Origin: Sulfurovum indicum
GTDB lineage: Bacteria; Campylobacterota; Campylobacteria; Campylobacterales; Sulfurovaceae
Length of the DNA stretch: 64,000 nucleotides
NCBI RefSeq assembly: GCF_014931715.1
Contig: NZ_CP063164.1
Span: 806,001-870,000, forward strand
Reading direction: 5' to 3'
Shown here: in pieces, positions 1-64,000 of the stretch
Position numbering within the stretch: the first letter of the stretch is position 1
Layout of the letters: each line of letters begins with the position of its first letter
The notes under the pieces: generated by a model
Seen by the model: only the letters and a program-made list of their open reading frames with translations
Databases searched by the model: none
What the model was told of the DNA's origin: nothing
Translations under genes and position numbers: made by a program

Positions 1-678
1 GGACTGCTTGAAGACGGATATGTGCTTAAAGTAGCAGAGCAGAATGAAACATTCTATCAGAATGCGCTTGAGGATGGTTTCAAGGAGAGTGTTCTGATAG
101 ATATGAGTAAAGATGAGGAGCTTGTTGCGCTCGATCCGGAAAGTTACGATAAACTGGTCTGTGTGATGGATGATGAACACTATAATGTCTTTATTACACT
201 CTCTTTGACCTCGCTGTTCCCCGACCTCTATATCGTGGCGATCTCCGACTCCATCCATACGACCGGCAAACTCAAGCTGGCCGGTGCAAAAAAGGTGATC
301 GATCTTTATGAAGTGAGTGCCAACCGTATCCATAATATTCTTAAACGTCCCATCACCACACAGCTGATGAAAGATTTTATTATGAGCAAAGAGGGGATCA
401 GTTTCATGGAGATGGAGATCCCGGAAGGGTCATTCCTTAACGGCAGGAAACTTGAAGAGGTGAATTTCTCCTCTTATGATGTTTTGCTGGTAGGTATGGT
501 CGATATGGAACTTGGCAGAGGCTTTGAATTTGTCACAGCAGGACATGAACACCAGCTTGACAGCGGTGATATCATCGTCTGTATGGGAGAGATGGAGAAG
601 CTGCGTATCTTTAAGAAGATCATAGGAAGGAAAGAACCTGATAGAGGTGATCAAGATAAAAAGGAGCATACGTCATGA
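1..678 (+). CDS. TrkA/RCK-domain potassium channel or transport regulator (5' end cut)
   Basis: The reading frame is open from the first base, so the N-terminus lies outside the window; a GTG at 22 is probably internal. The visible 225 residues match the second half of a Rossmann-type TrkA-N domain followed by a TrkA-C domain (the stretch around MEMEIPEGSFLNGRKLEEVN and the final DSGDIIVCMGE strand). Such RCK modules bind NAD(H) or other ligands and gate K+ channels or Trk/Ktr transporters. A pore segment, if present, would be upstream of the window, so whether this is a Kch-type channel or a soluble regulator cannot be told. The stop overlaps the gpsA start (ATGA), so the two are probably cotranscribed. 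Confidence 0.8.
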   Translation, partial: GLLEDGYVLKVAEQNETFYQNALEDGFKESVLIDMSKDEELVALDPESYDKLVCVMDDEHYNVFITLSLTSLFPDLYIVAISDSIHTTGKLKLAGAKKVIDLYEVSANRIHNILKRPITTQLMKDFIMSKEGISFMEMEIPEGSFLNGRKLEEVNFSSYDVLLVGMVDMELGRGFEFVTAGHEHQLDSGDIIVCMGEMEKLRIFKKIIGRKEPDRGDQDKKEHTS

Positions 679-1562
679 AGATGGCAGTTATTGGGGCAGG
701 CAAGTGGGGACAGGCATTGTATCATGCCTTTTCGCAGAAGAATGATGTAGTAATACACTCCAGAACACCCAGAGAGATCGAAAATTTTGTCTCTCTGGAT
801 GAGGCGCTTTCAAGAGAGTATCAGGTCATGGCGATCCCTGCACAGTTCGTCAGAAGCTGGCTTGAGAAGTATTTTGAGGATAGAGGACAGAAGATACTGG
901 TCGCAGCCAAAGGGATAGAGACCGCTACAGGAGCATTTCTCAATGATATCTACGGGGAGTTCGTTCCCCAGCAGAGACTTGCCTATATCTCCGGACCCTC
1001 TTTCGCTGCGGAAGTGGTTCAGTCTCTGCCTACTGCATTGATGATTAGTTCTGTTAACCTGGAACTGGCACGGACTTTTTCCGATGCACTCCCTAACTAT
1101 ATCAAAGGGTATATAAGTGATGATATCATAGGTGCAGAGGTTTCGGGTGCATACAAGAATGTCATTGCGATCGCCAGTGGTGTCTGTGACGGCTTGGGGC
1201 TGGGCAACAATGCCAGGGCTGCACTTATCTCGCGCGGTCTGGTGGAGATGACACGCTTTGGAGAGGCATTCGGTGCGCACAGCGAAACGTTTCTCTCTCT
1301 GGGCGGTGCCGGCGATCTTTTCCTGACGGCAAGCTCAACTCTCTCCCGTAACTACCGTGTAGGACTCGGTCTTGCAAAAGGGAAGAAGATGGATGAGATC
1401 CTCAAAGAGCTGGGCGAAGTGGCAGAAGGAGTGGGGACCTCAAAAGCCCTGCAGAAGATCGCAGAGAAAAAAGGTATCTACCTCCCTATTGCCTCAGAGG
1501 TCTATGCGATGATCGAAAAGGGGAAAGACCCCCGGCAGAGCGTCAGAGATCTTCTGGGATAA
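675..1562 (+). CDS. gpsA: NAD(P)-dependent glycerol-3-phosphate dehydrogenase
   Basis: A 295-residue protein with the N-terminal nucleotide-binding motif GAGKWG (residues 7-12), the family strings AAKGIE and SGPSFAAEV, and the catalytic-lysine segment GAYKNVIAIASG near residue 161. The enzyme reduces dihydroxyacetone phosphate to sn-glycerol-3-phosphate in the cytosol, the first step of phospholipid synthesis. It is slightly shorter than the typical 330 residues, as is common in this phylum. The ATG overlaps the stop of the preceding TrkA-like gene by four bases, which suggests translational coupling. Identity is secure from the motifs. Confidence 0.95.
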   Translation: MKMAVIGAGKWGQALYHAFSQKNDVVIHSRTPREIENFVSLDEALSREYQVMAIPAQFVRSWLEKYFEDRGQKILVAAKGIETATGAFLNDIYGEFVPQQRLAYISGPSFAAEVVQSLPTALMISSVNLELARTFSDALPNYIKGYISDDIIGAEVSGAYKNVIAIASGVCDGLGLGNNARAALISRGLVEMTRFGEAFGAHSETFLSLGGAGDLFLTASSTLSRNYRVGLGLAKGKKMDEILKELGEVAEGVGTSKALQKIAEKKGIYLPIASEVYAMIEKGKDPRQSVRDLLG

Positions 1563-1600
1563 CTTTTTACGCTACAATAGGTGTTTTAAGAGAAAGGCTA

Positions 1601-3400
1601 ATGGTTTTGAAACACTTGTTTTTACTTCTGCTTCTTTGTACTCTCCTTTTGGCTGACGGGAACGTCACGGAGGGAGAGGGTGTGGAGACGAACAGTTCCC
1701 GGAAGAGTGTACTCTCTGTCAAAAAGATATCTATCAAAGGGGTCAAGGCATTCGAACTCTCTGATCTCTATGAGGCATTGAGCATCGAGTACCCCGGTTT
1801 CTTTCAATTCTGGAAAGAGAAGAAAGCGACGATACGCCAGAGGCTTGTTCCGACACTTCCTTTGGCCCTGCGCAGTTTTTATGATTCGGAAGGGTACTAT
1901 GATGCACGGTTCGAGATAAAAGAGAGTGCTTCAGTCGTGAATGTAAAGATAGAAGAGGGGAAGCCTGTCAGGGTCAGAGATATCAACATCAGCAGCGATT
2001 TTGATATCTCCGGTCTGGTAACATTTGAAAAAGGGGAAAGATTCCGCAGCAAAAAATTCATCACCCTTAAAAGCCGGATCACAGAGGCGCTGCTCAAAGA
2101 GGGATACTGCAGTTATGACCTTGACAGTAAAGCCTTTGTCGACCTTGAAGAGCACAGGGTCGATATACGTTTTTTACTGAATAAAGGCGGTCTCTGTACC
2201 TTCGGTGATGTGACGGTCAAAGGGCTGAAGCGTATCGATGAAAAGATCGTCAGCAGCCGGGTGAGTGCCAAGAAAGGATCACGCTTCAGTACAAAAGCGG
2301 TACAGAGCAGTTACGCAGCGATCTACGGGCTTCACTCATTTGATTCGGTACTGATCAGTATCGATAGAAAGTTCTATAATGTCGTACCTGTGGATATTAC
2401 GGTACAGGAGATGAGCAAACCGTATCATGTTGAAGCAGGTGCCGGGTACGATACCTATGTCGGTTCACGGGTTCACGGTACTTTTGTCAAACACAACTTT
2501 TTTGGAAATGCGCAACAGTTGGGCATCAGGGGTTCCTGGTCTGCACTGGAACAGCTGGGGATCGTCGATTTTTACAAACCGCTCCTGCTCGATCTTGATG
2601 GTTTCGGTATCGATCTGGGTATAAGTACAGGATATTCAAATCTGGAGTTTGAAGGTTTTCGTGAGAGAAAAAGCTTTATGAAAGCCTTTCTGAAACATGA
2701 GAGTGATAAGCTCACACTGAGCGGCGGCCTCTCATATGAAGCGATAGATATCTCGGAAGTGAATAATGGAGTGAGGCGTTTGCCGGATGATGCATACGAT
2801 ACCTTCCTTCTTCTCTATCCCTATTTCAGCATTGTCTATGATGCAAGAGATTCCAGGCTCAATCCCAGAGAGGGGTATTATCTCTCTGCCTATACGGAGT
2901 ACGGGATCCCGGCTGATGCTGATTCAAGTCTTTATCTGAAGACACTCTTTGAGGCACGCGGTGTCTACAGCGTATCGGACCTGACCATGGCAGCGGTCGG
3001 AAAGATCGGTTCGATCGATATGCAGGAGGAGTCCCCCCACGGTATCCCTGAGTCGAAAAAGTTCTTTGGCGGCGGGGCCTACTCCAACCGTGCCTACGGA
3101 TATCGTGAGCTGGGGGTGATCGTTTCACCCACAGAGTATCTTGTCAGTGGTGCAATGAGTATGGTGAACCTCTCTTTTGAAATGGACTATCCTCTCTGGG
3201 GCGATCTCTCTGCAGCACTCTTCACGGACAATACGATGCTGACAGCAGGGAGTTATGATTTTTCCGGAGAGATCATCACTTCTGCAGGGGTGGGTATACG
3301 CTATATGACACCGGTGGGTCCTTTCAAGCTTGATATCGGTTTCAATGTGGACGATCCCTCTTTCTACGGTGTCTCATTTCAGGTAGGACAGTCATTTTGA
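1601..3400 (+). CDS. tamA: TamA-like outer-membrane assembly protein (Omp85 family)
   Basis: 599 residues with an N-terminal signal peptide (leucine-rich segment, residues 3-17), POTRA-like repeats to about residue 260 (for example VSVKKISIKGVKAF and FGDVTVKGLKRIDEKIV style strands), and a C-terminal beta-barrel domain with the Omp85 RDSRLNPREGY motif and FFGGGAYSNRAYGYRELG segment. The protein ends with a phenylalanine, as outer-membrane barrels usually do. TamA works in the outer membrane with TamB in envelope protein and lipid assembly. The next gene is tamB, whose TTG start overlaps this stop, which supports TamA rather than BamA. The start ATG follows an AGAGAAAGG ribosome-binding site. 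Confidence 0.88.
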   Translation: MVLKHLFLLLLLCTLLLADGNVTEGEGVETNSSRKSVLSVKKISIKGVKAFELSDLYEALSIEYPGFFQFWKEKKATIRQRLVPTLPLALRSFYDSEGYYDARFEIKESASVVNVKIEEGKPVRVRDINISSDFDISGLVTFEKGERFRSKKFITLKSRITEALLKEGYCSYDLDSKAFVDLEEHRVDIRFLLNKGGLCTFGDVTVKGLKRIDEKIVSSRVSAKKGSRFSTKAVQSSYAAIYGLHSFDSVLISIDRKFYNVVPVDITVQEMSKPYHVEAGAGYDTYVGSRVHGTFVKHNFFGNAQQLGIRGSWSALEQLGIVDFYKPLLLDLDGFGIDLGISTGYSNLEFEGFRERKSFMKAFLKHESDKLTLSGGLSYEAIDISEVNNGVRRLPDDAYDTFLLLYPYFSIVYDARDSRLNPREGYYLSAYTEYGIPADADSSLYLKTLFEARGVYSVSDLTMAAVGKIGSIDMQEESPHGIPESKKFFGGGAYSNRAYGYRELGVIVSPTEYLVSGAMSMVNLSFEMDYPLWGDLSAALFTDNTMLTAGSYDFSGEIITSAGVGIRYMTPVGPFKLDIGFNVDDPSFYGVSFQVGQSF

Positions 3401-6400
3401 AGAAGTTTTTTTACGGATCACTACTTCTCTTCGTTATCCTGATAACGGCTGTAGTGGTCGCCGGAAACTCTTCATCTGTTATCAAAAAAGCAGCAGACAC
3501 CTTTGCTCCCGGGTATCATATCACTTATGAAGATATCTCCGGGAATATTTTTACCGGTGTAAGGATAAAGGGGATTAAGTATGCCGACAGACCTCTTGTC
3601 AGGGAGATCCGGTTTTTATGGAACCCTTCAGGTATTCTCTATAAGCGTCTTTCCATCAATGAGGTCAGCGCTGAAGAGGTTGATATCGATACACTCAGGG
3701 CGCTGGTCGCATCGTTTCGTAAAAACGGGGAGCAAGCTAGTGCTTCGCCGTTTCCGTTTGCAGTGACAGCAGGCAGGGTACATGTCACGCTAAATCCTTT
3801 TGTCGAACAGGGGATCAGGATAGAAAAAACGCTTCTGGATGCTGAAGATCTTCTCTACTCTGCCGATAAAGTGGAGGCAGGTGATCTGAAACTGCAGCTG
3901 GATACCAATGTAACAAAACTGAAACTGCATGCAGGTTTGAAAGAGGGAAAGGTAACACTCAAGAGATTGACTCTCGATGAGACAGATCCGGAGATACTGC
4001 AGAAGATGTTTCTGTTGCAGGAGGGCAGAACGGCAGCCAAAGCTCCTTCCGAAACTCGACTGAAAACAACAAGGGAACACTCCAACCCTCTGATCCCGAA
4101 AGAAGCAGATGTACACTATTTCAGCGCAGCACTGAAGCCCGGAAGATATTCTGCCGCAACGATAGAGAATCTTAAAATAACGGTTGAGGGCCTGAGTGCG
4201 GATATTGTAAAGCTCCTGAAAAAGAGAGAAGGTGCATTCAGCATCGATCGTTATGCGCTTGAGCTTAAAAGTGATGCAGGCAGGATCGATATAGAGGGGA
4301 GCCTGAAAAGTGATACAGCTACCCTGAACAGGGTCAATATGAGCAGGCTCGATACCCTGGTACTGAAGGCGCTGTTCCTGCCAAAGAGCAATGAAAGCAG
4401 TACAGACAGCAAGCCGGAAGCTGCAGTCGAAGAAGAGAGAGCAAAAGAGGGTAACAGAACGAAACCGCAGAAGATGAACCCTTTTATTCCTAAAAAAATC
4501 CTGCTCAAGTCCCTGCATGCCGATATCATGCCGGTCACCTTCGAGCCTGTGCATATTTTGGCATTTGCACTGGATGCCGGGAAAGTGAAGTTTGATGTGG
4601 AGAACCTTCTTGTGGAAGAAGGGATGATAAACCTCAAAGGAAAGACGAATCTTACCAGCTTTACGGAAAGCGGTAAAATAGAGAACAATCATATAGAAGG
4701 GCACCTGGTACTCACCCCCAACCAGCGCCTTTTTGATCTTTACAAAATACCGTTGCGAAAAAAGGCTGTAGGAAACATAGATATCGATTTCGCTGCCTCG
4801 AAAGAGAAGGTCACGGTAAACCTGAAGGCCAAAGCAAAAAATATTATGCTCGCAAAAGGTGATGCCAACCAGAGCAGAGAATTCAATATCGATATTGATT
4901 CATTAAAGAGCCGTGCAGTCTATCGGTTCAAAGAGCGGAGACTCAATGCCGATACACAGATGAGGATCTCCACACCGTATATCAAGGATATCCTGGTTAC
5001 AAACCGGTTTGTGATGGATGAAAAGATCAGTTACGAAGGAGAAGTGAAGGCGGGAGAGTTCGCCGGTCTGGACAGCAGACTGCTAAAAGAGGTCGCCAAC
5101 CTGCATATTGACTACAGTGGAGATCTGCAGACTCTCAAGGCCCATATAGATACAGAAGGGCTGAAAGGCAGTTTCAATGTAGAAGACTTTAGAAAGAAAG
5201 GTCTCTTCCGTCTGGAGACAAAAGATGCCATTGCTCTCGGGGAACTGGTCTCGCTTCCTGCCGAGCTTAATGCCACCAGGGTCAATGCTGTGATTGATAT
5301 ACCACTTAATTTTGCCAGACTGATACCTCTCTCAGGTAAAGTGAATATCATTTCCAATGTTGCCAATATCGATGCCGATGTGCACTATGACAAGATCATT
5401 ACACTCAAAGCGACAGCAACTCTGCCGAAAAAGTCGCTGCTGAGAGATCTTGATGAAAATATCCGTTGGGATGCAGTAAGTCCACTAGTCTCCTCTGTAA
5501 AAATAGGGAAGCGTGATGTGACTGCAACACTTAAGTCGGACAAACTTTCTGCCGAAGTGCAGGTGAAAACGCATAAGAAAACGGTAGAGGGGAGAATGGA
5601 ACTTGCCGGCCTCAGGACCACTCTGAATGGGAAGATCGGTGGGGATATGCTCATTCAAAGCGAGGTCAATTCGTTCAAAACCCTGTTGGAAACAGCCAGT
5701 CAGTTCTATACGGTCACAGATATGCCAAACGTAGAGGGAAAACTGAGTCTCTCCTTGTCTGTCAGGAAAACAATGGAAGCGCTACTGGAGATTAACGCAC
5801 CTCAAGTGCTCTACCGTTCAGACAGAAAAACTGAACACAGAATCGATGATGTGAAGGTGGTCCTGAGAAAAAAAGGTCCGAAGATCGAATTAAGCTCTTA
5901 CCGGTTTACCTACAATACAATGAAGTTCTTTGCCAAGAAACCTTCTGTCGTCAGCTTTGACAAAGAGATGATCACGATCGCACAGCTGTGGTTGAACGAT
6001 CAGCTGAAAGTGACTGGAGAACTCAATGGCAAAACGATGCAGGGCAAAGTTTTGGCAGAGGCGGAGAAGTTCCGTTTTTCGCATGAGATGATCGATCTTG
6101 ACAGCAGGATCAGTATTGAGAGCAGGCTGGACGGGAATCTAACCGACATCAGGGGAAAGATAACACTCCTTGGAGGGGATATCCATTATGATCTGGCTGC
6201 CAGGTCCTACCCGAGTGACAGTGATATAGTGATAGTACAGGAGATGAAGAAAAAAGAGCCGAATCCTTTGATGGACAACCTGACTCTTCAGCTGCAGATC
6301 GATACACAAAAACCGTTGGTCTACAGGGAAGGGCCGGTTGATGTAAAAGCCAGTGCGGATCTTGTTGTACACAAATCGGTCATGTCCGATCCGCTTGTTA

Positions 6401-6975
6401 TCGGTTCGATAGACTTGGTTGATGGCGGAAGCTACCTTTTTCAGGGCAAAAAATTCATTCTCGAACAGAGCCATATCTATCTGACAGGCGATCCTTCAAA
6501 ACCGATACTTGATATTACCGTCAAATACCAGTCTCTGCGCCATCTGATCAGAGTACATATAACGGGGACGCCAGCAATACCGAATATACTTTTCTCTTCT
6601 GTACCAAGCCTGAGCAAGGAGCAGATCCTCTCTCTTCTTCTTTTTGATTCCGAAGAGGCTGCTGCTGCGAATAATGCCGGTGACATGATGAAGATGATGG
6701 GGGGAGCCATGGCAAAGTCGGCACTGAATGATCTCGGGGTCAAGCTTGACCACCTGGTGATTGGGGAAGGAAACAGTGTGGAAGTGGGAAAAAAACTGAA
6801 TGACAGGACAACAGTGATCTATATTAACGGGGAGATACCGAAGATAGAGGTGAAGTATAAATACAGCCCAAGTATAGATGTAGTAGTGGGAGCAAGCGAA
6901 AAATCCGAGTCACTGGATGTGGTCTACAAAAAAGACTTCAATACAGATAGTGATATTGTCATCCAGGGAAGATAG
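3397..6975 (+). CDS. tamB: TamB-like translocation/assembly protein (DUF490/AsmA-like)
   Basis: 1192 residues with one N-terminal membrane anchor (residues 5-23) followed by a very long beta-rich repetitive periplasmic region and a C-terminal DUF490 domain (segment GSIDLVDGGSYLFQGKKF and the later VEVGKKLNDRTTVIYINGE). TamB spans the periplasm as a hydrophobic beta-taco groove and acts with TamA, probably also in phospholipid transport to the outer membrane. The start is a TTG at 3397 overlapping the tamA stop (TTGA), which indicates coupling. Length agrees with TamB of other proteobacteria (about 1200 residues). An internal charged stretch near residues 325-365 (rich in E, K, S) looks like a linker. 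Confidence 0.88.
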   Translation: MKKFFYGSLLLFVILITAVVVAGNSSSVIKKAADTFAPGYHITYEDISGNIFTGVRIKGIKYADRPLVREIRFLWNPSGILYKRLSINEVSAEEVDIDTLRALVASFRKNGEQASASPFPFAVTAGRVHVTLNPFVEQGIRIEKTLLDAEDLLYSADKVEAGDLKLQLDTNVTKLKLHAGLKEGKVTLKRLTLDETDPEILQKMFLLQEGRTAAKAPSETRLKTTREHSNPLIPKEADVHYFSAALKPGRYSAATIENLKITVEGLSADIVKLLKKREGAFSIDRYALELKSDAGRIDIEGSLKSDTATLNRVNMSRLDTLVLKALFLPKSNESSTDSKPEAAVEEERAKEGNRTKPQKMNPFIPKKILLKSLHADIMPVTFEPVHILAFALDAGKVKFDVENLLVEEGMINLKGKTNLTSFTESGKIENNHIEGHLVLTPNQRLFDLYKIPLRKKAVGNIDIDFAASKEKVTVNLKAKAKNIMLAKGDANQSREFNIDIDSLKSRAVYRFKERRLNADTQMRISTPYIKDILVTNRFVMDEKISYEGEVKAGEFAGLDSRLLKEVANLHIDYSGDLQTLKAHIDTEGLKGSFNVEDFRKKGLFRLETKDAIALGELVSLPAELNATRVNAVIDIPLNFARLIPLSGKVNIISNVANIDADVHYDKIITLKATATLPKKSLLRDLDENIRWDAVSPLVSSVKIGKRDVTATLKSDKLSAEVQVKTHKKTVEGRMELAGLRTTLNGKIGGDMLIQSEVNSFKTLLETASQFYTVTDMPNVEGKLSLSLSVRKTMEALLEINAPQVLYRSDRKTEHRIDDVKVVLRKKGPKIELSSYRFTYNTMKFFAKKPSVVSFDKEMITIAQLWLNDQLKVTGELNGKTMQGKVLAEAEKFRFSHEMIDLDSRISIESRLDGNLTDIRGKITLLGGDIHYDLAARSYPSDSDIVIVQEMKKKEPNPLMDNLTLQLQIDTQKPLVYREGPVDVKASADLVVHKSVMSDPLVIGSIDLVDGGSYLFQGKKFILEQSHIYLTGDPSKPILDITVKYQSLRHLIRVHITGTPAIPNILFSSVPSLSKEQILSLLLFDSEEAAAANNAGDMMKMMGGAMAKSALNDLGVKLDHLVIGEGNSVEVGKKLNDRTTVIYINGEIPKIEVKYKYSPSIDVVVGASEKSESLDVVYKKDFNTDSDIVIQGR

Positions 6976-7047
6976 AAGAGTGTAGAGGGTTTCATCTCAA
7001 TATTTATAATTATATGATAGTATTACCTTACTATATAAAAAGGAAAT

Positions 7048-7548
7048 ATGGGAACTGATATGATCATTAGTGAGGAAAAGAACACGAACAGAGATTTAGA
7101 GATCATCTTTGAAGCAAAAGAGTTCTGTATCTATGCCGCAGTATTCGATGCAATGTATGCTGTTGTCGAGACTATGCTCTACAAGATGAAAAAAAATGAA
7201 CAGAAGCCTTTTCTTGTCATTTTGGTAAGTGCGCAGGCCGATAATCTTGAACATATACTGCTGGAGCAGAAACGTCCGTCAGATATCCTGGTAAAGATCG
7301 ATATGCTGGATGATCACTATGCACTGATCTGTCAGGATACCAAAGTTGACGGAGGATTCCATTTCTCTGAGCGTCTGATGCGCTACCTGAAAACGAGTTT
7401 TGCAAATGATATCTATTTTGCAGTTATGGATATACGGTCAGCACACTATACATCCAAAGAGATCATCTTTGAGATGCTGGAACTTTTCTGTAATGCAAAA
7501 GCTCAGGAGAAGAGCGGAGAAGTGGTATTGCGCTCCCTGAAACGCTGA
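7048..7548 (+). CDS. Uncharacterised protein, degenerate GGDEF-like fold, paralogue 1
   Basis: 166 residues, no signal peptide or membrane segment. It is clearly paralogous to the gene at 8786-9268: both carry ILxKxD, then a YAxICQDTKxDGG motif (residues 91-110 here), then an F-x-ER-M-x-x-L helix. The layout resembles the central part of GGDEF nucleotide cyclases (strand-hairpin-strand followed by an AERL-type helix), but the GG(D/E)EF loop is absent, so cyclase activity is unlikely. This structural reading is inference. The gene has a good AAGGAAAT ribosome-binding site and a TATAAT-like element around 7005. It converges on nspC. I do not recognise a named family. Confidence 0.75.
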   Translation: MGTDMIISEEKNTNRDLEIIFEAKEFCIYAAVFDAMYAVVETMLYKMKKNEQKPFLVILVSAQADNLEHILLEQKRPSDILVKIDMLDDHYALICQDTKVDGGFHFSERLMRYLKTSFANDIYFAVMDIRSAHYTSKEIIFEMLELFCNAKAQEKSGEVVLRSLKR

Positions 7549-7561
7549 AAGAGAGTCAATA

Positions 7562-8701
7562 TCAGGAGAGTCTGTTCTTGAAATCCTCATAACCGAATTC
7601 TCTGAGGACCTCTATATGTCCACTCTTTCTCTCTATGGCAATGCTTGGCAGTTTGATACCGTTGAAAGTGGTCGCTTTGACCATCGTGTAGTGCATCTGA
7701 TCCTCAAAAATAATCCTGTCGCCAATCTGCAGCGGCGTATCAAAGCTGTAGTCCCCCATGATATCTCCGGCCAGGCAGGTATTGCCTCCCAGACGGTAAG
7801 TATGGGCTTTCTCTCCTGCCTCTCCCGCACCTCTGACCTCTGCACGGTAGGGCATGATGATGGTATCAGGCATATGGGCTTCGGCTGAAGTATCAAGGAT
7901 AGCGATATCGATACCGTTATGGACGATATCCAGTACTGTTGCAATGAGCGGTCCGGTTTCCCAGCCGATCGCTTCCCCGGGTTCGAGGTAGACCTCTACT
8001 CGGTACTTGGCTTTGAAACCGTTAATAAGGTCGATGAGCTTTTCCACATTGTAGTCTTTGCGTGTAATATGATGTCCGCCTCCGAAGTTGATCCATTTCA
8101 TCTGAGGGATATACTCTCCGAATTTCTCTTCAAAATTCTGAAGTACAGCTTCAAGTGCACTGCTGTCCTGTTCACAGAGTGCATGGAAATGTAGGCCGTC
8201 AAGTTTGTCAAGGAGAGTTTCATCAAAGTTTTCCAGTGTTGTACCCAGTCTGGAGTAAAGACCGCAGGGATTGTATATCTCTTTGGGAGAGGCGGAGTAT
8301 TCTGGATTGACCCTGAGTCCCAGTGAGAGTTCCGGGTTGGTTCTTTTTGCCAAAGCGGCAAAACGTTTGAACTGTGCAGGTGAATTAAAGACCATATGGT
8401 GGGAAAGCGAAGCGATCTCTTCTATCTCCTCCTCTTTGTAGGCAGGTGCATAGGTATGCACCTCTTTGCCGAACTCCTCTGCCGCCAGTTTTGCTTCATG
8501 CAGACCGCTGGCACAGCAGCCGTCAAGGAAGGGCTGCAGGATATCGAAACTTTTCCAAAGGGCATAGCCTTTGAGTGCGAGCAGTACCCTGGCACCGCTT
8601 TTTTTCTTAATTCTTTCAATGATTTTCAGGTTGTCAACGAGCTTTGACTCTTCAAGCAGCCAGCAAGGTGATGGCAGGATTTCAAGATTTTTTTTATGCA
8701 T
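7562..8701 (-). CDS. nspC: Carboxynorspermidine/carboxyspermidine decarboxylase
   Basis: 379 residues of the fold-III PLP decarboxylase family. The PLP lysine is K44 in LLALKGYALW; the conserved INFGGGHHI (phosphate binding), EPGEAIG and NTCLAGD strings are present in order. The enzyme removes CO2 from carboxynorspermidine or carboxyspermidine to make (nor)spermidine in the cytosol, the route used by Campylobacterota and Vibrio in place of S-adenosylmethionine decarboxylase. The partner dehydrogenase is not in the window. The gene is flanked on both sides by the two paralogous small proteins. The start ATG lies only five bases after an extended -10 element, and no Shine-Dalgarno is visible, so the message may be leaderless. 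Confidence 0.93.
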   Translation of the reverse strand: MHKKNLEILPSPCWLLEESKLVDNLKIIERIKKKSGARVLLALKGYALWKSFDILQPFLDGCCASGLHEAKLAAEEFGKEVHTYAPAYKEEEIEEIASLSHHMVFNSPAQFKRFAALAKRTNPELSLGLRVNPEYSASPKEIYNPCGLYSRLGTTLENFDETLLDKLDGLHFHALCEQDSSALEAVLQNFEEKFGEYIPQMKWINFGGGHHITRKDYNVEKLIDLINGFKAKYRVEVYLEPGEAIGWETGPLIATVLDIVHNGIDIAILDTSAEAHMPDTIIMPYRAEVRGAGEAGEKAHTYRLGGNTCLAGDIMGDYSFDTPLQIGDRIIFEDQMHYTMVKATTFNGIKLPSIAIERKSGHIEVLREFGYEDFKNRLS

Positions 8702-8706
8702 AGCGA

Positions 8707-8712
8707 ATTATA
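8707..8712 (-). promoter_or_regulatory. Extended -10 element directly upstream of nspC
   Basis: On the minus strand the sequence reads TGTTATAAT, then TCGCT, then the nspC ATG. This is a perfect TATAAT with the TG of an extended -10. Transcription started by it would begin at or within a base or two of the start codon, leaving no room for a ribosome-binding site. Confidence 0.45.
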
Positions 8713-8748
8713 ACAGCCAAAGCTAAAGGGAACCTCTAAATATTTTGC

Positions 8749-8754
8749 TATAAT
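8749..8754 (+). promoter_or_regulatory. -10 element of the second GGDEF-like paralogue
   Basis: A perfect TATAAT lies 31 bases before the ATG of the gene at 8786. No convincing -35 hexamer is seen. The leader contains GGGAGAT as the ribosome-binding site. It is arranged back to back with the nspC -10 element in an 84-base divergent intergenic region. Confidence 0.45.
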
Positions 8755-8785
8755 TATCCAATATACTTTTAAAGAATGGGAGATA

Positions 8786-9268
8786 ATGATGATCGTACGG
8801 GAAAATGAAATGTACGGAAAAGATGTCAGATTCACAGGAAATGATATTTCTCTGGCAGCAACAATGCTGGATAAACTCTCTACAACCATTGAAATCATCT
8901 ACTACCTGATGAACCGCAGAGAGGAGCGTTCGTTTGTTGTCATGCTGATCTCTTCAGACGAGTTTGATGTGGGAAAGATCGTTAAAGAGCAGAAACGTAA
9001 TACCGATATTCTTTTCAAACTGGATGAAGAGAGGTCCATTTATGCGATCATCTGTCAGGATACCAAGATAGACGGGGGATATCGTTTTGCAGAAAGGGTT
9101 ATGCATCATCTCAGAGAGAATGAAGTGAAAGAGCCATACTGTGTGGAGCTGGAAATACGCAATACGACCTACGATATTAAATATATTATTTTCAAACTGA
9201 TCGAGATCTATATTGAGACAAAAGAGAATAAACGGAGCAATGAGATCGTCTTTAAGTCACTTCACTGA
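8786..9268 (+). CDS. Uncharacterised protein, degenerate GGDEF-like fold, paralogue 2
   Basis: 160 residues, soluble, paralogous along its full length to the product at 7048-7548. Shared landmarks are the FVVMLIS/FLVILVS strand, EQKRxxDIL, YAIICQDTKIDGGYRFAERVM (residues 88-108, here quoted in two halves: YAIICQDTKIDGG and YRFAERVM), and the C-terminal NEIVFKSL versus GEVVLRSL. The ATG at 8786 is followed by a second ATG (MMIVREN), either of which could be used after GGGAGATA. It is transcribed divergently from nspC. As in the other copy, the catalytic GGDEF signature is missing. No function can be given; a sensory or scaffold role linked to polyamines would be speculation. Confidence 0.75.
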   Translation: MMIVRENEMYGKDVRFTGNDISLAATMLDKLSTTIEIIYYLMNRREERSFVVMLISSDEFDVGKIVKEQKRNTDILFKLDEERSIYAIICQDTKIDGGYRFAERVMHHLRENEVKEPYCVELEIRNTTYDIKYIIFKLIEIYIETKENKRSNEIVFKSLH

Positions 9269-9320
9269 CCAAAGTTGGCATTTGTCCGGAATAATTAGAA
9301 TATCTTAAGACGTTTTTAGG

Positions 9321-9354
9321 TAAAATCGCGTCCAAATATACCCACAGTCGTGGG
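9321..9354 (+). promoter_or_regulatory. rpmH leader: putative -10 and small hairpin
   Basis: TAAAAT at 9321-9326 may be the -10 element. Downstream, CCCAC-AGTC-GTGGG (9341-9354) forms a perfect five-base-pair hairpin ahead of the AAGGA ribosome-binding site. The -35 element is not clear, so the promoter assignment is tentative. Confidence 0.3.
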
Positions 9355-9377
9355 AAAACAGATGAAGGATCTTTAAG

Positions 9378-9512
9378 ATGAAAAGAACATACCAACCACA
9401 CAACACACCAAGAAAAAGAACACACGGTTTCAGAACAAGAATGAAAACAAAGAACGGAAGAAAAGTGATCGCTGCAAGAAGAGCAAAAGGCAGAAAGAGA
9501 TTGGCGGTATAA
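9378..9512 (+). CDS. rpmH: Ribosomal protein bL34
   Basis: A 44-residue, strongly basic protein that begins [20 protein letters not shown] and ends GRKRLAV, the exact length and pattern of bacterial L34. It is a structural protein of the large ribosomal subunit. The ATG is preceded by AAGGA with eight bases spacing. It heads the rpmH-rnpA-yidC-jag-mnmE group, which is conserved near the replication origin in many bacteria, although dnaA is not visible here. The rnpA frame appears to start within or just after its end. Confidence 0.95.
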
Positions 9513-9525
9513 TCCCATCGCTAAG

Positions 9526-9861
9526 ATTAAACATTTTACTCGCATAAAGACCAGTAAAGAGTTTAACGGAGTCTACAAACACTCCACCAAAGTCTGGCAT
9601 ACACCCTTCTTTGTACTCTTTTATAAGAGATCGGACGAATATAAAGTCGGGTTCGTAGCCAGTAAAAAAATAGGAAATGCAGTTCACAGAAATAGAGCAA
9701 AGCGTTTGCTTAGAGCACATTTCATTGAAAATATCGACCGACTCAAAAGCGGATCGTATGTTTTGGTTGCAAAACCGGCTCTTTTGAATGAAAGCTACTC
9801 AGGGACTCGCAAAGCCTATCTCCTCGCACTCAAGAAGTGTACTGCATTAAAACAAATTTAA
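9526..9861 (+). CDS. rnpA: Ribonuclease P protein component, non-canonical start
   Basis: The frame encodes RnpA: an N-terminal basic segment (KHFTRIKTSKEFNGVYKHS), the F-V-A-S-K-K-I-G-N-A-V-H-R-N-R-A-K-R-L-L-R signature and a C-terminal helical part. RnpA binds the catalytic RNase P RNA in 5' tRNA maturation. No ATG, GTG or TTG exists in frame between the upstream in-frame stop (TGA at 9466) and the conserved body. Candidate starts are CTG 9472, ATC 9517 and ATT 9526; the last gives 111 residues and is used here, but the choice is uncertain. The gene could be translationally coupled to rpmH. A sequencing error is an alternative explanation. Confidence 0.8.
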   Translation: MKHFTRIKTSKEFNGVYKHSTKVWHTPFFVLFYKRSDEYKVGFVASKKIGNAVHRNRAKRLLRAHFIENIDRLKSGSYVLVAKPALLNESYSGTRKAYLLALKKCTALKQI

Positions 9862-9906
9862 CACAGTTAAGACTATACTATCGTTTATTGATACAAAGGT
9901 ACTATT

Positions 9907-11526
9907 TTGGAACAACAAGATTTAAACAAACGACTGCTTCTAGCCCTTGCTCTTTCATTTCTCGTATTTGTAGGTTACAGCTATCTTTTCCCGCCGCAGA
10001 TCTCCCAGCCTGTTGCCGAACAGAATGTAAGTACCAATGCCGCACCTGCTCCTGCAGCCAATAAAGCGACACCGGGTGTGAATACGCCTGCAGCACAGCA
10101 AACAGCTAAGAAAGCACCGGTTACGACCGCTTCGGGCACCAATCTGGTAACGGTTGTCTCCGATATATTCAAAATGAGCATTGATAAACTGGGGCGTATT
10201 GCACAGTTTGAACTTCTTGAAGAGAAGTACCGAAATGAAGAGGGGCACAATCTGCAGATCCTTGGAGCGAATGAAGCGAAACCGCTCGAGATACGTTTTG
10301 CCGATGCAAAACTGAATGAAGAGGCCTTCAAAACACCATATACCGCTTCGTCCACGGGAACACTTGATGCCAAGAGCGGAGCAGTAACACTCACCATGAC
10401 ACAGAAGCTCTCTGCTGTGACTGTTACAAAAACTCTGACCATCCAGCCGACCGGTGCCTATACGATAAAAGTGAGCACTTCCGCTGACGTACCTTATTTC
10501 ATTACGCCAGGACACAGACCTATGGCCGACACTTCGATGTATATGCTTGTCAGAGGGGTCCTGATCAAAGGACCTGACGGGGTTATCACAACAATAGAAG
10601 ACGGCGATGCCAAGGGGGATGAGGTTGTAAAAAATGCAAAGATCGCTTCAGCGTTCGACCGTTATGTTGCAACCATGTTCTATGACTTTGAGAAAGGGAT
10701 GAATGTTTCTGTTCTCAAAGAAGAGAATGGCAATCCCCTGATCTTTGTTGAGGGGAGACAGAATCTTCAGCTTGGCGGGTATATCGGACCAAAAGAGTAT
10801 AAGATCCTTAAGGCGATCAACCCTGAACTGACCGATGCAATCGAGTTTGGATGGTTCACTTTTCTCTCTTACCCGTTCTTTAAAGTGCTGCTCTGGATCA
10901 ATGATATGGTCGGGAACTGGGGATGGACGATCATTCTCTTTACGCTGCTTGTGAAGCTGGTCCTCTTCCCTCTCTCATACAAGGGAATGATGTCTATGCA
11001 GAAACTCAAGGATCTTGCACCGAAGATGAAAGAGCTTAAAGATAAATACAAAGGTGATCCGGCCAAGCTCAACATGAAAATGATGGAGCTTTACAAGAAG
11101 CATGGAGCCAACCCAATGGGCGGTTGTCTGCCGCTGCTGCTTCAGATCCCTGTCTTCTTTGCGCTTTACCGTGTTCTGCTCAATGCAGATGAGCTTCAGG
11201 GAGCAGCGTGGATACCGGCTTGGATCGACAACCTTGCAGCAGCAGACCCTTACTATATACTCCCGGTCCTGATGGGTATCTCTATGTGGTTCCAGCAGAA
11301 GATTACACCGAACAACTTCACTGATCCGCTTCAGGAAAAGATCTTCCAGTGGTTCCCGGTGATCATGGCTCTGATGTTCATCATTATGCCTTTCCCGTCA
11401 GGTCTGGTACTCTACTGGGTGGTCAACAACATCTTCACGATCGGTCAGCAGTATGTGATCAACAATGCCTATAAGAAACAAAAAGCTGCTGCAGCTGCAG
11501 CGCACAAAAAAGGGAAGGAGAGTTAA
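9907..11526 (+). CDS. yidC: Membrane protein insertase YidC
   Basis: 539 residues. An N-terminal membrane segment (residues 9-25) is followed by an alanine/threonine-rich linker, the large periplasmic beta domain, and the conserved C-terminal insertase core with five membrane helices, including NWGWTIILFTLLVKLVLFPL, the KHGANPMGGCLPLLLQIPVF segment and PSGLVLYWVVNN. YidC inserts and folds inner-membrane proteins alone or with SecYEG. The start is TTG at 9907. The stop is directly followed by the jag ATG (one base apart from overlap), which indicates an operon. No yidD gene lies between rnpA and yidC, unlike in many bacteria. Confidence 0.95.
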   Translation: MEQQDLNKRLLLALALSFLVFVGYSYLFPPQISQPVAEQNVSTNAAPAPAANKATPGVNTPAAQQTAKKAPVTTASGTNLVTVVSDIFKMSIDKLGRIAQFELLEEKYRNEEGHNLQILGANEAKPLEIRFADAKLNEEAFKTPYTASSTGTLDAKSGAVTLTMTQKLSAVTVTKTLTIQPTGAYTIKVSTSADVPYFITPGHRPMADTSMYMLVRGVLIKGPDGVITTIEDGDAKGDEVVKNAKIASAFDRYVATMFYDFEKGMNVSVLKEENGNPLIFVEGRQNLQLGGYIGPKEYKILKAINPELTDAIEFGWFTFLSYPFFKVLLWINDMVGNWGWTIILFTLLVKLVLFPLSYKGMMSMQKLKDLAPKMKELKDKYKGDPAKLNMKMMELYKKHGANPMGGCLPLLLQIPVFFALYRVLLNADELQGAAWIPAWIDNLAAADPYYILPVLMGISMWFQQKITPNNFTDPLQEKIFQWFPVIMALMFIIMPFPSGLVLYWVVNNIFTIGQQYVINNAYKKQKAAAAAAHKKGKES

Positions 11527-12384
11527 ATGACGAAGGTTGAAGCACCTACCCTTGAAGAGGCGTATGAGCTTGCTGCAACACAACTCTCCTGCTCTGTGAC
11601 CGAACTTCAGTATGAAGTGATACAGTATCCATCCAAAGGGATTCTGGGGCTTTTCAAAAAAAAGGCCATTATCGTAGCGACAACAAAAAATATCCCGGTA
11701 TCTTCTGCCGTACCTTCGGAGGATCCCTCGCTGAATGAAGCGACACTCGAAGAGGAGGTGGCTTCAGAGATCCTCTCCACACTCAAAGAGGAGACTCCGC
11801 AGGAGGAAGATACAGAGAGAAAAGAGCGTGCGGAAGAGAAGGTCAAAGTAGCACATGATGCCATTGTGGAAAGTTTCTTCGAAGCAGATACCCATACAGA
11901 AGATGAGGTACCTTTTGTCGATCAGGCACTGGCACTCAGCATTGAGGAGAGTCTCAAAGCACTCTTTGACGTCTCCTGTTTTGATATCGATGTTGTAGAG
12001 GTGGATGTGGTCGAGAATACGGCCCTGATCTTTATTGACGGAGAGGATGCGGCACTGCTTATCGGAAAAGAGGGGTACCGCTACAATGCGCTCTCCTACA
12101 TGATTTTCAACTGGCTGCATACAAAATATCAGCTTTACATCAAACTGGAGATCGCAGAATTCCTTACCTCTCAGCAGGAGATGATACGAAACTATATTCA
12201 ACCGGTCATTGAGAATGTAGAGAGATACGGTAAAGGGAAGACCCGGTTCCTTGACGGTATTCTGGTACAGATCGCACTTGAACAGCTGCGTGAAGCCTTT
12301 CCTGACAAATATGTCGCGGTAAAAACCGGAAAATCGGGTAAGAAATTCGTTGTAATAAACGAATTCCATACAAAAGCCCCATGA
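11527..12384 (+). CDS. khpB: Jag/KhpB-family RNA-binding protein
   Basis: 285 residues with an N-terminal Jag_N domain (residues 1-55, including PSKGILGLFKKKA), a long acidic linker (residues 60-135), and a KH-like domain around LLIGKEGYRYNALSYM. The C-terminal part occupies the position of the R3H domain but the diagnostic Arg-x3-His is not evident, so that domain is degraded or divergent. KhpB proteins bind RNA and affect cell division and envelope processes in other bacteria; the role here is not shown. It sits between yidC and mnmE and its stop overlaps the mnmE start, so it belongs to the same operon. Confidence 0.88.
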   Translation: MTKVEAPTLEEAYELAATQLSCSVTELQYEVIQYPSKGILGLFKKKAIIVATTKNIPVSSAVPSEDPSLNEATLEEEVASEILSTLKEETPQEEDTERKERAEEKVKVAHDAIVESFFEADTHTEDEVPFVDQALALSIEESLKALFDVSCFDIDVVEVDVVENTALIFIDGEDAALLIGKEGYRYNALSYMIFNWLHTKYQLYIKLEIAEFLTSQQEMIRNYIQPVIENVERYGKGKTRFLDGILVQIALEQLREAFPDKYVAVKTGKSGKKFVVINEFHTKAP

Positions 12385-13721
12385 CTGATACCATTACTGC
12401 TATTGCAACTGCCCACGGTGTCTCCTCTATCTCCATTATCAGAGTGAGCGGCAAAGACTCTTTGGCTGTTGCAGAACAGATCTCGAAAAAAAACGGGATC
12501 AAACCGCGATATGCACATCTTACCTCCCTTTATAACCAGCACAATGAACTGATAGACCAGGCGATCATGATCTACTTTGCGGCACCCTACAGTTTTACCG
12601 GAGAGGATGTTGTTGAGTTCCAGTGCCATGGAGGAATGATCGTGGCACAGGAGATACTTGATACCATACTTGCATCAGGTGTACGACTGGCCGAGCCCGG
12701 TGAGTTTTCCAAACGCGCATTTTTGAACGGGAAGATAGACCTGACCGAAGCGGAAGCGATCTCCAGACTGATAGAGGCAAAAAGTGTTGATGCCGCGAAG
12801 ATACTTGCCAAACAGATGAAGGGCGAGCTCAAAGATTTTGTAGAAGAGAGCAGAGAGGCACTGCTTCGTTCTCTGGCCTATTCGGAAGTGATGATCGATT
12901 ATGCCGAAGAGGATATCCCGGATGATATCATGACAAGTATTCTATCGCAGCTGGATGGACTGACAGAAAAGATAGAACAGGTTGTTGAAGCAAGTCACAG
13001 AAGACGCGGACTGATAGAGGGATTCAAGGTAGCGATCATCGGAAAACCCAATGTCGGCAAGAGTTCGCTGCTTAATGCACTGCTCTCCTATGAGAGGGCG
13101 ATCGTCAGTGATATCGCGGGAACGACACGGGATACGATAGAAGAGCAGGTGCGCATCGGTTCACACATTATCCGTCTTGTCGATACGGCAGGTATCAGAG
13201 AATCGGATGATACTATAGAGAAGATAGGTATTGAGCGTTCGATGAGCTCGGTGGAAGATGCCGATGTGCTCATCGCACTCTTTGACGGTTCGCGCCCCTT
13301 TGACGGGGAGGATGCGAAGATACTCTCTATCATTGAAGAGGTCGAGGATACACATGTGATCGTGGCGATCAATAAATCTGATCTTGAGAAAAAGCTTGAT
13401 ACTGCTCTTCTGGAAAGATTCGATCCTCTGGAAGTGAGTGCGAAGAAAGGTTTTGTGAAACTGACAGATGCGCTTAAAAAGCTGTTTGATTCCATTGGTG
13501 AGGGAGAAGAGCTGATGCTTATCTCAACCCGGCAGATCGAGGCGGTTGAGAGAGCGAAGAACGCTATCATGGAAGCAAAAGAACCGCTTGCAAGAGGGGA
13601 GCTTGAGTTCTTCTCCTATCATCTTCAGGAAGCGGTCAAAGCGATCTCTTCGATCTCCAAACCCTATGAGAATGAAGAGATCCTTGACAAGATGTTCGGT
13701 GAGTTCTGTTTGGGAAAGTAA
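12381..13721 (+). CDS. mnmE: tRNA modification GTPase MnmE
   Basis: 446 residues with the N-terminal tetrahydrofolate-binding domain, a helical domain, and an inserted GTPase domain: G1 GKPNVGKS (about residue 219), G3 DTAG, G4 NKSD. The C-terminus ends FCLGK, a small variant of the family's FCIGK with the conserved cysteine kept. MnmE acts with MnmG to install the 5-carboxymethylaminomethyl group on wobble uridine of some tRNAs. The start overlaps the preceding stop by four bases (ATGA). Confidence 0.95.
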   Translation: MTDTITAIATAHGVSSISIIRVSGKDSLAVAEQISKKNGIKPRYAHLTSLYNQHNELIDQAIMIYFAAPYSFTGEDVVEFQCHGGMIVAQEILDTILASGVRLAEPGEFSKRAFLNGKIDLTEAEAISRLIEAKSVDAAKILAKQMKGELKDFVEESREALLRSLAYSEVMIDYAEEDIPDDIMTSILSQLDGLTEKIEQVVEASHRRRGLIEGFKVAIIGKPNVGKSSLLNALLSYERAIVSDIAGTTRDTIEEQVRIGSHIIRLVDTAGIRESDDTIEKIGIERSMSSVEDADVLIALFDGSRPFDGEDAKILSIIEEVEDTHVIVAINKSDLEKKLDTALLERFDPLEVSAKKGFVKLTDALKKLFDSIGEGEELMLISTRQIEAVERAKNAIMEAKEPLARGELEFFSYHLQEAVKAISSISKPYENEEILDKMFGEFCLGK

Positions 13722-13722
13722 G

Positions 13723-14022
13723 ATGCAGGATATTGAGATATATATTTTGGGTGGATTGGCACTCTTTACCCTTTGGTTCATCCGCCATACGATCAATTAC
13801 TATTATGGTCAGAAGCGCAAGCTCAAACAGCTGCACCGCTTTGCCAAAGAGGGCGACCTGGAGGCACAGCAGCATCTTGCCAAACGTTACCGCAGAGGAG
13901 ATATGGTGAGAAAAAGCTGTGAGCAGGCTGCATTCTGGTACCAAAGAGCGGCATTTTCGGGCGATGAAGAGGCAAAAGGGTTTTTGCAGCAGTTTTTTGA
14001 GAACCATAAAAAGCGGTGCTGA
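13723..14022 (+). CDS. Small membrane-anchored Sel1-like repeat protein
   Basis: 99 residues starting at ATG 13723, two bases after the mnmE stop. One N-terminal membrane segment (IYILGGLALFTLWFI) is followed by a basic helix and one or two Sel1/TPR-like repeats: AKEGDLEAQQHLAKRYRRGD and CEQAAFWYQRAAFSGDEEAK. Sel1 repeats usually mediate protein interactions. It is probably translated with mnmE because the Shine-Dalgarno GGGAAAGTAAG overlaps the mnmE end. The exact function is unknown. Confidence 0.7.
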   Translation: MQDIEIYILGGLALFTLWFIRHTINYYYGQKRKLKQLHRFAKEGDLEAQQHLAKRYRRGDMVRKSCEQAAFWYQRAAFSGDEEAKGFLQQFFENHKKRC

Positions 14023-14096
14023 TCTGTAATACAGATAGAGGGCACCTAAACTTAATAGTGTATAATATGAAATTATTTTAGCAAGGAAATGAAACG

Positions 14097-14732
14097 ATGA
14101 AGAAGAAGTATCTGTTGTTACTGGTATCACTGTTCACTCTATGGTTTACGACCGGATGTGTAGAGAGAGAGCTGCCGTATCTTCCGGGAGAAAGCGGTTA
14201 TGGTCAGGGATGGGGATCGAGTGAAGATGAAGAGAATATCGATATCTCGGATATTGACCAGAATATGACTGAGAGCGGAGCGATGCTCAGTGAAGAGGCA
14301 TACAAGGTTCCGCGTATCCCTTTTCCTATGGATGAGTATGTACGCTTGGCAAGAGTGGGAAAAGGAACAGTAAAGGGTCAGATCTACATTACTGACGGAT
14401 ATGGGAAGAAGGTGGTCGGTAAAGCAACAAGACTCTACCTCAATCCGAAAACAAGTTATTCTGATCAATGGTATCAGGAGAGTTATATCGGCGGACAGAA
14501 GATGCAGAAAGCCGATGACAGACTCTTCAACTACCTGCGGTTCACCTCTTCGGATGCAAACGGGAACTTCTCTTTTTACGGAGTGCCTTCGGGCAGTTAC
14601 TACCTGATAGGTACGGTCAGATGCGGTATGGAGTGTGGTTATGATACGCCTAAAAGTATCCGTATCGCCACACTCGTCACGGTAAAAGGGAACCAGGTGG
14701 TACAAAAGGACCTTGTCGGACAGATGTACTAA
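14097..14732 (+). CDS. Predicted lipoprotein with carboxypeptidase-regulatory-like beta domain
   Basis: 211 residues. The N-terminus KKKYLLLLVSLFTLWFTTGC is a lipoprotein signal with the lipobox TTGC, so the mature protein should start at Cys21. An acidic low-complexity stretch follows (residues 35-60). The second half (GQIYITDGYGKKVVGKATRLYLNP, and DANGNFSFYGVPSGSYYLIG, the latter typical of carboxypeptidase-regulatory/CnaB-like folds) suggests a beta-sandwich. A TATAAT lies at 14061-14066 and AAGGAAAT serves as ribosome-binding site. It is a surface or periplasmic protein of unknown role. Confidence 0.7.
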   Translation: MKKKYLLLLVSLFTLWFTTGCVERELPYLPGESGYGQGWGSSEDEENIDISDIDQNMTESGAMLSEEAYKVPRIPFPMDEYVRLARVGKGTVKGQIYITDGYGKKVVGKATRLYLNPKTSYSDQWYQESYIGGQKMQKADDRLFNYLRFTSSDANGNFSFYGVPSGSYYLIGTVRCGMECGYDTPKSIRIATLVTVKGNQVVQKDLVGQMY

Positions 14733-14838
14733 ATAGCTGCAATGAACACACTGTAGCAAGCGGTACAGCTCTCAGCAGGTTGTTCTGTCGCCACTGTACA
14801 CGACAGGCCCAAATTGTGTACTTTTACTTCATGGAGCT

Positions 14839-15519
14839 TTAGTTTTTCGGGTATGCTTCCTCCAGCTTTCCATAAAGCGCTTCAGGTGTGATCTCCGTAT
14901 TTTCATCCAGGATGCGCTGCATTGTCACATTGTCTTCTTTACCGTTCCATAGTTTGATGTAGCTTCCCTCTTTGTAGCCGTGGTCCTGTCTGAACTGGTT
15001 AAGGATGTTCTTTCCTACATAGAGTTTATAGAGACTGTCCAGGTTAAGCCCGGACTGCATGGCTACTTCAAAGAAGGCTGTAATGAGCGCTTCTGTGGAA
15101 GCTCCGCAGAAGAGGATGCGCATCAGCTCCTCCACTACTTCTATCTGTCCGTAATAATTTTTTTCAGTGGCTATGACTTCCGCTCTGAATGTTTCAAAGT
15201 TAGGCAGGTTGACGATATTTTCAGCCAGCTCTTCAATGCTTCCCAGTGCGTTTACCTTATAGTCGCTTAGCGCCTGTGACATGATAAAGTGCCAAATATC
15301 AACTGCTTCGATCTTGATGTTCTCATAATCAGGCTGGGCATCGATGTTCTTCCAGTGTTTCCACGGATAGCTTTCGATCAGTTCTGCACATTCAAGGTAA
15401 CTGCAGCGCTTCCAGTCGATCAGTTTTCCGTTCTTGGTAGTACCGTTCTCCCAGCCTTCCCCGTTGGTTGCATCATTGAGCTGCTGCTGAAGCTTGAGCA
15501 TTTGGAGTATTTTGTTCAT
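14839..15519 (-). CDS. dut: Dimeric all-alpha dUTP diphosphatase
   Basis: 226 residues matching the dimeric dUTPase family of Campylobacter and trypanosomatids: ECAELIESYPWKHWK (metal-binding glutamates and substrate stacking) followed by IKIEAVDIWHFIMS (the E-x3-D metal site). The enzyme hydrolyses dUTP to dUMP and pyrophosphate, keeping uracil out of DNA and feeding thymidylate synthesis. It is unrelated to the trimeric Dut of most bacteria. It stands alone on the minus strand between a lipoprotein gene and purL. Confidence 0.85.
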   Translation of the reverse strand: MNKILQMLKLQQQLNDATNGEGWENGTTKNGKLIDWKRCSYLECAELIESYPWKHWKNIDAQPDYENIKIEAVDIWHFIMSQALSDYKVNALGSIEELAENIVNLPNFETFRAEVIATEKNYYGQIEVVEELMRILFCGASTEALITAFFEVAMQSGLNLDSLYKLYVGKNILNQFRQDHGYKEGSYIKLWNGKEDNVTMQRILDENTEITPEALYGKLEEAYPKN

Positions 15520-15650
15520 CTTTCCACCTCTTTAATCTTTCTATTGGAATGATACCACTAAATGATAAAACTCATTACCCTTTTAGCACTTTTTGAGTAA
15601 AATATACCTCTTATTTAATCCGGGTACAACCCCTCAAAAGGACACATTTT

Positions 15651-17873
15651 ATGTCACAACCAGTTGAAAATCTAGATGAAGTGTTAAAGAGTCACAAGCT
15701 CAGTAAAGAGGAGTATGAAGATATTCTCCGTATTCTTGACGGGCGTCATCCGAATATCGTAGAGATCGGTATCTTCTCAGCGATGTGGTCAGAGCACTGC
15801 TCTTACAAGTCAAGTAAAAAGTACCTGAACGGCTTCCCTACAAAAGCTCCATGGGTTATTCAGGGGCCTGGAGAAAATGCCGGTGTCATTGATATTGGCG
15901 AAGGTATGGCTGCGGTCTTTAAAATGGAGAGCCACAACCACCCTTCGTTCATTGAGCCGTTCCAGGGAGCTGCAACCGGTGTCGGAGGAATACTCCGCGA
16001 TATCTTTACTATGGGTGCCAGACCGGTAGCCAACCTCAATGCACTGCGTTTTGGCAAGGTAAGTGGCAGCGATGAGACAGCCAAGTACCAAAGACATCTG
16101 GTCCGCGGTGTGGTAGACGGCATCGGAAGCTACGGTAACTGTATGGGAGTTCCTACCATTGGCGGTGAAGTAAGTTTCGATGAGAGTTACAACGGGAATA
16201 TTCTTGTCAACGCTTTCTCACTCGGGCTTGTAAAGACCGATGAGATCTTCCTAGGTGTGGCATCAGGTGTGGGCAACCCGGTAATGTATGTCGGTTCCAA
16301 AACAGGTCGTGACGGACTTGGAGGAGCGGTGATGAGTTCTGACTCATTTACAGAAGAGTCCAAGTCGCTTCGTCCGACCGTGCAGGTAGGGGATCCGTTC
16401 ACAGAGAAGCTGTTGCTTGAAGCGTGTCTTGAACTCTTTAAGACCGATGCGATCGTAGGGATCCAGGATATGGGGGCTGCAGGGCTGACCTCTTCTTCAT
16501 TTGAGATGGCAGGAAAAACAGGTGCAGGTCTGAGAATGGATCTGGATAAAGTACCTGCACGTGAAGAGGGGATGACGCCGTATGACTTTATGCTGTCGGA
16601 GTCTCAGGAGCGTATGCTCATCTGTGCGAAAAAAGGAAGAGAACAGGAGATCATTGATATCTTCGAGAAATGGGGACTTGATGTCGCCGTTATCGGAGAG
16701 GTGACCGATACAGCCAGAATGGAGCTTTTCTGGCATGGTGAGAAGGTCTGTGACATGCCTATTGCACCGGTCAGTGAGGAGGCACCGGTCCTTGACAGAC
16801 CTGTAGCGCGTCCTGCATACCTTGACGCAGTGAATGCGAAGTCGGTAGACGACTATGCGAAGGTAGAAGACCAGGAAGCCTATGAAAAGCTTGTTTCTGC
16901 ACTGGAAGTAGTGGACAAGGCGTGGGTCTATAACCAGTATGACTCAATGGTACAGACCAATACGACCAAGCATCCCGGCAGTCTGGATGCATCATCAATC
17001 CGTATTAAGGAGAACGGCAAAGCCCTGGCGATGAGTTCAGACTGTAATCCGCGTTACTGCTACATCGACCCCAAAGGTGGTGCAGCACTCGCAGTAGTGG
17101 AATCGGGAAGAAACGTAGCAATGAGCGGTGCCAGACCGCTTTCCATTACAGACTGTCTTAACTACGGCAACCCGGAGAACCCTGAAGTGATGTGGCAGTT
17201 CGCACAGGGGTGCGAAGGGATCAAAGAGGCATGTCTTGAACTGAACACACCGGTTGTTTCCGGGAATGTCTCTCTCTATAATGAGACCAACGGTGTTTCT
17301 GTATTCCCGACACCTGCCATTGCGATGGTGGGACTCAATGATGACCAGAACAAGGTACTTCCTTCTGCATTCCGAGAAGAGGGGAACAACATTGTGCTTG
17401 TCGGTGAGACAAAAGGAGAGTTCGGAGGATCACTCTATATCAAAGAGCTTTACGGAGAGACGGTAGGAAGATTGCCGAGCTTTGACTATAAAAAAGAGCT
17501 TGCACTGTGGGAGCTTGTGATCGAAGCGAACAAAAAAGGGCTTCTTGCATCGGCAAAAGATGTGAACCTTGGTGGTATTGCCGTATCACTTTCCAAGATG
17601 GCAGCGGTTTCAGGCAAGGGTATCGAAGCGAATGTGATGGTAGAAAACAGCAGAGATATCTTCGATGAATCCCAGACCAGAGCACTGCTTGAAGTAAGTG
17701 ATGCAAACCTTGATGCACTGCTTGCAATGGCTTCAGAGCTTGGACTCAAGAGTGAGGTCATCGGCAAGATTGGCGGAGAGAAAGTCTCGGTCAACGGTGT
17801 TGGGCTTCCGCTTGAAGAGGTGAAGGATCTCTACTTCAATACGTTTGCACGTACGATCGAGCAGGATCTGTAA
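15651..17873 (+). CDS. purL: Phosphoribosylformylglycinamidine synthase subunit II
   Basis: 740 residues, the small PurL form that works with separate PurS and PurQ subunits. Diagnostic segments include [16 protein letters not shown], the ATP/phosphate loop [28 protein letters not shown], and the second AIRS-like half with [16 protein letters not shown] and GNVSLYNET. It converts FGAR, glutamine and ATP to FGAM, step four of purine synthesis. purQ and purS are not in the window. purH follows after a 285-base gap that holds hairpins, so separate transcription is possible. Confidence 0.96.
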
Positions 17874-17881
17874 TCGGAAGG

Positions 17882-17933
17882 GTGTTGTCTCCTGACAACA
17901 CAGATTCCCCTGTTCCCATATTTGGTATGGGAA
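17882..17933 (+). repeat. Two perfect hairpins after purL
   Basis: GTGTTGTC-TCCT-GACAACAC (17882-17901) and TTCCCATA-TTTGG-TATGGGAA (17913-17933) are both perfect eight-base-pair stems. Neither is followed by a thymine run, so they are not standard intrinsic terminators. A third, weaker inverted region surrounds 17980-18045 (CACCGCTTTGC against GGCAAAAAGCGTCAC). The whole 285-base gap between purL and purH looks like a dispersed structured repeat rather than coding sequence. Confidence 0.5.
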
Positions 17934-18125
17934 TGCATATGAGAGTTTAGTGTTTCCTTTCTGCGTTTTCCTGAGGAGAGTGATGACTTCGTCACCGCTT
18001 TGCTTCACGAAAGAAAAAGTAGGCAAAAAGCGTCACTTTGCAAGCATACTGATGGTAACTTCGGTGTCTTTCTTCGCAAATATTGGTACCTGCCTGCCCA
18101 GTACTCAGTAACACAGAAAACCTAA

Positions 18126-18131
18126 TATAAT
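18126..18131 (+). promoter_or_regulatory. -10 element of purH
   Basis: A perfect TATAAT lies 27 bases before the purH ATG. The -35 region at the proper distance is poor. The ribosome-binding region is purine-rich (GAAAAAAGTGAGAAAAAA) without a classical AGGAG. Confidence 0.4.
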
Positions 18132-18158
18132 ATCAAAAAAGAAAAAAGTGAGAAAAAA

Positions 18159-19691
18159 ATGAGAGCATTACTAAGTGTAAGTGACAAAACCGGGATCGTT
18201 GAGTTCGCTCAGGGATTGGAGAAGCTTGGTTGGGAGATCATCTCTACCGGCGGGACGTACAGAAAGTTGAGTGAAGCAGGGGTAAAAGTCATCGAGATCG
18301 ACGAGGTGACAAAATTTCCCGAGTGTTTTGAGGGACGTGTAAAGACCCTGAACCCGTATGTGCACGGAGGGATCCTGCATAAGCGCAGTGATGAGGCACA
18401 TGTCGCCCAGGCCAAAGAACTTGGTGTAGAGGGTATCGACCTTGTCTGTGTGAACCTTTACCCGTTCAAAGAGACTATTGAGAGAACAGATGATTTCGGT
18501 GAGATCATTGAGAATATCGATATCGGCGGACCGACGATGGTACGTTCGGCAGCGAAGAACTTCAATGATGTGCTTATCGTGACGGATGTGAATGACTATG
18601 ATGAAGTATTGAGCGCACTCGAAACGAATGCTGCAAGCCTTGAGTTCAGACGCAATCTGATGATTAAAGCCTTCGAGCATACAGCAGCGTATGACTCTAT
18701 GATAGCCAACTATATGAACAGACGCTTCAATGACGGTTTCGGTGAGTATCAGTTCATTACAGGAAAGAAAGTATTCCAGACACGTTACGGAGAGAACCCG
18801 CACCAAAAAGGTGCCCTCTATGAGTTTGACAAGCACTTTACAGAGAACTTCAAACAGGTTAAAGGTGAGGCAAGCTTCAATAACATCAATGATGTCAACG
18901 GTGCACTCAAGATCGCTTCGAGTTTTGGAGATGAGAATGCAGTATGTATCGTAAAACACGGAAACCCGTGCGGATTTGCCATTAAAGAGACGCTTTTGGA
19001 CTCTTATGTAGAAGCACTCAAGTGTGATCCTGTATCGGCATTTGGCGGTGTAGTAGCGGTCAACGGTATTGTTGACAGAGAACTTGCCGAGAAGATGAAC
19101 GAGATCTTTCTCGAAGTGGTTATGGCAGCAGACTTCACACCGGAAGCACTGGAAGTGTTTGAGAAGAAGAAACGTCTTAAACTCTTTGCCCAGGGTGGTG
19201 AGAAACTGGTTATGAGCAAGGATGCCTACGATTTCAAGCATGTTGACGGAGGATTTGTATTCCAGAATTCCGACTGTATCTGTGACAATGAAGTGCATAA
19301 TGCACATCTTAAATCCGACAAAGAGGCAACCGAACAGGAGATGAAAGATCTTGAGATCGCATGGAAAGTCGCCGGTCTGACCAAGTCTAACTGTGTTGTC
19401 TATGTGAAAAACTCAGCTATGGTAGCGGTCGGTATGGGTATGACAAGCCGTGTAGATGCAGCACAGTGTGCATTGAAAAAAGCCAAAGAGATGGGTCTTG
19501 ACGTAACCGGTGCTGCGATGGCTTCCGAAGCATTCTTCCCCTTCAGAGACTCGATTGATACGGCAGCAGAGGCCGGTGTCAAGGCGATCATTGAACCGGG
19601 AGGATCGATCCGTGATGATGAGGTCATCGAAGCGGCTAATGAGTATGGTATCTCGCTTTATTTTACTACCGTCAGACACTTCCTGCACTAA
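18159..19691 (+). CDS. purH: Bifunctional AICAR transformylase / IMP cyclohydrolase
   Basis: 510 residues. The N-terminal MGS-like IMP cyclohydrolase domain (about 1-145, with [14 protein letters not shown] and [20 protein letters not shown]) is followed by the AICAR transformylase domain with the catalytic KHGNPCG motif and the C-terminal [11 protein letters not shown] and RHFLH. It performs the last two steps of IMP synthesis in the cytosol. It shares pathway and orientation with purL just upstream. Confidence 0.96.
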
Positions 19692-19716
19692 GAGGTATGT
19701 ACTTCTTAGTGAGTTA

Positions 19717-19775
19717 TTAATTCACAATTAAAAATTAATAATGACAGCAGGCATTGCCTGGCAATGCTGCTGTTG
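19717..19775 (+). repeat. Nested palindromic intergenic repeat
   Basis: Between purH and the DsrE-like gene, TTATTAATT and AATTAATAA form a 9-base inverted repeat, directly followed by ACAGCA-G-GCATTGCC-T-GGCAATGC-TGCTGT, a 14-pair hairpin with one bulged G. A related CATTGC/GCAATG hairpin beside an AATTAA-rich tract occurs after gltB (29219-29250). This pattern suggests a small dispersed palindromic element. Confidence 0.5.
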
Positions 19776-19797
19776 AATATCTTGTTTTGGAAAATCT

Positions 19798-20133
19798 ATG
19801 AATAAACTATTGATTGTCTGGAGCTCTGGTGAACTTGAAGTAGCCAGGAAAATGGTCCTGCTCTATGGATCTGTAATACTCCCGCGAGGCTACTGGGATG
19901 AAGCCCATATTATGATATGGGGTCCTTCTGCAAAACTTTTGGCTGAAAATGAAGCACTTTGCGAAACGGTGAAAAAAGTGCAGAAGAGCGGGGTGACATT
20001 CTCCTGCTGTATCGTCTGTTCCGATGACTATGGGGTCACGGAAAAACTGGCATCACTGGGAATAGAGATGACCCACACGGGCGAAAGACTGACAGATGCA
20101 CTGCAGAGTGACTGGAAAGTCATAACATTCTGA
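19798..20133 (+). CDS. DsrE-like small protein
   Basis: 111 residues with the alternating strand-helix pattern of the DsrE/DsrF/YchN family: LLIVWSSGELEVARKMVLLY, AHIMIWGPSAKLLAENE, then VTFSCCIVCSDDYGVTEKLASLGIEM. Cysteines near 67, 68 and 71 lie where family members carry the sulfur-relay cysteine. In sulfur-oxidising relatives such proteins often bind or shuttle sulfur or reduce related substrates. It is a lone gene. Function is inferred from fold only. Confidence 0.65.
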   Translation: MNKLLIVWSSGELEVARKMVLLYGSVILPRGYWDEAHIMIWGPSAKLLAENEALCETVKKVQKSGVTFSCCIVCSDDYGVTEKLASLGIEMTHTGERLTDALQSDWKVITF

Positions 20134-20222
20134 ACATCAGCTCTATGTTTACCGGTTTTTCGGTACTGTAAAAATATTGATCAGGTTTCTTTCAATGCGG
20201 ACTGTGACGATGTTTTCTGTGT

Positions 20223-21008
20223 CTAACATCCACAGGCATGTTTGAATTGGTACATCATGATTGATGCTGCGATCGCTACATTGAAACTTTTGATCCCCTC
20301 TTCCATCTCAATGGTCACGACTTCATCACAAAGATCCAGTATATCACTGCTGATACCTAACTGTTCATGTCCCATCAGAAGTACCCACTTTTGCGGGATA
20401 TTTACTTCTGAAAGCGGTGTTGAGTCTTCTGTGACCTCTGCGGCAAAGATACGGTAGCCCAGTTCTTTGAGCTTTAGAATAGTCTCTTTTATGTCCTTAT
20501 AACAGTGGTAGTGCAGTTTTCCGATATGTCCCATGGAGACACGTACGGCACGTCTGGCGTAGGGGTGCGGTCCCTGTCTGGGGAGAAGATAGGAGCCTAC
20601 TCCCAGTGCAGCTGCAGAACGGGCGATGGCCCCAATATTGTCGGCATTGCTTATCTCATCAAGCATAATGATGTGATCATCCAGCTCTTCGAGTCTATTC
20701 TCTTTGGGACGTATGGCATGCATCATAACATTATGGTGAAGCCTGTGCCCTACAATCTGTTCAAGTACGGCTTTGGGTGCAATATAGGCTGTCGGGATTA
20801 TGTGATCCTCCAGAAAATCTTTATGGGTGTCATAATATGCCTGTGTTGCAAAAATACTTTTGACCTCTACACCGGAGCCAATGAGAAGGTTGACCACTTT
20901 GGGACTGTCTGCGATGAAGGATCTCTCCTTTGTAAAGGCATTTTCACGCAGTTGCCGGTAGATCTGTACTTCCGGCAGATTGATATCGTCTACTTCAATA
21001 AAATTCAT
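20223..21008 (-). CDS. SpoU/TrmH-family RNA 2'-O-methyltransferase
   Basis: 261 residues. A substrate-binding N-terminal domain (L30e-like) is followed by the SPOUT methyltransferase core with motif 1 IMLDEISNADNIGAIARSAA, motif 2 WVLLMGHEQLGIS and motif 3 VTIEMEEGIKSFNVAIAASI, which form the SAM-binding knot. The target (a tRNA or rRNA ribose) cannot be read from sequence. It is divergently oriented from the rhodanese gene. Confidence 0.9.
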   Translation of the reverse strand: MNFIEVDDINLPEVQIYRQLRENAFTKERSFIADSPKVVNLLIGSGVEVKSIFATQAYYDTHKDFLEDHIIPTAYIAPKAVLEQIVGHRLHHNVMMHAIRPKENRLEELDDHIIMLDEISNADNIGAIARSAAALGVGSYLLPRQGPHPYARRAVRVSMGHIGKLHYHCYKDIKETILKLKELGYRIFAAEVTEDSTPLSEVNIPQKWVLLMGHEQLGISSDILDLCDEVVTIEMEEGIKSFNVAIAASIMMYQFKHACGC

Positions 21009-21082
21009 AGGGTATTGTACATAAAGTTGTACAAATGTTTACTTCTTTTGGTTACAATGCCTTAAAAATTTAAGGATAAAAA

Positions 21083-21484
21083 ATGAAGAAGATATTATTT
21101 GTATTGTTTTTTTTGGCAACATCACTTTTTGCAGAACTGCAGCAGGTGTGGGCAACTCCGGAGTTTTTTGAAAAGAACCCCACAATAAAAGTCATCGATA
21201 TCAGAACACCTGGCGAATGGAGAGAGACCGGAATCGTCAAAGGGTCTATTCCTATTATGTTCTTTGATGAGAAAGGGCGTTTTGATCTGCCAAAGTTCCT
21301 GGATGAGCTCAATAAGGTTGTCAAAAAGGATGAGCCGTTCGCACTCATATGCCGTACGGGAAGCAGAACAACTGAAGTCTCAAAGTTTCTTGCCTACAGA
21401 CTGGGATACAAAGTCATAAATCTCAAAGGAGGGCTGATGAACCTTATGCGGATGGGATACAGGCCTGTACGTTATTTAAAGTAG
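21083..21484 (+). CDS. Exported rhodanese-like protein
   Basis: 133 residues with a signal peptide (MKKILFVLFFLATSLFA) and a single rhodanese domain: IKVIDIRTPGEWRETGIVKGS and the active-site loop ICRTGSRTTEV with the catalytic cysteine. The predicted location is the periplasm, where it could move sulfane sulfur; this fits a sulfur-metabolising host but is inferred. The ribosome-binding site is AAGGATAAAAA just before the ATG. Confidence 0.85.
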   Translation: MKKILFVLFFLATSLFAELQQVWATPEFFEKNPTIKVIDIRTPGEWRETGIVKGSIPIMFFDEKGRFDLPKFLDELNKVVKKDEPFALICRTGSRTTEVSKFLAYRLGYKVINLKGGLMNLMRMGYRPVRYLK

Positions 21485-21520
21485 ATATCTATATAAAAAA
21501 TTTATTTAAAAAATACTAAA

Positions 21521-21555
21521 CTTGATTGACACAGACTAAACTTTTTTGATATAAT
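21521..21555 (+). promoter_or_regulatory. cbpA-hspR promoter with HAIR-like HspR operator
   Basis: TTGACA (21526-21531) and TATAAT (21550-21555), 18 bases apart, make a near-perfect sigma-70 promoter. Overlapping the -35 is CTTGATT-N7-ACTAAAC (21521-21541), which matches the HspR HAIR consensus CTTGAGT-N7-ACTCAAG at 6 of 7 and 5 of 7 positions with the correct spacer. HspR is encoded two genes downstream, so repression of its own operon by occlusion of the -35 is the likely arrangement. Confidence 0.65.
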
Positions 21556-21611
21556 ACCTCTAAAATTAAAGTTTTATTAAGAAAAATAATTTCAGAGTGT
21601 AGGATAGTACC

Positions 21612-22478
21612 ATGTCAAAAAGTTTATATGAGACCTTAGGTGTCAGCGAAAATGCGAGTGCTGACGAGATAAAAAAAGCATACAGAAAACTCGCAAGAAA
21701 ATACCACCCTGATATTAACAAAGATGCAGAAGCTCAGGAGAAGTTCAAGGAGATCAATGCTGCCTATGAAGTACTCTCGGACCCTGAGAAGAAAGCGCAG
21801 TATGACCAGTTCGGTGATCAAATGTTCGGTGGTCAGAACTTCCATGACTTTGCACGCGGTCAGGGTGCAGGTGTGGATCTTGATGAGATCCTTCGTCAGA
21901 TGTTCGGCGGCGGCGGTGCCGGCAGCTTTGGCGGTTTTGGAGGATTCAGTGGGGGATCCAGCGGTTTTGGAGGCTTCGGTACGCCGGACCTTGATATTCA
22001 TGCGCGTATAACCGTACCTTTCATGGTCTCTATTAACGGCGGAAAACACAACATCTCCGTAAACGGTCAGAATTTTGACATCAAGATACCGGCCGGTATC
22101 AAGAGCGGAGAGACACTGCGTGTCAGAGGAAAAGGAAAGCAGTATAACGGACATAGCGGTGATCTGCTTATTAAAGTAGAAGTGGCAGATTCCGGTGAGT
22201 ATGAAAGAAAAGGCAATGATCTTTACAAGACCTTTGATGTGTCACTCAAAGAGGCTCTCTTTGGCGGAAAAGTACAGGTGCAGACTCCGGAGAAAGAGGT
22301 CTCACTGAAGGTACCGAAAAATACAAGGAACGGACAGAAATTCAGACTTAAAGGCAAAGGGGTACCTGACAGAAAGACAGCGATGAAAGGTGACCTCTAT
22401 CTCATTGCCAATGTCATACTTCCCGATGTGGACTCACTTGATCCTGAATTAAGAAAAGTATGTGAGGAAAAGTTATAA
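21612..22478 (+). CDS. cbpA: CbpA-type DnaJ co-chaperone
   Basis: 288 residues: J domain at 1-70 with the HPD tripeptide (KYHPDINK), a Gly/Phe-rich linker (about 95-125), and two C-terminal substrate-binding beta domains. The zinc-finger region of full DnaJ is absent, so this is the CbpA class. J proteins stimulate DnaK ATPase. In Campylobacter and Helicobacter this gene is the partner of hspR in a heat-shock operon, and the same pairing is seen here. Confidence 0.93.
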
Positions 22479-22602
22479 TTCCTGTCCGCTGTAAAGATTT
22501 AGTGATTTAGCCGGAGAAACCTGGAAGAGCCCGGCCTCTTCAAGAAGAAAAGAATGAAAACAACTATGAATATTATGAATATAAAGAAGAAAGGAGTAGA
22601 AG

Positions 22603-22974
22603 ATGCATAGCTATGATGAACCCGTATATTTGATCTCAGTTGTGGCGACGATGTTGGATATCCATCCGCAAACGCTTAGGCAGTATGAGCGTGAGGGATT
22701 GGTGGAGCCTTCACGTACACAGGGACGTATGCGTCTCTATTCGCAACGTGATATTGACAGAATGAAGCTTATTTTACGCCTGACACGACAGATGGGAGTA
22801 AATCTTGCCGGAGTGGATATTGTGCTGCAGTTAAAAGAACAGATCGATGAGATGCAAAAAGAGATCGATACACTGCGTGAAGAATTAAGCAAGGTCAACA
22901 GAAACGGTTCGGTACATTCCAGTAAAGCTTTGGTTGCCAAGAACAGTTACGACATCATTATTTTTGAAGAGTAG
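22603..22974 (+). CDS. hspR: HspR, MerR-family heat-shock repressor
   Basis: 123 residues. The N-terminal MerR winged-helix domain carries ISVVATMLDIHPQTLRQYER and GLVEPSRTQGRMRLYSQRDI, the exact HspR pattern, and is followed by a coiled coil (LKEQIDEMQKEIDTLREEL). HspR represses chaperone operons by binding HAIR sites, with DnaK or CbpA acting as co-regulators in other species. It follows cbpA after 124 bases with a good AAGGAGTAGAAG ribosome-binding site. Confidence 0.93.
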   Translation: MHSYDEPVYLISVVATMLDIHPQTLRQYEREGLVEPSRTQGRMRLYSQRDIDRMKLILRLTRQMGVNLAGVDIVLQLKEQIDEMQKEIDTLREELSKVNRNGSVHSSKALVAKNSYDIIIFEE

Positions 22975-23024
22975 AGAAGCCTCTCTGCGAGGAGAGAGGG
23001 TGAAACAGGCAGACTGCTTCTTTC

Positions 23025-23327
23025 TTAATCTACGTAATGTGCTCTGCCTTGACTGTCAAGATAGTAGGTGTGCCCGTACTGATCCTTGTAGTATTTACGC
23101 TGTTTGTCCTGCTGGGAACCGTAAAGTGCACCGGCTACTCCTCCAAGCGCTGCTCCGGCTACAGTCGATTTGGTATTACCGCCGATCGCCTGTCCCAGTA
23201 CTGCACCGCCGGCCGCACCGATAAGCGCCTTCTCTTCAGTGTTGCTTAAACCCTGTTCCGCACATCCTGACATTGCTATCACTGCTGCACTTGCTGCTAC
23301 AAGTGTTTTAAGTTGTAACGTTTTCAT
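23025..23327 (-). CDS. Glycine-zipper lipoprotein
   Basis: 100 residues. The signal peptide ends in the lipobox MSGC (Cys22), followed by a glycine-zipper membrane motif (IGAAGGAVLGQAIGGN and VAGAALGGVAGALYG) and a tyrosine-rich tail (YYKDQYGHTYYLDSQGRAHY). It resembles the YMGG/17-kDa surface-antigen group of outer-membrane lipoproteins. The role is not known; an envelope stress or structural function is usual in the family. The ribosome-binding site is AAAAGGAGTATC. Confidence 0.75.
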   Translation of the reverse strand: MKTLQLKTLVAASAAVIAMSGCAEQGLSNTEEKALIGAAGGAVLGQAIGGNTKSTVAGAALGGVAGALYGSQQDKQRKYYKDQYGHTYYLDSQGRAHYVD

Positions 23328-23405
23328 TTGATACTCCTTTTCTGTAGTATTGTAATAACTATTGTAACATAAAAATTTCTATAATCAAGGGGTACGGTCC
23401 CAGTT

Positions 23406-23780
23406 TCAGCGACGGCAACTGTTTCCACGAGATCCCCAGTGTACGATCGTACCTTTTCTATTGACCTCGAGGAAGACTTTACAGGTTTCATACTCTATAT
23501 CGCTGCCATACCCCATACTACCGTAATAGCCCCAGTTTCCATAACCATATACCGATGTAAATGCCGGGTTTGAGTATATGCTGGTCTTCTCATAGACATA
23601 GACTTCATTCCCGTTAGAGAGTCTGTAGGTTGTATCGGGGTATCCTGCCTCTTTTACAAAGGTATGGATATTCTGTCCCACCCACGCGTCGTAGGTCTTA
23701 ACAAAGTTTTGATGCGTTGCACATCCTGTCATCCATAGCAGTATGCTGCCGAACACCACACTTTTCAAGAAGATTCTCAT
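23406..23780 (-). CDS. Small predicted lipoprotein
   Basis: With the ATG at 23780 (AAGGA seven bases upstream) the product has 124 residues and begins MRIFLKSVVFGSILLWMTGC, a lipoprotein signal with Cys20. An alternative ATG two codons earlier would sit almost on the Shine-Dalgarno. The mature part has a YGYGNWGYYGSMGYGS aromatic-glycine stretch and a SmpA/OmlA-like pattern (WVGQNIHTFVKEAGYPDTTY), suggesting an outer-membrane accessory lipoprotein. Function is unknown. Confidence 0.7.
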   Translation of the reverse strand: MRIFLKSVVFGSILLWMTGCATHQNFVKTYDAWVGQNIHTFVKEAGYPDTTYRLSNGNEVYVYEKTSIYSNPAFTSVYGYGNWGYYGSMGYGSDIEYETCKVFLEVNRKGTIVHWGSRGNSCRR

Positions 23781-23893
23781 GATCATATCCTTATAGACTG
23801 GGCTATTTTTTATTTTATACTGTTTTTGTGAACAGATTGTGAACTGAATCGTCAATGCTGTTACGACAGACAGAAGCAGTTCTGTTTTAAGCC

Positions 23894-24607
23894 TTATAAC
23901 CCTTTCATCACTACATCGAACAACAGGTCGACCTCATGATCCTCCAAAAAGACTGTTTTTTTGCTTTCAAAGAAGTCAAGTATTTTTTTGGTAGGCAGTG
24001 CAGGAGTGTAGATACAATACGGATGTGCCGGCTTGAATGCCTGCATAAGGGCTATCTCCTCTTCGATACGCTGTTCACATATGTAGCACTTCTCGTCTGG
24101 GTAGAGTCTGCCTTCAAAATCCAGTAGTTTGATGTAGCTTTCACAGATGAGACGTTTCGGATTCTGTCTGTCCCATTTTTTGGCAGCATCCAGCAGCAGA
24201 TCGAAGTAGAACGGATCGATCTCTTCGGTATCTTTGAGGTGAGGTTCGAACTTCTGGATAAAGTTATGCCAGAGCAGTAACCTGTTGCGTTCAAACAGCC
24301 AAGGAAAACCGATGTGCGTAAGTGAACGCAGACGTGGAAGAAACCTGCCGTCTTCCCCCTCAACTTCAAAATCGACAAGGTTTCCCAGCTGCAGGATGGA
24401 GTGGCGTGCACCAAAAAAACGATAGTAGGTACGTATATGATATCTACTCAGGATCAAAGCAATGGAGTCTTCATTTTTGGCTTTTCGTACCCGTAGTATG
24501 AACCCTTTGATGCTGTATCCTTTCTTGACGGAAGTTTTATGGAGGCACCGCCAAAAAACTGTAAATCCGGAATATGTATGAGAGATCACCGATCTTTTAC
24601 AGATCAT
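23894..24607 (-). CDS. recO: Recombination protein RecO, epsilon type
   Basis: The conserved part begins at KGYSIKGFILRVRKAKNEDS (OB fold) and runs through a helical domain with a CYICEQRIEEE metal-like motif to the C-terminus. RecO helps RecR load RecA on single-stranded DNA. Homologues normally start at the KGY or KGF segment, but no ATG, GTG or TTG is found there; the nearest starts are ATG 24607 and GTG 24589, giving an extra 20-27 residues. The start is therefore uncertain. Confidence 0.75.
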   Translation of the reverse strand: MICKRSVISHTYSGFTVFWRCLHKTSVKKGYSIKGFILRVRKAKNEDSIALILSRYHIRTYYRFFGARHSILQLGNLVDFEVEGEDGRFLPRLRSLTHIGFPWLFERNRLLLWHNFIQKFEPHLKDTEEIDPFYFDLLLDAAKKWDRQNPKRLICESYIKLLDFEGRLYPDEKCYICEQRIEEEIALMQAFKPAHPYCIYTPALPTKKILDFFESKKTVFLEDHEVDLLFDVVMKGL

Positions 24608-24655
24608 TTCCGGAGCCAGGTTGATGCCACTGAAATTATAGTCGATTTCGTGTTA

Positions 24656-24703
24656 AATAAGGGTGCATGTGATCCATGTGCGGGCGCCGCTTAACCCCTT
24701 ATT
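24656..24703 (+). repeat. Inverted repeat between recO and gltB
   Basis: AATAAGGG and CCCTTATT form a perfect 8-base inverted repeat around a GC-rich loop that contains the direct repeat CATGTG. It ends just before the gltB -35 element, so it may act as a binding site or insulator between the divergent genes. Confidence 0.3.
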
Positions 24704-24706
24704 AAT

Positions 24707-24734
24707 TTGATTATAACCAATTTTTAAGTATAAT
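24707..24734 (+). promoter_or_regulatory. gltB promoter
   Basis: TTGATT (24707-24712) and TATAAT (24729-24734) with a 16-base spacer form a good sigma-70 promoter, giving a leader of about 50 bases before the ATG at 24794. AAGGTTGGAAT is the ribosome-binding region. Confidence 0.6.
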
Positions 24735-24793
24735 CGTCCCCATTTTGAACGCTTGTATACAGTGTTTATTCATTTTATTTTTAAGGTTGGAAT

Positions 24794-27700
24794 ATGAGAG
24801 ATTTATTTACCTCGTTTAAGGATAATTGTGGGTTCGGGCTTTTATGCTCCATCGACAATACACCTACACATCAAAACTTGGAAGATGCCATTATATCGCT
24901 GTCACGTATGATGCACAGGGGAGCGATCGCTGCGGACGGAAAGACAGGTGATGGTTCGGGGCTGCTTCTCTCTTTGCCAAGATCATTTTTTGAATATGTA
25001 GCGGGAAAAGAGGGTGTGGATCTTCCCGAACAGTATGCTGTAGCGATGGTCTTCTCCCGTAACCCGTCTGATTTTGATGTCATTGAGAAAGTCTGTAACA
25101 ACAATGATCTTGAAGTGGTCTACAGCCGTACGGTACCGGTAGATACCAATGCTCTTGGAGAACAGGCCCTTGCTACGCTTCCAACCATCAAGCAGGTTTT
25201 TGTCGCACCAAAGGGTGTAGTGGCTGCCGAGCGTTTTGATGCGCTCGTCTACCTTTCGCGCAAAGAGATAGAACATGAGCTGAAGCATGACAGAGATTTC
25301 TATATCCCTTCATTCTCGACCAAAGTAGTCTCTTACAAGGGACTGGTCATGCCGACACATATTAAAGAGTTCTACCAGGACCTTGCAGATGAGAACTTCA
25401 AGATCTCTTTCTGTCTCTTCCATCAGCGTTTCTCCACCAATACTCTGCCTGAGTGGAGACTGGCACAGCCTTTCAGAATGATCGCGCATAACGGTGAGAT
25501 CAATTCGGTCACCGCCAACCGTTTCAATGTTAAAGCCAAAATGGCGGCAGTGAAATCCAACGTCTTTAGCGATGAGGAGATGAAGCGCCTGACCGATGTG
25601 ATCCAGGACGGAATGAGTGATTCTGCAAGCCTTGACAACTTTATGGAGTTCCTCAGGGTCAATGGCGTGGACTTCTTCAAGGCAGCACGTTCTCTTATTC
25701 CTGCACCATGGCATAATGCATCACAGATGGACAGTGATCTTAGAGCCTTTTATGAGTATGCAAGTACCTGTTTTGAGCCTTGGGACGGACCGGCGGCAGT
25801 CAGTATGACCGATGGCCGTTATATTGGCTGTGTACTGGACAGAAACGGTCTGAGACCTTCCAAGTATATCATTACAACCGATAACAGGCTCCTGATCACT
25901 TCCGAGTACGGTGTACTTCAGATCCCTGAAGAGCAGATCGTAGAACGCGGACGTTTGCAGTCCGGTGAAATGATGGGGGTTGACCTCAAGTTCGGAAAAG
26001 TCCTCAAATCACACGACATCGATGACTATCTCAAGTCCATGCACCCTTACAACAAATGGATCAGTCAGAACATGAGCTATCTCCAGGAGCATGTGCCCAA
26101 CACATCTGTTGACGAGGTATCGACTGACCATCATGAAATGGAAGCAAAACAGCGCTACTTCAACTATACCCTTGAAGTGATGAGAGAGGTTATCAAGCCG
26201 ATGATCGTGGAGGGGAAAGAGACCACGGGTGCCATGGGTGACGATACGCCTATTGCTGCCTTTTCTACGCATCAGAGAAACTTTACCGACTTCTTCAAAC
26301 AGAAGTTTGCACAGGTAACCAATCCGCCGATCGATCCGATCCGTGAGAAGGTCGTTACCAGTCTCAATACAGGTTTCGGTGAGGTCAGAAATGTGCTTTC
26401 GGATGATGCCGAGCATGCCAAACGTCTCAAGACCGTGCTGCCTGTCATGTCGGCAGAGAAGTTTGCCATCTTGAAAGAGTTCGGTACAGAAGGGAATGAA
26501 AAATACGATCCGGCCTACAAGTATGCTTCTTACGACACCAGCTATACACATGATCTCAAGGCAAGTCTGAAAACGCTTGTAGAGAAGATCGTAGCAGATG
26601 TACGTGACAAGGGCATAAGAACGATCATACTTGATGACAGAGGTCTCTCAAGTGAGACAAAGACCATTCCGATGCTAATGGTGATCGGACGCCTGAGCCA
26701 ACAGCTGGTAGAAGCAGAACTCAGGCATCTTACGAGTATCGTTGCAGTGACAGGTGAGGTCTTTGACCCTCACTCCGCAGCCTGTATGATCGGCTATGGA
26801 GCAGCGGCGATCTATCCGTATCTGCTCTACTATACAGTAGAACAGCTTGTTGCAGATGAGACAGATGATATGCAGGCAACGCTTAGACGTATCAGACGTG
26901 CTATGGGAGCAGGACTGCTCAAGATCATGTCAAAAATGGGTATCTCTACCATCTCTTCCTACAGAAACTCCAGACTCTTTGATGTGATCGGTCTGAGTGA
27001 TGAGATCGTCAAAGAGTGTTTTGACGGTACACAGGGACTGCTTAAAGGACTCGGATATGAAGATATCGACCAGAGACTCAACAGCTACCATCAGCGTGCC
27101 TATACTGATAAGTTTGAAGGTAAAGCCAAAGGGCTTTACAAGGGTGGATTCTACAAGTATAAAAAAGGAGAAGAGTTCCATGACTTTTCCCGTCCTACTA
27201 TTGCAGCCATCCAAAAGTGTGGGGAGACAGGAAGCAGAGAGGATTATAAGAAGCTTGAGGAGCTGGTAGATAAAAGGGACAAGAAGTTCATCCGTGATTT
27301 CTTTGAGCTTCATTCGCCGAGAGAGCCTATCAGTATTGACGAAGTAGAGCCTGTTTCTGAAATATTCAAACGTTTTTCGACTGCTGCGATGTCCATGGGA
27401 TCAATCTCACAGGAAGCGCATGAGGTACTGGCCGAAGCGATGAACACTATAGGAGCAAAATCCAACTCCGGAGAGGGGGGTGAAGATCCGGCACGCTACG
27501 GAACCATCAAGAACTCCAAGATCAAGCAGATCGCTTCAGGACGTTTCGGTGTGACACCGGAGTACCTGCGTTCGGCTGAAGAGATCCAGATCAAAGTAGC
27601 CCAGGGAGCAAAACCGGGCGAAGGCGGACAGCTGCCGGGGAGTAAAGTCTCTCCGCTTATTGCAAAACTGAGATTCACCAAACCGGGAGTGACCCTTATT

Positions 27701-29212
27701 TCTCCGCCACCGCACCACGACATCTACTCTATCGAAGACCTTGCACAGCTGATCTTTGATATGAAACAGATCAACCCCAATGCGAAGGTAGCGGTTAAAC
27801 TGGTCTCTACTGCCGGAGTCGGTACCATTGCGGCAGGTGTCGCCAAAGCCTACGCAGACAAGATCATCATTTCCGGTGGAGACGGCGGTACGGGAGCAGC
27901 GCCTATCGGTTCGATCCGTTTTGCAGGGAATCCGTGGGAGCTTGGCCTTTTTGAAGCGCACAATGCCCTCAAGGCCAACAATCTAAGAGGTCAGGTAACG
28001 GTTGAGACCGATGGTGGTCTTAAAACAGCACTTGATGTGGTCAAAGCAGCGATCTTCGGTGCGGAAGAGTATGCTTTCGGTACGGGCGCACTGGTCATTG
28101 TCGGATGTATGATGCTGCGTGTATGTCACCTGAACACCTGTGGTGTCGGTGTTGCGACACAGGATCCTCATCTGCGAGCACGTTTTAAAGGCAATGTGCA
28201 GAAAGTCATCAATTACTTTACACTACTTGCAGAAGAGGTCAGGGAGATTCTTGCTTCACTTGGCTATAGAAGCCTTGAAGAGATCGTTGGTAAGACAGAG
28301 CTGCTCAAAGTGATTGATGATGAGTTTGCAAAGAAATTCGACTTTGAACAGTTCCTGGAGAAGGTAGACGGTGTGGATACCTGCCAGGTAGCATCCAATG
28401 AGCCGTATGATAAGAACGAGTATGAAAAAGCGATCGTTGAGGAGCTGATGCCAACCATAAAAGATCCAGCCAAACCGGTAGTACTCAATAAAGAGATCAC
28501 CAACCTGAACAGAAGTTTCGGTACACGTATCTCCGGTGAGATCGCAGCACTTTACGGAAATAAAGGATTACCGGCCGATACGATTACCATCAACCTTACA
28601 GGTGTTACGGGGCAGTCACTCGGTGCTTTCCTTGCCGAGGGTGTGACAATTAATGTACGTGGTGCAGGAAATGACTACATCGGTAAAGGGATGAGCGGCG
28701 GAAGAATTGTGATCACATCAAGCAAATGCGGTCCGGAATTCGCATTGGGCGGGAACACCTGTCTGTATGGTGCAACGGGCGGTACTCTCTATGTCAGCGG
28801 TCAGGTTGGAGAACGCTTTGCCGTAAGAAACTCCGGCGCGACCACGGTTGTTGAAGGTACGGGTGATCACCCATGTGAATATATGACAGGCGGAACAGTG
28901 GTCATTCTTGGTAATACCGGTGTAAACTTCGGTGCAGGTATGACAGGCGGTAAGGCATTCGTGTATGATGAAGATGGCACTTTCTATGAAAAACTCAACC
29001 CTGAGCTTGTAGAAGCGATCCGCATCGATACGGATGAGTGGGACTTTGAGATGTTCGAACTTAAAAGGCTGCTCAAAGACTATGTGGAAAAAACAGGCAG
29101 CAGAAAAGCACAGGATATCCTTGATAATTCAAGAACATCCATACGCAAATTCTGGATGGTTGTTCCACGCGGTGCAAGACCGACACTTGAAACAAATAAA
29201 AAAGGTGAATAG
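24794..29212 (+). CDS. gltB: Glutamate synthase large subunit
   Basis: 1472 residues, the usual size. A short propeptide precedes the N-terminal nucleophile Cys12 (DNCGFGLL) of the class II glutamine amidotransferase domain. A central FMN-binding synthase domain follows (SGGDGGTGAAPIGSI), with the 3Fe-4S cysteines in CMMLRVCHLNTCGVG, and a C-terminal beta-helix (GGTVVILGNTGVNFGAGMTGG). It makes two glutamates from glutamine and 2-oxoglutarate. The small subunit gltD, normally next to it, is not in the window; the next gene is an IMPase-family enzyme. Confidence 0.96.
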   Translation: MRDLFTSFKDNCGFGLLCSIDNTPTHQNLEDAIISLSRMMHRGAIAADGKTGDGSGLLLSLPRSFFEYVAGKEGVDLPEQYAVAMVFSRNPSDFDVIEKVCNNNDLEVVYSRTVPVDTNALGEQALATLPTIKQVFVAPKGVVAAERFDALVYLSRKEIEHELKHDRDFYIPSFSTKVVSYKGLVMPTHIKEFYQDLADENFKISFCLFHQRFSTNTLPEWRLAQPFRMIAHNGEINSVTANRFNVKAKMAAVKSNVFSDEEMKRLTDVIQDGMSDSASLDNFMEFLRVNGVDFFKAARSLIPAPWHNASQMDSDLRAFYEYASTCFEPWDGPAAVSMTDGRYIGCVLDRNGLRPSKYIITTDNRLLITSEYGVLQIPEEQIVERGRLQSGEMMGVDLKFGKVLKSHDIDDYLKSMHPYNKWISQNMSYLQEHVPNTSVDEVSTDHHEMEAKQRYFNYTLEVMREVIKPMIVEGKETTGAMGDDTPIAAFSTHQRNFTDFFKQKFAQVTNPPIDPIREKVVTSLNTGFGEVRNVLSDDAEHAKRLKTVLPVMSAEKFAILKEFGTEGNEKYDPAYKYASYDTSYTHDLKASLKTLVEKIVADVRDKGIRTIILDDRGLSSETKTIPMLMVIGRLSQQLVEAELRHLTSIVAVTGEVFDPHSAACMIGYGAAAIYPYLLYYTVEQLVADETDDMQATLRRIRRAMGAGLLKIMSKMGISTISSYRNSRLFDVIGLSDEIVKECFDGTQGLLKGLGYEDIDQRLNSYHQRAYTDKFEGKAKGLYKGGFYKYKKGEEFHDFSRPTIAAIQKCGETGSREDYKKLEELVDKRDKKFIRDFFELHSPREPISIDEVEPVSEIFKRFSTAAMSMGSISQEAHEVLAEAMNTIGAKSNSGEGGEDPARYGTIKNSKIKQIASGRFGVTPEYLRSAEEIQIKVAQGAKPGEGGQLPGSKVSPLIAKLRFTKPGVTLISPPPHHDIYSIEDLAQLIFDMKQINPNAKVAVKLVSTAGVGTIAAGVAKAYADKIIISGGDGGTGAAPIGSIRFAGNPWELGLFEAHNALKANNLRGQVTVETDGGLKTALDVVKAAIFGAEEYAFGTGALVIVGCMMLRVCHLNTCGVGVATQDPHLRARFKGNVQKVINYFTLLAEEVREILASLGYRSLEEIVGKTELLKVIDDEFAKKFDFEQFLEKVDGVDTCQVASNEPYDKNEYEKAIVEELMPTIKDPAKPVVLNKEITNLNRSFGTRISGEIAALYGNKGLPADTITINLTGVTGQSLGAFLAEGVTINVRGAGNDYIGKGMSGGRIVITSSKCGPEFALGGNTCLYGATGGTLYVSGQVGERFAVRNSGATTVVEGTGDHPCEYMTGGTVVILGNTGVNFGAGMTGGKAFVYDEDGTFYEKLNPELVEAIRIDTDEWDFEMFELKRLLKDYVEKTGSRKAQDILDNSRTSIRKFWMVVPRGARPTLETNKKGE

Positions 29213-29218
29213 AGGTGT

Positions 29219-29250
29219 TCATTGCTATGCAATGACATGAAGAGTGAATA
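29219..29250 (+). repeat. Hairpin repeat after gltB
   Basis: TCATTGC-TAT-GCAATGA is a perfect seven-pair hairpin starting seven bases after the gltB stop, followed by GAATAATTAACAG. It shares the CATTGC/GCAATG core and AT-rich neighbour with the repeat at 19717-19775. There is no thymine run, so it is a weak terminator at best. Confidence 0.4.
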
Positions 29251-29310
29251 ATTAACAGTGGAGAGAGCCGGTATGCTGTTTGGCCGGAAAGCTTCATGAA
29301 AAGGTGATTG

Positions 29311-30072
29311 ATGAGCCAGTTTATTGAAGCATGTATCAGAGCCAATGAAGAGATCGCTGCTGCATTGCAGAACAGCTTTGATGATACCTGGTTTGAAAAA
29401 ACAGAGATCGGTGCCGGGGGCGATGTCAGTTCCAGGCTCGATCTCTTTGCCGAATCTGTTTTTGTCAAACACTTGAGTCATTTCGGGCAGATAGAGTCTG
29501 AAGAGTCAGGACTCATAGGGGAAGGTGATGTAAAGATCATTATTGATCCTCTTGACGGTTCTTCCAATGCACTCTCACTTTTTCCCTATTACGGCACCTC
29601 GGTTGCAAGAGTGAATGCCCGGGGTATTCTGGATGCAGCAGTAGTCTGCAACCTTGCCAACGGAGATATTTTTGTTAAAACCGTTCAAAACAAAACACGG
29701 CAGGGAAAACTCTTTTCTGCTGACTTTCAAGACCCCAAAACGGTTCCCGGCTCGGAGATAGGGCTTTTTGAAAAAGCCTATGCCAATTCGGCACTGATAG
29801 CGATGATGGATGCAGAAGGTCTCAAGTTCAGGGCCCCAGGTGCGATCGCTCTCTCTCTGGCTTATGCCCAAACGGTAAACTTTGTACTCTTTGTCGGTCC
29901 GTTCCGTATCTATGATTTTGCTGCGGGATTGGCACTTTGCGAAGGGCTTGAAGTGATCGTTGAGCAAGATTATGTTATAGTATCAAAAGATATAGATACG
30001 GTCAAAAAACTGGAAGAGATGATAAAAAAGACCAGAAGTTTAGAAAAAGAGGAAGTGAAGAATGGAATTTAG
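29311..30072 (+). CDS. Inositol monophosphatase-family phosphatase
   Basis: 253 residues from ATG 29311 (AAGG six bases upstream; a TTG one codon earlier is less likely). Metal-binding motifs of the IMPase/FBPase superfamily are present: ESEESG, DPLDGSSNA and the C-terminal IYDFAAGLALCEG (in place of WDxAAG). It should be a Mg2+-dependent phosphatase of inositol-1-phosphate, a sugar bisphosphate or a nucleotide such as PAP; DPLDGSSN is the form common in fructose-1,6-bisphosphatases. The end overlaps accD by 11 bases. Confidence 0.82.
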   Translation: MSQFIEACIRANEEIAAALQNSFDDTWFEKTEIGAGGDVSSRLDLFAESVFVKHLSHFGQIESEESGLIGEGDVKIIIDPLDGSSNALSLFPYYGTSVARVNARGILDAAVVCNLANGDIFVKTVQNKTRQGKLFSADFQDPKTVPGSEIGLFEKAYANSALIAMMDAEGLKFRAPGAIALSLAYAQTVNFVLFVGPFRIYDFAAGLALCEGLEVIVEQDYVIVSKDIDTVKKLEEMIKKTRSLEKEEVKNGI

Positions 30073-30910
30073 CAGTATGTTCAGTAATCTGTTTGGAAAA
30101 GAGAAAACAAAAGAAGAACAACAGAACCAATGGATTAAATGTCCCAAGTGTACCTCTCTGATGTACTACAAAGAGGTTGAGGCAAAGCAGAATGTCTGTC
30201 CAAAGTGTAACCATCACTTCCGTATCAGTGCGGACAAACGTATAGAGTCCATTGCTGATGAAGGCAGTTTTGAAGAGCATGATGCTTCGCTTGCTCCGAT
30301 CGATCCGCTGAAGTTCACAGACAAGAAGTCATACAAGAAGCGTATTGAAGAAGCAAAAGCAAAAACAGGGAAAACCTCTTCTGTTGTCAGCGGCAGCTGT
30401 ACGATAGGCGGTATACCGGCAGAGCTGGTTGTCTTTGACTTTGCATTTATGGGCGGAAGTCTCGGTTCGGTTGAAGGTGAGAAGATCGTCCGTGCGGTCA
30501 ACCGTGCTATTGAAAGAGAGTGTGGTGTCATTATTGTCTCAGCATCAGGCGGTGCCAGAATGCAGGAGAGTACCTATTCACTGCTTCAGATGAGCAAAAC
30601 CTCTGCTGCACTAAAAAGACTCAGTGATAAAGGTCTGCCGTATATCTCTGTACTGACCGACCCGACTATGGGTGGTGTTTCTGCTTCATTTGCAATGCTG
30701 GGTGACATCATTATGGCGGAGCCTGGAGCCCTTATAGGGTTTGCAGGACAGCGTGTTATCAAACAGACAGTCGGTGTTGACCTTCCTGAAGGCTTTCAGC
30801 GTTCGGAGTTCCTGCTTGAGCATGGACTCATCGATATGATCGTCAACAGAGCAGATATGCGCCAGACCATTGGTGATCTTCTCAAACTGATGGACAGAAA
30901 AGCAGGTTAA
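30062..30910 (+). CDS. accD: Acetyl-CoA carboxylase carboxyltransferase beta subunit
   Basis: 282 residues: an N-terminal four-cysteine zinc ribbon (CPKCTSLM and CPKCNHHF) and the crotonase-like carboxyltransferase domain with ASGGARMQES and TDPTMGGVSASFAMLGDI. With AccA it transfers CO2 from biotin to acetyl-CoA to make malonyl-CoA, the first step of fatty-acid synthesis. Its start lies inside the IMPase gene and a terminator follows at 30927. Confidence 0.96.
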   Translation: MEFSSMFSNLFGKEKTKEEQQNQWIKCPKCTSLMYYKEVEAKQNVCPKCNHHFRISADKRIESIADEGSFEEHDASLAPIDPLKFTDKKSYKKRIEEAKAKTGKTSSVVSGSCTIGGIPAELVVFDFAFMGGSLGSVEGEKIVRAVNRAIERECGVIIVSASGGARMQESTYSLLQMSKTSAALKRLSDKGLPYISVLTDPTMGGVSASFAMLGDIIMAEPGALIGFAGQRVIKQTVGVDLPEGFQRSEFLLEHGLIDMIVNRADMRQTIGDLLKLMDRKAG

Positions 30911-30926
30911 CATCTTCTCTTCTCCT

Positions 30927-30960
30927 GCAGGGGCAGAACACTCCCCCTGCATTTCTTTTT
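30927..30960 (+). terminator. Intrinsic terminator after accD
   Basis: GCAGGGG (30927-30933), an 10-base loop, then CCCCTGC (30944-30950) form a seven-pair GC-rich stem followed by ATTTCTTTTT. It lies 17 bases after the accD stop and is the clearest intrinsic terminator in the window. Confidence 0.8.
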
Positions 30961-31061
30961 CCGGGCAGCAGGTATCTGCGCACCACATTTTCATATCAAT
31001 GTATACGTTTTATTTGAAATAAGAGAGTATTGTCCTATAGTGTACCAAGAGAGAAAGGCAC

Positions 31062-31973
31062 ATGATGTATTTACCGTTACAAAATGAGACCATTGTATTG
31101 GCCGACGGCAGAATACTTGGTTTTGCTCAGAGCGGCGATCCTGAAGGAAGGGCCGTTTTTCATTTTCACGGTCTTCACTCTTCACGTCTGGAAGCAGTAG
31201 TGGTACATGAGATCGTAAAAGAGGCGGGGATCCGGTTCATTGGCATAGACAGACCCGGTATCGGTCTTTCCTCATTTCAACCGGGACGAACGATCCTTGA
31301 CTTTCCATCAGATGTTGAAGCATTGGCGGATGCATTGGGTATAGAAGAGTTTTCTCTAACGGCTGTCTCTGCAGGATCACCCTATCTTTTTGCCTGTCTG
31401 CATAAACTACCGCGCAGAGTCTCTTCCTGTGCCATTATTGCCGGCGTTCCGCCGGTATTGGAACTGGGGGTTGACAAGATGCCAAAAGAGAGCAGGATTT
31501 TCATCTCTATAGCACAAAAATTTCCATGGCTCATTCATCCTCTCTTCTGGTTTCACTATGGACGGCTAAGCAGACACGATTCGGATGCAGAGAGGTTTTT
31601 AGATCATATTATACGAACATTGGAGAGGGTGGATCACCTATTGCTTGAAAACAGGGATACAAGAGAAGTACTCTTACAGACATTCAGGGAGTCATACAGG
31701 CAGGGAAGCAGAGGTGTCGCCTGTGACGGTATAGCGGTCTTTGCAAAGCCGTGGGGATTCTCCCTTGAAGAGATCGATTTTAGGCCAGTCCGTCTATGGC
31801 ATGGGGGGAAAGACAACGGAGTTCCCGTTCAGCTGGCAGAGAGCGTGGCAGAGCGGCTTAAAGGAGCAGAACTGACGATCTATCCTGATGAGGGGCATCT
31901 CTCTATTGTTTTTCATCATTTTCAAGAGATCATTCATGCACTGCAGACAGACGATCATGGGTTTCAAAGATAA
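31062..31973 (+). CDS. Alpha/beta-hydrolase
   Basis: 303 residues with the alpha/beta-hydrolase order: an oxyanion HG motif (FHFHGLHSSRLE), a strand and IDRPGIGLSS, the nucleophile-elbow position SLTAVSAGSPYLFA (S-A-G-S, with serine as likely nucleophile), and a late histidine in PDEGHLSIVFH. The acid would be in the LWHGGKDNGVP segment. Substrate is unknown. Two adjacent ATGs (31062 and 31065) are both possible starts after AGAGAAAGG. Confidence 0.8.
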   Translation: MMYLPLQNETIVLADGRILGFAQSGDPEGRAVFHFHGLHSSRLEAVVVHEIVKEAGIRFIGIDRPGIGLSSFQPGRTILDFPSDVEALADALGIEEFSLTAVSAGSPYLFACLHKLPRRVSSCAIIAGVPPVLELGVDKMPKESRIFISIAQKFPWLIHPLFWFHYGRLSRHDSDAERFLDHIIRTLERVDHLLLENRDTREVLLQTFRESYRQGSRGVACDGIAVFAKPWGFSLEEIDFRPVRLWHGGKDNGVPVQLAESVAERLKGAELTIYPDEGHLSIVFHHFQEIIHALQTDDHGFQR

Positions 31974-32076
31974 CAGTGTTGTTCCGGTCGTTATTGAGCA
32001 GCACTTTGCACTGTGCTTTTGGGGACTGCTGACACGCTTTGGGAGGAGTAAAGGTATCTATCCGGACTGTGGGACA

Positions 32077-32709
32077 TCAGTCCAAAAATGTCACCACTTC
32101 TTCAAACGGTATTCTTAGCTGTTCACTCTGTTCGTTGACCCTGTATCCAAAAGCACACAGTACGGCAACCTGATATTGCGTCGTATCTATCTGCAGTAAC
32201 TTCTCTACATTCTCTTTTTCAAAACCCTCAATAGGACATGAATCTATCTTCTCGTAAGCTGCAGCGGTCATCATATTGGCCAACGCGATGTAAGTCTGCC
32301 GTGCTGTCCAGCAGTATGTCTTCTCATCGGTAGAGAAGGTATCGGCAAGAAAGGTCCCGTAAAGATCGATATAGGCATCTATTTTCTCCGGCGGCAGCGG
32401 ACGTCTTGCAAAACGTTTTTGGGGAATACCGCTTTTCGGTCTTACGCTTTCAATGGCTGCGAGGATAACCACAACGTGTGAACAGCTGGTGATCTGCGGC
32501 TGGTTCCAGCACAAAGGACGCAGTCTGGATTTGAGCTCATCTTTGCTTATGACCAGAAACTTCCAGGGTTCCATTCCAAAAGAGGAGGGTGAGGTGCGTC
32601 CTGCCTCGAGAATATAGTGCATCATCTCATCGGGGATCTTTCTTGTCTCATCAAAGAGCTTGCAGGCGTGACGGAACTGCATGGCTTTGGTAAAATTATT
32701 CTCTATCAT
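32077..32709 (-). CDS. Nitroreductase-family FMN oxidoreductase
   Basis: 210 residues from ATG 32709, chosen because AAGGA stands six bases before it; a longer frame exists upstream. The FMN-binding RHACKLF near the N-terminus, the SSFGMEPWKFLVI segment and the C-terminal VAVLCAFGYRV match the nitroreductase family. Such enzymes use NAD(P)H to reduce nitro compounds, quinones or flavins. Physiological substrate unknown. Confidence 0.88.
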   Translation of the reverse strand: MIENNFTKAMQFRHACKLFDETRKIPDEMMHYILEAGRTSPSSFGMEPWKFLVISKDELKSRLRPLCWNQPQITSCSHVVVILAAIESVRPKSGIPQKRFARRPLPPEKIDAYIDLYGTFLADTFSTDEKTYCWTARQTYIALANMMTAAAYEKIDSCPIEGFEKENVEKLLQIDTTQYQVAVLCAFGYRVNEQSEQLRIPFEEVVTFLD

Positions 32710-32762
32710 GGCAAATCCTTGTAGTGTTTTGTATAGCATATAACATTTAGATAAAAAACGCC

Positions 32763-32939
32763 TTGTGTTACTATGTCTGCTACACAGGTAAAAGAGGATA
32801 TAGACACGAATTTACCTTCCAAACACCACATTGCTATGGAGTACATATACGTAAACAGGGCTTAGAAGTGCTTCAAGAGCTTGAGTTTAATGCTCACAGG
32901 TATTGGGAACTTGGTATATATGAGAAACAGATCAGTTAA
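32763..32939 (+). pseudogene. Possible C-terminal gene remnant
   Basis: A 58-codon open frame beginning at TTG 32763 reads like a protein C-terminus (GKRGYRHEFTFQTPHCYGVH, then QGLEVLQELEFNAHRYWELG) and ends with TAA three bases into the convergent gene's end. No upstream extension is open (a TAG precedes) and no good ribosome-binding site is present. It may be the tail of a deleted gene. I do not recognise the family. Confidence 0.3.
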
Positions 32940-33544
32940 GTTTTAAGTATGAAAGTCTTTAATATAGCTTCGACCTGTCGTCTGTGTACAATTTGATGTA
33001 CCATACCCAGAATAGACCATTGTTTGGGATTGAATGCTCCAAACCATGGATGTTCGGAGGTATTGTCAATATGGATATCCTCAATGTTGTTTTCAAGTTT
33101 TTCTCTATAGGTTGTCAAAAATGCTTCAAACTGTTTGATGATATCATCATCTATTTCGGTATAGGGTTTGACATCTTCTATCTTGACATCTCCTGAGAGT
33201 GTTTTTCCTTGTGAAAGGATAGGGATTCGAGTCTGAAGGGCTTGACCTACCATGAGCAGATGTTCAATAACCATAGCAACCGAGTAGTATCTTGAGTTGT
33301 CCTCAAGACCGAAGAGTTTGGGTACCAGCACACGTTGAAAAAGCTGCTCTTTGTTTAGTTGTGATGCCATAGCAATGATTTTTTCCCCTTCTTGATCATA
33401 GATATCCCATGCCTTTTTCCATGAGACAGAACGGTTAAGCAGCGGGAAGATTACATATTTTGCTGCTATACGTTTGTAGGAGGATATACCGTTTCCTGCT
33501 TTGTCTAATGTAGTAATGATCTCAGTAGAATCCGGTTCTTTCAT
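32936..33544 (-). CDS. DinB-like putative metal-dependent protein
   Basis: 202 residues from ATG 33544 (GGAG seven bases upstream). The helical pattern with histidines in MVIEHLLMVGQ and the C-terminal W-x2-LGMVHQIVHRRQVEAI is that of DinB/YfiT-type four-helix bundles, in which three histidines bind a metal. Some family members are thiol-dependent transferases; the function here is unknown. The downstream end overlaps the convergent remnant. Confidence 0.6.
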   Translation of the reverse strand: MKEPDSTEIITTLDKAGNGISSYKRIAAKYVIFPLLNRSVSWKKAWDIYDQEGEKIIAMASQLNKEQLFQRVLVPKLFGLEDNSRYYSVAMVIEHLLMVGQALQTRIPILSQGKTLSGDVKIEDVKPYTEIDDDIIKQFEAFLTTYREKLENNIEDIHIDNTSEHPWFGAFNPKQWSILGMVHQIVHRRQVEAILKTFILKT

Positions 33545-33783
33545 AGTTGCTCCATAGTTCTTATCAGTATAGATCTTTGACTTTTTTATGTTTGATTTGG
33601 ATATTTTCAAGATAGAGGTTGTCATTGAGTATAATCAATGCTGCTTTTCCAGTCTCTATAAAGTAGTTGGGGATGGTTACTGTCATAGCGTAGATTATAG
33701 CGTTTTTTATGATCGTATGGCAAGAAAGGGAAGGGAGAAGCATCACTGTTTCCCAAACATAAACGCTTTTCCTGTGAAAAGGG

Positions 33784-34012
33784 GAAAATATGTTCTTTCC
33801 AATGGACCGAAGTGAAGCCTTTGACATTATTGGGATCACGATGATGGCAGGATGTAGCAGTGAAACAAAAAAGAGACTCATTACATTGCTTTTTGAGCAG
33901 ATACAAAAGGAAGTTGGGATACAATCTGACGATATATAAGTGGTCATTACCGAAGTTCCGGCACAGCAGCCTGGGTTCTTCGGGATGATAGGCGATGAGA
34001 TCGTACTAAACT
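33784..34012 (+). pseudogene. Broken tautomerase-family gene
   Basis: In one frame the region reads FFPMDRSEAFDIIGITMMAG, then SSETKKRLITLLFEQIQKEV, GIQSDDI, a TAA stop (at 33938-33940), then VVITEVPAQQPGFFGM. This matches the second half of tautomerase_2-type proteins, in which LGI-x-DD is followed by V(F/I)I-x-L/T-E-x-P and a W/F-G-F region. The in-frame stop and the lack of the N-terminal half (including the catalytic proline) show a decayed gene. Its end overlaps the small membrane protein that follows. Confidence 0.55.
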
Positions 34013-34405
34013 ATGAGGTGGATGCGCAGGATGCTGAGAACACTTCCGCACAAAAAGATTGTGATGAATGCAATTGCGGCATTTTTCATTTATGGTACAT
34101 GGGCGTATGGTGCCAATGATGTAGGCGCTGTCAAGTCGGCAATGGCACAGGGGAGCATGAGTTTTGCCAATACGCTTGTGTTAGCGTTATATCTTGAGGT
34201 AGTACACCGTATTGCTTCCGGTTTAAAGCAGTTGATCGCTTATGTATTTGCACTGTTTCTGTCAGTTGTGGGTATACAGGTATTGATACACTATACCGTA
34301 GGAACACAAAATATCTTTTTGACCATCTTGCCCGGTATGATCATCGGAACAATTTATATCGTAAGCTATTTATACCACTTAAAAAGAATGGAGAAAGTAA
34401 AATGA
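34013..34405 (+). CDS. Small four-helix integral membrane protein
   Basis: 130 residues with four hydrophobic segments (about 19-33, 51-65, 73-91, 102-122), a basic N-terminus and a YHLKRMEKVK tail. ATG 34013 or 34022 could be the start; the true N-terminus is uncertain because it overlaps the decayed tautomerase. The stop overlaps the start of the next gene (ATGA), so the two are coupled. No function is recognised. Confidence 0.6.
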   Translation: MRWMRRMLRTLPHKKIVMNAIAAFFIYGTWAYGANDVGAVKSAMAQGSMSFANTLVLALYLEVVHRIASGLKQLIAYVFALFLSVVGIQVLIHYTVGTQNIFLTILPGMIIGTIYIVSYLYHLKRMEKVK

Positions 34406-35082
34406 AACTGGAAAATATCGTTCCCTGGGGACGCAGTAAAAAAGAGTATATGGAGATGTTTGATCTCACACAAGAGGAGATTAAGAGCAAGAAGATACTG
34501 GGCTGCGGTGACGGACCTTCAAGTTTTAATACCGAAGTAGACTATGATGACGGCTGTGTGGTCTCTGTCGATCCGCTGTATGCCTACAGCAAGAAAGAGA
34601 TCATGCAGCGCATAGATGAAGTTGCAGACGGGATAATAGCGCAGGTCAAAGCCAATAAAGATAAATTTGTCTGGAAGAATATCCCTGATGTGGAGTCGCT
34701 GGAGCATATGCGTATCGAAGCGATGATGGAGTTTTTGATGGATTATGAGGAGGGGAAAGAGGAGGGCAGGTATCTTGCCGAGGCGTTACCGAAGCTCTCT
34801 TTTGATGACAAGAGTTTTGATCTGGCACTCTGCTCCCATCTGCTTTTTCTTTACAGTGACCATTTGGATGAAGCGTTTCATCTTGAAGCAGTAGATGAGA
34901 TGCTCAGGGTTGCCAAAGAGGTACGTATTTTCCCGCTTGTAACACTGAAGAATGAAAGATCTCCCCATGTGGAGACGGTAATGGCCCATCTTAAGGAGCA
35001 GGGGTATGATGTAGAGATCGTCAAAACAGAGTATGAGTTTCAAAAAGGCGGGGATGAGATGCTGAAGATCAGCAGAGCATAA
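34402..35082 (+). CDS. SAM-dependent methyltransferase-like protein
   Basis: 226 residues with a class I methyltransferase pattern: motif I KKILGCGDGPSSFN, an acidic strand end VVSVDPLYAYS (ribose contact), and post-motif LSFDDKSFDLALCSHLLFLY. The substrate is unknown. It is coupled by a four-base overlap to the preceding membrane protein. Confidence 0.7.
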   Translation: MKLENIVPWGRSKKEYMEMFDLTQEEIKSKKILGCGDGPSSFNTEVDYDDGCVVSVDPLYAYSKKEIMQRIDEVADGIIAQVKANKDKFVWKNIPDVESLEHMRIEAMMEFLMDYEEGKEEGRYLAEALPKLSFDDKSFDLALCSHLLFLYSDHLDEAFHLEAVDEMLRVAKEVRIFPLVTLKNERSPHVETVMAHLKEQGYDVEIVKTEYEFQKGGDEMLKISRA

Positions 35083-35107
35083 GGCTGCCTGCTGAGATGA
35101 TCTTCTG

Positions 35108-35578
35108 TTACGGCAGGCGTGAAATGATCAGACTGCCTGGAAGATGTGCAGCAGATCCTGCATGAAGAGGATTGTGGCGGATATCAAGATAGACCAGATC
35201 AGGCAGATACTCCAGCGGAGCGATATCTGTAATACGGTTATGGGAAAGAACAAGTTTTTTAAGTGTTTTTATCTCTCCCAGAGGACCGATATCATCAATG
35301 CGGTTGTGGTGGAGAAAAAGAAACTTCAGCTTCTGCAGTGTCTGTAATGGTAGAATGTTAATAAGCCGGTTATGGGAGAGTGAGAGTTTATGAATGTTCG
35401 GAAGTGAAGCAAGTAAAGCAATATCGCTGATGAAATTATCTGAAAGAGAAAGACGTGTAAGCCATGGAAGTGCAGTGATCTCCTCTGGGATCTCGGTCAG
35501 TCCCAGACCGGCAAGATCAAGATAGGGGAGTTTGCTTGCCTTAGACATCTCTATGAGTGCAATTGCTTTTGGATTCAT
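35108..35578 (-). CDS. Leucine-rich-repeat protein
   Basis: 156 residues from ATG 35578, preceded by AAGGAG at four bases. It is almost entirely LRRs: LPYLDLAGLGLTEIPEEITA, LTRLSLSDNFISDIALLAS, IHKLSLSHNRLINILPLQT, LKFLFLHHNRIDDIGPLGE, LKKLVLSHNRITDIAPLEY, LVYLDIRHNPL. About six repeats of 20-22 residues of the internalin-like IxDIxPL type. No signal peptide is present, so it is cytosolic and probably a protein-interaction module. Confidence 0.8.
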   Translation of the reverse strand: MNPKAIALIEMSKASKLPYLDLAGLGLTEIPEEITALPWLTRLSLSDNFISDIALLASLPNIHKLSLSHNRLINILPLQTLQKLKFLFLHHNRIDDIGPLGEIKTLKKLVLSHNRITDIAPLEYLPDLVYLDIRHNPLHAGSAAHLPGSLIISRLP

Positions 35579-35631
35579 GAGACTCCTTCTTCGTAGTGCT
35601 TTTATCATATCTTAGCCAATCTAAAGTCCTG

Positions 35632-37161
35632 ATGAAGTATTATCAGCCAATATCCCAACAGAAAAGACAAGAGATGAAACTTCCCGAGTCACTGATCAAG
35701 ATCACCCGGTATTTGCATGCACATGATGCCAAAGCAATAGTTGTGGGCGGTGCGGTACGTGATATGCTGCTCGGTCTTCCTGTAAAAGATTATGATGTTG
35801 AGGTGTATGGACTGCACAACCTTAAACAGCTTGAAGAGATACTCTCTGTATTTGGCAGTGTGAATCATGTGGGTAAAAGTTTTGGTGTGATGAAACTCAA
35901 AGTCGAAAATGAGGAATACGATTTCTCTTTTCCCCGTACAGAACAGAAGGTCGGCAGAGGACATAAAGGGTTTGATGTTGAAGTAGATGGGGCATTGAGC
36001 TTTACAGAAGCAGCCAGACGACGTGACTTTACTGTCAATGCACTGGGATATGACATACAAACAGGTGAAGTGCTGGATCCGTTTGGCGGACTGCAGGATA
36101 TTCAGTACAAAGTACTTCGGCATATTGATGACAATACTTTTGTTGAAGACCCGCTCAGGATATACAGAGCTGTACAGTTTGCTGCCCGTTTCGGGCTGGA
36201 AGTAGCTGAAGAGACAGCCAGGCTGTGTAAGCAGATGATCGCAAATGATTTGCTTGATGAACTCCCTAAAGAGCGGATCTATATTGAATGGGAAAAGCTT
36301 CTGCTTAAATCAAGCAGGCCCTCTATCGGTTTTGAACTGATGCGGGAGTGGGGGATCACTGAGCGTTATTTCCCGGAACTTCATGCACTTGTCGGTGTGC
36401 CCCAGGATCCTGAATACCATCCGGAGGGGGATGTGTGGGTGCATACGATGTTCAGTATCGATGCCATGGCGTCGATACTTGGCAGTGAGGAATTTGGAAT
36501 GAGGAATGAGGAATGGAGCAAGAAGCGGAAACTGAAGCTTTTGTTTGCAGAGTTGTGTCATGATTTTGGAAAGCCTGTGACCACAACAATAGAACTTGAG
36601 GGTGGTGAAATCATTCAATGGAAAGAGCTTCAATGCAATCAAAGCATTTCGGAAGAAATACAAACAAAAATCCCTTATTCAATCCGTGCTCTCGGTCATG
36701 AAACAGCCGGTATAGAACCCACCCGCAGCTTTATGTACCGCCTGACCAGAGAACATGATTTCATAAAGAGCATTCTGCCTCTGGTCGAACATCACCTTAA
36801 GCCTTCACAGTTCTACAGGCAGCAGGCAAAAGCAGGGGCGATCAGGCGGCTGGCTATGAAAGTGAATATTGAAGAACTGGTGTTGGTAGCCAGAGCAGAT
36901 TTCCTTGGACGTACAACTAAAGAGGCTGTATTGGGTGAGTATAAAGCAGGGGATTGGCTTCTTGAAAAGGCTGAGGCACTACAGGTAAAGCAGAAGCCTT
37001 CGGAACCTTTTGTGACGGGAAAAGATCTTATAGCTCTTGGGTTGACGCCTTCCTGCCAATTTAAAAAAATACTTGATGAGGTGTATGATCTGCAGGTGGA
37101 TGGTGAACTCTCCAGCAGGGAAGAGGCCCTGCAGTATATTCAGAGACACTATCGTATCTAA
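35632..37161 (+). CDS. cca: CCA tRNA nucleotidyltransferase / poly(A) polymerase family with HD domain
   Basis: The nucleotidyltransferase core has VVGGAVRDMLLG and the catalytic DYDVEVYG, then RRRDFTVNALGYD and EDPLRIYRAVQFAARFG; the C-terminal half holds an HD domain (HDFGKPVTT, HHLKPSQ). It should add or repair the 3' CCA of tRNA. Starts at GTG 35596, ATG 35632 and ATG 35674 are possible; 35632 is used, giving 509 residues. The stretch around EEFGMRNEEW is encoded by a 7-base tandem repeat, and about 25 residues separate HDFGKPVTTTIE from RALGHE, more than usual. Confidence 0.88.
   Translation: MKYYQPISQQKRQEMKLPESLIKITRYLHAHDAKAIVVGGAVRDMLLGLPVKDYDVEVYGLHNLKQLEEILSVFGSVNHVGKSFGVMKLKVENEEYDFSFPRTEQKVGRGHKGFDVEVDGALSFTEAARRRDFTVNALGYDIQTGEVLDPFGGLQDIQYKVLRHIDDNTFVEDPLRIYRAVQFAARFGLEVAEETARLCKQMIANDLLDELPKERIYIEWEKLLLKSSRPSIGFELMREWGITERYFPELHALVGVPQDPEYHPEGDVWVHTMFSIDAMASILGSEEFGMRNEEWSKKRKLKLLFAELCHDFGKPVTTTIELEGGEIIQWKELQCNQSISEEIQTKIPYSIRALGHETAGIEPTRSFMYRLTREHDFIKSILPLVEHHLKPSQFYRQQAKAGAIRRLAMKVNIEELVLVARADFLGRTTKEAVLGEYKAGDWLLEKAEALQVKQKPSEPFVTGKDLIALGLTPSCQFKKILDEVYDLQVDGELSSREEALQYIQRHYRI
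36487..36516 (+). repeat. In-frame short tandem repeat inside cca
   Basis: GAGGAATTTGGAATGAGGAATGAGGAATGG contains nearly three copies of the 7-mer GAATGAG (shown here by position 36498-36515). It encodes EEFGMRNEEW, in the linker before the HD domain. A similar GAGGAATGAGGA occurs at 49240-49251 in an intergenic region. Confidence 0.5.
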
Positions 37162-37245
37162 GGTTTCAGTAGTTCATATCGCAACACATTTTTCTCTTTT
37201 CTTTCAAGGTTTTATTGGGCTTAAGTTCTGTGAAAGCAAATATTG

Positions 37246-37251
37246 TATAAT
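37246..37251 (+). promoter_or_regulatory. -10 element before the 37297 gene
   Basis: TATAAT 46 bases before the ATG, with an upstream TTAAGT 19 bases away as a weak -35. The ribosome-binding site is GAGGTAGGT. Confidence 0.4.
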
Positions 37252-37296
37252 CACTAACAGTTAACGTAAAGCTGAAATTAAAAATGTGAGGTAGGT

Positions 37297-37971
37297 ATGC
37301 AGGAGATCATAGCACATATAGAGAAGACGGTACATACTGTACAGCCGTTTTCCCCGGAAAAATTCGTGAAGATGCTCGATATTGACAGCCATCTGCACTG
37401 GAAAGCGAATTTTCCTGTAGCGGTTGTCCATCATAAAGATCGGATGGGTGAGGAAACAGTAGCCTGTTTTGAAAAAGAGGGGCTGTTGGATACTGAAGGT
37501 TATACAAGAGAGCTTTATGCGTATGAAGAGCTGAATGAGTTTGCGGCAAAGCTGCCTGAAGCCTTCAAGCGGGTCTCTTCACTCTGTCTTGCCAAAGAGA
37601 GTGATTCTTACAGGTATGAACCCAAACGCTCCGGAGACAAGTGGAAAAAGCTTGTGGATAACGGCACTTTCAAAGCAACCATAGAGCTCTCTGTCTATGA
37701 TGGAACAGCAGAGAAATGCAAGGTAGAAGCAGAGCTGCGTGATCTTATGCGGAGCAGCAAGGAGATCCCTTCACTGAAAGCCATAGGGTTTGTATGGGTG
37801 GCTGTTCTGCCAAAAATAAAAAAGATCGATGAGATATTGAAACACTACTTTGGCAACTGCTATTTGAGAATAGAAAATGAAAGCGGGCATGTCTATATAG
37901 GCTGGCATGAACAGCTGGGCAATATCAATATGCGCTACTTTGTCTGTCCGCCGAACAAGGAGAAAAAATGA
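37297..37971 (+). CDS. Uncharacterised protein
   Basis: 224 residues, soluble, no signal peptide. No family is recognised. Features seen are a mixed alpha/beta pattern, a histidine-containing SHLHWKANFPVAVVHH segment, two charged helices, and an aromatic C-terminal strand (HVYIGWHEQLGNINMRYFVC). It is coupled to the DUF2237 gene by a four-base overlap (ATGA). Confidence 0.6.
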   Translation: MQEIIAHIEKTVHTVQPFSPEKFVKMLDIDSHLHWKANFPVAVVHHKDRMGEETVACFEKEGLLDTEGYTRELYAYEELNEFAAKLPEAFKRVSSLCLAKESDSYRYEPKRSGDKWKKLVDNGTFKATIELSVYDGTAEKCKVEAELRDLMRSSKEIPSLKAIGFVWVAVLPKIKKIDEILKHYFGNCYLRIENESGHVYIGWHEQLGNINMRYFVCPPNKEKK

Positions 37972-38336
37972 GCACACGACTGAATGTACTGGGAGAGCCT
38001 CTGGAGCCGTGCAGTCTGAAACCGATGACGGGCTTCTATCGTGACGGAAGCTGTTTTTCAGGCCCGGATAATCAGGGCCTCCATGCAGTCTGCATCTATG
38101 CGAGCGAGGAGTTTCTGGAATACTCCAAAAAAGTCGGTAACGACCTGTCCACCCCGCGACCAGAGTACAACTTTGCAGGGGTCAAGCCGGGGCAAAGCTG
38201 GTGTCTGAGCGGCCCGCGTTTCGTGCAGGCACATAAGGATGGTATGGCACCGCATATTTTCATTCATGCTACCCATCAAAGGATGCTGGAATTGATCGAT
38301 CTGGAAACGCTTAAATCATATGCTATAGACCTGTAA
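37968..38336 (+). CDS. DUF2237 family protein
   Basis: 122 residues matching the DUF2237 family: NVLGEPLEPCSLKPMTGFYRDGSC, then CIYASEEFLEYSKKVGNDLSTPRPEYNFAG, and the closing HATHQRMLELIDLETLKSYA (quoted here as landmarks CSLKPMTGFYRDGSC and HATHQRMLELI). Two cysteines in the first third are conserved in the family. The function of DUF2237 is unknown. It follows an unrecognised gene in the same operon. Confidence 0.82.
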   Translation: MSTRLNVLGEPLEPCSLKPMTGFYRDGSCFSGPDNQGLHAVCIYASEEFLEYSKKVGNDLSTPRPEYNFAGVKPGQSWCLSGPRFVQAHKDGMAPHIFIHATHQRMLELIDLETLKSYAIDL

Positions 38337-38339
38337 GGT

Positions 38340-39365
38340 TCAGCCCATCGGGTAGAGGATCTCCTCATGCACCTTGTCACAGGCGGCAAGTATTTCTTTA
38401 CTGAGTGTCAGATCCATTGCGGCAAGAGAGGCATCAAGCTGCTCGGCAGAGGTGGCACCGATGATGGTAGAAGCAACGAAATCGAACTGTTTGGACCAGG
38501 CGGTAGCCAGTGTGACCGGATGCAGTCCGGCATCTGCTGCGATCTTGAGATACTTCTGTGTTGATGCAAGGGTTTTGGTGTTCATGAAACGCTGTGCCAT
38601 CAGGCGCTGCCGGGTATTGGGTGATTTTAGGTAGGTAGCAAAGCGCCCTTTGGCTTCTTCAGGTTTCATTGCCTGATTGTATTTACCGCTGAGTACACCG
38701 CCTGCAAGCGGGGAATAGGGCAGCAGTGAGATCTGCTCTTCACGGCATAGCGTGGAGAGCTCATCGAGAAATCTCCGGTTAAGCAGTGAGAAGTTGTTCT
38801 GTATCGATTCAAAGCGTGCCAGTTTTTCATAGTTGGATATCATTAACGCTTTGGCTGTACCGTAGGCAGTGTCGTTCGATGTTCCAATATAGCGTACCTT
38901 TCCGGACCTCACCAGCCTGTCAAAGGCTTCAAGTGACTCTTCGATCGGAACAACACTGTCCGGCCAATGCATCTGGTAAAGGTCGATATAATCGGTTTTA
39001 AGACGTTTCAGGCTTCCCTCTATCGCCCGCTCAATATGAAACCTGTCAATAGCTGTCAATCCATGACGTATGGGAGGAACGAACCAGCCGCTGGCAGCAC
39101 CGGCAACCTTGGTGGCAAGAATGACTGAGTCGCGCGGTTTGCTCTTCATCCACTCGCCTACCCACTCTTCGGTAATACCTGCTGCCTTGGATTCTGGAGG
39201 AACAGGATAGAGTTCGGCTGTGTCATAGAAGTTCACCCCCCGGTCGTAGGCTTTATCCATGATCTTAAATGCCTCTTTTTTGTCACATTGTGTACCAAAC
39301 GTCATTGTTCCCATGCAGATGGGTGAGACACGAAGTCCTGTTCTTCCGATATAGCGGTACTGCAT
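38340..39365 (-). CDS. Aldo/keto reductase
   Basis: 341 residues of the AKR family (AKR11/12-like). The N-terminal YRYIGRTGLRVSPICMGTMT, the catalytic aspartate and tyrosine in NFYDTAELY, the lysine in ATKV, the histidine in YQMHWPD and the C-terminal IIGATS cofactor segment are all present. It is an NADPH-dependent oxidoreductase of unknown substrate. It converges with the DUF2237 gene three bases away. Confidence 0.93.
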   Translation of the reverse strand: MQYRYIGRTGLRVSPICMGTMTFGTQCDKKEAFKIMDKAYDRGVNFYDTAELYPVPPESKAAGITEEWVGEWMKSKPRDSVILATKVAGAASGWFVPPIRHGLTAIDRFHIERAIEGSLKRLKTDYIDLYQMHWPDSVVPIEESLEAFDRLVRSGKVRYIGTSNDTAYGTAKALMISNYEKLARFESIQNNFSLLNRRFLDELSTLCREEQISLLPYSPLAGGVLSGKYNQAMKPEEAKGRFATYLKSPNTRQRLMAQRFMNTKTLASTQKYLKIAADAGLHPVTLATAWSKQFDFVASTIIGATSAEQLDASLAAMDLTLSKEILAACDKVHEEILYPMG

Positions 39366-39611
39366 ACTGCTCCTTTATCTCTCTTTTTGGTATTATAGCA
39401 AAGATTGTACGGTGTTTCAGCAAGATACGTTGTCTCAAACGCCTGTATGCAGCATGGAGATATTTTAAGATGCACTGTCATCGCTGATACAGGTGCGTAC
39501 GAGACTGGTTTTGAATATACTTTTGCTTCAGATGAAGTCGAGATATATACAGATGGCATTACTTTTAGCAAATTTTGGCATAATCAGTTTCATTACAGAG
39601 TAGAGGTTCAG

Positions 39612-40268
39612 ATGGCAAATTCAAAACTACCCGGTTCTGAGGGTGAAAAAATATTACAAGATGCATTTAAGACTACAGCATCTGCACTGGCTTTTTACAA
39701 CAAACAGATGATTACACATCTTTCCGGACTGATGCAGGAGTTTATTGCAAAACAGGAGATGATGTTTATTTCTACGGCAGACTCAAAAGGAGAGTGTGAT
39801 GCCTCATTCCGTGCAGGAAAAGCAGGCTTTGTGACCGTGCTTGACGAACATCATCTTCTTTACCCGGAATATAAAGGTAACGGTGTCATGGCAAGTATGG
39901 GTAATATACATGAAAACCCAAACATCGGGCTGCTTTTTTTGGATTTTTTTGAAACGAAGGTAGGATTGCATGTCAATGGCAAAGCCAGGATCATTTTAAA
40001 AGAGAATCTCGAGTCTGAACTGCAAGGATTTCCACAGGCTTTTAAAAATATCAAAGAGAATGCAGATATCTTCAAAATAGTCTCTTATGTACTTGTAGAG
40101 GTGGAAGAGGCATATATTCACTGCTCTTTACATATTCCGATGTTACAAAAAGCAGATCCTTCATCTTATGAACACAAGTTTCCAAAATACTCCAAAGGTG
40201 GAGATGCGTTTGAGGTAGCGGATATACCTCGGCACTGGTCTGCGGAAGCTCTTGACAAAAAGAGATAG
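39612..40268 (+). CDS. Pyridoxamine-5'-phosphate oxidase-family protein
   Basis: 218 residues if ATG 39612 is used (GAGG five bases upstream). The frame is open to 39405 but the upstream part does not resemble the family. The split-barrel FMN-binding pattern is seen: MMFISTADSKGECDASFRAG, then a strand GNGVMASMGNIHENPNIGLLF, and GLHVNGKARI. It resembles the PPOX subfamily of putative flavin-nucleotide-binding proteins. Substrate unknown. Confidence 0.75.
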   Translation: MANSKLPGSEGEKILQDAFKTTASALAFYNKQMITHLSGLMQEFIAKQEMMFISTADSKGECDASFRAGKAGFVTVLDEHHLLYPEYKGNGVMASMGNIHENPNIGLLFLDFFETKVGLHVNGKARIILKENLESELQGFPQAFKNIKENADIFKIVSYVLVEVEEAYIHCSLHIPMLQKADPSSYEHKFPKYSKGGDAFEVADIPRHWSAEALDKKR

Positions 40269-40331
40269 ACTTTATCAGCCGGTTCCAGTACCAAGAGAAG
40301 AACCTTTGACCAAAAGGGTATGAGGCCATTT

Positions 40332-40802
40332 TTAAAAAAGGTCGACCAGCTCCGTCTTGTCCGTCTTCATCAGGTCTTTTTCTACTATTTTGACCACTTT
40401 CTCTTTTGCCTGCGGCTGCATACGCTCTGTAACCCGTTTATGTATCGTTTCAGGTATTGCAAGATAGACAGCGGTATTTTTCTCTGTAATGATCTGGGAA
40501 ACATCCTTGGCGATCTCCCGAAGAACACTCTCTTCTATCTCTTTTTCAATGGTATGTTTCTCTGCGATGCCTCCTCTTGAGAAACTTCCGCGTTCCTGAC
40601 TGCCGCCTTTGAACTGTCCGGCCTGGTCAGTAAGTACTTCATGCAGTTTCTGGTGTGATGCAAGATAGTTTCTATCGTGAATAAGATCGAGCTTTACATT
40701 TTCGGGTTTTATTCCCGCTTCTGCTTCGAGGTCACGGGGTTTGGCTTCGTATACTTTTAATTCACCCAGGTTTGCCAAAATAACAATATTTCCAACTTTC
40801 AT
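40332..40802 (-). CDS. Host-attachment-family protein (Host_attach domain)
   Basis: 156 residues matching the family annotated as required for attachment to host cells: IVILANLGELKVYEAKP at the N-terminus, a GSFSRGGIAEKHTIEKEIEES middle and ETIHKRVTERMQPQAKEKVVK near the end. The name comes from Agrobacterium-related work and need not reflect the role here. It has no signal peptide. The ribosome-binding site is AGGAGG. Confidence 0.7.
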   Translation of the reverse strand: MKVGNIVILANLGELKVYEAKPRDLEAEAGIKPENVKLDLIHDRNYLASHQKLHEVLTDQAGQFKGGSQERGSFSRGGIAEKHTIEKEIEESVLREIAKDVSQIITEKNTAVYLAIPETIHKRVTERMQPQAKEKVVKIVEKDLMKTDKTELVDLF

Positions 40803-40953
40803 TTCAATACCTCCTTTTATTAAAATATCTTAATGATCTTGATTGTTGCCAACTCACTTTGATTATACTTATAATAGGCAGTATTGTCAATCATTGGCAG
40901 GAAAAAGAGAGGGGGAGGAGCAATGTATATGCCTCTGGGTAAAATGTGTAGAT

Positions 40954-41322
40954 TTAAAGCTTCTGCAAAAGCGCGTCTGTAACAGTTTCCGTATAGTGTG
41001 GTTTCACGGTTTCGTCATCGATCCAGTGCAGATAGTTGTGGCTGGCGGCATCGATCTTGATCATAAGGATCTCCGGCACATCGTAGGTATGCAGTGCTTC
41101 AATGGCCTCTTTGACTTCGTCAAAAAGAGAGACTTTTGTCTTGATATCAAGGCGGATCTCTTTACTTGTAATGATTTTCCCTCTCCAGCGGTAGGAACTT
41201 TCGATAGAGGAGGTCTGTACACAGGCTGCAAGCTCTTTTTGCAGAAGTGTCTGTGTGATCAGTTCAACATTCTCCTGGTTGTCTGTTGTGGTAGTGATAG
41301 TGCAGTAATCAGATACTTTCAT
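40954..41322 (-). CDS. cutA: CutA-like divalent-cation tolerance protein
   Basis: 122 residues with the CutA1 pattern: ITTTTDNQENVELITQTLL, AACVQTSSIESSYRWRGKI, and the C-terminal HTYDVPEILMIKIDAASHNYLHWI. CutA proteins form ferredoxin-like trimers and have been linked to copper tolerance and signalling. Its start overlaps the upstream phosphatase gene by 14 bases, so they are cotranscribed. Confidence 0.92.
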   Translation of the reverse strand: MKVSDYCTITTTTDNQENVELITQTLLQKELAACVQTSSIESSYRWRGKIITSKEIRLDIKTKVSLFDEVKEAIEALHTYDVPEILMIKIDAASHNYLHWIDDETVKPHYTETVTDALLQKL

Positions 41323-41764
41323 TCTTTACCTTTTCTATAAAATCTCTTAGAGATACTTCTATCATCTCATATACTTTCTCAAAACCTTCAAATCCCGGGA
41401 AAAAATAAGGGTCAGGTATATCAGTACCTTCATATCCTCCAAAGCTGCCAAGAAGATGAACATTTAAAAAACCCTGTGCTTCCAGATCGTTTTGATTTTG
41501 ACTGTCCATCGCAACGATATAGTCGAATTTCTTCTTGTCATCGGCTGCAACAGGGCGTGAAATCTGTCTGGAAATATCAATACCGTGTCTTTTTGCTACT
41601 TCTATGGAATGTTCACAGGGAGGCTCCCCCTGATGCCAGCTGCTTGTACCTGCAGAGTCTATCTCACAGGCTATAGCATACTCTTCGGTGAGCTTCTGTG
41701 CGATACCCTGGGCAATAGGACTGCGGCAAATATTTCCCAGGCAGACAAATAAAATACGTTTCAT
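41309..41764 (-). CDS. Low-molecular-weight protein-tyrosine phosphatase
   Basis: 151 residues with the P-loop VCLGNICRSP (catalytic Cys8 and Arg14 region) and the acid loop DIPDPYF. It dephosphorylates phosphotyrosine, often in regulation of polysaccharide synthesis or stress. It is the upstream partner of cutA. Confidence 0.93.
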   Translation of the reverse strand: MKRILFVCLGNICRSPIAQGIAQKLTEEYAIACEIDSAGTSSWHQGEPPCEHSIEVAKRHGIDISRQISRPVAADDKKKFDYIVAMDSQNQNDLEAQGFLNVHLLGSFGGYEGTDIPDPYFFPGFEGFEKVYEMIEVSLRDFIEKVKNESI

Positions 41765-41776
41765 TCTCTTCTCCAG

Positions 41777-41804
41777 TTGAGTAAGGTCATTATTTTAGTA
41801 TAAT
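41777..41804 (+). promoter_or_regulatory. Promoter of the TRIC-type channel gene
   Basis: TTGAGT (41777-41782) and TATAAT (41799-41804) with a 16-base spacer. The leader is short and contains AAAAAGGAGAG as the ribosome-binding site. Confidence 0.55.
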
Positions 41805-41825
41805 TTATCCTAAAAAGGAGAGTGG

Positions 41826-42425
41826 ATGTTCGAAGTTGCGGAGTATATCGGCATTATTGCCTTTGCGATCTCCGGTTTTTTTGTTGCAGTACGAAGCAGA
41901 CTGGATTTTCTGGGGGTATTGATCTCTGTATTTTTGACAGCCTTTGGAGGGGGGATCATCCGTGATGTGATGGTGGATCGGACTCCTTATGCTTTCAGCA
42001 GCAATCTGCCTGCGGTAATGATCATTGCTGTTATGGTGCTCATGATCTTTTTCAAATTTCATAAACGCGGTACCATTGAGAACCGTCTGCTCTTTATCAT
42101 CAGTGACTCCATCGGCTTGATCTCTTTCAGTATCACCGGTGCCCTGATCGCCCTGGAGACACACTTTAATCTTACAGGTGTTCTTGTACTGTCGTTCATC
42201 ACTGCTGTGGGAGGAGGGATCACACGTGATGTGATCATCAATGAGGTGCCTTTTGTCTTCAAAACAGGATTTTACGGAACGATCTCTCTCTTGATAGGAC
42301 TTTTTATGTATCTCTTTTCCTATTTGGAACTGCTCAATTTTTATATGATATCCACACTTTTTATTACAGGAGTAGCGCTCCGGATGGTCGCCTATTATCA
42401 AAAATGGTCCATTCCTTTAAAATAG
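41826..42425 (+). CDS. TRIC-type (UPF0126) trimeric cation channel
   Basis: 199 residues with about six or seven membrane helices and two copies of the family repeat: AFGGGIIRDVMVDRTPYAF and AVGGGITRDVIINEVPFVF. This is the YadS/UPF0126 group, whose members form trimeric cation (mainly K+) channels in prokaryotes. It stands near the larger group of ion transport genes. Confidence 0.9.
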   Translation: MFEVAEYIGIIAFAISGFFVAVRSRLDFLGVLISVFLTAFGGGIIRDVMVDRTPYAFSSNLPAVMIIAVMVLMIFFKFHKRGTIENRLLFIISDSIGLISFSITGALIALETHFNLTGVLVLSFITAVGGGITRDVIINEVPFVFKTGFYGTISLLIGLFMYLFSYLELLNFYMISTLFITGVALRMVAYYQKWSIPLK

Positions 42426-42446
42426 ACAGTATTGTTTATCGATCGG

Positions 42447-42731
42447 TCAGAAGGTTCTGTATTTTGACTTTTTTGTGACAACTCTGTCTCTGCCAGGGAG
42501 ACAGATATCGAAATCACTGACAATGAAAAGGTTTCCCCTGTAATTCTCTTTTATCTCATTATAAAGCATCTCTTCACGCAAATGGCTGTTTTTGTTATAG
42601 CGGGGTTTATCTGGGTAGCAATCAGGTTTCTGATGTGCTTTTTCTCTGCCGTTTTTCCCAGTTCTTCTGTGTATAGGTACACTTATGTACAAACAGATAC
42701 GATTTATTATCCTGCTCAAGTTTCGGTGCAA
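42447..42731 (-). CDS. Possible small hypothetical gene
   Basis: The last 45 codons of this frame read like a real protein (REEMLYNEIKENYRGNLFIV, then SDFDICLPGRDRVVTKKSKY), but the first half is basic and low in hydrophobics and has no convincing ribosome-binding site. It could be the surviving C-terminus of a frameshifted gene. No family is recognised. The alternative is that 42426-42785 is non-coding. Confidence 0.3.
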   Translation of the reverse strand: MHRNLSRIINRICLYISVPIHRRTGKNGREKAHQKPDCYPDKPRYNKNSHLREEMLYNEIKENYRGNLFIVSDFDICLPGRDRVVTKKSKYRTF

Positions 42732-42785
42732 GGGTGGAAAAATTCATCTCTTTGGTCGGTTTTTCTGCACTTGTGCCCAAAAATG

Positions 42786-43349
42786 TCAACTGTATTTCTG
42801 CTCCTTCCAGGCATGCCGGATAGAACGGATGTTGGTTTTCGGTTCCGGTAATATAAAGGTAATGGCAATATTCTCTATCGCTTCAACAATGACGAAATAG
42901 ACCGCAATATGAAAGAGGGTACTGTTTTCAAATCCAAACAGTAACATGATACCTCCACCCATCAGCACCGCAGATATCTTGGCGCTCCATGTGTGGTAAC
43001 TGGCAAGTTCACCGAACTTTGCAAATGAAAAAACAGCAGGCAGCAGATAAACAGTAACGACTCCAATGATATAGTACAGCTCCTCTCTGATGATATCCGG
43101 CCAAAGCCACCAGGCAGCTATCGGTGTACTGAGATAGGTTGCCATATCTCCGTAACTGTCAAGTTTTGCACCAAGTTCACTTGTCTGGTCCAACATACGG
43201 GCGATGAACCCGTCAAGTGCATCTGACAGCAGCATCAGACCAAAGAGTATAAAGAAAAGGTCCGCTCTTCCAAACCATCCGGAAAGCAGCAGAAATGGTG
43301 CTGCAGCGATACGAAAAAGAGATAACAGCGTAGGGATATTCAATGGCAT
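42786..43349 (-). CDS. CDP-alcohol phosphatidyltransferase
   Basis: 187 residues with about five membrane helices and the CDP-alcohol signature: D-A-L-D-G-x2-A-R followed by G-x3-D-x3-D (LSDALDGFIARM, then LGAKLDSYGDM). It moves a phosphatidyl group from CDP-diacylglycerol to an alcohol in phospholipid synthesis; the acceptor (glycerol phosphate, inositol or other) cannot be decided. It ends close to the universal stress protein region on the same strand. Confidence 0.9.
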   Translation of the reverse strand: MPLNIPTLLSLFRIAAAPFLLLSGWFGRADLFFILFGLMLLSDALDGFIARMLDQTSELGAKLDSYGDMATYLSTPIAAWWLWPDIIREELYYIIGVVTVYLLPAVFSFAKFGELASYHTWSAKISAVLMGGGIMLLFGFENSTLFHIAVYFVIVEAIENIAITFILPEPKTNIRSIRHAWKEQKYS

Positions 43350-43453
43350 GGTATCACCTGCGATCCTTTCTTCCCTTCTCTTGCTATAGCTGATTGATCC
43401 GGTATGGGGCTACAGATTTTCCGGTAACTTTCTCTGAGACAAGACCGGTCAAT

Positions 43454-44308
43454 CTATGGAACATATACGAGTACATCGGTTGATGTCTCCCTCAAGATGG
43501 AAGATGCCATGCTTCCAAGCAAAGCTTTAAAGCCGGAAGTACCCCGTGAACCTACTACGACAAGATCGTAAGACTTTTTGTTGATATACTCAAGCAGTAC
43601 TTCTTTACTGCTTCCTTTTCCATCAATGACCTCACCTTTTTTAAGGGAAAGGTCTTTGATGAAGTTTTTTAGATCTTTTTCCGCGCTGATCCTTGCTTTT
43701 CGATTATATGCTTCGAAATCGGATCCGACTACAGTGTATGGCCCGTCTACATAAATTACTTCGGAGCTGTTGACGACTTTGATCTTTGCTGAAGGAAAGA
43801 TGCTTTTTGCAAAAAGTATGCTCTGTTTTGACTGTGTCTGCAGGTCAGTCGGTGCCACAATGTTCTGATACGGCCTTTTAACGCTGTTCTTGACGATCAG
43901 TACGGGTAAATGACTCTGGTGTGCTACCTTTTCGGCTGTTGCACCCAGGTATTTTTTTTTATTTTTTCTACTTGCGCCTATGACAATCATATCTGCATGG
44001 ATCAGTTTGGACTCATAAAGAATAATATCACCGGGATCTCCTTCTTTTACCAAAACAGCATAAGATATTTGCCTGTTTTTGTTCAAGGAGTGTATCTTTT
44101 TTTCTATTTTTTTTGTGATCCCTTTGGTATCGATGTTGACCTCCTTGCCTCCAAAATAGCTTGGAATCGAGAAGAGGGGAGTCTGTACAGCATGAACGAC
44201 GAACAATGCTGCCTTATTTTCTTCTGCCACCATCAATGCCCGTTTTAAAACACTGTCTGGTTTTTCAAAAATGTCAATACCTACAAGAATTCTTTTTACC
44301 TTTTTCAT
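43454..44308 (-). CDS. Universal stress protein, two tandem domains
   Basis: 284 residues forming two USP domains: residues 1-145 with VKRILVGIDIFEKPDSVLKR and the end VIGASRKNKKKYLGATAEKV, and 150-284 with IVAPTDLQTQSKQSI and VVGSRGTSGFKALLGSMASS, the second holding a full ATP-binding G-x2-G-x9-G(S/T) loop. The first domain keeps GA-x8-G in a weaker form. It is divergent from the P-type ATPase, with a shared inverted repeat between them. Confidence 0.9.
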   Translation of the reverse strand: MKKVKRILVGIDIFEKPDSVLKRALMVAEENKAALFVVHAVQTPLFSIPSYFGGKEVNIDTKGITKKIEKKIHSLNKNRQISYAVLVKEGDPGDIILYESKLIHADMIVIGASRKNKKKYLGATAEKVAHQSHLPVLIVKNSVKRPYQNIVAPTDLQTQSKQSILFAKSIFPSAKIKVVNSSEVIYVDGPYTVVGSDFEAYNRKARISAEKDLKNFIKDLSLKKGEVIDGKGSSKEVLLEYINKKSYDLVVVGSRGTSGFKALLGSMASSILRETSTDVLVYVP

Positions 44309-44350
44309 TTTTCATTTACCTTCTTTCAAAAATTAGGGCTGTTTTTTAGC

Positions 44351-44387
44351 ACTTCATTACATTCTATCTTTAAAAAATTAATGAAGT
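44351..44387. promoter_or_regulatory. Inverted-repeat operator candidate, usp/ATPase
   Basis: ACTTCATTA (44351-44359) and TAATGAAGT (44379-44387) form a perfect nine-base inverted repeat, and a further TTCATTAAT follows at 44396-44404. They lie in the 145-base region between the divergent stress protein and ATPase genes, so one regulator could control both. Confidence 0.4.
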
Positions 44388-44453
44388 AACAGAGTTCATT
44401 AATAAAAAAGTGTGAATAAAGAAGATAGAATAAAAATATATAAGAGGATAAAA

Positions 44454-47066
44454 ATGAAATTTCATACCAAAAAAATTGATGAGGTTTTTTCTATTTTAGA
44501 TACAGACAGTTCCGGTCTGACATCTGAAGAGGCTGAGAAAAGGCGGAAGAAGTACGGTCTGAATATCCTTCCGGTAGAACCTGACAAGAGAGTGTTTCAA
44601 TATTTTTTGCAGCAGTTCAAAAGCCCAATCATCTATATACTGCTTTTTGCTGCATTCATGGCTTTGACCATTCGTGAGTATATGGATTCAGGTTTTATTT
44701 TTGCTGTTTTGATACTGAATGCGGTTATCGGAGCATATCAGGAGTATTCAGCATCCCAAAAAGCCAAGTTGCTTCAAGGTCTTATCAAGTCAAATGCTAT
44801 GGTGATCAGAGACGGTATCCTCAGGGAGATAGAGAGTCAATTGATCGTTCCCGGGGATATTCTTATATTTGAACCGGGTACCAAAGTGACAGCAGATGTC
44901 AGGCTGACAGAGACAAAAAATCTCATAGTTGATGAGTCTCTGCTAACAGGAGAATCTGTAGATGTCCATAAAGATGCACTCTTCATAAGTAACAATGAGG
45001 ATTTGCTTCTTCCGGAGCGGAAGAATATGCTTTTTGCCGGTACCTATATCTCCAGTGGCCGGGGCACGGGTATTGCAGTAGCTACAGGCAAAGATACTGA
45101 GGCCGGAAAAATAGCGCAACTGCTCAGTAAAAAAAGCAAAGCACGTATACCGCTGCTTGAGAAGATGGAAAAACTCTCCTTTACCATTTCCATTGTTATC
45201 GGTATTATGGTAGCTGCTCTTTTTGTTATAGGGATGCTCAAAGGTATGAGCTTTTATGCACTCTTCCTCTTCTCTGTCGCTTTGGCAGTTTCAACCATAC
45301 CTGAAGGGCTTCCCGTAGCGATCACGGTTGCTTTGACTTCGGCATCTATTGCAATGTCGAAACGAAATGTGATCATACGTAAACTTGCTGCCATCGAGGG
45401 TCTCGGTGCCTGTACGCTTATTGCCAGCGACAAGACGGGAACATTGACGCAGAACAAGCTCAGTGTGGAGTATTTCATATCACCACACAGAGTCTATGAT
45501 ACCGCTGCGTTAAATGAAGTGCATGATAAAGTCTATCTGGCCTCTGTTTTATGTAACGAGATGCACTATGAAAAGTCAGAAGAGGGTGGTGTTGATTTTT
45601 TCGGTGATCAGGTAGATATTGCACTGGCCCAGTTTGCTGCCAATGCGGATGAGTCCTATATAGAAAGCTCAAGGTCATACAGAAAAATTGATGAGATCCC
45701 TTATGAGCCGGTCAACAGGTTCTCTGCGGTTATGATGGAAAGGGACGGACAGATATTTCAGTTTGTCAAAGGCTCTCCTGAAACTGTACTTGAACACTGC
45801 GATATGACAGAAGAGGAGAAACGAGCGATATTGAAAGATGTGGATGAATGGGCGCTTAAAGGCTACAGGACTATCGCACTTGCCCATAAAGAGTCTACCG
45901 ATGAAGAAAAGATCGATCTGAAGAATTTCAGCTATCTTGGTTTTGTAGCTATTATAGACCCGGTAAGGGAAGAGAGCCCGGAAGCGATCAGAAAAGCACA
46001 GCTGGCCGGTATTAAAGTGGTTATGATCACTGGGGATCATCCAAACACTGCACTGAGTATCTCAAAAGAGCTTGGTATTGCCTCTTCTGATAAGGAAGTA
46101 ATGAATGAAAAAGAGCTTCTGGCCTGGGAAAAAAACGGTGCAAATGCGGAAGAACTGAAAAATAAAACAGTTTTTTCCCGTGTAAGTCCGGAACAGAAGA
46201 TGAAGATCGTTATTGCCTATCAGACTCTTGGGCATTATGTTGCAGTTACAGGAGACGGTGTGAATGATGCGCCTGCACTCAGACATGCCAATATAGGTGT
46301 AGCGATGGGTAAGAGCGGTACAGATATTGCCAAAGCTACCAGTGATATCATCCTGACAGATGACAACTTTGCTTCCATTGTCAATGGTATCGAAGAGGGA
46401 AGACGGGCGCATGACAATATCAGAAAAGTTATCTACCTGCTGATCTCAACAGGATTTGCGGAACTGGTTCTTGTAATGCTCTCTTTTGTCACGGGACTGC
46501 CTTTGCCCCTTCTTCCTGTACAGCTTTTATGGCTGAATCTGGTAACTAATGGAATACAAGATGTGATGTTGGGACTTGAGAAAGCCGAACCGGGAATATT
46601 GAACAGAAAGCCAAGATCACCGCAGGAGCCTATTTTCAACAGACTGATGTTAAGACGTATTGTGGTTGGAGGGCTTTATATCGGTTTTGTATCTTTTATC
46701 CTTTTTTACTTTTTGCTGGAAAGCGGAGAGAGTGTGGAGAGTGCGAGAAACATGATACTGCTTCTTATGGTACTGTTTGAGAATGTTCATGTTTTCAATG
46801 CAAGATCGGAGATCAATTATCTGCATAAGATAGATTATAAAAACAGTATCTTTCTGATCTACTTGGTTATTTTCACACAGCTTTTGCACCTGCTATCCAT
46901 GCATGTTCCTTTTATGCAGAAGGTGCTTTCAGTTCAACCGGTCTCTTTGGATACATGGATGAAGCTTGCTCTCCTTGCCATAGGTCTTGTAGTGGTAATG
47001 GAAGTTGACAAGTGGCTGATGAAAAGACGCATTAAGAAGCATTCAGCTCAAGCTCTTTTGCTATAG
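44454..47066 (+). CDS. P2-type cation-transporting ATPase
   Basis: 870 residues from ATG 44454 (GAGG six bases upstream). Cytosolic N-terminus, two helices, actuator TGES (LLTGESVDV), the PEGLP motif of helix M4 (codon 283 onward), phosphorylation site DKTGTLT at Asp326, KGSPE nucleotide domain, and hinge GDGVNDAPAL, then further helices including NLVTNGIQDVMLG. The PEGLP and cation-site pattern resemble Ca2+/Na+-type P2 pumps; the ion is not certain. It is divergent from the stress protein and followed by nhaA, suggesting ion homeostasis. Confidence 0.92.
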   Translation: MKFHTKKIDEVFSILDTDSSGLTSEEAEKRRKKYGLNILPVEPDKRVFQYFLQQFKSPIIYILLFAAFMALTIREYMDSGFIFAVLILNAVIGAYQEYSASQKAKLLQGLIKSNAMVIRDGILREIESQLIVPGDILIFEPGTKVTADVRLTETKNLIVDESLLTGESVDVHKDALFISNNEDLLLPERKNMLFAGTYISSGRGTGIAVATGKDTEAGKIAQLLSKKSKARIPLLEKMEKLSFTISIVIGIMVAALFVIGMLKGMSFYALFLFSVALAVSTIPEGLPVAITVALTSASIAMSKRNVIIRKLAAIEGLGACTLIASDKTGTLTQNKLSVEYFISPHRVYDTAALNEVHDKVYLASVLCNEMHYEKSEEGGVDFFGDQVDIALAQFAANADESYIESSRSYRKIDEIPYEPVNRFSAVMMERDGQIFQFVKGSPETVLEHCDMTEEEKRAILKDVDEWALKGYRTIALAHKESTDEEKIDLKNFSYLGFVAIIDPVREESPEAIRKAQLAGIKVVMITGDHPNTALSISKELGIASSDKEVMNEKELLAWEKNGANAEELKNKTVFSRVSPEQKMKIVIAYQTLGHYVAVTGDGVNDAPALRHANIGVAMGKSGTDIAKATSDIILTDDNFASIVNGIEEGRRAHDNIRKVIYLLISTGFAELVLVMLSFVTGLPLPLLPVQLLWLNLVTNGIQDVMLGLEKAEPGILNRKPRSPQEPIFNRLMLRRIVVGGLYIGFVSFILFYFLLESGESVESARNMILLLMVLFENVHVFNARSEINYLHKIDYKNSIFLIYLVIFTQLLHLLSMHVPFMQKVLSVQPVSLDTWMKLALLAIGLVVVMEVDKWLMKRRIKKHSAQALLL

Positions 47067-47137
47067 TGCAGTATGCCATTTCCAATAATGAAAAATTTTA
47101 GTTAGAATATGCCTTCACTTACATAGAAGGATATACC

Positions 47138-48307
47138 TTGGCACAAGCTCTAAAAGATTTTATAAAAAAAGAATCCTCAGCAGGAATCCTGCTGATCATT
47201 GTCACTGTTTTGGCACTTTTCCTGCAAAACAGTTTTCTTTCTGAATTTTATACGAAATTTCTGCATACGCATGTCGAGATACGTTTTGGAGATCTGCAGA
47301 TAGCAAAACCTCTTCTTTTATGGGTCAATGACGGACTTATGGCAATCTTTTTCTTTCTTATAGGTCTGGAGGTCAAAAGAGAGGTCATGGAGGGGCACCT
47401 CTCTTCGGTGAAGCAGGTTGTTCTTCCCGGGATCGCTGCTGTCGGAGGTATGGTTGTACCAGCTTTGGTATTCATACTCTTTAACAAGGGTGATGCGTTT
47501 GCCATGAACGGATGGGCGATACCTACTGCAACGGATATAGCATTTGCACTGGGTATTTTGTCTTTGCTGGGAAACAGGGTACCTGTCTCTTTAAAAATAT
47601 TTCTAATGGCCCTGGCTATTATTGATGACCTGGGAGCGATAGTGATTATTGCGCTCTTTTATACAGTAGAACTCTCTACAGTCTCTATTACCATTGCGGC
47701 TGTGTCTCTTGCCGTACTCTTCATTATGAACCGTATGAATGTTGCCGTAAAATCCGCCTACATAGTTGTAGGGATCATTCTATGGGTATCCGTACTTAAA
47801 TCCGGAGTACATGCAACACTCGCCGGGGTTGCGCTTGCCTTTATGATACCTATGCATTCCAAAGATAAGAAAGGGAACAGGATTTCAATAGCAAAAGAGA
47901 TGGAGCATGACCTGCACTACTGGGTCGCCTTTGCTATTCTCCCTCTTTTTGCTTTTGTCAATGCCGGGGTTGATCTTGGTGGTATTTCACTAGAAGAGAT
48001 GGCCGGTTCTGTACCATTGGGGATTATGCTTGGGCTCTTTATCGGTAAACAGGTTGGTGTATTTGGTTTTTCATGGCTGGCTGTAAAAACAGGTATAGCT
48101 TCTTTGCCAAAAGAGAGTAACTGGGTTCTGCTTTACGGAGTGAGTGTCTTAACAGGGATCGGGTTCACCATGAGTCTCTTTGTCAATTCACTTGCCTATA
48201 ATGATACACAGCTCTATCATTATGCTGATAAACTGGCAATTCTTCTTGGATCGTTCCTCTCTGCAATTGCCGGGTACCTTATTTTACGGATCAAAACAGG
48301 GAAGTAG
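47138..48307 (+). CDS. nhaA: Na+/H+ antiporter NhaA
   Basis: 389 residues with about 12 membrane helices. Conserved landmarks are FFFLIGLEVKREVMEG, WAIPTATDIAFALG (ion-binding TD), ALAIIDDLGAIVIIA (the two essential aspartates) and GVHATLAGV. It exchanges external protons for internal Na+. The start is TTG at 47138, seven bases after AAGG. It follows the P-type ATPase by 71 bases on the same strand. Confidence 0.95.
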   Translation: MAQALKDFIKKESSAGILLIIVTVLALFLQNSFLSEFYTKFLHTHVEIRFGDLQIAKPLLLWVNDGLMAIFFFLIGLEVKREVMEGHLSSVKQVVLPGIAAVGGMVVPALVFILFNKGDAFAMNGWAIPTATDIAFALGILSLLGNRVPVSLKIFLMALAIIDDLGAIVIIALFYTVELSTVSITIAAVSLAVLFIMNRMNVAVKSAYIVVGIILWVSVLKSGVHATLAGVALAFMIPMHSKDKKGNRISIAKEMEHDLHYWVAFAILPLFAFVNAGVDLGGISLEEMAGSVPLGIMLGLFIGKQVGVFGFSWLAVKTGIASLPKESNWVLLYGVSVLTGIGFTMSLFVNSLAYNDTQLYHYADKLAILLGSFLSAIAGYLILRIKTGK

Positions 48308-48378
48308 AATCTGCCGGTATATGGACAAAAGAGCATTACATAGCTATTTAAACCCGGAATATCTACCAAAGATAGAGA

Positions 48379-49176
48379 TTACTTTCTGGAGAGCATCAGC
48401 TCTTTCAGTTCTTTGATCTCATTTCGTAATTTTCTAATTTCCTGTTTTGCCGTCTCTTCACTTGCGTGGAACTCTTCTATAATATGTTCTTCTTCAGTAT
48501 CATTCATTTCGTTCATCGCATCTACAACAATAGCGATAATGAGATTGACGATAATAAAAGTAGCAAGAAAAATAAACGGTATAAAGAACATCCAGGAGAG
48601 TGGATAGACCTCCATGACAGGACGTACTATTCCCATAGACCACGATTCAAGCGTCATGATCTGGAAGAGTGTATAAAAGGACTCACCCAGTGTTCCAAAC
48701 CACTCGGGAAATTTTTCTCCGAACAGTTGGGTTGACATAATGGCAAAGATGTAGAAAAAGAGAGTAAGCAGTCCGGCAATGGATGCAATACCCGGTATCA
48801 CCCCCAACAAAGCAGAAATGATCTTTCGCATTTGAGGTACAACGGTAATAAGCCTAAAGAGTCTAAGGACTCTTAAAATTCTAAATATTTCAAATCCGCC
48901 AGTGGTAGGAACCAGAGAGATTGCGACTATCGTAAAATCAAAAAGGGACCAGGCATCTTTGAAAAATGACATTTTATACACATAGATTCTCAATATGATT
49001 TCTATAGTAAATATTGCGACAACGGCTATATTGAATATTTCAAAAAAAGTATAGTAGTTCGCAGAAAAACTTTTTGATGTCTCCAGGCCCATTGTAATAC
49101 CATTGAGAATGATAATACCTATGATAAAATTTTGGAACTTGCGGCTTTCTACGAGATGTTTTATTGCGTCATACAT
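48379..49176 (-). CDS. Voltage-gated sodium channel, NavAb-like
   Basis: 265 residues in one six-helix unit: S1-S3, an S4 voltage sensor with arginines every third residue ([15 protein letters not shown]), a pore loop TLESWSM at residues 175-181 (Glu177 is the expected filter ring), S6 ending [11 protein letters not shown], and a C-terminal coiled coil ([20 protein letters not shown]). The filter and even its numbering are those of the Arcobacter NavAb channel. It would form a tetramer that lets Na+ in on depolarisation. It converges on nhaA, the Na+ exporter. Confidence 0.93.
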
Positions 49177-49230
49177 TGGTACCCTCTCTTTAAACTTTGA
49201 TCGAATTGAATATAGTTTGGAATAAAAAGT

Positions 49231-49312
49231 GTACCTGAAGAGGAATGAGGATGAAACGATGTTTAGGTTTTGGGTCTCAAAACTGTTTCAGAAAAGGGAT
49301 GCCCCCAGGTAC
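49231..49312 (-). repeat. Structured intergenic region upstream of the Na+ channel
   Basis: GTACCTG (49231-49237) and CAGGTAC (49306-49312) form an outer seven-base inverted repeat. Inside, TGAAAC pairs with GTTTCA (49252-49257, 49285-49290) and GTTTT with AAAAC (49267-49271, 49279-49283). This may be a structured leader of the channel mRNA or a repeat remnant. Confidence 0.3.
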
Positions 49313-49392
49313 GCTTGCGGCGGAATACTAATACATATAAATTAACCATATATAAATGAGAAGACATTGTTTTGGAAATTTTACAGAAAATA

Positions 49393-49439
49393 GCCTTTTA
49401 AAAGGCACACTTGATCATATACCGGTACATTCTGTACCG
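49393..49439 (-). repeat. Palindromes after the slipin gene
   Basis: GCCTTTTAAAAGGC (49393-49406) is a perfect 14-base palindrome and CGGTAC-ATTCT-GTACCG (49423-49439) a perfect six-pair hairpin. They lie downstream of the slipin gene (minus strand) and may contribute to transcription ending. No T-run typical of an intrinsic terminator is clear. Confidence 0.35.
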
Positions 49440-49474
49440 ATAACAGGAGCTGCCGGGAGCAGGTTAGCGGCCGG

Positions 49475-50239
49475 CTACTCTTCTTTTGACATATTCTGCA
49501 TAAAGTGCTTCAGGTTGGTTGGAAACGGGAAGACAACAGTATTGGTTCTATCGTTGGAGATATCACTCAGTGTCTGCAGGTAACGCAGCTGGATCCCCTG
49601 AGGGTTCTGACTTAAAATATTGGCTGCTTCAAGAAGATTTTTACTTGCTTCAAGCTCTCCTTTGGAGTTGATCACTTTGGCGCGCCGTTCCCGTTCTGCT
49701 TCTGCCTGTTTGGCAATGGCGCGTACCATACTGTCATCAAGATCTATATGTTTGATCTCGACATTGGCGATCTTGATCCCCCAGGCATCAGTCTGCTTGT
49801 CCAGTATCTCCTGAATATCGAAATTCAGTTGTTTCCGTTCTGAAAGCATTTCATCAAGTTCATGCCGGCCCAGAACGGAACGCAGAGTTGTCTGTGCAAG
49901 CTGGCTGGTGGCATCATAAAAATCCTCTACCTGTATGATCGCTTTTTCAGGATCAACAACGCGAAAATAGACGACAGCATTCACATGTACGGAAACATTG
50001 TCATGAGAAATGACATCCTGTGTCGGGACGTCCAGAACGATGGTACGCAGATCCACACGCACCATTTTCTGGATACCCGGGATCAAAATGATCAGTCCCG
50101 GACCTTTTACTCCTGTAAAGCGGCCAAGGGTAAAGATCACCCCGCGTTGGTATTCACGTAAAATACGTATGGCAAATGCCATGATAATGATCAGTATTAC
50201 TACAACATAAAGTATTGTCATTGGTATAACAGGTAACAT
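49475..50239 (-). CDS. SPFH/Band 7 slipin (stomatin-like)
   Basis: 254 residues: an N-terminal membrane segment (residues 8-24) and a band-7/SPFH domain with [40 protein letters not shown], followed by a helical arm [20 protein letters not shown] and the conserved C-terminal [11 protein letters not shown]. Slipins form membrane-associated oligomers and pair with NfeD proteins, which are their proteases; the nfeD gene is directly upstream. Confidence 0.93.
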
Positions 50240-50242
50240 AAT

Positions 50243-51538
50243 TTATTCCTTAATTGGATTGACGTGCAGAGTGAGTCCAGACAGACCTTCTACACGTACT
50301 TTTTGACCGATTTCAAGTACCTTTTCAGACGTTGCATTCCATATCTCGCCATGACAGCGGACACGGTATCCATCGTTTGTAGATAGAAGTACTTCGGCAT
50401 CGGCACCGACCAACTCATCTTTACCTGTTACTACTTTTGCAGACCTTGAGCGAACAAGAAAACGCAGAACAAAGATAAAAAAAACCAGACTGACCAGCGA
50501 AAAGGCAATGACAAGGGGAATCGAGATCCCACTGCCGAGTGTCTCTGCATCAAACAGAAGCAGTGAGCCAAAAGCAAAAGCGATCACACCGCCGATACCC
50601 AAAATACCGAATCCGGTGATAAAAACCTCTGCTGTCATAAAGGCGATGCCCAAAATGATCAAGAGTAGCCCCGCATAGTTGAATGGGATCAAGTTCAGGG
50701 CATAAAGAGCGATCACACCGGAGATTACTCCGATCACACCGGGGAATATCTCTCCGGGATTCATAAACTCGAAAAAGATACCGTAAATAGCTATGAGCAG
50801 AAGTATATAGGCGATGTTTGGATCGGTAACAATAGAGAGCAGACGGGTTTTCCAGTCAGGCTCAAAGTAGATTATTTCAGTGTTTTTTGTACTCAGCGTG
50901 ATCTCTTTTCCGGAGACCGTAACGCTTCTGCCGTCAAGTTTATTCAGAAGATCTGCAGTATTTTCGGCTATCAGGTCGATAACACCGTAGCGCAGAGCAT
51001 CAACTGCTGAGAGACTTTTGGCTTCTCCTACAGCCTCCAGTGCCCAGGAGACATTACGCTCATTCAACTGGGCCAGACTTTTGATATAGGCCTTGGCATC
51101 GTTGAGTGCCTTTTTCTCAAGGGTAGTGACGGTAGTCGTATTTGAATCTGCTATCTTTACCGAGGGTGTCAGACTGACCGGTGTTGCGGCACCAAGATTT
51201 GTTCCGGGTGCCATAGCTGCCACATGGGAAGCGTAAATAAGATAGGTCCCTGCACTCGCGGCACGTGCACCTTTTGGAGAGACATAGACAATAACAGGAA
51301 AGGGACTGTTTGTTATCTCCTGTATCATCTCCCGCATAGAAGAAGAAAGGCCTCCCGGCGTATCCAGTTCGATCAGTATCATATTGGCATTTTGCTGTAT
51401 TGCAGCTGCTATTCCCTCTTTGAGATAGTTGCTGCTTGCAGGACCGATTGTGCTTTTTATCTCCAGTTTGATGATTGTGGATGCCGAGGCAAAAAGCGGG
51501 AGAGATAGTATAAATAACAAATAAAGTAGACGTTTCAT
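50243..51538 (-). CDS. NfeD-family membrane serine protease (NfeD1b)
   Basis: 431 residues: a signal peptide, a ClpP-like serine protease domain (residues 30-190, with DTPGGLSSSMREMI and the catalytic serine segment KGARAASAGTYLIYASH), four to five membrane helices, and a C-terminal OB-fold (GKDELVGADAEVLLS to HGEIWNATSEK). The pairing with slipin (stop to start gap of three bases) is the standard membrane quality-control operon. Confidence 0.93.
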   Translation of the reverse strand: MKRLLYLLFILSLPLFASASTIIKLEIKSTIGPASSNYLKEGIAAAIQQNANMILIELDTPGGLSSSMREMIQEITNSPFPVIVYVSPKGARAASAGTYLIYASHVAAMAPGTNLGAATPVSLTPSVKIADSNTTTVTTLEKKALNDAKAYIKSLAQLNERNVSWALEAVGEAKSLSAVDALRYGVIDLIAENTADLLNKLDGRSVTVSGKEITLSTKNTEIIYFEPDWKTRLLSIVTDPNIAYILLLIAIYGIFFEFMNPGEIFPGVIGVISGVIALYALNLIPFNYAGLLLIILGIAFMTAEVFITGFGILGIGGVIAFAFGSLLLFDAETLGSGISIPLVIAFSLVSLVFFIFVLRFLVRSRSAKVVTGKDELVGADAEVLLSTNDGYRVRCHGEIWNATSEKVLEIGQKVRVEGLSGLTLHVNPIKE

Positions 51539-51663
51539 TTTGGTAGCTCTGCTTTCGCAGTTAAAAATAACTGTAATTCATAATATCCAATAAGTATAAG
51601 TAAAGTCAAGGGGGGATGATAATACTATTGAATATCTTGGAATAATCGTATTACGGGATTGTT

Positions 51664-52365
51664 CTAAATATTGTCGAACCACAGTTTCAGGAAGGTACTT
51701 CGGTCATACTGCCTGGCACCAAGCTGGAATTTGTAGGGCATATAGCTCTGTCCCAGGTTCCAGAAGGCAAAATCATTTTCCTGAAGGTATCTGGCAAGCA
51801 GTACCAGTTGGGCCGTACCGTAGTTTCTGTAGGCCTTTTCTCTACTGCTGAATCCGCTGAGGCTCGTATAGGTATTGCCGATGATGTAGCCTATCTCTCC
51901 GGCAACAGTATCACCATTCTCTTCAATGCACGCAGTAATGATCTGAAAGTCCTCTTTCATCTTTTGTGTTGCCTGGAGTATCTTCAAATAGTTCGGTGTA
52001 AGCCAGCTTTGTCGGTGGTATGTCTGTATCTTTTGTGCAACTGCGGTAATATTGTCTGTCGAAACTGTAAGTGAAAGGTTTTTCTTTGAGAGCAGTCTTC
52101 GAACCTTTCTACTGATATGCAGCTCTTCAAAATGGAGCAGCGCGTAAGAGAACTGGATCTCGGGAAGCAGCAGTTCTCTGCCTTGATATATGTCGGTTAC
52201 TGCAATGAAGCCTGCTTTGGCCTGTGCAATATAGAATTCCGGAGAGAAGTCGTCACTCCAGTAATAGTTCTTTTGCATATCCGGATAGATCTTCTTTCTG
52301 AGTATGAAAGGAGAGGTTACATCTTCATAGCGAAGCGGATAGATGCCAAGCTGAATCTCACTCAT
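51664..52365 (-). CDS. Divergent Leu/Phe-tRNA-protein transferase (Aat)-like protein
   Basis: 233 residues. It aligns with Aat along most of its length: SDDFSPEFYIAQAKAGFIAV (for the DLSP..GIFPW start), EELHISRKVRRLL (for ESLHISRSMKR), and VAGEIGYIIGNTYTSLSGFS with FWNLGQSYMPYKFQLGA (for LVGGMYGV..GESMFS and IDCQ..ASLGA). The Aat IDCQ motif is altered: the glutamine is kept but the catalytic aspartate is not. Aat moves Leu or Phe to protein N-termini for the ClpS/ClpAP N-degron route. Changed residues suggest a different transferase or substrate. It is five bases after the gene at 52371. Confidence 0.55.
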   Translation of the reverse strand: MSEIQLGIYPLRYEDVTSPFILRKKIYPDMQKNYYWSDDFSPEFYIAQAKAGFIAVTDIYQGRELLLPEIQFSYALLHFEELHISRKVRRLLSKKNLSLTVSTDNITAVAQKIQTYHRQSWLTPNYLKILQATQKMKEDFQIITACIEENGDTVAGEIGYIIGNTYTSLSGFSSREKAYRNYGTAQLVLLARYLQENDFAFWNLGQSYMPYKFQLGARQYDRSTFLKLWFDNI

Positions 52366-52370
52366 GATAT

Positions 52371-52691
52371 CTATTGGTCTTCCATAATGACATCGATACT
52401 CTTCTTCGGAGTGAAATCCTGTCTCCTGTACCAGGAGGTTCTCTCTATTTTCGGAAAGGCTGCTTTCATAATATCGAGTGCAGAGGAGTCCCAGTTATGT
52501 GCATTGGGAGCAATGGTCCAGCCAAGCTCTTTGAGTACATAGGAGAAGATCTGACTGATAATCTTTTCACTCTTTTCAAGTGCTTCGGTATCTTCTGTTT
52601 TTTGTGCATCAAGCATACTTTGTACAAGCTGTTTGCGCACCTCTCTGCTGTAGTGTGATCGCAAAAGATCTATGATCTCTTTTTTTGGCAT
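52371..52691 (-). CDS. Small uncharacterised protein paired with Aat-like gene
   Basis: 106 residues from ATG 52691, supported by AAGAAGGG seven bases before it. The frame stays open upstream to 53027 only because it crosses the MITE-like element at 52721-52993, so the longer version is unlikely. The protein is helical and charged (MPKKEIIDLLRSHYSREVRK, TEALEKSEKIISQIFSYVL) with a tryptophan-containing middle (LGWTIAPNAHNWDSSALDIM). No family recognised. It probably forms an operon with the Aat-like gene. Confidence 0.6.
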   Translation of the reverse strand: MPKKEIIDLLRSHYSREVRKQLVQSMLDAQKTEDTEALEKSEKIISQIFSYVLKELGWTIAPNAHNWDSSALDIMKAAFPKIERTSWYRRQDFTPKKSIDVIMEDQ

Positions 52692-52720
52692 ACGAACCCT
52701 TCTTTGAACTTGTTTTTTCT

Positions 52721-52993
52721 TATTACCGCACCAACTAAATACCTCAAACTTTGAGAGAACGAGACGAGGCAAGATGTGCGTGAAAAAATCTGAAGGACTA
52801 CCCGTAGGTAATTCAAAGATTTTTTTGCGTGCAGATTGTCTCGTCTCGTTCTCCCCGAAGGGTGCAGCACTTTCGCCCACATACGGCGTTAGATTTTCTT
52901 GAATTAGCCTCCGGCTAGTCCTGCGAAAATCTGCCTTGTCTGTGAACAAAATTGCAGCATCAAAGATTGAGGTATTTAATTGGTACGGTAATA
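52721..52993. mobile_element. MITE-like element with 34-bp terminal inverted repeats
   Basis: The left end 52721-52754 and the right end 52960-52993 are inverted repeats of 34 bases with three mismatches. Inside, 52755-52772 pairs with 52836-52853 over 18 bases with one mismatch (core GAGAACGAGACGA), enclosing the smaller hairpin CTAC-CC-GTAG. A second internal hairpin spans 52891-52932 (AGATTTTC with GAAAATCT, enclosing TTAGCC-TCC-GGCTAG). No transposase gene is present. The element sits directly upstream of the 52371 gene and 58 bases before rlmH. Confidence 0.75.
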
Positions 52994-53054
52994 TTATTGT
53001 AACAAAAATAGTGTTAACACGGTACAATATCGAAAATTTTAAAGGTGTTTAATT

Positions 53055-53516
53055 ATGAAGATCAATGTCATCATTATAGACAAAAAGGGAAAGGACCAGC
53101 TCTATACTCCACTGATCGAACACTATAAAAAGATCGCTAAACCTTTTGCCAAAGTAGAAGTGATAGAGTTGTTTGACAAAGAGATCGCCAAAGCACATGA
53201 TATTTCACCCGAAGCAGCAAAAAAATCTTACACAAAAGCATTTGAAAAATATTTAAGTAACGGAATAAATATTGCTTTAGACCCCTCATCAAAAGAGGTA
53301 GACAGCTTCGATTTTGCAAATTTGCTTAAGGATAGCACAACTGTAAACTTCTACATTGGCGGTGCTTACGGCTTTGAGAAGGATTTTTTAACCAAATGTA
53401 ATAAAGCCGTATCATTTGGTAAAATAACGCTTTCACATAAACTGGTGAAACTTGTTTTGCTTGAACAGATCTTTAGAGGTTTGAGTATTAACAACAATCA
53501 CCCATACCACAAATAG
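53055..53516 (+). CDS. rlmH: 23S rRNA (pseudouridine-1915-N3)-methyltransferase
   Basis: 153 residues with the RlmH SPOUT pattern: the C-terminal FYIGGAYGFEKDFLTKCNKA knot region and SFGKITLSHKLVKLVLLEQIFRG, ending in NNNHPYHK. It methylates pseudouridine 1915 of helix 69 in 70S ribosomes. The MITE-like element ends 61 bases upstream, so it may affect the promoter. Confidence 0.95.
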   Translation: MKINVIIIDKKGKDQLYTPLIEHYKKIAKPFAKVEVIELFDKEIAKAHDISPEAAKKSYTKAFEKYLSNGINIALDPSSKEVDSFDFANLLKDSTTVNFYIGGAYGFEKDFLTKCNKAVSFGKITLSHKLVKLVLLEQIFRGLSINNNHPYHK

Positions 53517-53527
53517 GAATAGGAAGA

Positions 53528-53884
53528 ATGCTGACACAAAAAGAACTGGAAATGTTTCAGAACGAACTGCTTGACAGAAGAGTACAGATAGAGAAGAACC
53601 TTGCGGGAACGACACTTGAGCTTAATGAGATGAGAGGTCTAGAACTCAATGATGACGGTGATTACGCTGCAGCATCTGCTGAAACAATGGTTGACAGCGC
53701 TATTTTGGAGCAACAGCGTAAAGAATTAGCAGAAATTGACCTAGCTTTGGATAAAATAAAGAACGGTACCTACGGTATATGTGAAATGTGCGAAGAGCCG
53801 ATAGGCAGGGCACGCCTGGAAGTCAAGAATTTCGCACGTTTCTGTATTACCTGTAGGGAGATCAACGAAAAAGAACAGAATTAA
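53528..53884 (+). CDS. dksA: DksA/TraR-type zinc-finger protein
   Basis: 118 residues: an N-terminal coiled coil with acidic tip (ELNDDGDYAAASAETMVDSA) and a C4 zinc finger (CEMCEEPIGRARL and FARFCITCREI). DksA-type proteins bind the RNA polymerase secondary channel and adjust transcription with ppGpp. It follows rlmH by 11 bases. Confidence 0.93.
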   Translation: MLTQKELEMFQNELLDRRVQIEKNLAGTTLELNEMRGLELNDDGDYAAASAETMVDSAILEQQRKELAEIDLALDKIKNGTYGICEMCEEPIGRARLEVKNFARFCITCREINEKEQN

Positions 53885-53904
53885 GAGATACGAAGGGAGC
53901 AGAG

Positions 53905-54942
53905 ATGAGACTTGGTCTGTATATATTTGCGGCTTTAACGCTGATGGGGATCGTCGGTGCGATCACACATATGGTCAACCCGAACAACTATCTGATAGAA
54001 GTGATGGGGATCAACTTCAATTTCCCTGTTGCAGTATGGGTTATACTGCCAATGTTCCTGCTTCTGCTTTTTACTGTAGTGCACATGTTCTATTATAGTC
54101 TGAAGGGCTATTTCAGACTGAAAAAATGGCAGCATGATGCAGAGACGATCGAAGATGCGCTTTACTGGTCACTGGTCAATGAACCTAAAGAACAGAAGTA
54201 TATGACTGATGCGATCAAAAGTTCGGCAGTACTTCTGAGCAAGTCCAACCTGACTGTGCTTGACAGTGTTGAGGGACTCAGTGAGAGGCTTACCAAGATT
54301 GTCAATGTGCTCAACAAGATCAAGAATGGTGAGTATGTTGACCTGAAAGAGAATAAACTTGCCAAAGTCTTTAATGAGGGAAATCCGCATCTTATCCAAA
54401 ATCGTCTGAACCGTTTGGAGCGTGACAGCGGATTTATAGAAGAGGTCATGAAATCCTCATCAAAGTTCTCTCCGGCAGTACAGAAACATGCATTGGCACT
54501 TTTTGCAAAGAATGAGACATTCTACAAAGCACGCAAATATGCAAAGGTTTTTGATGTCGATAACTTTTTTGTAATGCTCAATCGCGCGGCTGAAGATGAA
54601 GAGATGGGACTCACTGTCGAGATACTCAACGATTTTGTCGAAGCATTGAAGCTCAAATGTGCAGATTTTGTCAAGGTAGCGCGTATTACCAAAAAGATAT
54701 TCTCCCCGGATCAGAACCTTGCACTCTTCAAAGCGTACCAGAAAGAGAATCCCAAAGCACAGAATGCCTACCTGTACCTGCTTTTTGAATATGAACTGCT
54801 TGAAGAGATAGGGAACTATCTTGATGAACAGGAAGAACATGAGTTTATGAAGTACAGAGCACTTTATGAACTTAAAAAACAGGATAAACGTTTCAAACTT
54901 GAAGACCTGATCGATGCTGAGTCGATCTGTAAGAACGTATAA
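53905..54942 (+). CDS. Uncharacterised membrane protein with long cytosolic domain
   Basis: 345 residues with two membrane helices at 4-22 and 43-65 and a helical C-terminal domain of about 270 residues containing repeated AxxLFAKNETFYKARKYAK-style helices. It is likely anchored in the inner membrane. No named family recognised; the TPR-like helices suggest an interaction or scaffold role. It lies between dksA and dus in the same orientation (20-base and 7-base gaps). Confidence 0.7.
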   Translation: MRLGLYIFAALTLMGIVGAITHMVNPNNYLIEVMGINFNFPVAVWVILPMFLLLLFTVVHMFYYSLKGYFRLKKWQHDAETIEDALYWSLVNEPKEQKYMTDAIKSSAVLLSKSNLTVLDSVEGLSERLTKIVNVLNKIKNGEYVDLKENKLAKVFNEGNPHLIQNRLNRLERDSGFIEEVMKSSSKFSPAVQKHALALFAKNETFYKARKYAKVFDVDNFFVMLNRAAEDEEMGLTVEILNDFVEALKLKCADFVKVARITKKIFSPDQNLALFKAYQKENPKAQNAYLYLLFEYELLEEIGNYLDEQEEHEFMKYRALYELKKQDKRFKLEDLIDAESICKNV

Positions 54943-54949
54943 GATACGA

Positions 54950-55906
54950 ATGGATAAACTCGACTTTTCAAAGCCCCTTTATGCGTTAGCCCCTCTGGCG
55001 GGCTTTACCGATCTGCCTTTCCGAAGCGTTGTCAAGAAGTTCGGGGTAGATCTTACCGTTTCAGAGATGATCAGCTCCAATGCACTGGTACATAACAGTA
55101 AAAAAACCTACAGGATGCTGGAGAAGAGTCCTGATGAAGATCCCTACAGCATACAGATCGCCGGGTCTGACCTTGAAGTAATAAGAGGTGCAGTAGAGAT
55201 CATTAATGAGCAGGAAGGTGTGACTGCCATCGATCTTAACTGCGGCTGTCCTGCTCCCAAAGTAGTCAATAATCTCCAGGGTTCCTCACTCCTGACCGAT
55301 CTGCCTCAAATGGGAAGAGTGATCGAGACGATCAAAAAATACTCCAACAAACCCTATACTTCTGTGAAAATGAGACTGGGGTTCAATGAAAAGAACCATG
55401 TTGAGATCGCAAAGATCGCAGAAGCAAGCGGTGCAGACTATATAGCTGTTCATGGGCGTACCAGAGCAGGGCGTTACAAGGCACCTGTTGACTATGATGC
55501 GATCAGGGAGATCAAGGAAGCGGTAAGTATTCCTGTCATAGCCAACGGTGATATTGATTCTCCTCAAAAAGCCAGGAAGATATTGGAGTATACTGGTGCG
55601 GATGGTGTGATGATAGGCCGTGCAGCAGTGGGCAAGCCATGGATATTCCAGCAGATCAAAGCGGGGATGGATGAGGTGAGTTCCGAGCTTGTCAAGGAGG
55701 TAGTGCTTGAACACTTTGACCAGATGGTCGCCTATTATGACAAGTATGGAGCGATCATGTTCCGAAAGAACCTCCACTCCTATTCAAAAGCAGGATACCA
55801 GGGAGCTTCTGCCTTTAGGGATACGATCAACCGTATGGAGGACCCCAAAGAGATGCGTGAAGTGATCGAGGCTTTTTTTTCCCAACAATTCCTTTACGAA
55901 CGTTGA
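54950..55906 (+). CDS. dus: tRNA-dihydrouridine synthase (DusB-like)
   Basis: 318 residues from ATG 54950. FMN-binding TIM barrel with ALAPLAGFTDLPFRSVV, the catalytic cysteine loop DLNCGCPAPKVVNN, VKMRLGF, VHGRTRAGRYKAP and GADGVMIGRAAVG. It reduces uridine to dihydrouridine in tRNA. A longer in-frame start is less likely because it overlaps the previous gene. Confidence 0.94.
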   Translation: MDKLDFSKPLYALAPLAGFTDLPFRSVVKKFGVDLTVSEMISSNALVHNSKKTYRMLEKSPDEDPYSIQIAGSDLEVIRGAVEIINEQEGVTAIDLNCGCPAPKVVNNLQGSSLLTDLPQMGRVIETIKKYSNKPYTSVKMRLGFNEKNHVEIAKIAEASGADYIAVHGRTRAGRYKAPVDYDAIREIKEAVSIPVIANGDIDSPQKARKILEYTGADGVMIGRAAVGKPWIFQQIKAGMDEVSSELVKEVVLEHFDQMVAYYDKYGAIMFRKNLHSYSKAGYQGASAFRDTINRMEDPKEMREVIEAFFSQQFLYER

Positions 55907-55938
55907 TGCATATCAAGCTGTTTTGAGAAGGCATCGAC

Positions 55939-55944
55939 TATAAT
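55939..55944 (+). promoter_or_regulatory. -10 element before the CopD-like gene
   Basis: TATAAT 25 bases before the ATG at 55969, with an AAGG ribosome-binding site. The -35 is not clear. Confidence 0.4.
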
Positions 55945-55968
55945 CGCATTCAAAAAACAAGGTGAACT

Positions 55969-56385
55969 ATGACTTTTACTATTATCAAGACGATCCATCT
56001 CTTTGCAGCATTTATCTATGGCGGCTTTCTCATTACTGATAATCTCTTTTTGAACAAGATCAAACGCTCCTTTTCTGAAGAAGAACATCAGAAGATACGT
56101 GAATCATTCATGAAGTATGTACGTAAAGTCGTACCGCCGAGTCTTATTGTCGCTGTAGTGACAGGGCTTTATCTGATCTCGCAGGTATACGGTCCTGTCT
56201 CTCCCGAAGGGCTGACATGGTTTCAGACACTGCTTGGTCTGAAAGCCTTTTTGGGTATCTGGCTTGGGCTCAGAGGCGGTTTGCAGGTCTATGCCGGTAT
56301 TCAGCCGTTCATATTCAAGAGTCATGTGCTGCCTTTTGCTTTTGTGCTTACCATTATCTTTCTTTCACAATTTATGTATCTGTAA
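55969..56385 (+). CDS. CopD-like four-helix membrane protein
   Basis: 138 residues with four membrane helices and an N-terminal TIIKTIHLFAAFIYGGFLIT histidine-containing helix of the CopD/YtjA type. The loop between helices carries RESFMKYVRKVVPPSLIVAV. Such proteins are often linked to copper or heme; no proof here. It is followed by the TauE/SafE gene. Confidence 0.6.
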   Translation: MTFTIIKTIHLFAAFIYGGFLITDNLFLNKIKRSFSEEEHQKIRESFMKYVRKVVPPSLIVAVVTGLYLISQVYGPVSPEGLTWFQTLLGLKAFLGIWLGLRGGLQVYAGIQPFIFKSHVLPFAFVLTIIFLSQFMYL

Positions 56386-56393
56386 AAATATGC

Positions 56394-56399
56394 TATAAT
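56394..56399 (+). promoter_or_regulatory. -10 element of the TauE/SafE gene
   Basis: TATAAT, 26 bases before the ATG at 56426, followed by GGAGAGG as the ribosome-binding site. No clear -35 is seen. Confidence 0.45.
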
Positions 56400-56425
56400 C
56401 GCCTCTTCATTTTGGAGAGGTAGCC

Positions 56426-57166
56426 ATGTTTATAGAACTTGCTTTAGTCGGCATCGTCATCGGTGCCATGTCCGGTTTTTTTGGTATCGGCGGGGGTATG
56501 ATCCTTGTGCCGGTTCTGCTTGCGATCGGTTTTGATATCAAAGATGCTATCGGTATCTCTATTATTCAGATGGTCTTCTCTTCGGTATACGGTTCCTATC
56601 TGAACTGGAAAAAGGGTTCGCTTATTGCAGGAGAGGGGATCTTTGTGGGTATAGGCGGTTTTATCGGCGGCTATATCGGTGGATCCCTGACCCATTATAT
56701 CTCCGATGCGATCTTGCAGGGACTCTTTTTGGGACTTCTTCTTTTTGCCCTCTTCAGGCTCTTTTTTTCTACGCACAATGAAGATGACTCTCAGGCAAAA
56801 ACACTTCATAAGGGACTGCTCTTTGCCATAGGAGCGGTCATTGGGGTATTTTCGATTACATTGGGAGTCGGCGGTTCGATCATGCTGACACCTATACTGG
56901 TGGGACTTTTACACTATCCTATTAAAAAAGCGGTCAGTGCAGGGCTCTTCTTTGTGGTATTCTCCTCCATGGCAGGTATGATCAGTCGTTTGAGTACCGG
57001 CACGATCGATTTTGGCAACGGACTTGTTGTAGCGTCTGCATCACTGGTGGGTGTCTTTCTCGGCATCCGCCTTAAAGACCACGTCACCTCAAAAAACCAC
57101 AAAACGGCATTGTTGGTGCTGTATGTGCTTGCATTGGGAATGCTTGTAAAGAAGATGTGGTTTTAG
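56426..57166 (+). CDS. TauE/SafE-family (DUF81) membrane transporter
   Basis: 246 residues with about eight membrane helices and the two family repeats: MSGFFGIGGGMILVPVLLAI and TLGVGGSIMLTPILVGLLHY. Members export sulfite, sulfoacetate or related anions. In a sulfur oxidiser this may concern sulfur anions, but the substrate is not readable. Confidence 0.9.
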   Translation: MFIELALVGIVIGAMSGFFGIGGGMILVPVLLAIGFDIKDAIGISIIQMVFSSVYGSYLNWKKGSLIAGEGIFVGIGGFIGGYIGGSLTHYISDAILQGLFLGLLLFALFRLFFSTHNEDDSQAKTLHKGLLFAIGAVIGVFSITLGVGGSIMLTPILVGLLHYPIKKAVSAGLFFVVFSSMAGMISRLSTGTIDFGNGLVVASASLVGVFLGIRLKDHVTSKNHKTALLVLYVLALGMLVKKMWF

Positions 57167-57598
57167 GACCGAAACAGTCATTACTTAGCGTATTCTACAT
57201 CGAGAGATACTGTACGGAACGGATTTCTGTGCAGTTTTGGGAGATTTGGAGCGGGGAAAAACATAATATCCGGTAATCCTCCATTTTTCGGGCAGCCACA
57301 AGGGGTTTGCAAAGAAAACTTCAAGAGATAGCGCTGTTTTTTCAGGATTTAATTTGTACTCTATTTTCAATATCAGTTCCTTTTGTGTGTAATGGTTTTT
57401 TAAAACTTTATCCTGTTCAAAAAACTTTGATACAGTTCTTTGAAGTAGACACTGTGGAGACAGAGGAGGCAGGTGAACGTGACAGTATTACATCCGCCAT
57501 TACAGATTCCTGTTTATTACTTAAGTTTTTTATATTAAAGCAAATAAAAATGGCTGTGATCATGTTTATCTGACTCTTATGGCTTGTCTTGTGTTATT
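57167..57598. other. Non-coding or decayed region, 432 bases
   Basis: No convincing gene is seen. On the minus strand, 57185-57370 reads like a protein C-terminus (KIEYKLNPEKTALSLEVFFA, then NPLWLPEKWRITGYYVFP) beginning at a TTG, without ribosome-binding site. It may be a decayed gene end. The rest is AT-rich without repeats. Confidence 0.3.
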
Positions 57599-57814
57599 TT
57601 ACGAGGAACAACAAGAGTTTGTGTCCTGCTGAATTAGTGGACATGGTACAGAGCCGTAGGAACAGAAAACACAACAATCACCTTTCTTTGGTTTAAGCAA
57701 CAGGCCGCAGCCTTTGCACTCATAAAACCATTGGCAGGAATCTGTAGGCATTGTTTCTGTTTCTTTATGGCCGCACTCTGGACAAGTGAGAGTGGATTCT
57801 AAAATAATTTTCAT
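57599..57814 (-). CDS. GDCCVxC-type cysteine-rich zinc-ribbon protein
   Basis: 71 residues with 12 cysteines: an N-terminal zinc ribbon (CPECGHKET, ECKGCGLLLKP) and the diagnostic KKGDCCVFCSYGSVPCPLIQ. The family is known from environmental bacteria and sometimes carries selenocysteine in the GDCC region; here both positions are ordinary cysteine. A role in metal or thiol chemistry is presumed, not shown. Confidence 0.85.
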   Translation of the reverse strand: MKIILESTLTCPECGHKETETMPTDSCQWFYECKGCGLLLKPKKGDCCVFCSYGSVPCPLIQQDTNSCCSS

Positions 57815-58008
57815 AACTAAACCTTAGCTTAACAAATATGACAATTTGCCATAGGTATATTGCCATATTCTATAATACAGAAAAAAAGATAAGACAATAG
57901 GATGAAACAGATGCATTCTGCAGGGGATGATGAGTAACGAGGATAGTTCTGTCATTATGCCATATTTTTATCTCTTCTGTAAAACTACACAGTATGATCT
58001 AAATATGC

Positions 58009-58014
58009 TATAAT
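58009..58014 (+). promoter_or_regulatory. -10 element of uvrA
   Basis: TATAAT ending 27 bases before ATG 58042 and 15 before the alternative GTG 58030. No Shine-Dalgarno is visible in the short leader. No clear -35. Confidence 0.4.
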
Positions 58015-58041
58015 TCCAGATTAATTTTCGTGCTGCCAGCT

Positions 58042-60900
58042 ATGGCAGAGAGCACAGATACAGGAAAACCATTGAAAAAACAAAAAGAGATGATACGGGT
58101 TTACGGGGCAAAAGAGAACAACCTCAAAAATATCAATATTGAGATCCCTAAAAATGAGCTGGTGGTCATTACCGGTATTTCGGGGTCCGGTAAGTCGACA
58201 CTGGCGTTCTCTACACTCTATGCAGAGGGTCAGAGACGTTACATCGAATCGCTCTCAAGTTATGCACGTCAGTTTCTCGGGCGTGTAGGCAAACCTGATG
58301 TTGACAAAATAGAGGGATTGACCCCGGCGATCGCTATCGATCAGAAGACCACTTCAAAGAACCCGCGTTCGACTGTGGGAACGATCACTGAGATTTATGA
58401 CTATCTGAGGCTTCTTTTTGCCCGTGTAGGAAAACAGCACTGCCATGAGTGCGGTAAACCGATCTCCTCAATGTCTGCTTCAGATATTATTGAGGAGGTA
58501 CTCAAGCTGCCTAATGGGGCAAAACTTATCATTATGGCACCGCTTGTCAAAGAGAAGAAGGGTACCTTTGCCGATATGCTGGAGTCATTGCGCCATAAAG
58601 GATATGTGCGTGCAATGATCGACGGAGTGATGGTAAGGCTTGATGATGAGATAGAACTGAGCAAGACCAAGAAGCATACGATCAAAGTGGTCATTGACCG
58701 TGTAGTGGTCAAAGAAGAGAGCAGGGACCGTATCGGACAGGATGTGGAGAAGGCACTTAAAGAGAGTTACGGTGAGATGGAGATCGAAGTACTCAATCAT
58801 GAAGAGCTGGAACTGGACAGAAAAGAGTATCATTACTCTGAGCACCTGGCCTGTTTTGACTGTAAGCTCTCTTTTGAACCGCTTGAACCGGTGAGTTTCT
58901 CTTTCAACTCGCCCAAAGGAGCCTGTCCAGCCTGTGACGGGTTGGGGATCAGATATGCCATTGACCTTAAAAAAGTGATCGATCCGGAGCTGAGCATTGA
59001 AAAGGGAGCGGTGAAGATCATGTACGGCTTTAACAAAAGCTACTACACCAAGTTTCTCAATGCTTTCTGCGAACAAAACGGTATCGATATTACCGTACCG
59101 TACGGAGAGTTGGAGACCCATCAGCAAAAGGCGGTTCTTTACGGTAACGGAAGTGTCACTGATTTTACCTGGAAACGACATAAACTCAAACGTGAATGGC
59201 CCGGAGTCGTAAAGTTTGCACACGATATGTTCAAAGATGAGAAGGATATGAGCGAGTACATGACCGAGAAGGTGTGCGACAAGTGTCACGGCCACCGTCT
59301 GCGTCCGCGTTCTCTTGCAGTAAAGATTGAAGGGAAAAATATAGCCGATATTATCGATATGCCTATTGAAATCTCTTATGCCTATTTTGCCGATGAAAAG
59401 AATTTTTCCCATTTGACCCCGCAGCAGAAGCAGATTGCAGAATCAATCCTCAAGGAGATCCATGAGCGGCTTTTCTTCCTCTATGATGTAGGACTTGGCT
59501 ATATAACGCTCAGCCGTGATGCAAGAACCATCTCCGGCGGGGAAGCACAGCGTATCCGTATCGCTTCCCAGATCGGTTCGGGTCTGACAGGGGTCATGTA
59601 TGTACTTGATGAACCGAGTATCGGTCTGCATGAGCGTGATACGATGAAACTGATACGTACACTCAACTCATTGAGAGACAAAGGCAATACGGTGATTGTG
59701 GTAGAACATGACAAAGAGACGATCCTTGCGGCAGACTATATTGTCGATATTGGGCCCGGTGCGGGTGATTACGGGGGAGAGATCGTCTTTGCCGGTGATG
59801 TGAAAAAGCTTGCAAAAGCTAAGACTTTGACGGCAGAATATCTTTTTGGTAAAAAAGAGATTGCATATTCGCATGACAAGCCTCAGGAGGAGTGGATAGA
59901 GATCAGGAATGTAACACTCAACAATATTCAAAACCTTGATGCAAAGATACCGTTACACAACTTTGTCTGTATTACCGGTGTAAGCGGAAGCGGAAAAAGT
60001 TCTTTGATCTTGCAGACTTTGCTGCCGGTGGCAAGAGAACTGCTTAACCATGCCAAAAAGGTCAACAAGGTTGATGGTGTAGAGATCAACGGACTGGAGA
60101 AGCTTGACAAGGTGATCTACCTTGACCAGAGTCCTATCGGCCGTACACCGCGATCCAACCCGGCAACATATACGGGGATCATGGATGAGATACGAAAGCT
60201 TTTCTCACAGACAAAAGAGGCGGAACTCCGTGGTTACAAGATAGGACGCTTCTCCTTTAACGTCAAAGGCGGCCGTTGTGAGAAGTGTCAGGGAGATGGC
60301 CAAATCAAGATCGAGATGCATTTTCTCCCCGATGTACTGGTCAAGTGTGACGCCTGTAACGGGACCAGATACAATGCCCAGACACTGGAAGTGCTCTATA
60401 AGGGGAAATCTATCGCTGATGTATTGGCAATGAGTGTAGGAGAGGCACTTGAGTTCTTCAAGGCGATCCCTGCTATCGCTTCCAGGCTCAAGACATTGAC
60501 TGCTGTAGGACTTGACTACATTACGCTGGGACAGAATGCAACGACACTTTCCGGCGGTGAAGCGCAGCGTATCAAACTCAGCAAGGAGCTCAGCCGTAAA
60601 GATACGGGGAACACACTCTATATTCTTGATGAGCCTACAACAGGACTGCATTTTGCCGATGTGGACAGACTGACGGGTGTTTTACACAATCTTGTTGAAC
60701 TTGGCAATTCGGTAGTGGTCATCGAACACAACCTTGATATGATCAAGAATGCCGACTATATTATTGATATGGGTCCTGAAGGAGGGAATAAGGGAGGATT
60801 GATCATCGCTACGGGATCACCGGAGGAAGTGGCTGCGAACTATAAAAAGACAGGATCCTATACCGGAGAGTATCTGGCAAAAGAGCTGGCAGAGAAATAG
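58042..60900 (+). CDS. uvrA: Excinuclease ABC subunit A
   Basis: 952 residues from ATG 58042 (a GTG at 58030 would add four). Two ABC domains: Walker A GISGSGKST and GVSGSGKSS, signatures TISGGEAQRI and TLSGGEAQRI, and zinc modules CFDC..CPAC and CEKC..CDAC. UvrA finds bulky DNA damage together with UvrB in nucleotide excision repair. The conserved part starts at MIRVYGAKENNLKN. No neighbouring repair gene except polA. Confidence 0.96.
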   Translation: MAESTDTGKPLKKQKEMIRVYGAKENNLKNINIEIPKNELVVITGISGSGKSTLAFSTLYAEGQRRYIESLSSYARQFLGRVGKPDVDKIEGLTPAIAIDQKTTSKNPRSTVGTITEIYDYLRLLFARVGKQHCHECGKPISSMSASDIIEEVLKLPNGAKLIIMAPLVKEKKGTFADMLESLRHKGYVRAMIDGVMVRLDDEIELSKTKKHTIKVVIDRVVVKEESRDRIGQDVEKALKESYGEMEIEVLNHEELELDRKEYHYSEHLACFDCKLSFEPLEPVSFSFNSPKGACPACDGLGIRYAIDLKKVIDPELSIEKGAVKIMYGFNKSYYTKFLNAFCEQNGIDITVPYGELETHQQKAVLYGNGSVTDFTWKRHKLKREWPGVVKFAHDMFKDEKDMSEYMTEKVCDKCHGHRLRPRSLAVKIEGKNIADIIDMPIEISYAYFADEKNFSHLTPQQKQIAESILKEIHERLFFLYDVGLGYITLSRDARTISGGEAQRIRIASQIGSGLTGVMYVLDEPSIGLHERDTMKLIRTLNSLRDKGNTVIVVEHDKETILAADYIVDIGPGAGDYGGEIVFAGDVKKLAKAKTLTAEYLFGKKEIAYSHDKPQEEWIEIRNVTLNNIQNLDAKIPLHNFVCITGVSGSGKSSLILQTLLPVARELLNHAKKVNKVDGVEINGLEKLDKVIYLDQSPIGRTPRSNPATYTGIMDEIRKLFSQTKEAELRGYKIGRFSFNVKGGRCEKCQGDGQIKIEMHFLPDVLVKCDACNGTRYNAQTLEVLYKGKSIADVLAMSVGEALEFFKAIPAIASRLKTLTAVGLDYITLGQNATTLSGGEAQRIKLSKELSRKDTGNTLYILDEPTTGLHFADVDRLTGVLHNLVELGNSVVVIEHNLDMIKNADYIIDMGPEGGNKGGLIIATGSPEEVAANYKKTGSYTGEYLAKELAEK

Positions 60901-60909
60901 TGCTTTATC

Positions 60910-61332
60910 TTAGAATCTGTAGGTTCTTCTGTGCCGGTTCTTCTGTGGCGTTTTAGTATTGTACAGGGTGAAGACAATGGCACTCTTGATGATCCAAAGC
61001 AGTATGACTGCCGCAAGTATCTCATAGCCGATCATCCACACAAGAAATAAGTTCGCATCTGAACCGACAGTGAGGGAGCCGAATACAGCTGCCTTGCCTT
61101 CTGAAATATAGAAGAAGAGGAAAAGCAACCCTGTAATATAGGGAAGTGTTACAAAATAGATCCCCAAAAAAAGTACCTCTTTCCCCTCCGGGAAAAAGAG
61201 GATCGGGGTCTTTTTCAGGTCAACCTGCTGTTGGGTATAACTTACATGACTGATCGTCCTTTTCGCTTTCTTCTTCCGTTGAACGACTTTACCGTAATCG
61301 ATCTCTTTGCCTACTTCTTCAATTGGATCCAT
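60910..61332 (-). CDS. Small two-helix membrane protein
   Basis: 140 residues from ATG 61332. A charged N-terminal segment (EVGKEIDYGKVVQRKKKAKR) is followed by two membrane helices (LGIYFVTLPYITGLLFLFFY, MIGYEILAAVILLWI) and a basic tail. A longer frame from 61371 begins with a glycine-rich stretch that is less likely to be translated. No family is recognised. It converges with uvrA and diverges from polA. Confidence 0.6.
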   Translation of the reverse strand: MDPIEEVGKEIDYGKVVQRKKKAKRTISHVSYTQQQVDLKKTPILFFPEGKEVLFLGIYFVTLPYITGLLFLFFYISEGKAAVFGSLTVGSDANLFLVWMIGYEILAAVILLWIIKSAIVFTLYNTKTPQKNRHRRTYRF

Positions 61333-61511
61333 GATGATTATCCCCCCCCCGGATTTGCTGGCATATACCATATCAATTAATACATAGTTAATATTCTAAA
61401 TTAATATTTTTAATAGATGTGGAGCTTATGCGAATAGTTAATGATAATATACTCAAACTTAATACTGAGTAAATTGAGCTTTGAGCTCTCTGAAGCTGGT
61501 GATCTCTAACG

Positions 61512-61517
61512 TATAAT
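61512..61517 (+). promoter_or_regulatory. -10 element of polA
   Basis: TATAAT, 33 bases before the TTG start. The -35 is unclear. The 179-base gap around it is AT-rich with TTAATA-type repeats. Confidence 0.4.
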
Positions 61518-61550
61518 AGGTTAAAATAAATAAAAAATCAGGTTTAACAT

Positions 61551-64000
61551 TTGAAAACAATTACAATTATAGATACATTCGGTTTTTTCTTCAGATCATA
61601 TTTTGCACTACCGCCTCTGCGCAACTCAGAGGGGTTTCCTACCGGTTTATTGACAGGGTTTGTCAATCTTGTAGATACGCTTCACCGGGATCATGCTACT
61701 GACTATCTTGTCTTTGCCCTTGACAGCAAAGGTCCGACTTTCAGGAATGAGATCTATCCGGAGTACAAAGCAAATCGGGAAGCACCTCCTGAAGATCTTA
61801 CAAAACAGTTACCAGTCGCGATCAGGTGGATCGAGCAGATGGGTTTTGCCAACCTTTCCAAAGAAGGGTTCGAAGCGGATGATGTGATCACTACAGTGAC
61901 GAAGTTCGCCAGAGAGCAGGACCTGAAAGTACGTATTGTCTCGCACGACAAGGATCTTTACCAGCTTATAGATGATGCCCGCGTAGTGATGTATGATTCA
62001 ATCAAACGCAAGGAGGTGGATGAAGCGGCATGTATTGAGAAATTCGGCGTACGCCCGGAAGATTTTGTAGACTTCCAGGCGATTGTAGGAGACAGTTCCG
62101 ATAATGTGCCGGGTGTCAAAGGTATCGGAGTCAAAGGTGCGGCAAAGCTGATCAATATGTTCCACACCCTGGAGAATATCTATGCCAACATAGAAAAAGC
62201 CGGTACACCGCGTATACAGAAACTTCTGCTTGAGGGTAAAGAGAGCGCTTTCCTTTCACGTGAACTGGTGCGTATGCGTGATGATGTATATACTGACCTC
62301 GATCTGAGCCAGTTTATTTTTGAAGACAAGAACTATCTCAGCTGTCTTGCGGATGAATTTGAAAAATATGAAATGAAGCGGGCACTGCAGAAAGCCAAAA
62401 ACGGAGAGAATGGTGAGGGAGGAGACAAGGCTGTCAAACCGGTGACGCAACCTAAAAAACCGACACTTGCTTTTGAAGCAGTGACACTCGATACCAGGGA
62501 GAAACTTGAGAGTGTCATAGGAACATTTGACAAAGAGACAATGGTGGCATTCGATACGGAAACGACCGGTTTGGATACCAAAAAAGCAGGAATGGTCGGT
62601 TTCAGTTTCTGTACCTCCGCTGATAAAGCCTACTATGTTCCTGTCGGGCATAACTATCTTGGTGTGGAAGATCAGGTAAGTGAGACCGATGCTGTAGCTG
62701 CGATAAAGAAGCTGATGCAATGCAAAGTGATCGGACAGAACCTTAAGTTCGACCTCTCATTACTCTATAACCGGTACGGTCTGGATGAGGTAGTCCCCTA
62801 TGCAGATACGATGATTATGGCATGGCTGAGTGATCCGGGAAGCAAGGTGGGGCTTGATGCATTGGCACAGAAATTCTTCAAATATGAGATGAAACCTTTC
62901 AAGGAGATGGTAAAGAAAGGGGAGGATTTTTCTGCAGTTGCTATTCCTGAAGCGACATTCTATGCTGCAGAAGATGCATGGATGACCTATCTGCTTTATG
63001 GTGTTGTCAAGAAGAAGATGGAGCTGGGTTCACTGACGCATCTGCTGAAGGAGGCACAAAATGTGGAGTACCCTTTCATCAATGTACTTATCCGTATGGA
63101 ACAACTGGGTATCAAGGTCGATCAGAACAGGCTGCATATGCTTCAAAAGCAGTTGAGTGAAGCTTTGGCCGCTTTGACAGAAGAGATCTATGCACTTGCA
63201 GGAACAGAGTTTAACATCCGATCAACACAGCAGCTGGGTGTCGTCCTCTTTCAGCAGCTTGGACTCAAAGGCGGTAAAAAAACAAAGACCGGCTACAGTA
63301 CCAATGAAGCGGTTCTGCAGTCACTCAAGGGAGAACACCCGATCATTGCCAAGATCCTTGCATACCGTGAATATCAGAAGATGCTCTCCACCTATGTGGA
63401 ACCGCTGCTCAAACTGGCGAAAAAGGATGAAAAGAGCCGTATCTATACTTCGTTCCTGCAAACGGGAACAGCAACAGGAAGACTCAGTTCCAAAGATCCA
63501 AATCTTCAGAACATACCTGTGCGTTCAGAGCTTGGAAGAGAAGTAAGATCTGCCTTTGTTGCCAAAGAGGGGTACAGGCTGGTGAGTATCGACTACTCTC
63601 AGATCGAACTGCGTCTGCTTGCCCATTTCTCCCGGGATGCGGCACTGCTGGAAGCTTTTAGGACCGGTGTGGATATCCACATGGCAACAGCGGTCAAACT
63701 TTTTGGAGAGGAGGAAGCCAAAGCAAAACGTAACTTTGCCAAATCGGTCAACTTCGGACTGCTTTACGGGATGGGACCTAAAAAGCTTTCTGGTGAACTT
63801 GGTATATCCCAGGCAGAAGCCAAAGAGATCATTACAAACTACTTTGCCTCCTTTCCGACTGTCAAGAGTTTTCTTGAAGGTATACAGGAGCGTGTCAAGG
63901 CAGATGGTTATGTCGAGACCATTCTGGGACGGAGAAGGCTCTTTGACTATGAAAATGCCAATGGTATGCAAAAAGCTGCTTTTATGCGTGAATCGGTCAA
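61551..64000 (+). CDS. polA: DNA polymerase I (3' end cut by window)
   Basis: The frame opens at TTG 61551 and has no stop before the window end, so 816 codons are visible. It carries the 5'-3' exonuclease domain (SHDKDLYQLI, GDSSDNVPGVKGIGVKGAA), the proofreading domain with intact DEDDy residues (FDTETTGLD, NLKFDLSLLY, YAAEDAWMTY) and the polymerase domain (TGRLSSKDPNLQNIP, SIDYSQIELRLLAH, KRNFAKSVNFGLLYGMG). It fills gaps in repair and removes Okazaki primers. The nearby uvrA makes a repair-related pair. Confidence 0.97.
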   Translation, partial: MKTITIIDTFGFFFRSYFALPPLRNSEGFPTGLLTGFVNLVDTLHRDHATDYLVFALDSKGPTFRNEIYPEYKANREAPPEDLTKQLPVAIRWIEQMGFANLSKEGFEADDVITTVTKFAREQDLKVRIVSHDKDLYQLIDDARVVMYDSIKRKEVDEAACIEKFGVRPEDFVDFQAIVGDSSDNVPGVKGIGVKGAAKLINMFHTLENIYANIEKAGTPRIQKLLLEGKESAFLSRELVRMRDDVYTDLDLSQFIFEDKNYLSCLADEFEKYEMKRALQKAKNGENGEGGDKAVKPVTQPKKPTLAFEAVTLDTREKLESVIGTFDKETMVAFDTETTGLDTKKAGMVGFSFCTSADKAYYVPVGHNYLGVEDQVSETDAVAAIKKLMQCKVIGQNLKFDLSLLYNRYGLDEVVPYADTMIMAWLSDPGSKVGLDALAQKFFKYEMKPFKEMVKKGEDFSAVAIPEATFYAAEDAWMTYLLYGVVKKKMELGSLTHLLKEAQNVEYPFINVLIRMEQLGIKVDQNRLHMLQKQLSEALAALTEEIYALAGTEFNIRSTQQLGVVLFQQLGLKGGKKTKTGYSTNEAVLQSLKGEHPIIAKILAYREYQKMLSTYVEPLLKLAKKDEKSRIYTSFLQTGTATGRLSSKDPNLQNIPVRSELGREVRSAFVAKEGYRLVSIDYSQIELRLLAHFSRDAALLEAFRTGVDIHMATAVKLFGEEEAKAKRNFAKSVNFGLLYGMGPKKLSGELGISQAEAKEIITNYFASFPTVKSFLEGIQERVKADGYVETILGRRRLFDYENANGMQKAAFMRESV

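Follow-up and report, generated by a model that had tools for sequence, protein, structure and literature searches.

A gene-free 273-bp element of Sulfurovum indicum with IS630-type ends and a conserved folded core also found within other insertion-sequence ends

In the window analyzed here, the whole stretch of 64,000 nucleotides from Sulfurovum indicum, a 273-bp sequence with inverted repeats at both ends separates two divergent genes, which raises the question of whether it is an ordinary MITE or carries an interior with a history of its own. A first-pass annotation had described 34-bp terminal repeats with three mismatches, two internal hairpins, and no gene. This anatomy was borne out: the terminal repeats are 91% complementary over 34 nt, folds of both strands gave the two hairpins, and the 273 bp are crossed by fortuitous open frames only. 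The nested 18-bp inverted repeat that had also been reported is present as hairpin 1; its arms, however, are longer (37 nt, 81% complementary). As a single strand, the element folded with −128.7 (+ strand) or −132.8 (− strand) kcal/mol, energies reached by none of 200 dinucleotide shuffles on either strand (z of −13.4 and −13.2, respectively). Its parts are as follows:

52721 to 52754, + strand: left terminal inverted repeat, by repeat comparison
52721-52722: outermost left TA, the presumed target dinucleotide, from the TA flank counts in 34 TA-type elements
52755 to 52853, + strand: arm 1 (hairpin 1), with the conserved motif on the + strand
52792 to 52816, + strand: conserved apical module of arm 1 (GAAGGACT-stem-loop-AATTCAA), from alignment A2
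52854 to 52862, no strand: central mini-hairpin CCC-GAA-GGG, the center of dyad symmetry, from the alignment and folds
52863 to 52959, − strand: arm 2 (hairpin 2), with the conserved motif on the − strand
52899 to 52924, − strand: conserved apical module of arm 2 (GCAGGACT-stem-loop-AATTCAA, read on the minus strand), from alignment A3
52960 to 52993, + strand: right terminal inverted repeat, by repeat comparison; its outermost TA is at 52992-52993

On one side, the element ends 61 bp upstream of rlmH, a SPOUT methyltransferase gene at 53055, the product of which scored 125.9 bits against Pfam PF02590 (cut-off, 27) and matched nine NCBIfam RlmH models, every one below its curated cut-off. On the other side, it lies 29 bp upstream of an ATG at 52691, the likely start of a frame of 106 aa that matched no Pfam family. 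The element had been said to extend the frame of this second gene, and an open frame on the minus strand, from 52371 to 53027, does cross it; as the true gene start, however, the ATG at 52691 appears more likely. In a relative (G014), the frame at the corresponding place starts at the same ATG with no element before it (by eye), so that the extension appears to be fortuitous. The same relative likewise has no element upstream of rlmH (by eye, not base by base). Another relative (G015) has a lone right-end remnant at the corresponding position upstream of rlmH (L333; by eye), suggesting an old shared insertion that decayed there. The first-pass annotation had suggested that the element could alter expression of rlmH or of the 52371 gene. 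A scan of 52600 to 53120 gave three promoter-like sites, which is not clearly above shuffled sequence (1.2 ± 1.2), and no terminator-like site. By simple open reading frame calls, none of 23 copies examined in this genome had long open frames abutting both ends, and 15 lay between tandem, 5 between convergent, and 3 between divergent frames; these copies thus look intergenic.

The first-pass annotation had made its reading depend on further copies and on an insertion sequence (IS) with related ends, and both were found. Thirteen copies with both ends are present in the genome, a single contig of 2,209,694 bp; 11 of them are 97 to 100% identical to the query over 273 bp. In two diverged copies (85% and 74% identity), one of them 317 bp long with an inserted stretch, TATTACTCCCCC replaces TATTACCGCACC at each end. 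Solo palindromes of joined ends were present at 1844674 (58 bp) and 70919 (47 bp). In a search of relatives, 21 of 60 genomes, this one counted, had a match to the element. Being short (273 bp, where MITEs have 70 to 300 bp), gene-free, bounded by 34-bp terminal inverted repeats, and dispersed in 13 complete copies, the sequence is, as a single element, a MITE. Its flanks agree with this: among 34 TA-type elements in locus orientation, the left flank had TA in 28 and lacked it in 6, and the right flank had it in 29 and lacked it in 5. In another family of the same order (G038), an IS of ∼1.38 kb (ends placed by eye) surrounds an IS630 transposase (NCBIfam IS630, 213.6 bits versus a cut-off of 100) with the ends TTATTACCGCACCAATTAAAT (IRL) and TTATTACTCCCC (IRR). 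Both occur as element ends in the S. indicum genome; a single IS630 thus has one end like each of the two types found on the elements. This was the one IS630 with matching ends seen, and thus the autonomous IS matched by the ends lies outside the element's own genome. In that genome, a search for three transposase families (PF13358, PF01609, and PF01797) gave no match to IS630 (PF13358) or DDE_Tnp_1 (PF01609), which makes present mobility of the element there doubtful; among the 60 genomes, PF13358 was matched in 10 and PF01609 in 23.

The interior consists of two hairpin arms of ∼100 nt, mutually inverted around a CCC-NNN-GGG mini-hairpin. An alignment of 24 elements showed compensatory changes in 51 of 101 predicted pairs, and one of 19 arms in 20 of 29 pairs, while the internal-loop motifs AAGGCA/TAACG and GCAGGAC/ATTCAA were nearly fixed. 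The covariation around fixed internal loops shows that the arm fold has been kept. Since the conserved motif lies on the + strand in arm 1 and on the − strand in arm 2, the two strands are equivalent: on either one, an arm in the conserved sense comes first. Read on the + strand, arm 1 had 131 G-U versus 9 A-C cells (64 versus 9 without three near-fixed positions), which supports its maintenance in a single-stranded form, in which G-U pairs are tolerated. The outer stem of arm 2, in the same reading, showed the reverse (4 G-U versus 46 A-C); as 42 of the 46 A-C cells came from two near-fixed positions, leaving 4 versus 4, strand selection is only suggested for this arm. The inner register of arm 2 (79 G-U, 27 A-C, and 91 other cells) was mis-registered and was excluded. 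No bias was seen in the apical parts (23 versus 24 and 25 versus 23), and the terminal repeats had 7 G-U and 20 A-C cells.

A covariance model (R1) built from the 19 arms matched arm 1 at 52761-52840 on the + strand (33.3 bits; E, 6.7e-6) and arm 2 at 52871-52958 on the − strand (90.8 bits; E, 1.1e-20), the latter by construction, as this copy is in the model's alignment. R1 matches were found in 51 of 149 Campylobacterales genomes and 23 of 61 genera, with up to 29 candidates scored per genome; the S. indicum genome has at least 29. Based on 166 of 180 matches, the omitted ones repeating places already covered by an overlapping locus, close matches followed each other in + then − order at 54 of 55 distinct places, 27 to 49 nt apart, and on the same strand at one (56 of 57 in + then − order before duplicate places were removed). 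Among 81 distinct elements, 60 measured 260 to 278 bp and 10, mostly with a single arm, 162 to 218 bp; some of the 11 outside these two size classes are poor end fits. As to structured RNA families, eight element-bearing loci gave no match in Rfam 15 at the gathering score, and the region 52300-53300, searched at E up to 1, gave only mir-31 (21.8 bits versus a gathering score of 51); a structured RNA of that collection was thus rejected at this score. The outer boxes of integron attC sites read RYYYAAC ... GTTRRRY. An attC site was also rejected, since the boxes here are in the wrong order, GTTAGAT lying 5′, not 3′, of the + strand stem (by eye).

The same core was found between ends of other insertion sequences. 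Among the R1 matches listed for the S. indicum genome, 16 belong to a second sequence class. All 10 of these that were fetched had GGGCACCTCTAA (GGGCACC) ends, which are IS5-family ends, and 9 of the 10 were flanked by an exact 4-bp duplication. The fetched loci together contained 43 pairs of GGGCACC ends at distances of 150 to 300 bp, a set unfiltered for the core and including at least one pair without it (L089); identical 4-bp flanks were present in 24 of the 43 (shuffled mean, 4.5; highest of 2000 shuffles, 11) and absent from 19. The stretch CCCNNNGGG between the arms also occurs in the GGGCACC elements and in those of G058 (by eye). When a set of transposase loci from the 60 genomes (L159 to L205) was scanned for three end patterns only, ends were paired around a transposase in five: the IS630 of G038 (L199), and four with IS5-family transposases over the cut-off. 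Two of the four (L162 and L164) have GGGCACC-type ends; L164 is flanked by TTAA on both sides, and the flanks of L162 do not match. The other two (L160 and L182) have TAGAACCCTCTGA ends, which match those of one core element (L119) and, with one difference, those of another (L104). R1, run with E values up to 10, matched neither the five ISs that have such ends nor any of four other transposase loci. The elements are therefore not simply deleted ISs, and their interior is not one derived from the IS that shares their ends.

Pairwise comparisons separated core and ends further. Two elements (L211 and L268) agreed in 194 of 210 core positions (92%) and in only 18 of 34 and 17 of 38 positions of their ends; one element (L257) appears by eye to be a hybrid with one end of each type. 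Conversely, L211 and L227 have ends in common, but in the alignment made only 121 of 211 positions of their cores agree; we think that the core of L227 may be in reverse orientation. Roughly a dozen further end types occur in Campylobacterales and some Gammaproteobacteria, an approximate count. Clustering of the ends took in 161 matches, for 22 of which no terminal repeat was scored (owing to truncated contigs, hybrids, or poor fits), and placed the 81 distinct elements in 16 clusters at a lenient single-linkage cut, of which at least two (L251 and L224) look mis-extended and the largest merges several visibly different ends.

A search of the GTDB genome collection for a 25-mer of the module (one base left free) gave 67 stretches, some from metagenome-assembled genomes (MAGs) titled Gammaproteobacteria and Candidatus Thiodiazotropha. 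R1 matched all eight genomes searched outside Campylobacterales, one to eight times each; these had been picked for holding the 25-mer, seven being titled Gammaproteobacteria or Thiodiazotropha and one Proteobacteria. Two Pseudoalteromonas records and one Catenovulum record matched with 49.5, 48.0, and 49.0 bits, and a Subdoligranulum (Clostridia) plasmid record had one lone arm (70.6 bits). Many of the records are MAGs, in which binning errors or contamination could inflate the taxonomic spread. No core match was found in phages, none for one exact pattern in viral contigs, and none in E. coli genomes. The lone Subdoligranulum arm (L273, 3986-4071) has no scored terminal repeats and is in sense orientation to the two minus-strand open frames between which it is placed. 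In a Thiodiazotropha MAG (L234, 2690-2720), two core elements with different ends abut and have CTAG in common; there, a second end type, GGGGGCGTTCTCAATTA, surrounds single-arm elements on both sides of a gene that we take to be NnrS-like.

We consider it likely that the sequence at 52721-52993 is a nonautonomous element in which IS630-type ends and a conserved passenger core have separate histories, the core changing vehicles over time. Judging from the anatomy and the one matching IS, an IS630 transposase acting in trans would cut at the terminal repeats and paste the element into TA, which would be duplicated. The interior would be the passenger, two inverted hairpin arms around the CCC-NNN-GGG hairpin. 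That it changed vehicles is suggested by the presence of the same core in other ends, two IS5 kinds included, and the pair with the same core in different ends, together with the hybrid, points to recombination between core-sharing elements as the probable route. As for the role of the core, our best guess is that a widely conserved host factor would bind the arm hairpin, somewhat more likely as RNA than as single-stranded DNA; the inverted pair would then make the orientation of insertion irrelevant. On balance, we also favor the broader view of a free-living structured passenger that works in either orientation, has repeatedly swapped IS ends (IS630, two IS5 types, and others), and outlives its vehicles in Campylobacterota, marine and symbiotic Gammaproteobacteria, and perhaps Clostridia.

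The first-pass reading of a MITE mobilized in trans is supported by the dispersed copies, by the TA at most ends, and by the IS630 ends found in one relative; as a whole account it falls short, because the interior is a conserved core common to other IS ends. For the same reason, an IS630 that lost its transposase gene, with a degenerate leftover as its interior and palindromes arising from end duplication, is decidedly unlikely: it accounts for the IS630-like ends, the TA flanks, and the several copies, but the interior is missing from the five ISs with matching ends, recurs within other IS ends, and covaries around fixed internal loops. Gene conversion between the arms (quasipalindrome correction) could keep complementarity without selection on the fold, and could maintain the outer terminal repeats, in which 748 of 792 cells are Watson-Crick pairs. 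It should, however, have erased a conserved A-C (columns 78/91) and a conserved U-G (columns 61/107), each present in 24 of 24 elements; such conserved unpaired and wobble positions argue against it and leave it highly improbable. That the elements are RNA hairpins with a cis-regulatory or insulating role (3′-end stabilizers or RNase III substrates), spread by IS ends and kept for a benefit to the host, is a possibility that we consider doubtful. The absence of long frames abutting both ends in all 23 copies, the G-U bias of arm 1, and the sense-strand position of the Clostridia arm between same-strand frames would fit such a role. However, any tolerated insertion is expected to be intergenic, and single-arm elements had no consistent orientation to genes (12 cases, of which 6 lay between same-strand frames, 2 sense and 4 antisense).

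It is also unlikely that the core is itself a REPIN-like mobile unit, moved by Y1/RAYT proteins and inserting into small palindromic repeats of IS ends, at their loops, so that these repeats would pass for terminal ones. The inverted hairpin pairs do resemble REPINs, solo palindromes of joined ends exist, and Y1_Tnp was more common in genomes with the core (34 of 51, versus 34 of 98 without; Fisher P = 2.6e-4), a correlation that may reflect general mobilome size. Against this stand the arm sequence, in which variation extends up to the terminal repeats and no fixed boundary of insertion is visible by eye, and the exact 4-bp duplications, which lie outside the IS ends. Moreover, 17 of the 51 core-bearing genomes had no Y1_Tnp match, and among 16 chosen Y1 loci, in which the core was sought within the stretch fetched, only one had it, 1.6 kb away (L316). 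Two Y1 loci (L089 and L319) adjoin other repeats. Y1/RAYT was rejected as the mobilizer. At L089 (5868-6914, S. indicum genome positions 1239267-1240313), a Y1/RAYT-like gene of 162 aa from its ATG is flanked by repeats of its own with GGGTAACC and GGGCAACC...CCCCTACA motifs and resembles a classical GTAG REP system separate from the element. At another locus of this genome (L315, 1118494-1121798), a Y1 transposase-like frame of 261 aa is present twice, ∼3 kb apart, and identical 300-bp stretches are repeated at the same 2,972-bp spacing.

MITEs are normally taken to be deletion derivatives of one IS. If a conserved folded core does recur in many kinds of IS ends, the interior could be the selected unit and the ends replaceable, and the core would offer a testable RNA or single-stranded-DNA motif with a putative binding partner across phyla. 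Our searches of the open-licence PMC literature gave no description of one folded core in exchangeable IS ends that we recognized, and there was no Rfam family.

REPINs and BIMEs are pairs of inverted REPs. The element resembles them in having two inverted hairpins in fixed order, but its arms have ∼100 nt and two conserved internal loops, where the hairpins of REPs have 20 to 40 nt, and it has IS-type terminal repeats with presumed target duplications and no link to Y1/RAYT in 15 of 16 loci. REP dimers within long palindromes have been described for GTAG-15 of A. variabilis and CGTC-1 of H. neapolitanus (PMC3733652), and there, too, a hairpin pair is nested in an outer palindrome. Those, however, are REPs of 20 to 40 bp, and the passages of that paper describing them connect the outer palindromes neither with IS ends nor with an exchange of ends (PMC3733652). 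IS5-derived MITEs are matched by the GGGCACC and TAGAACCCTCTGA versions, both with IS5-type ends and the former with 4-bp duplications, but the core of these versions is identical in kind to that of the IS630-type version. The RUP element of Streptococcus pneumoniae is linked to IS630. RUP has been named as a MITE (PMC3733652). With IS630-derived MITEs such as RUP, the element shares its short, gene-free form, terminal inverted repeats, TA flanks, and presumed mobilization in trans; unlike them, it has an inverted two-arm core that is also found within other IS ends.
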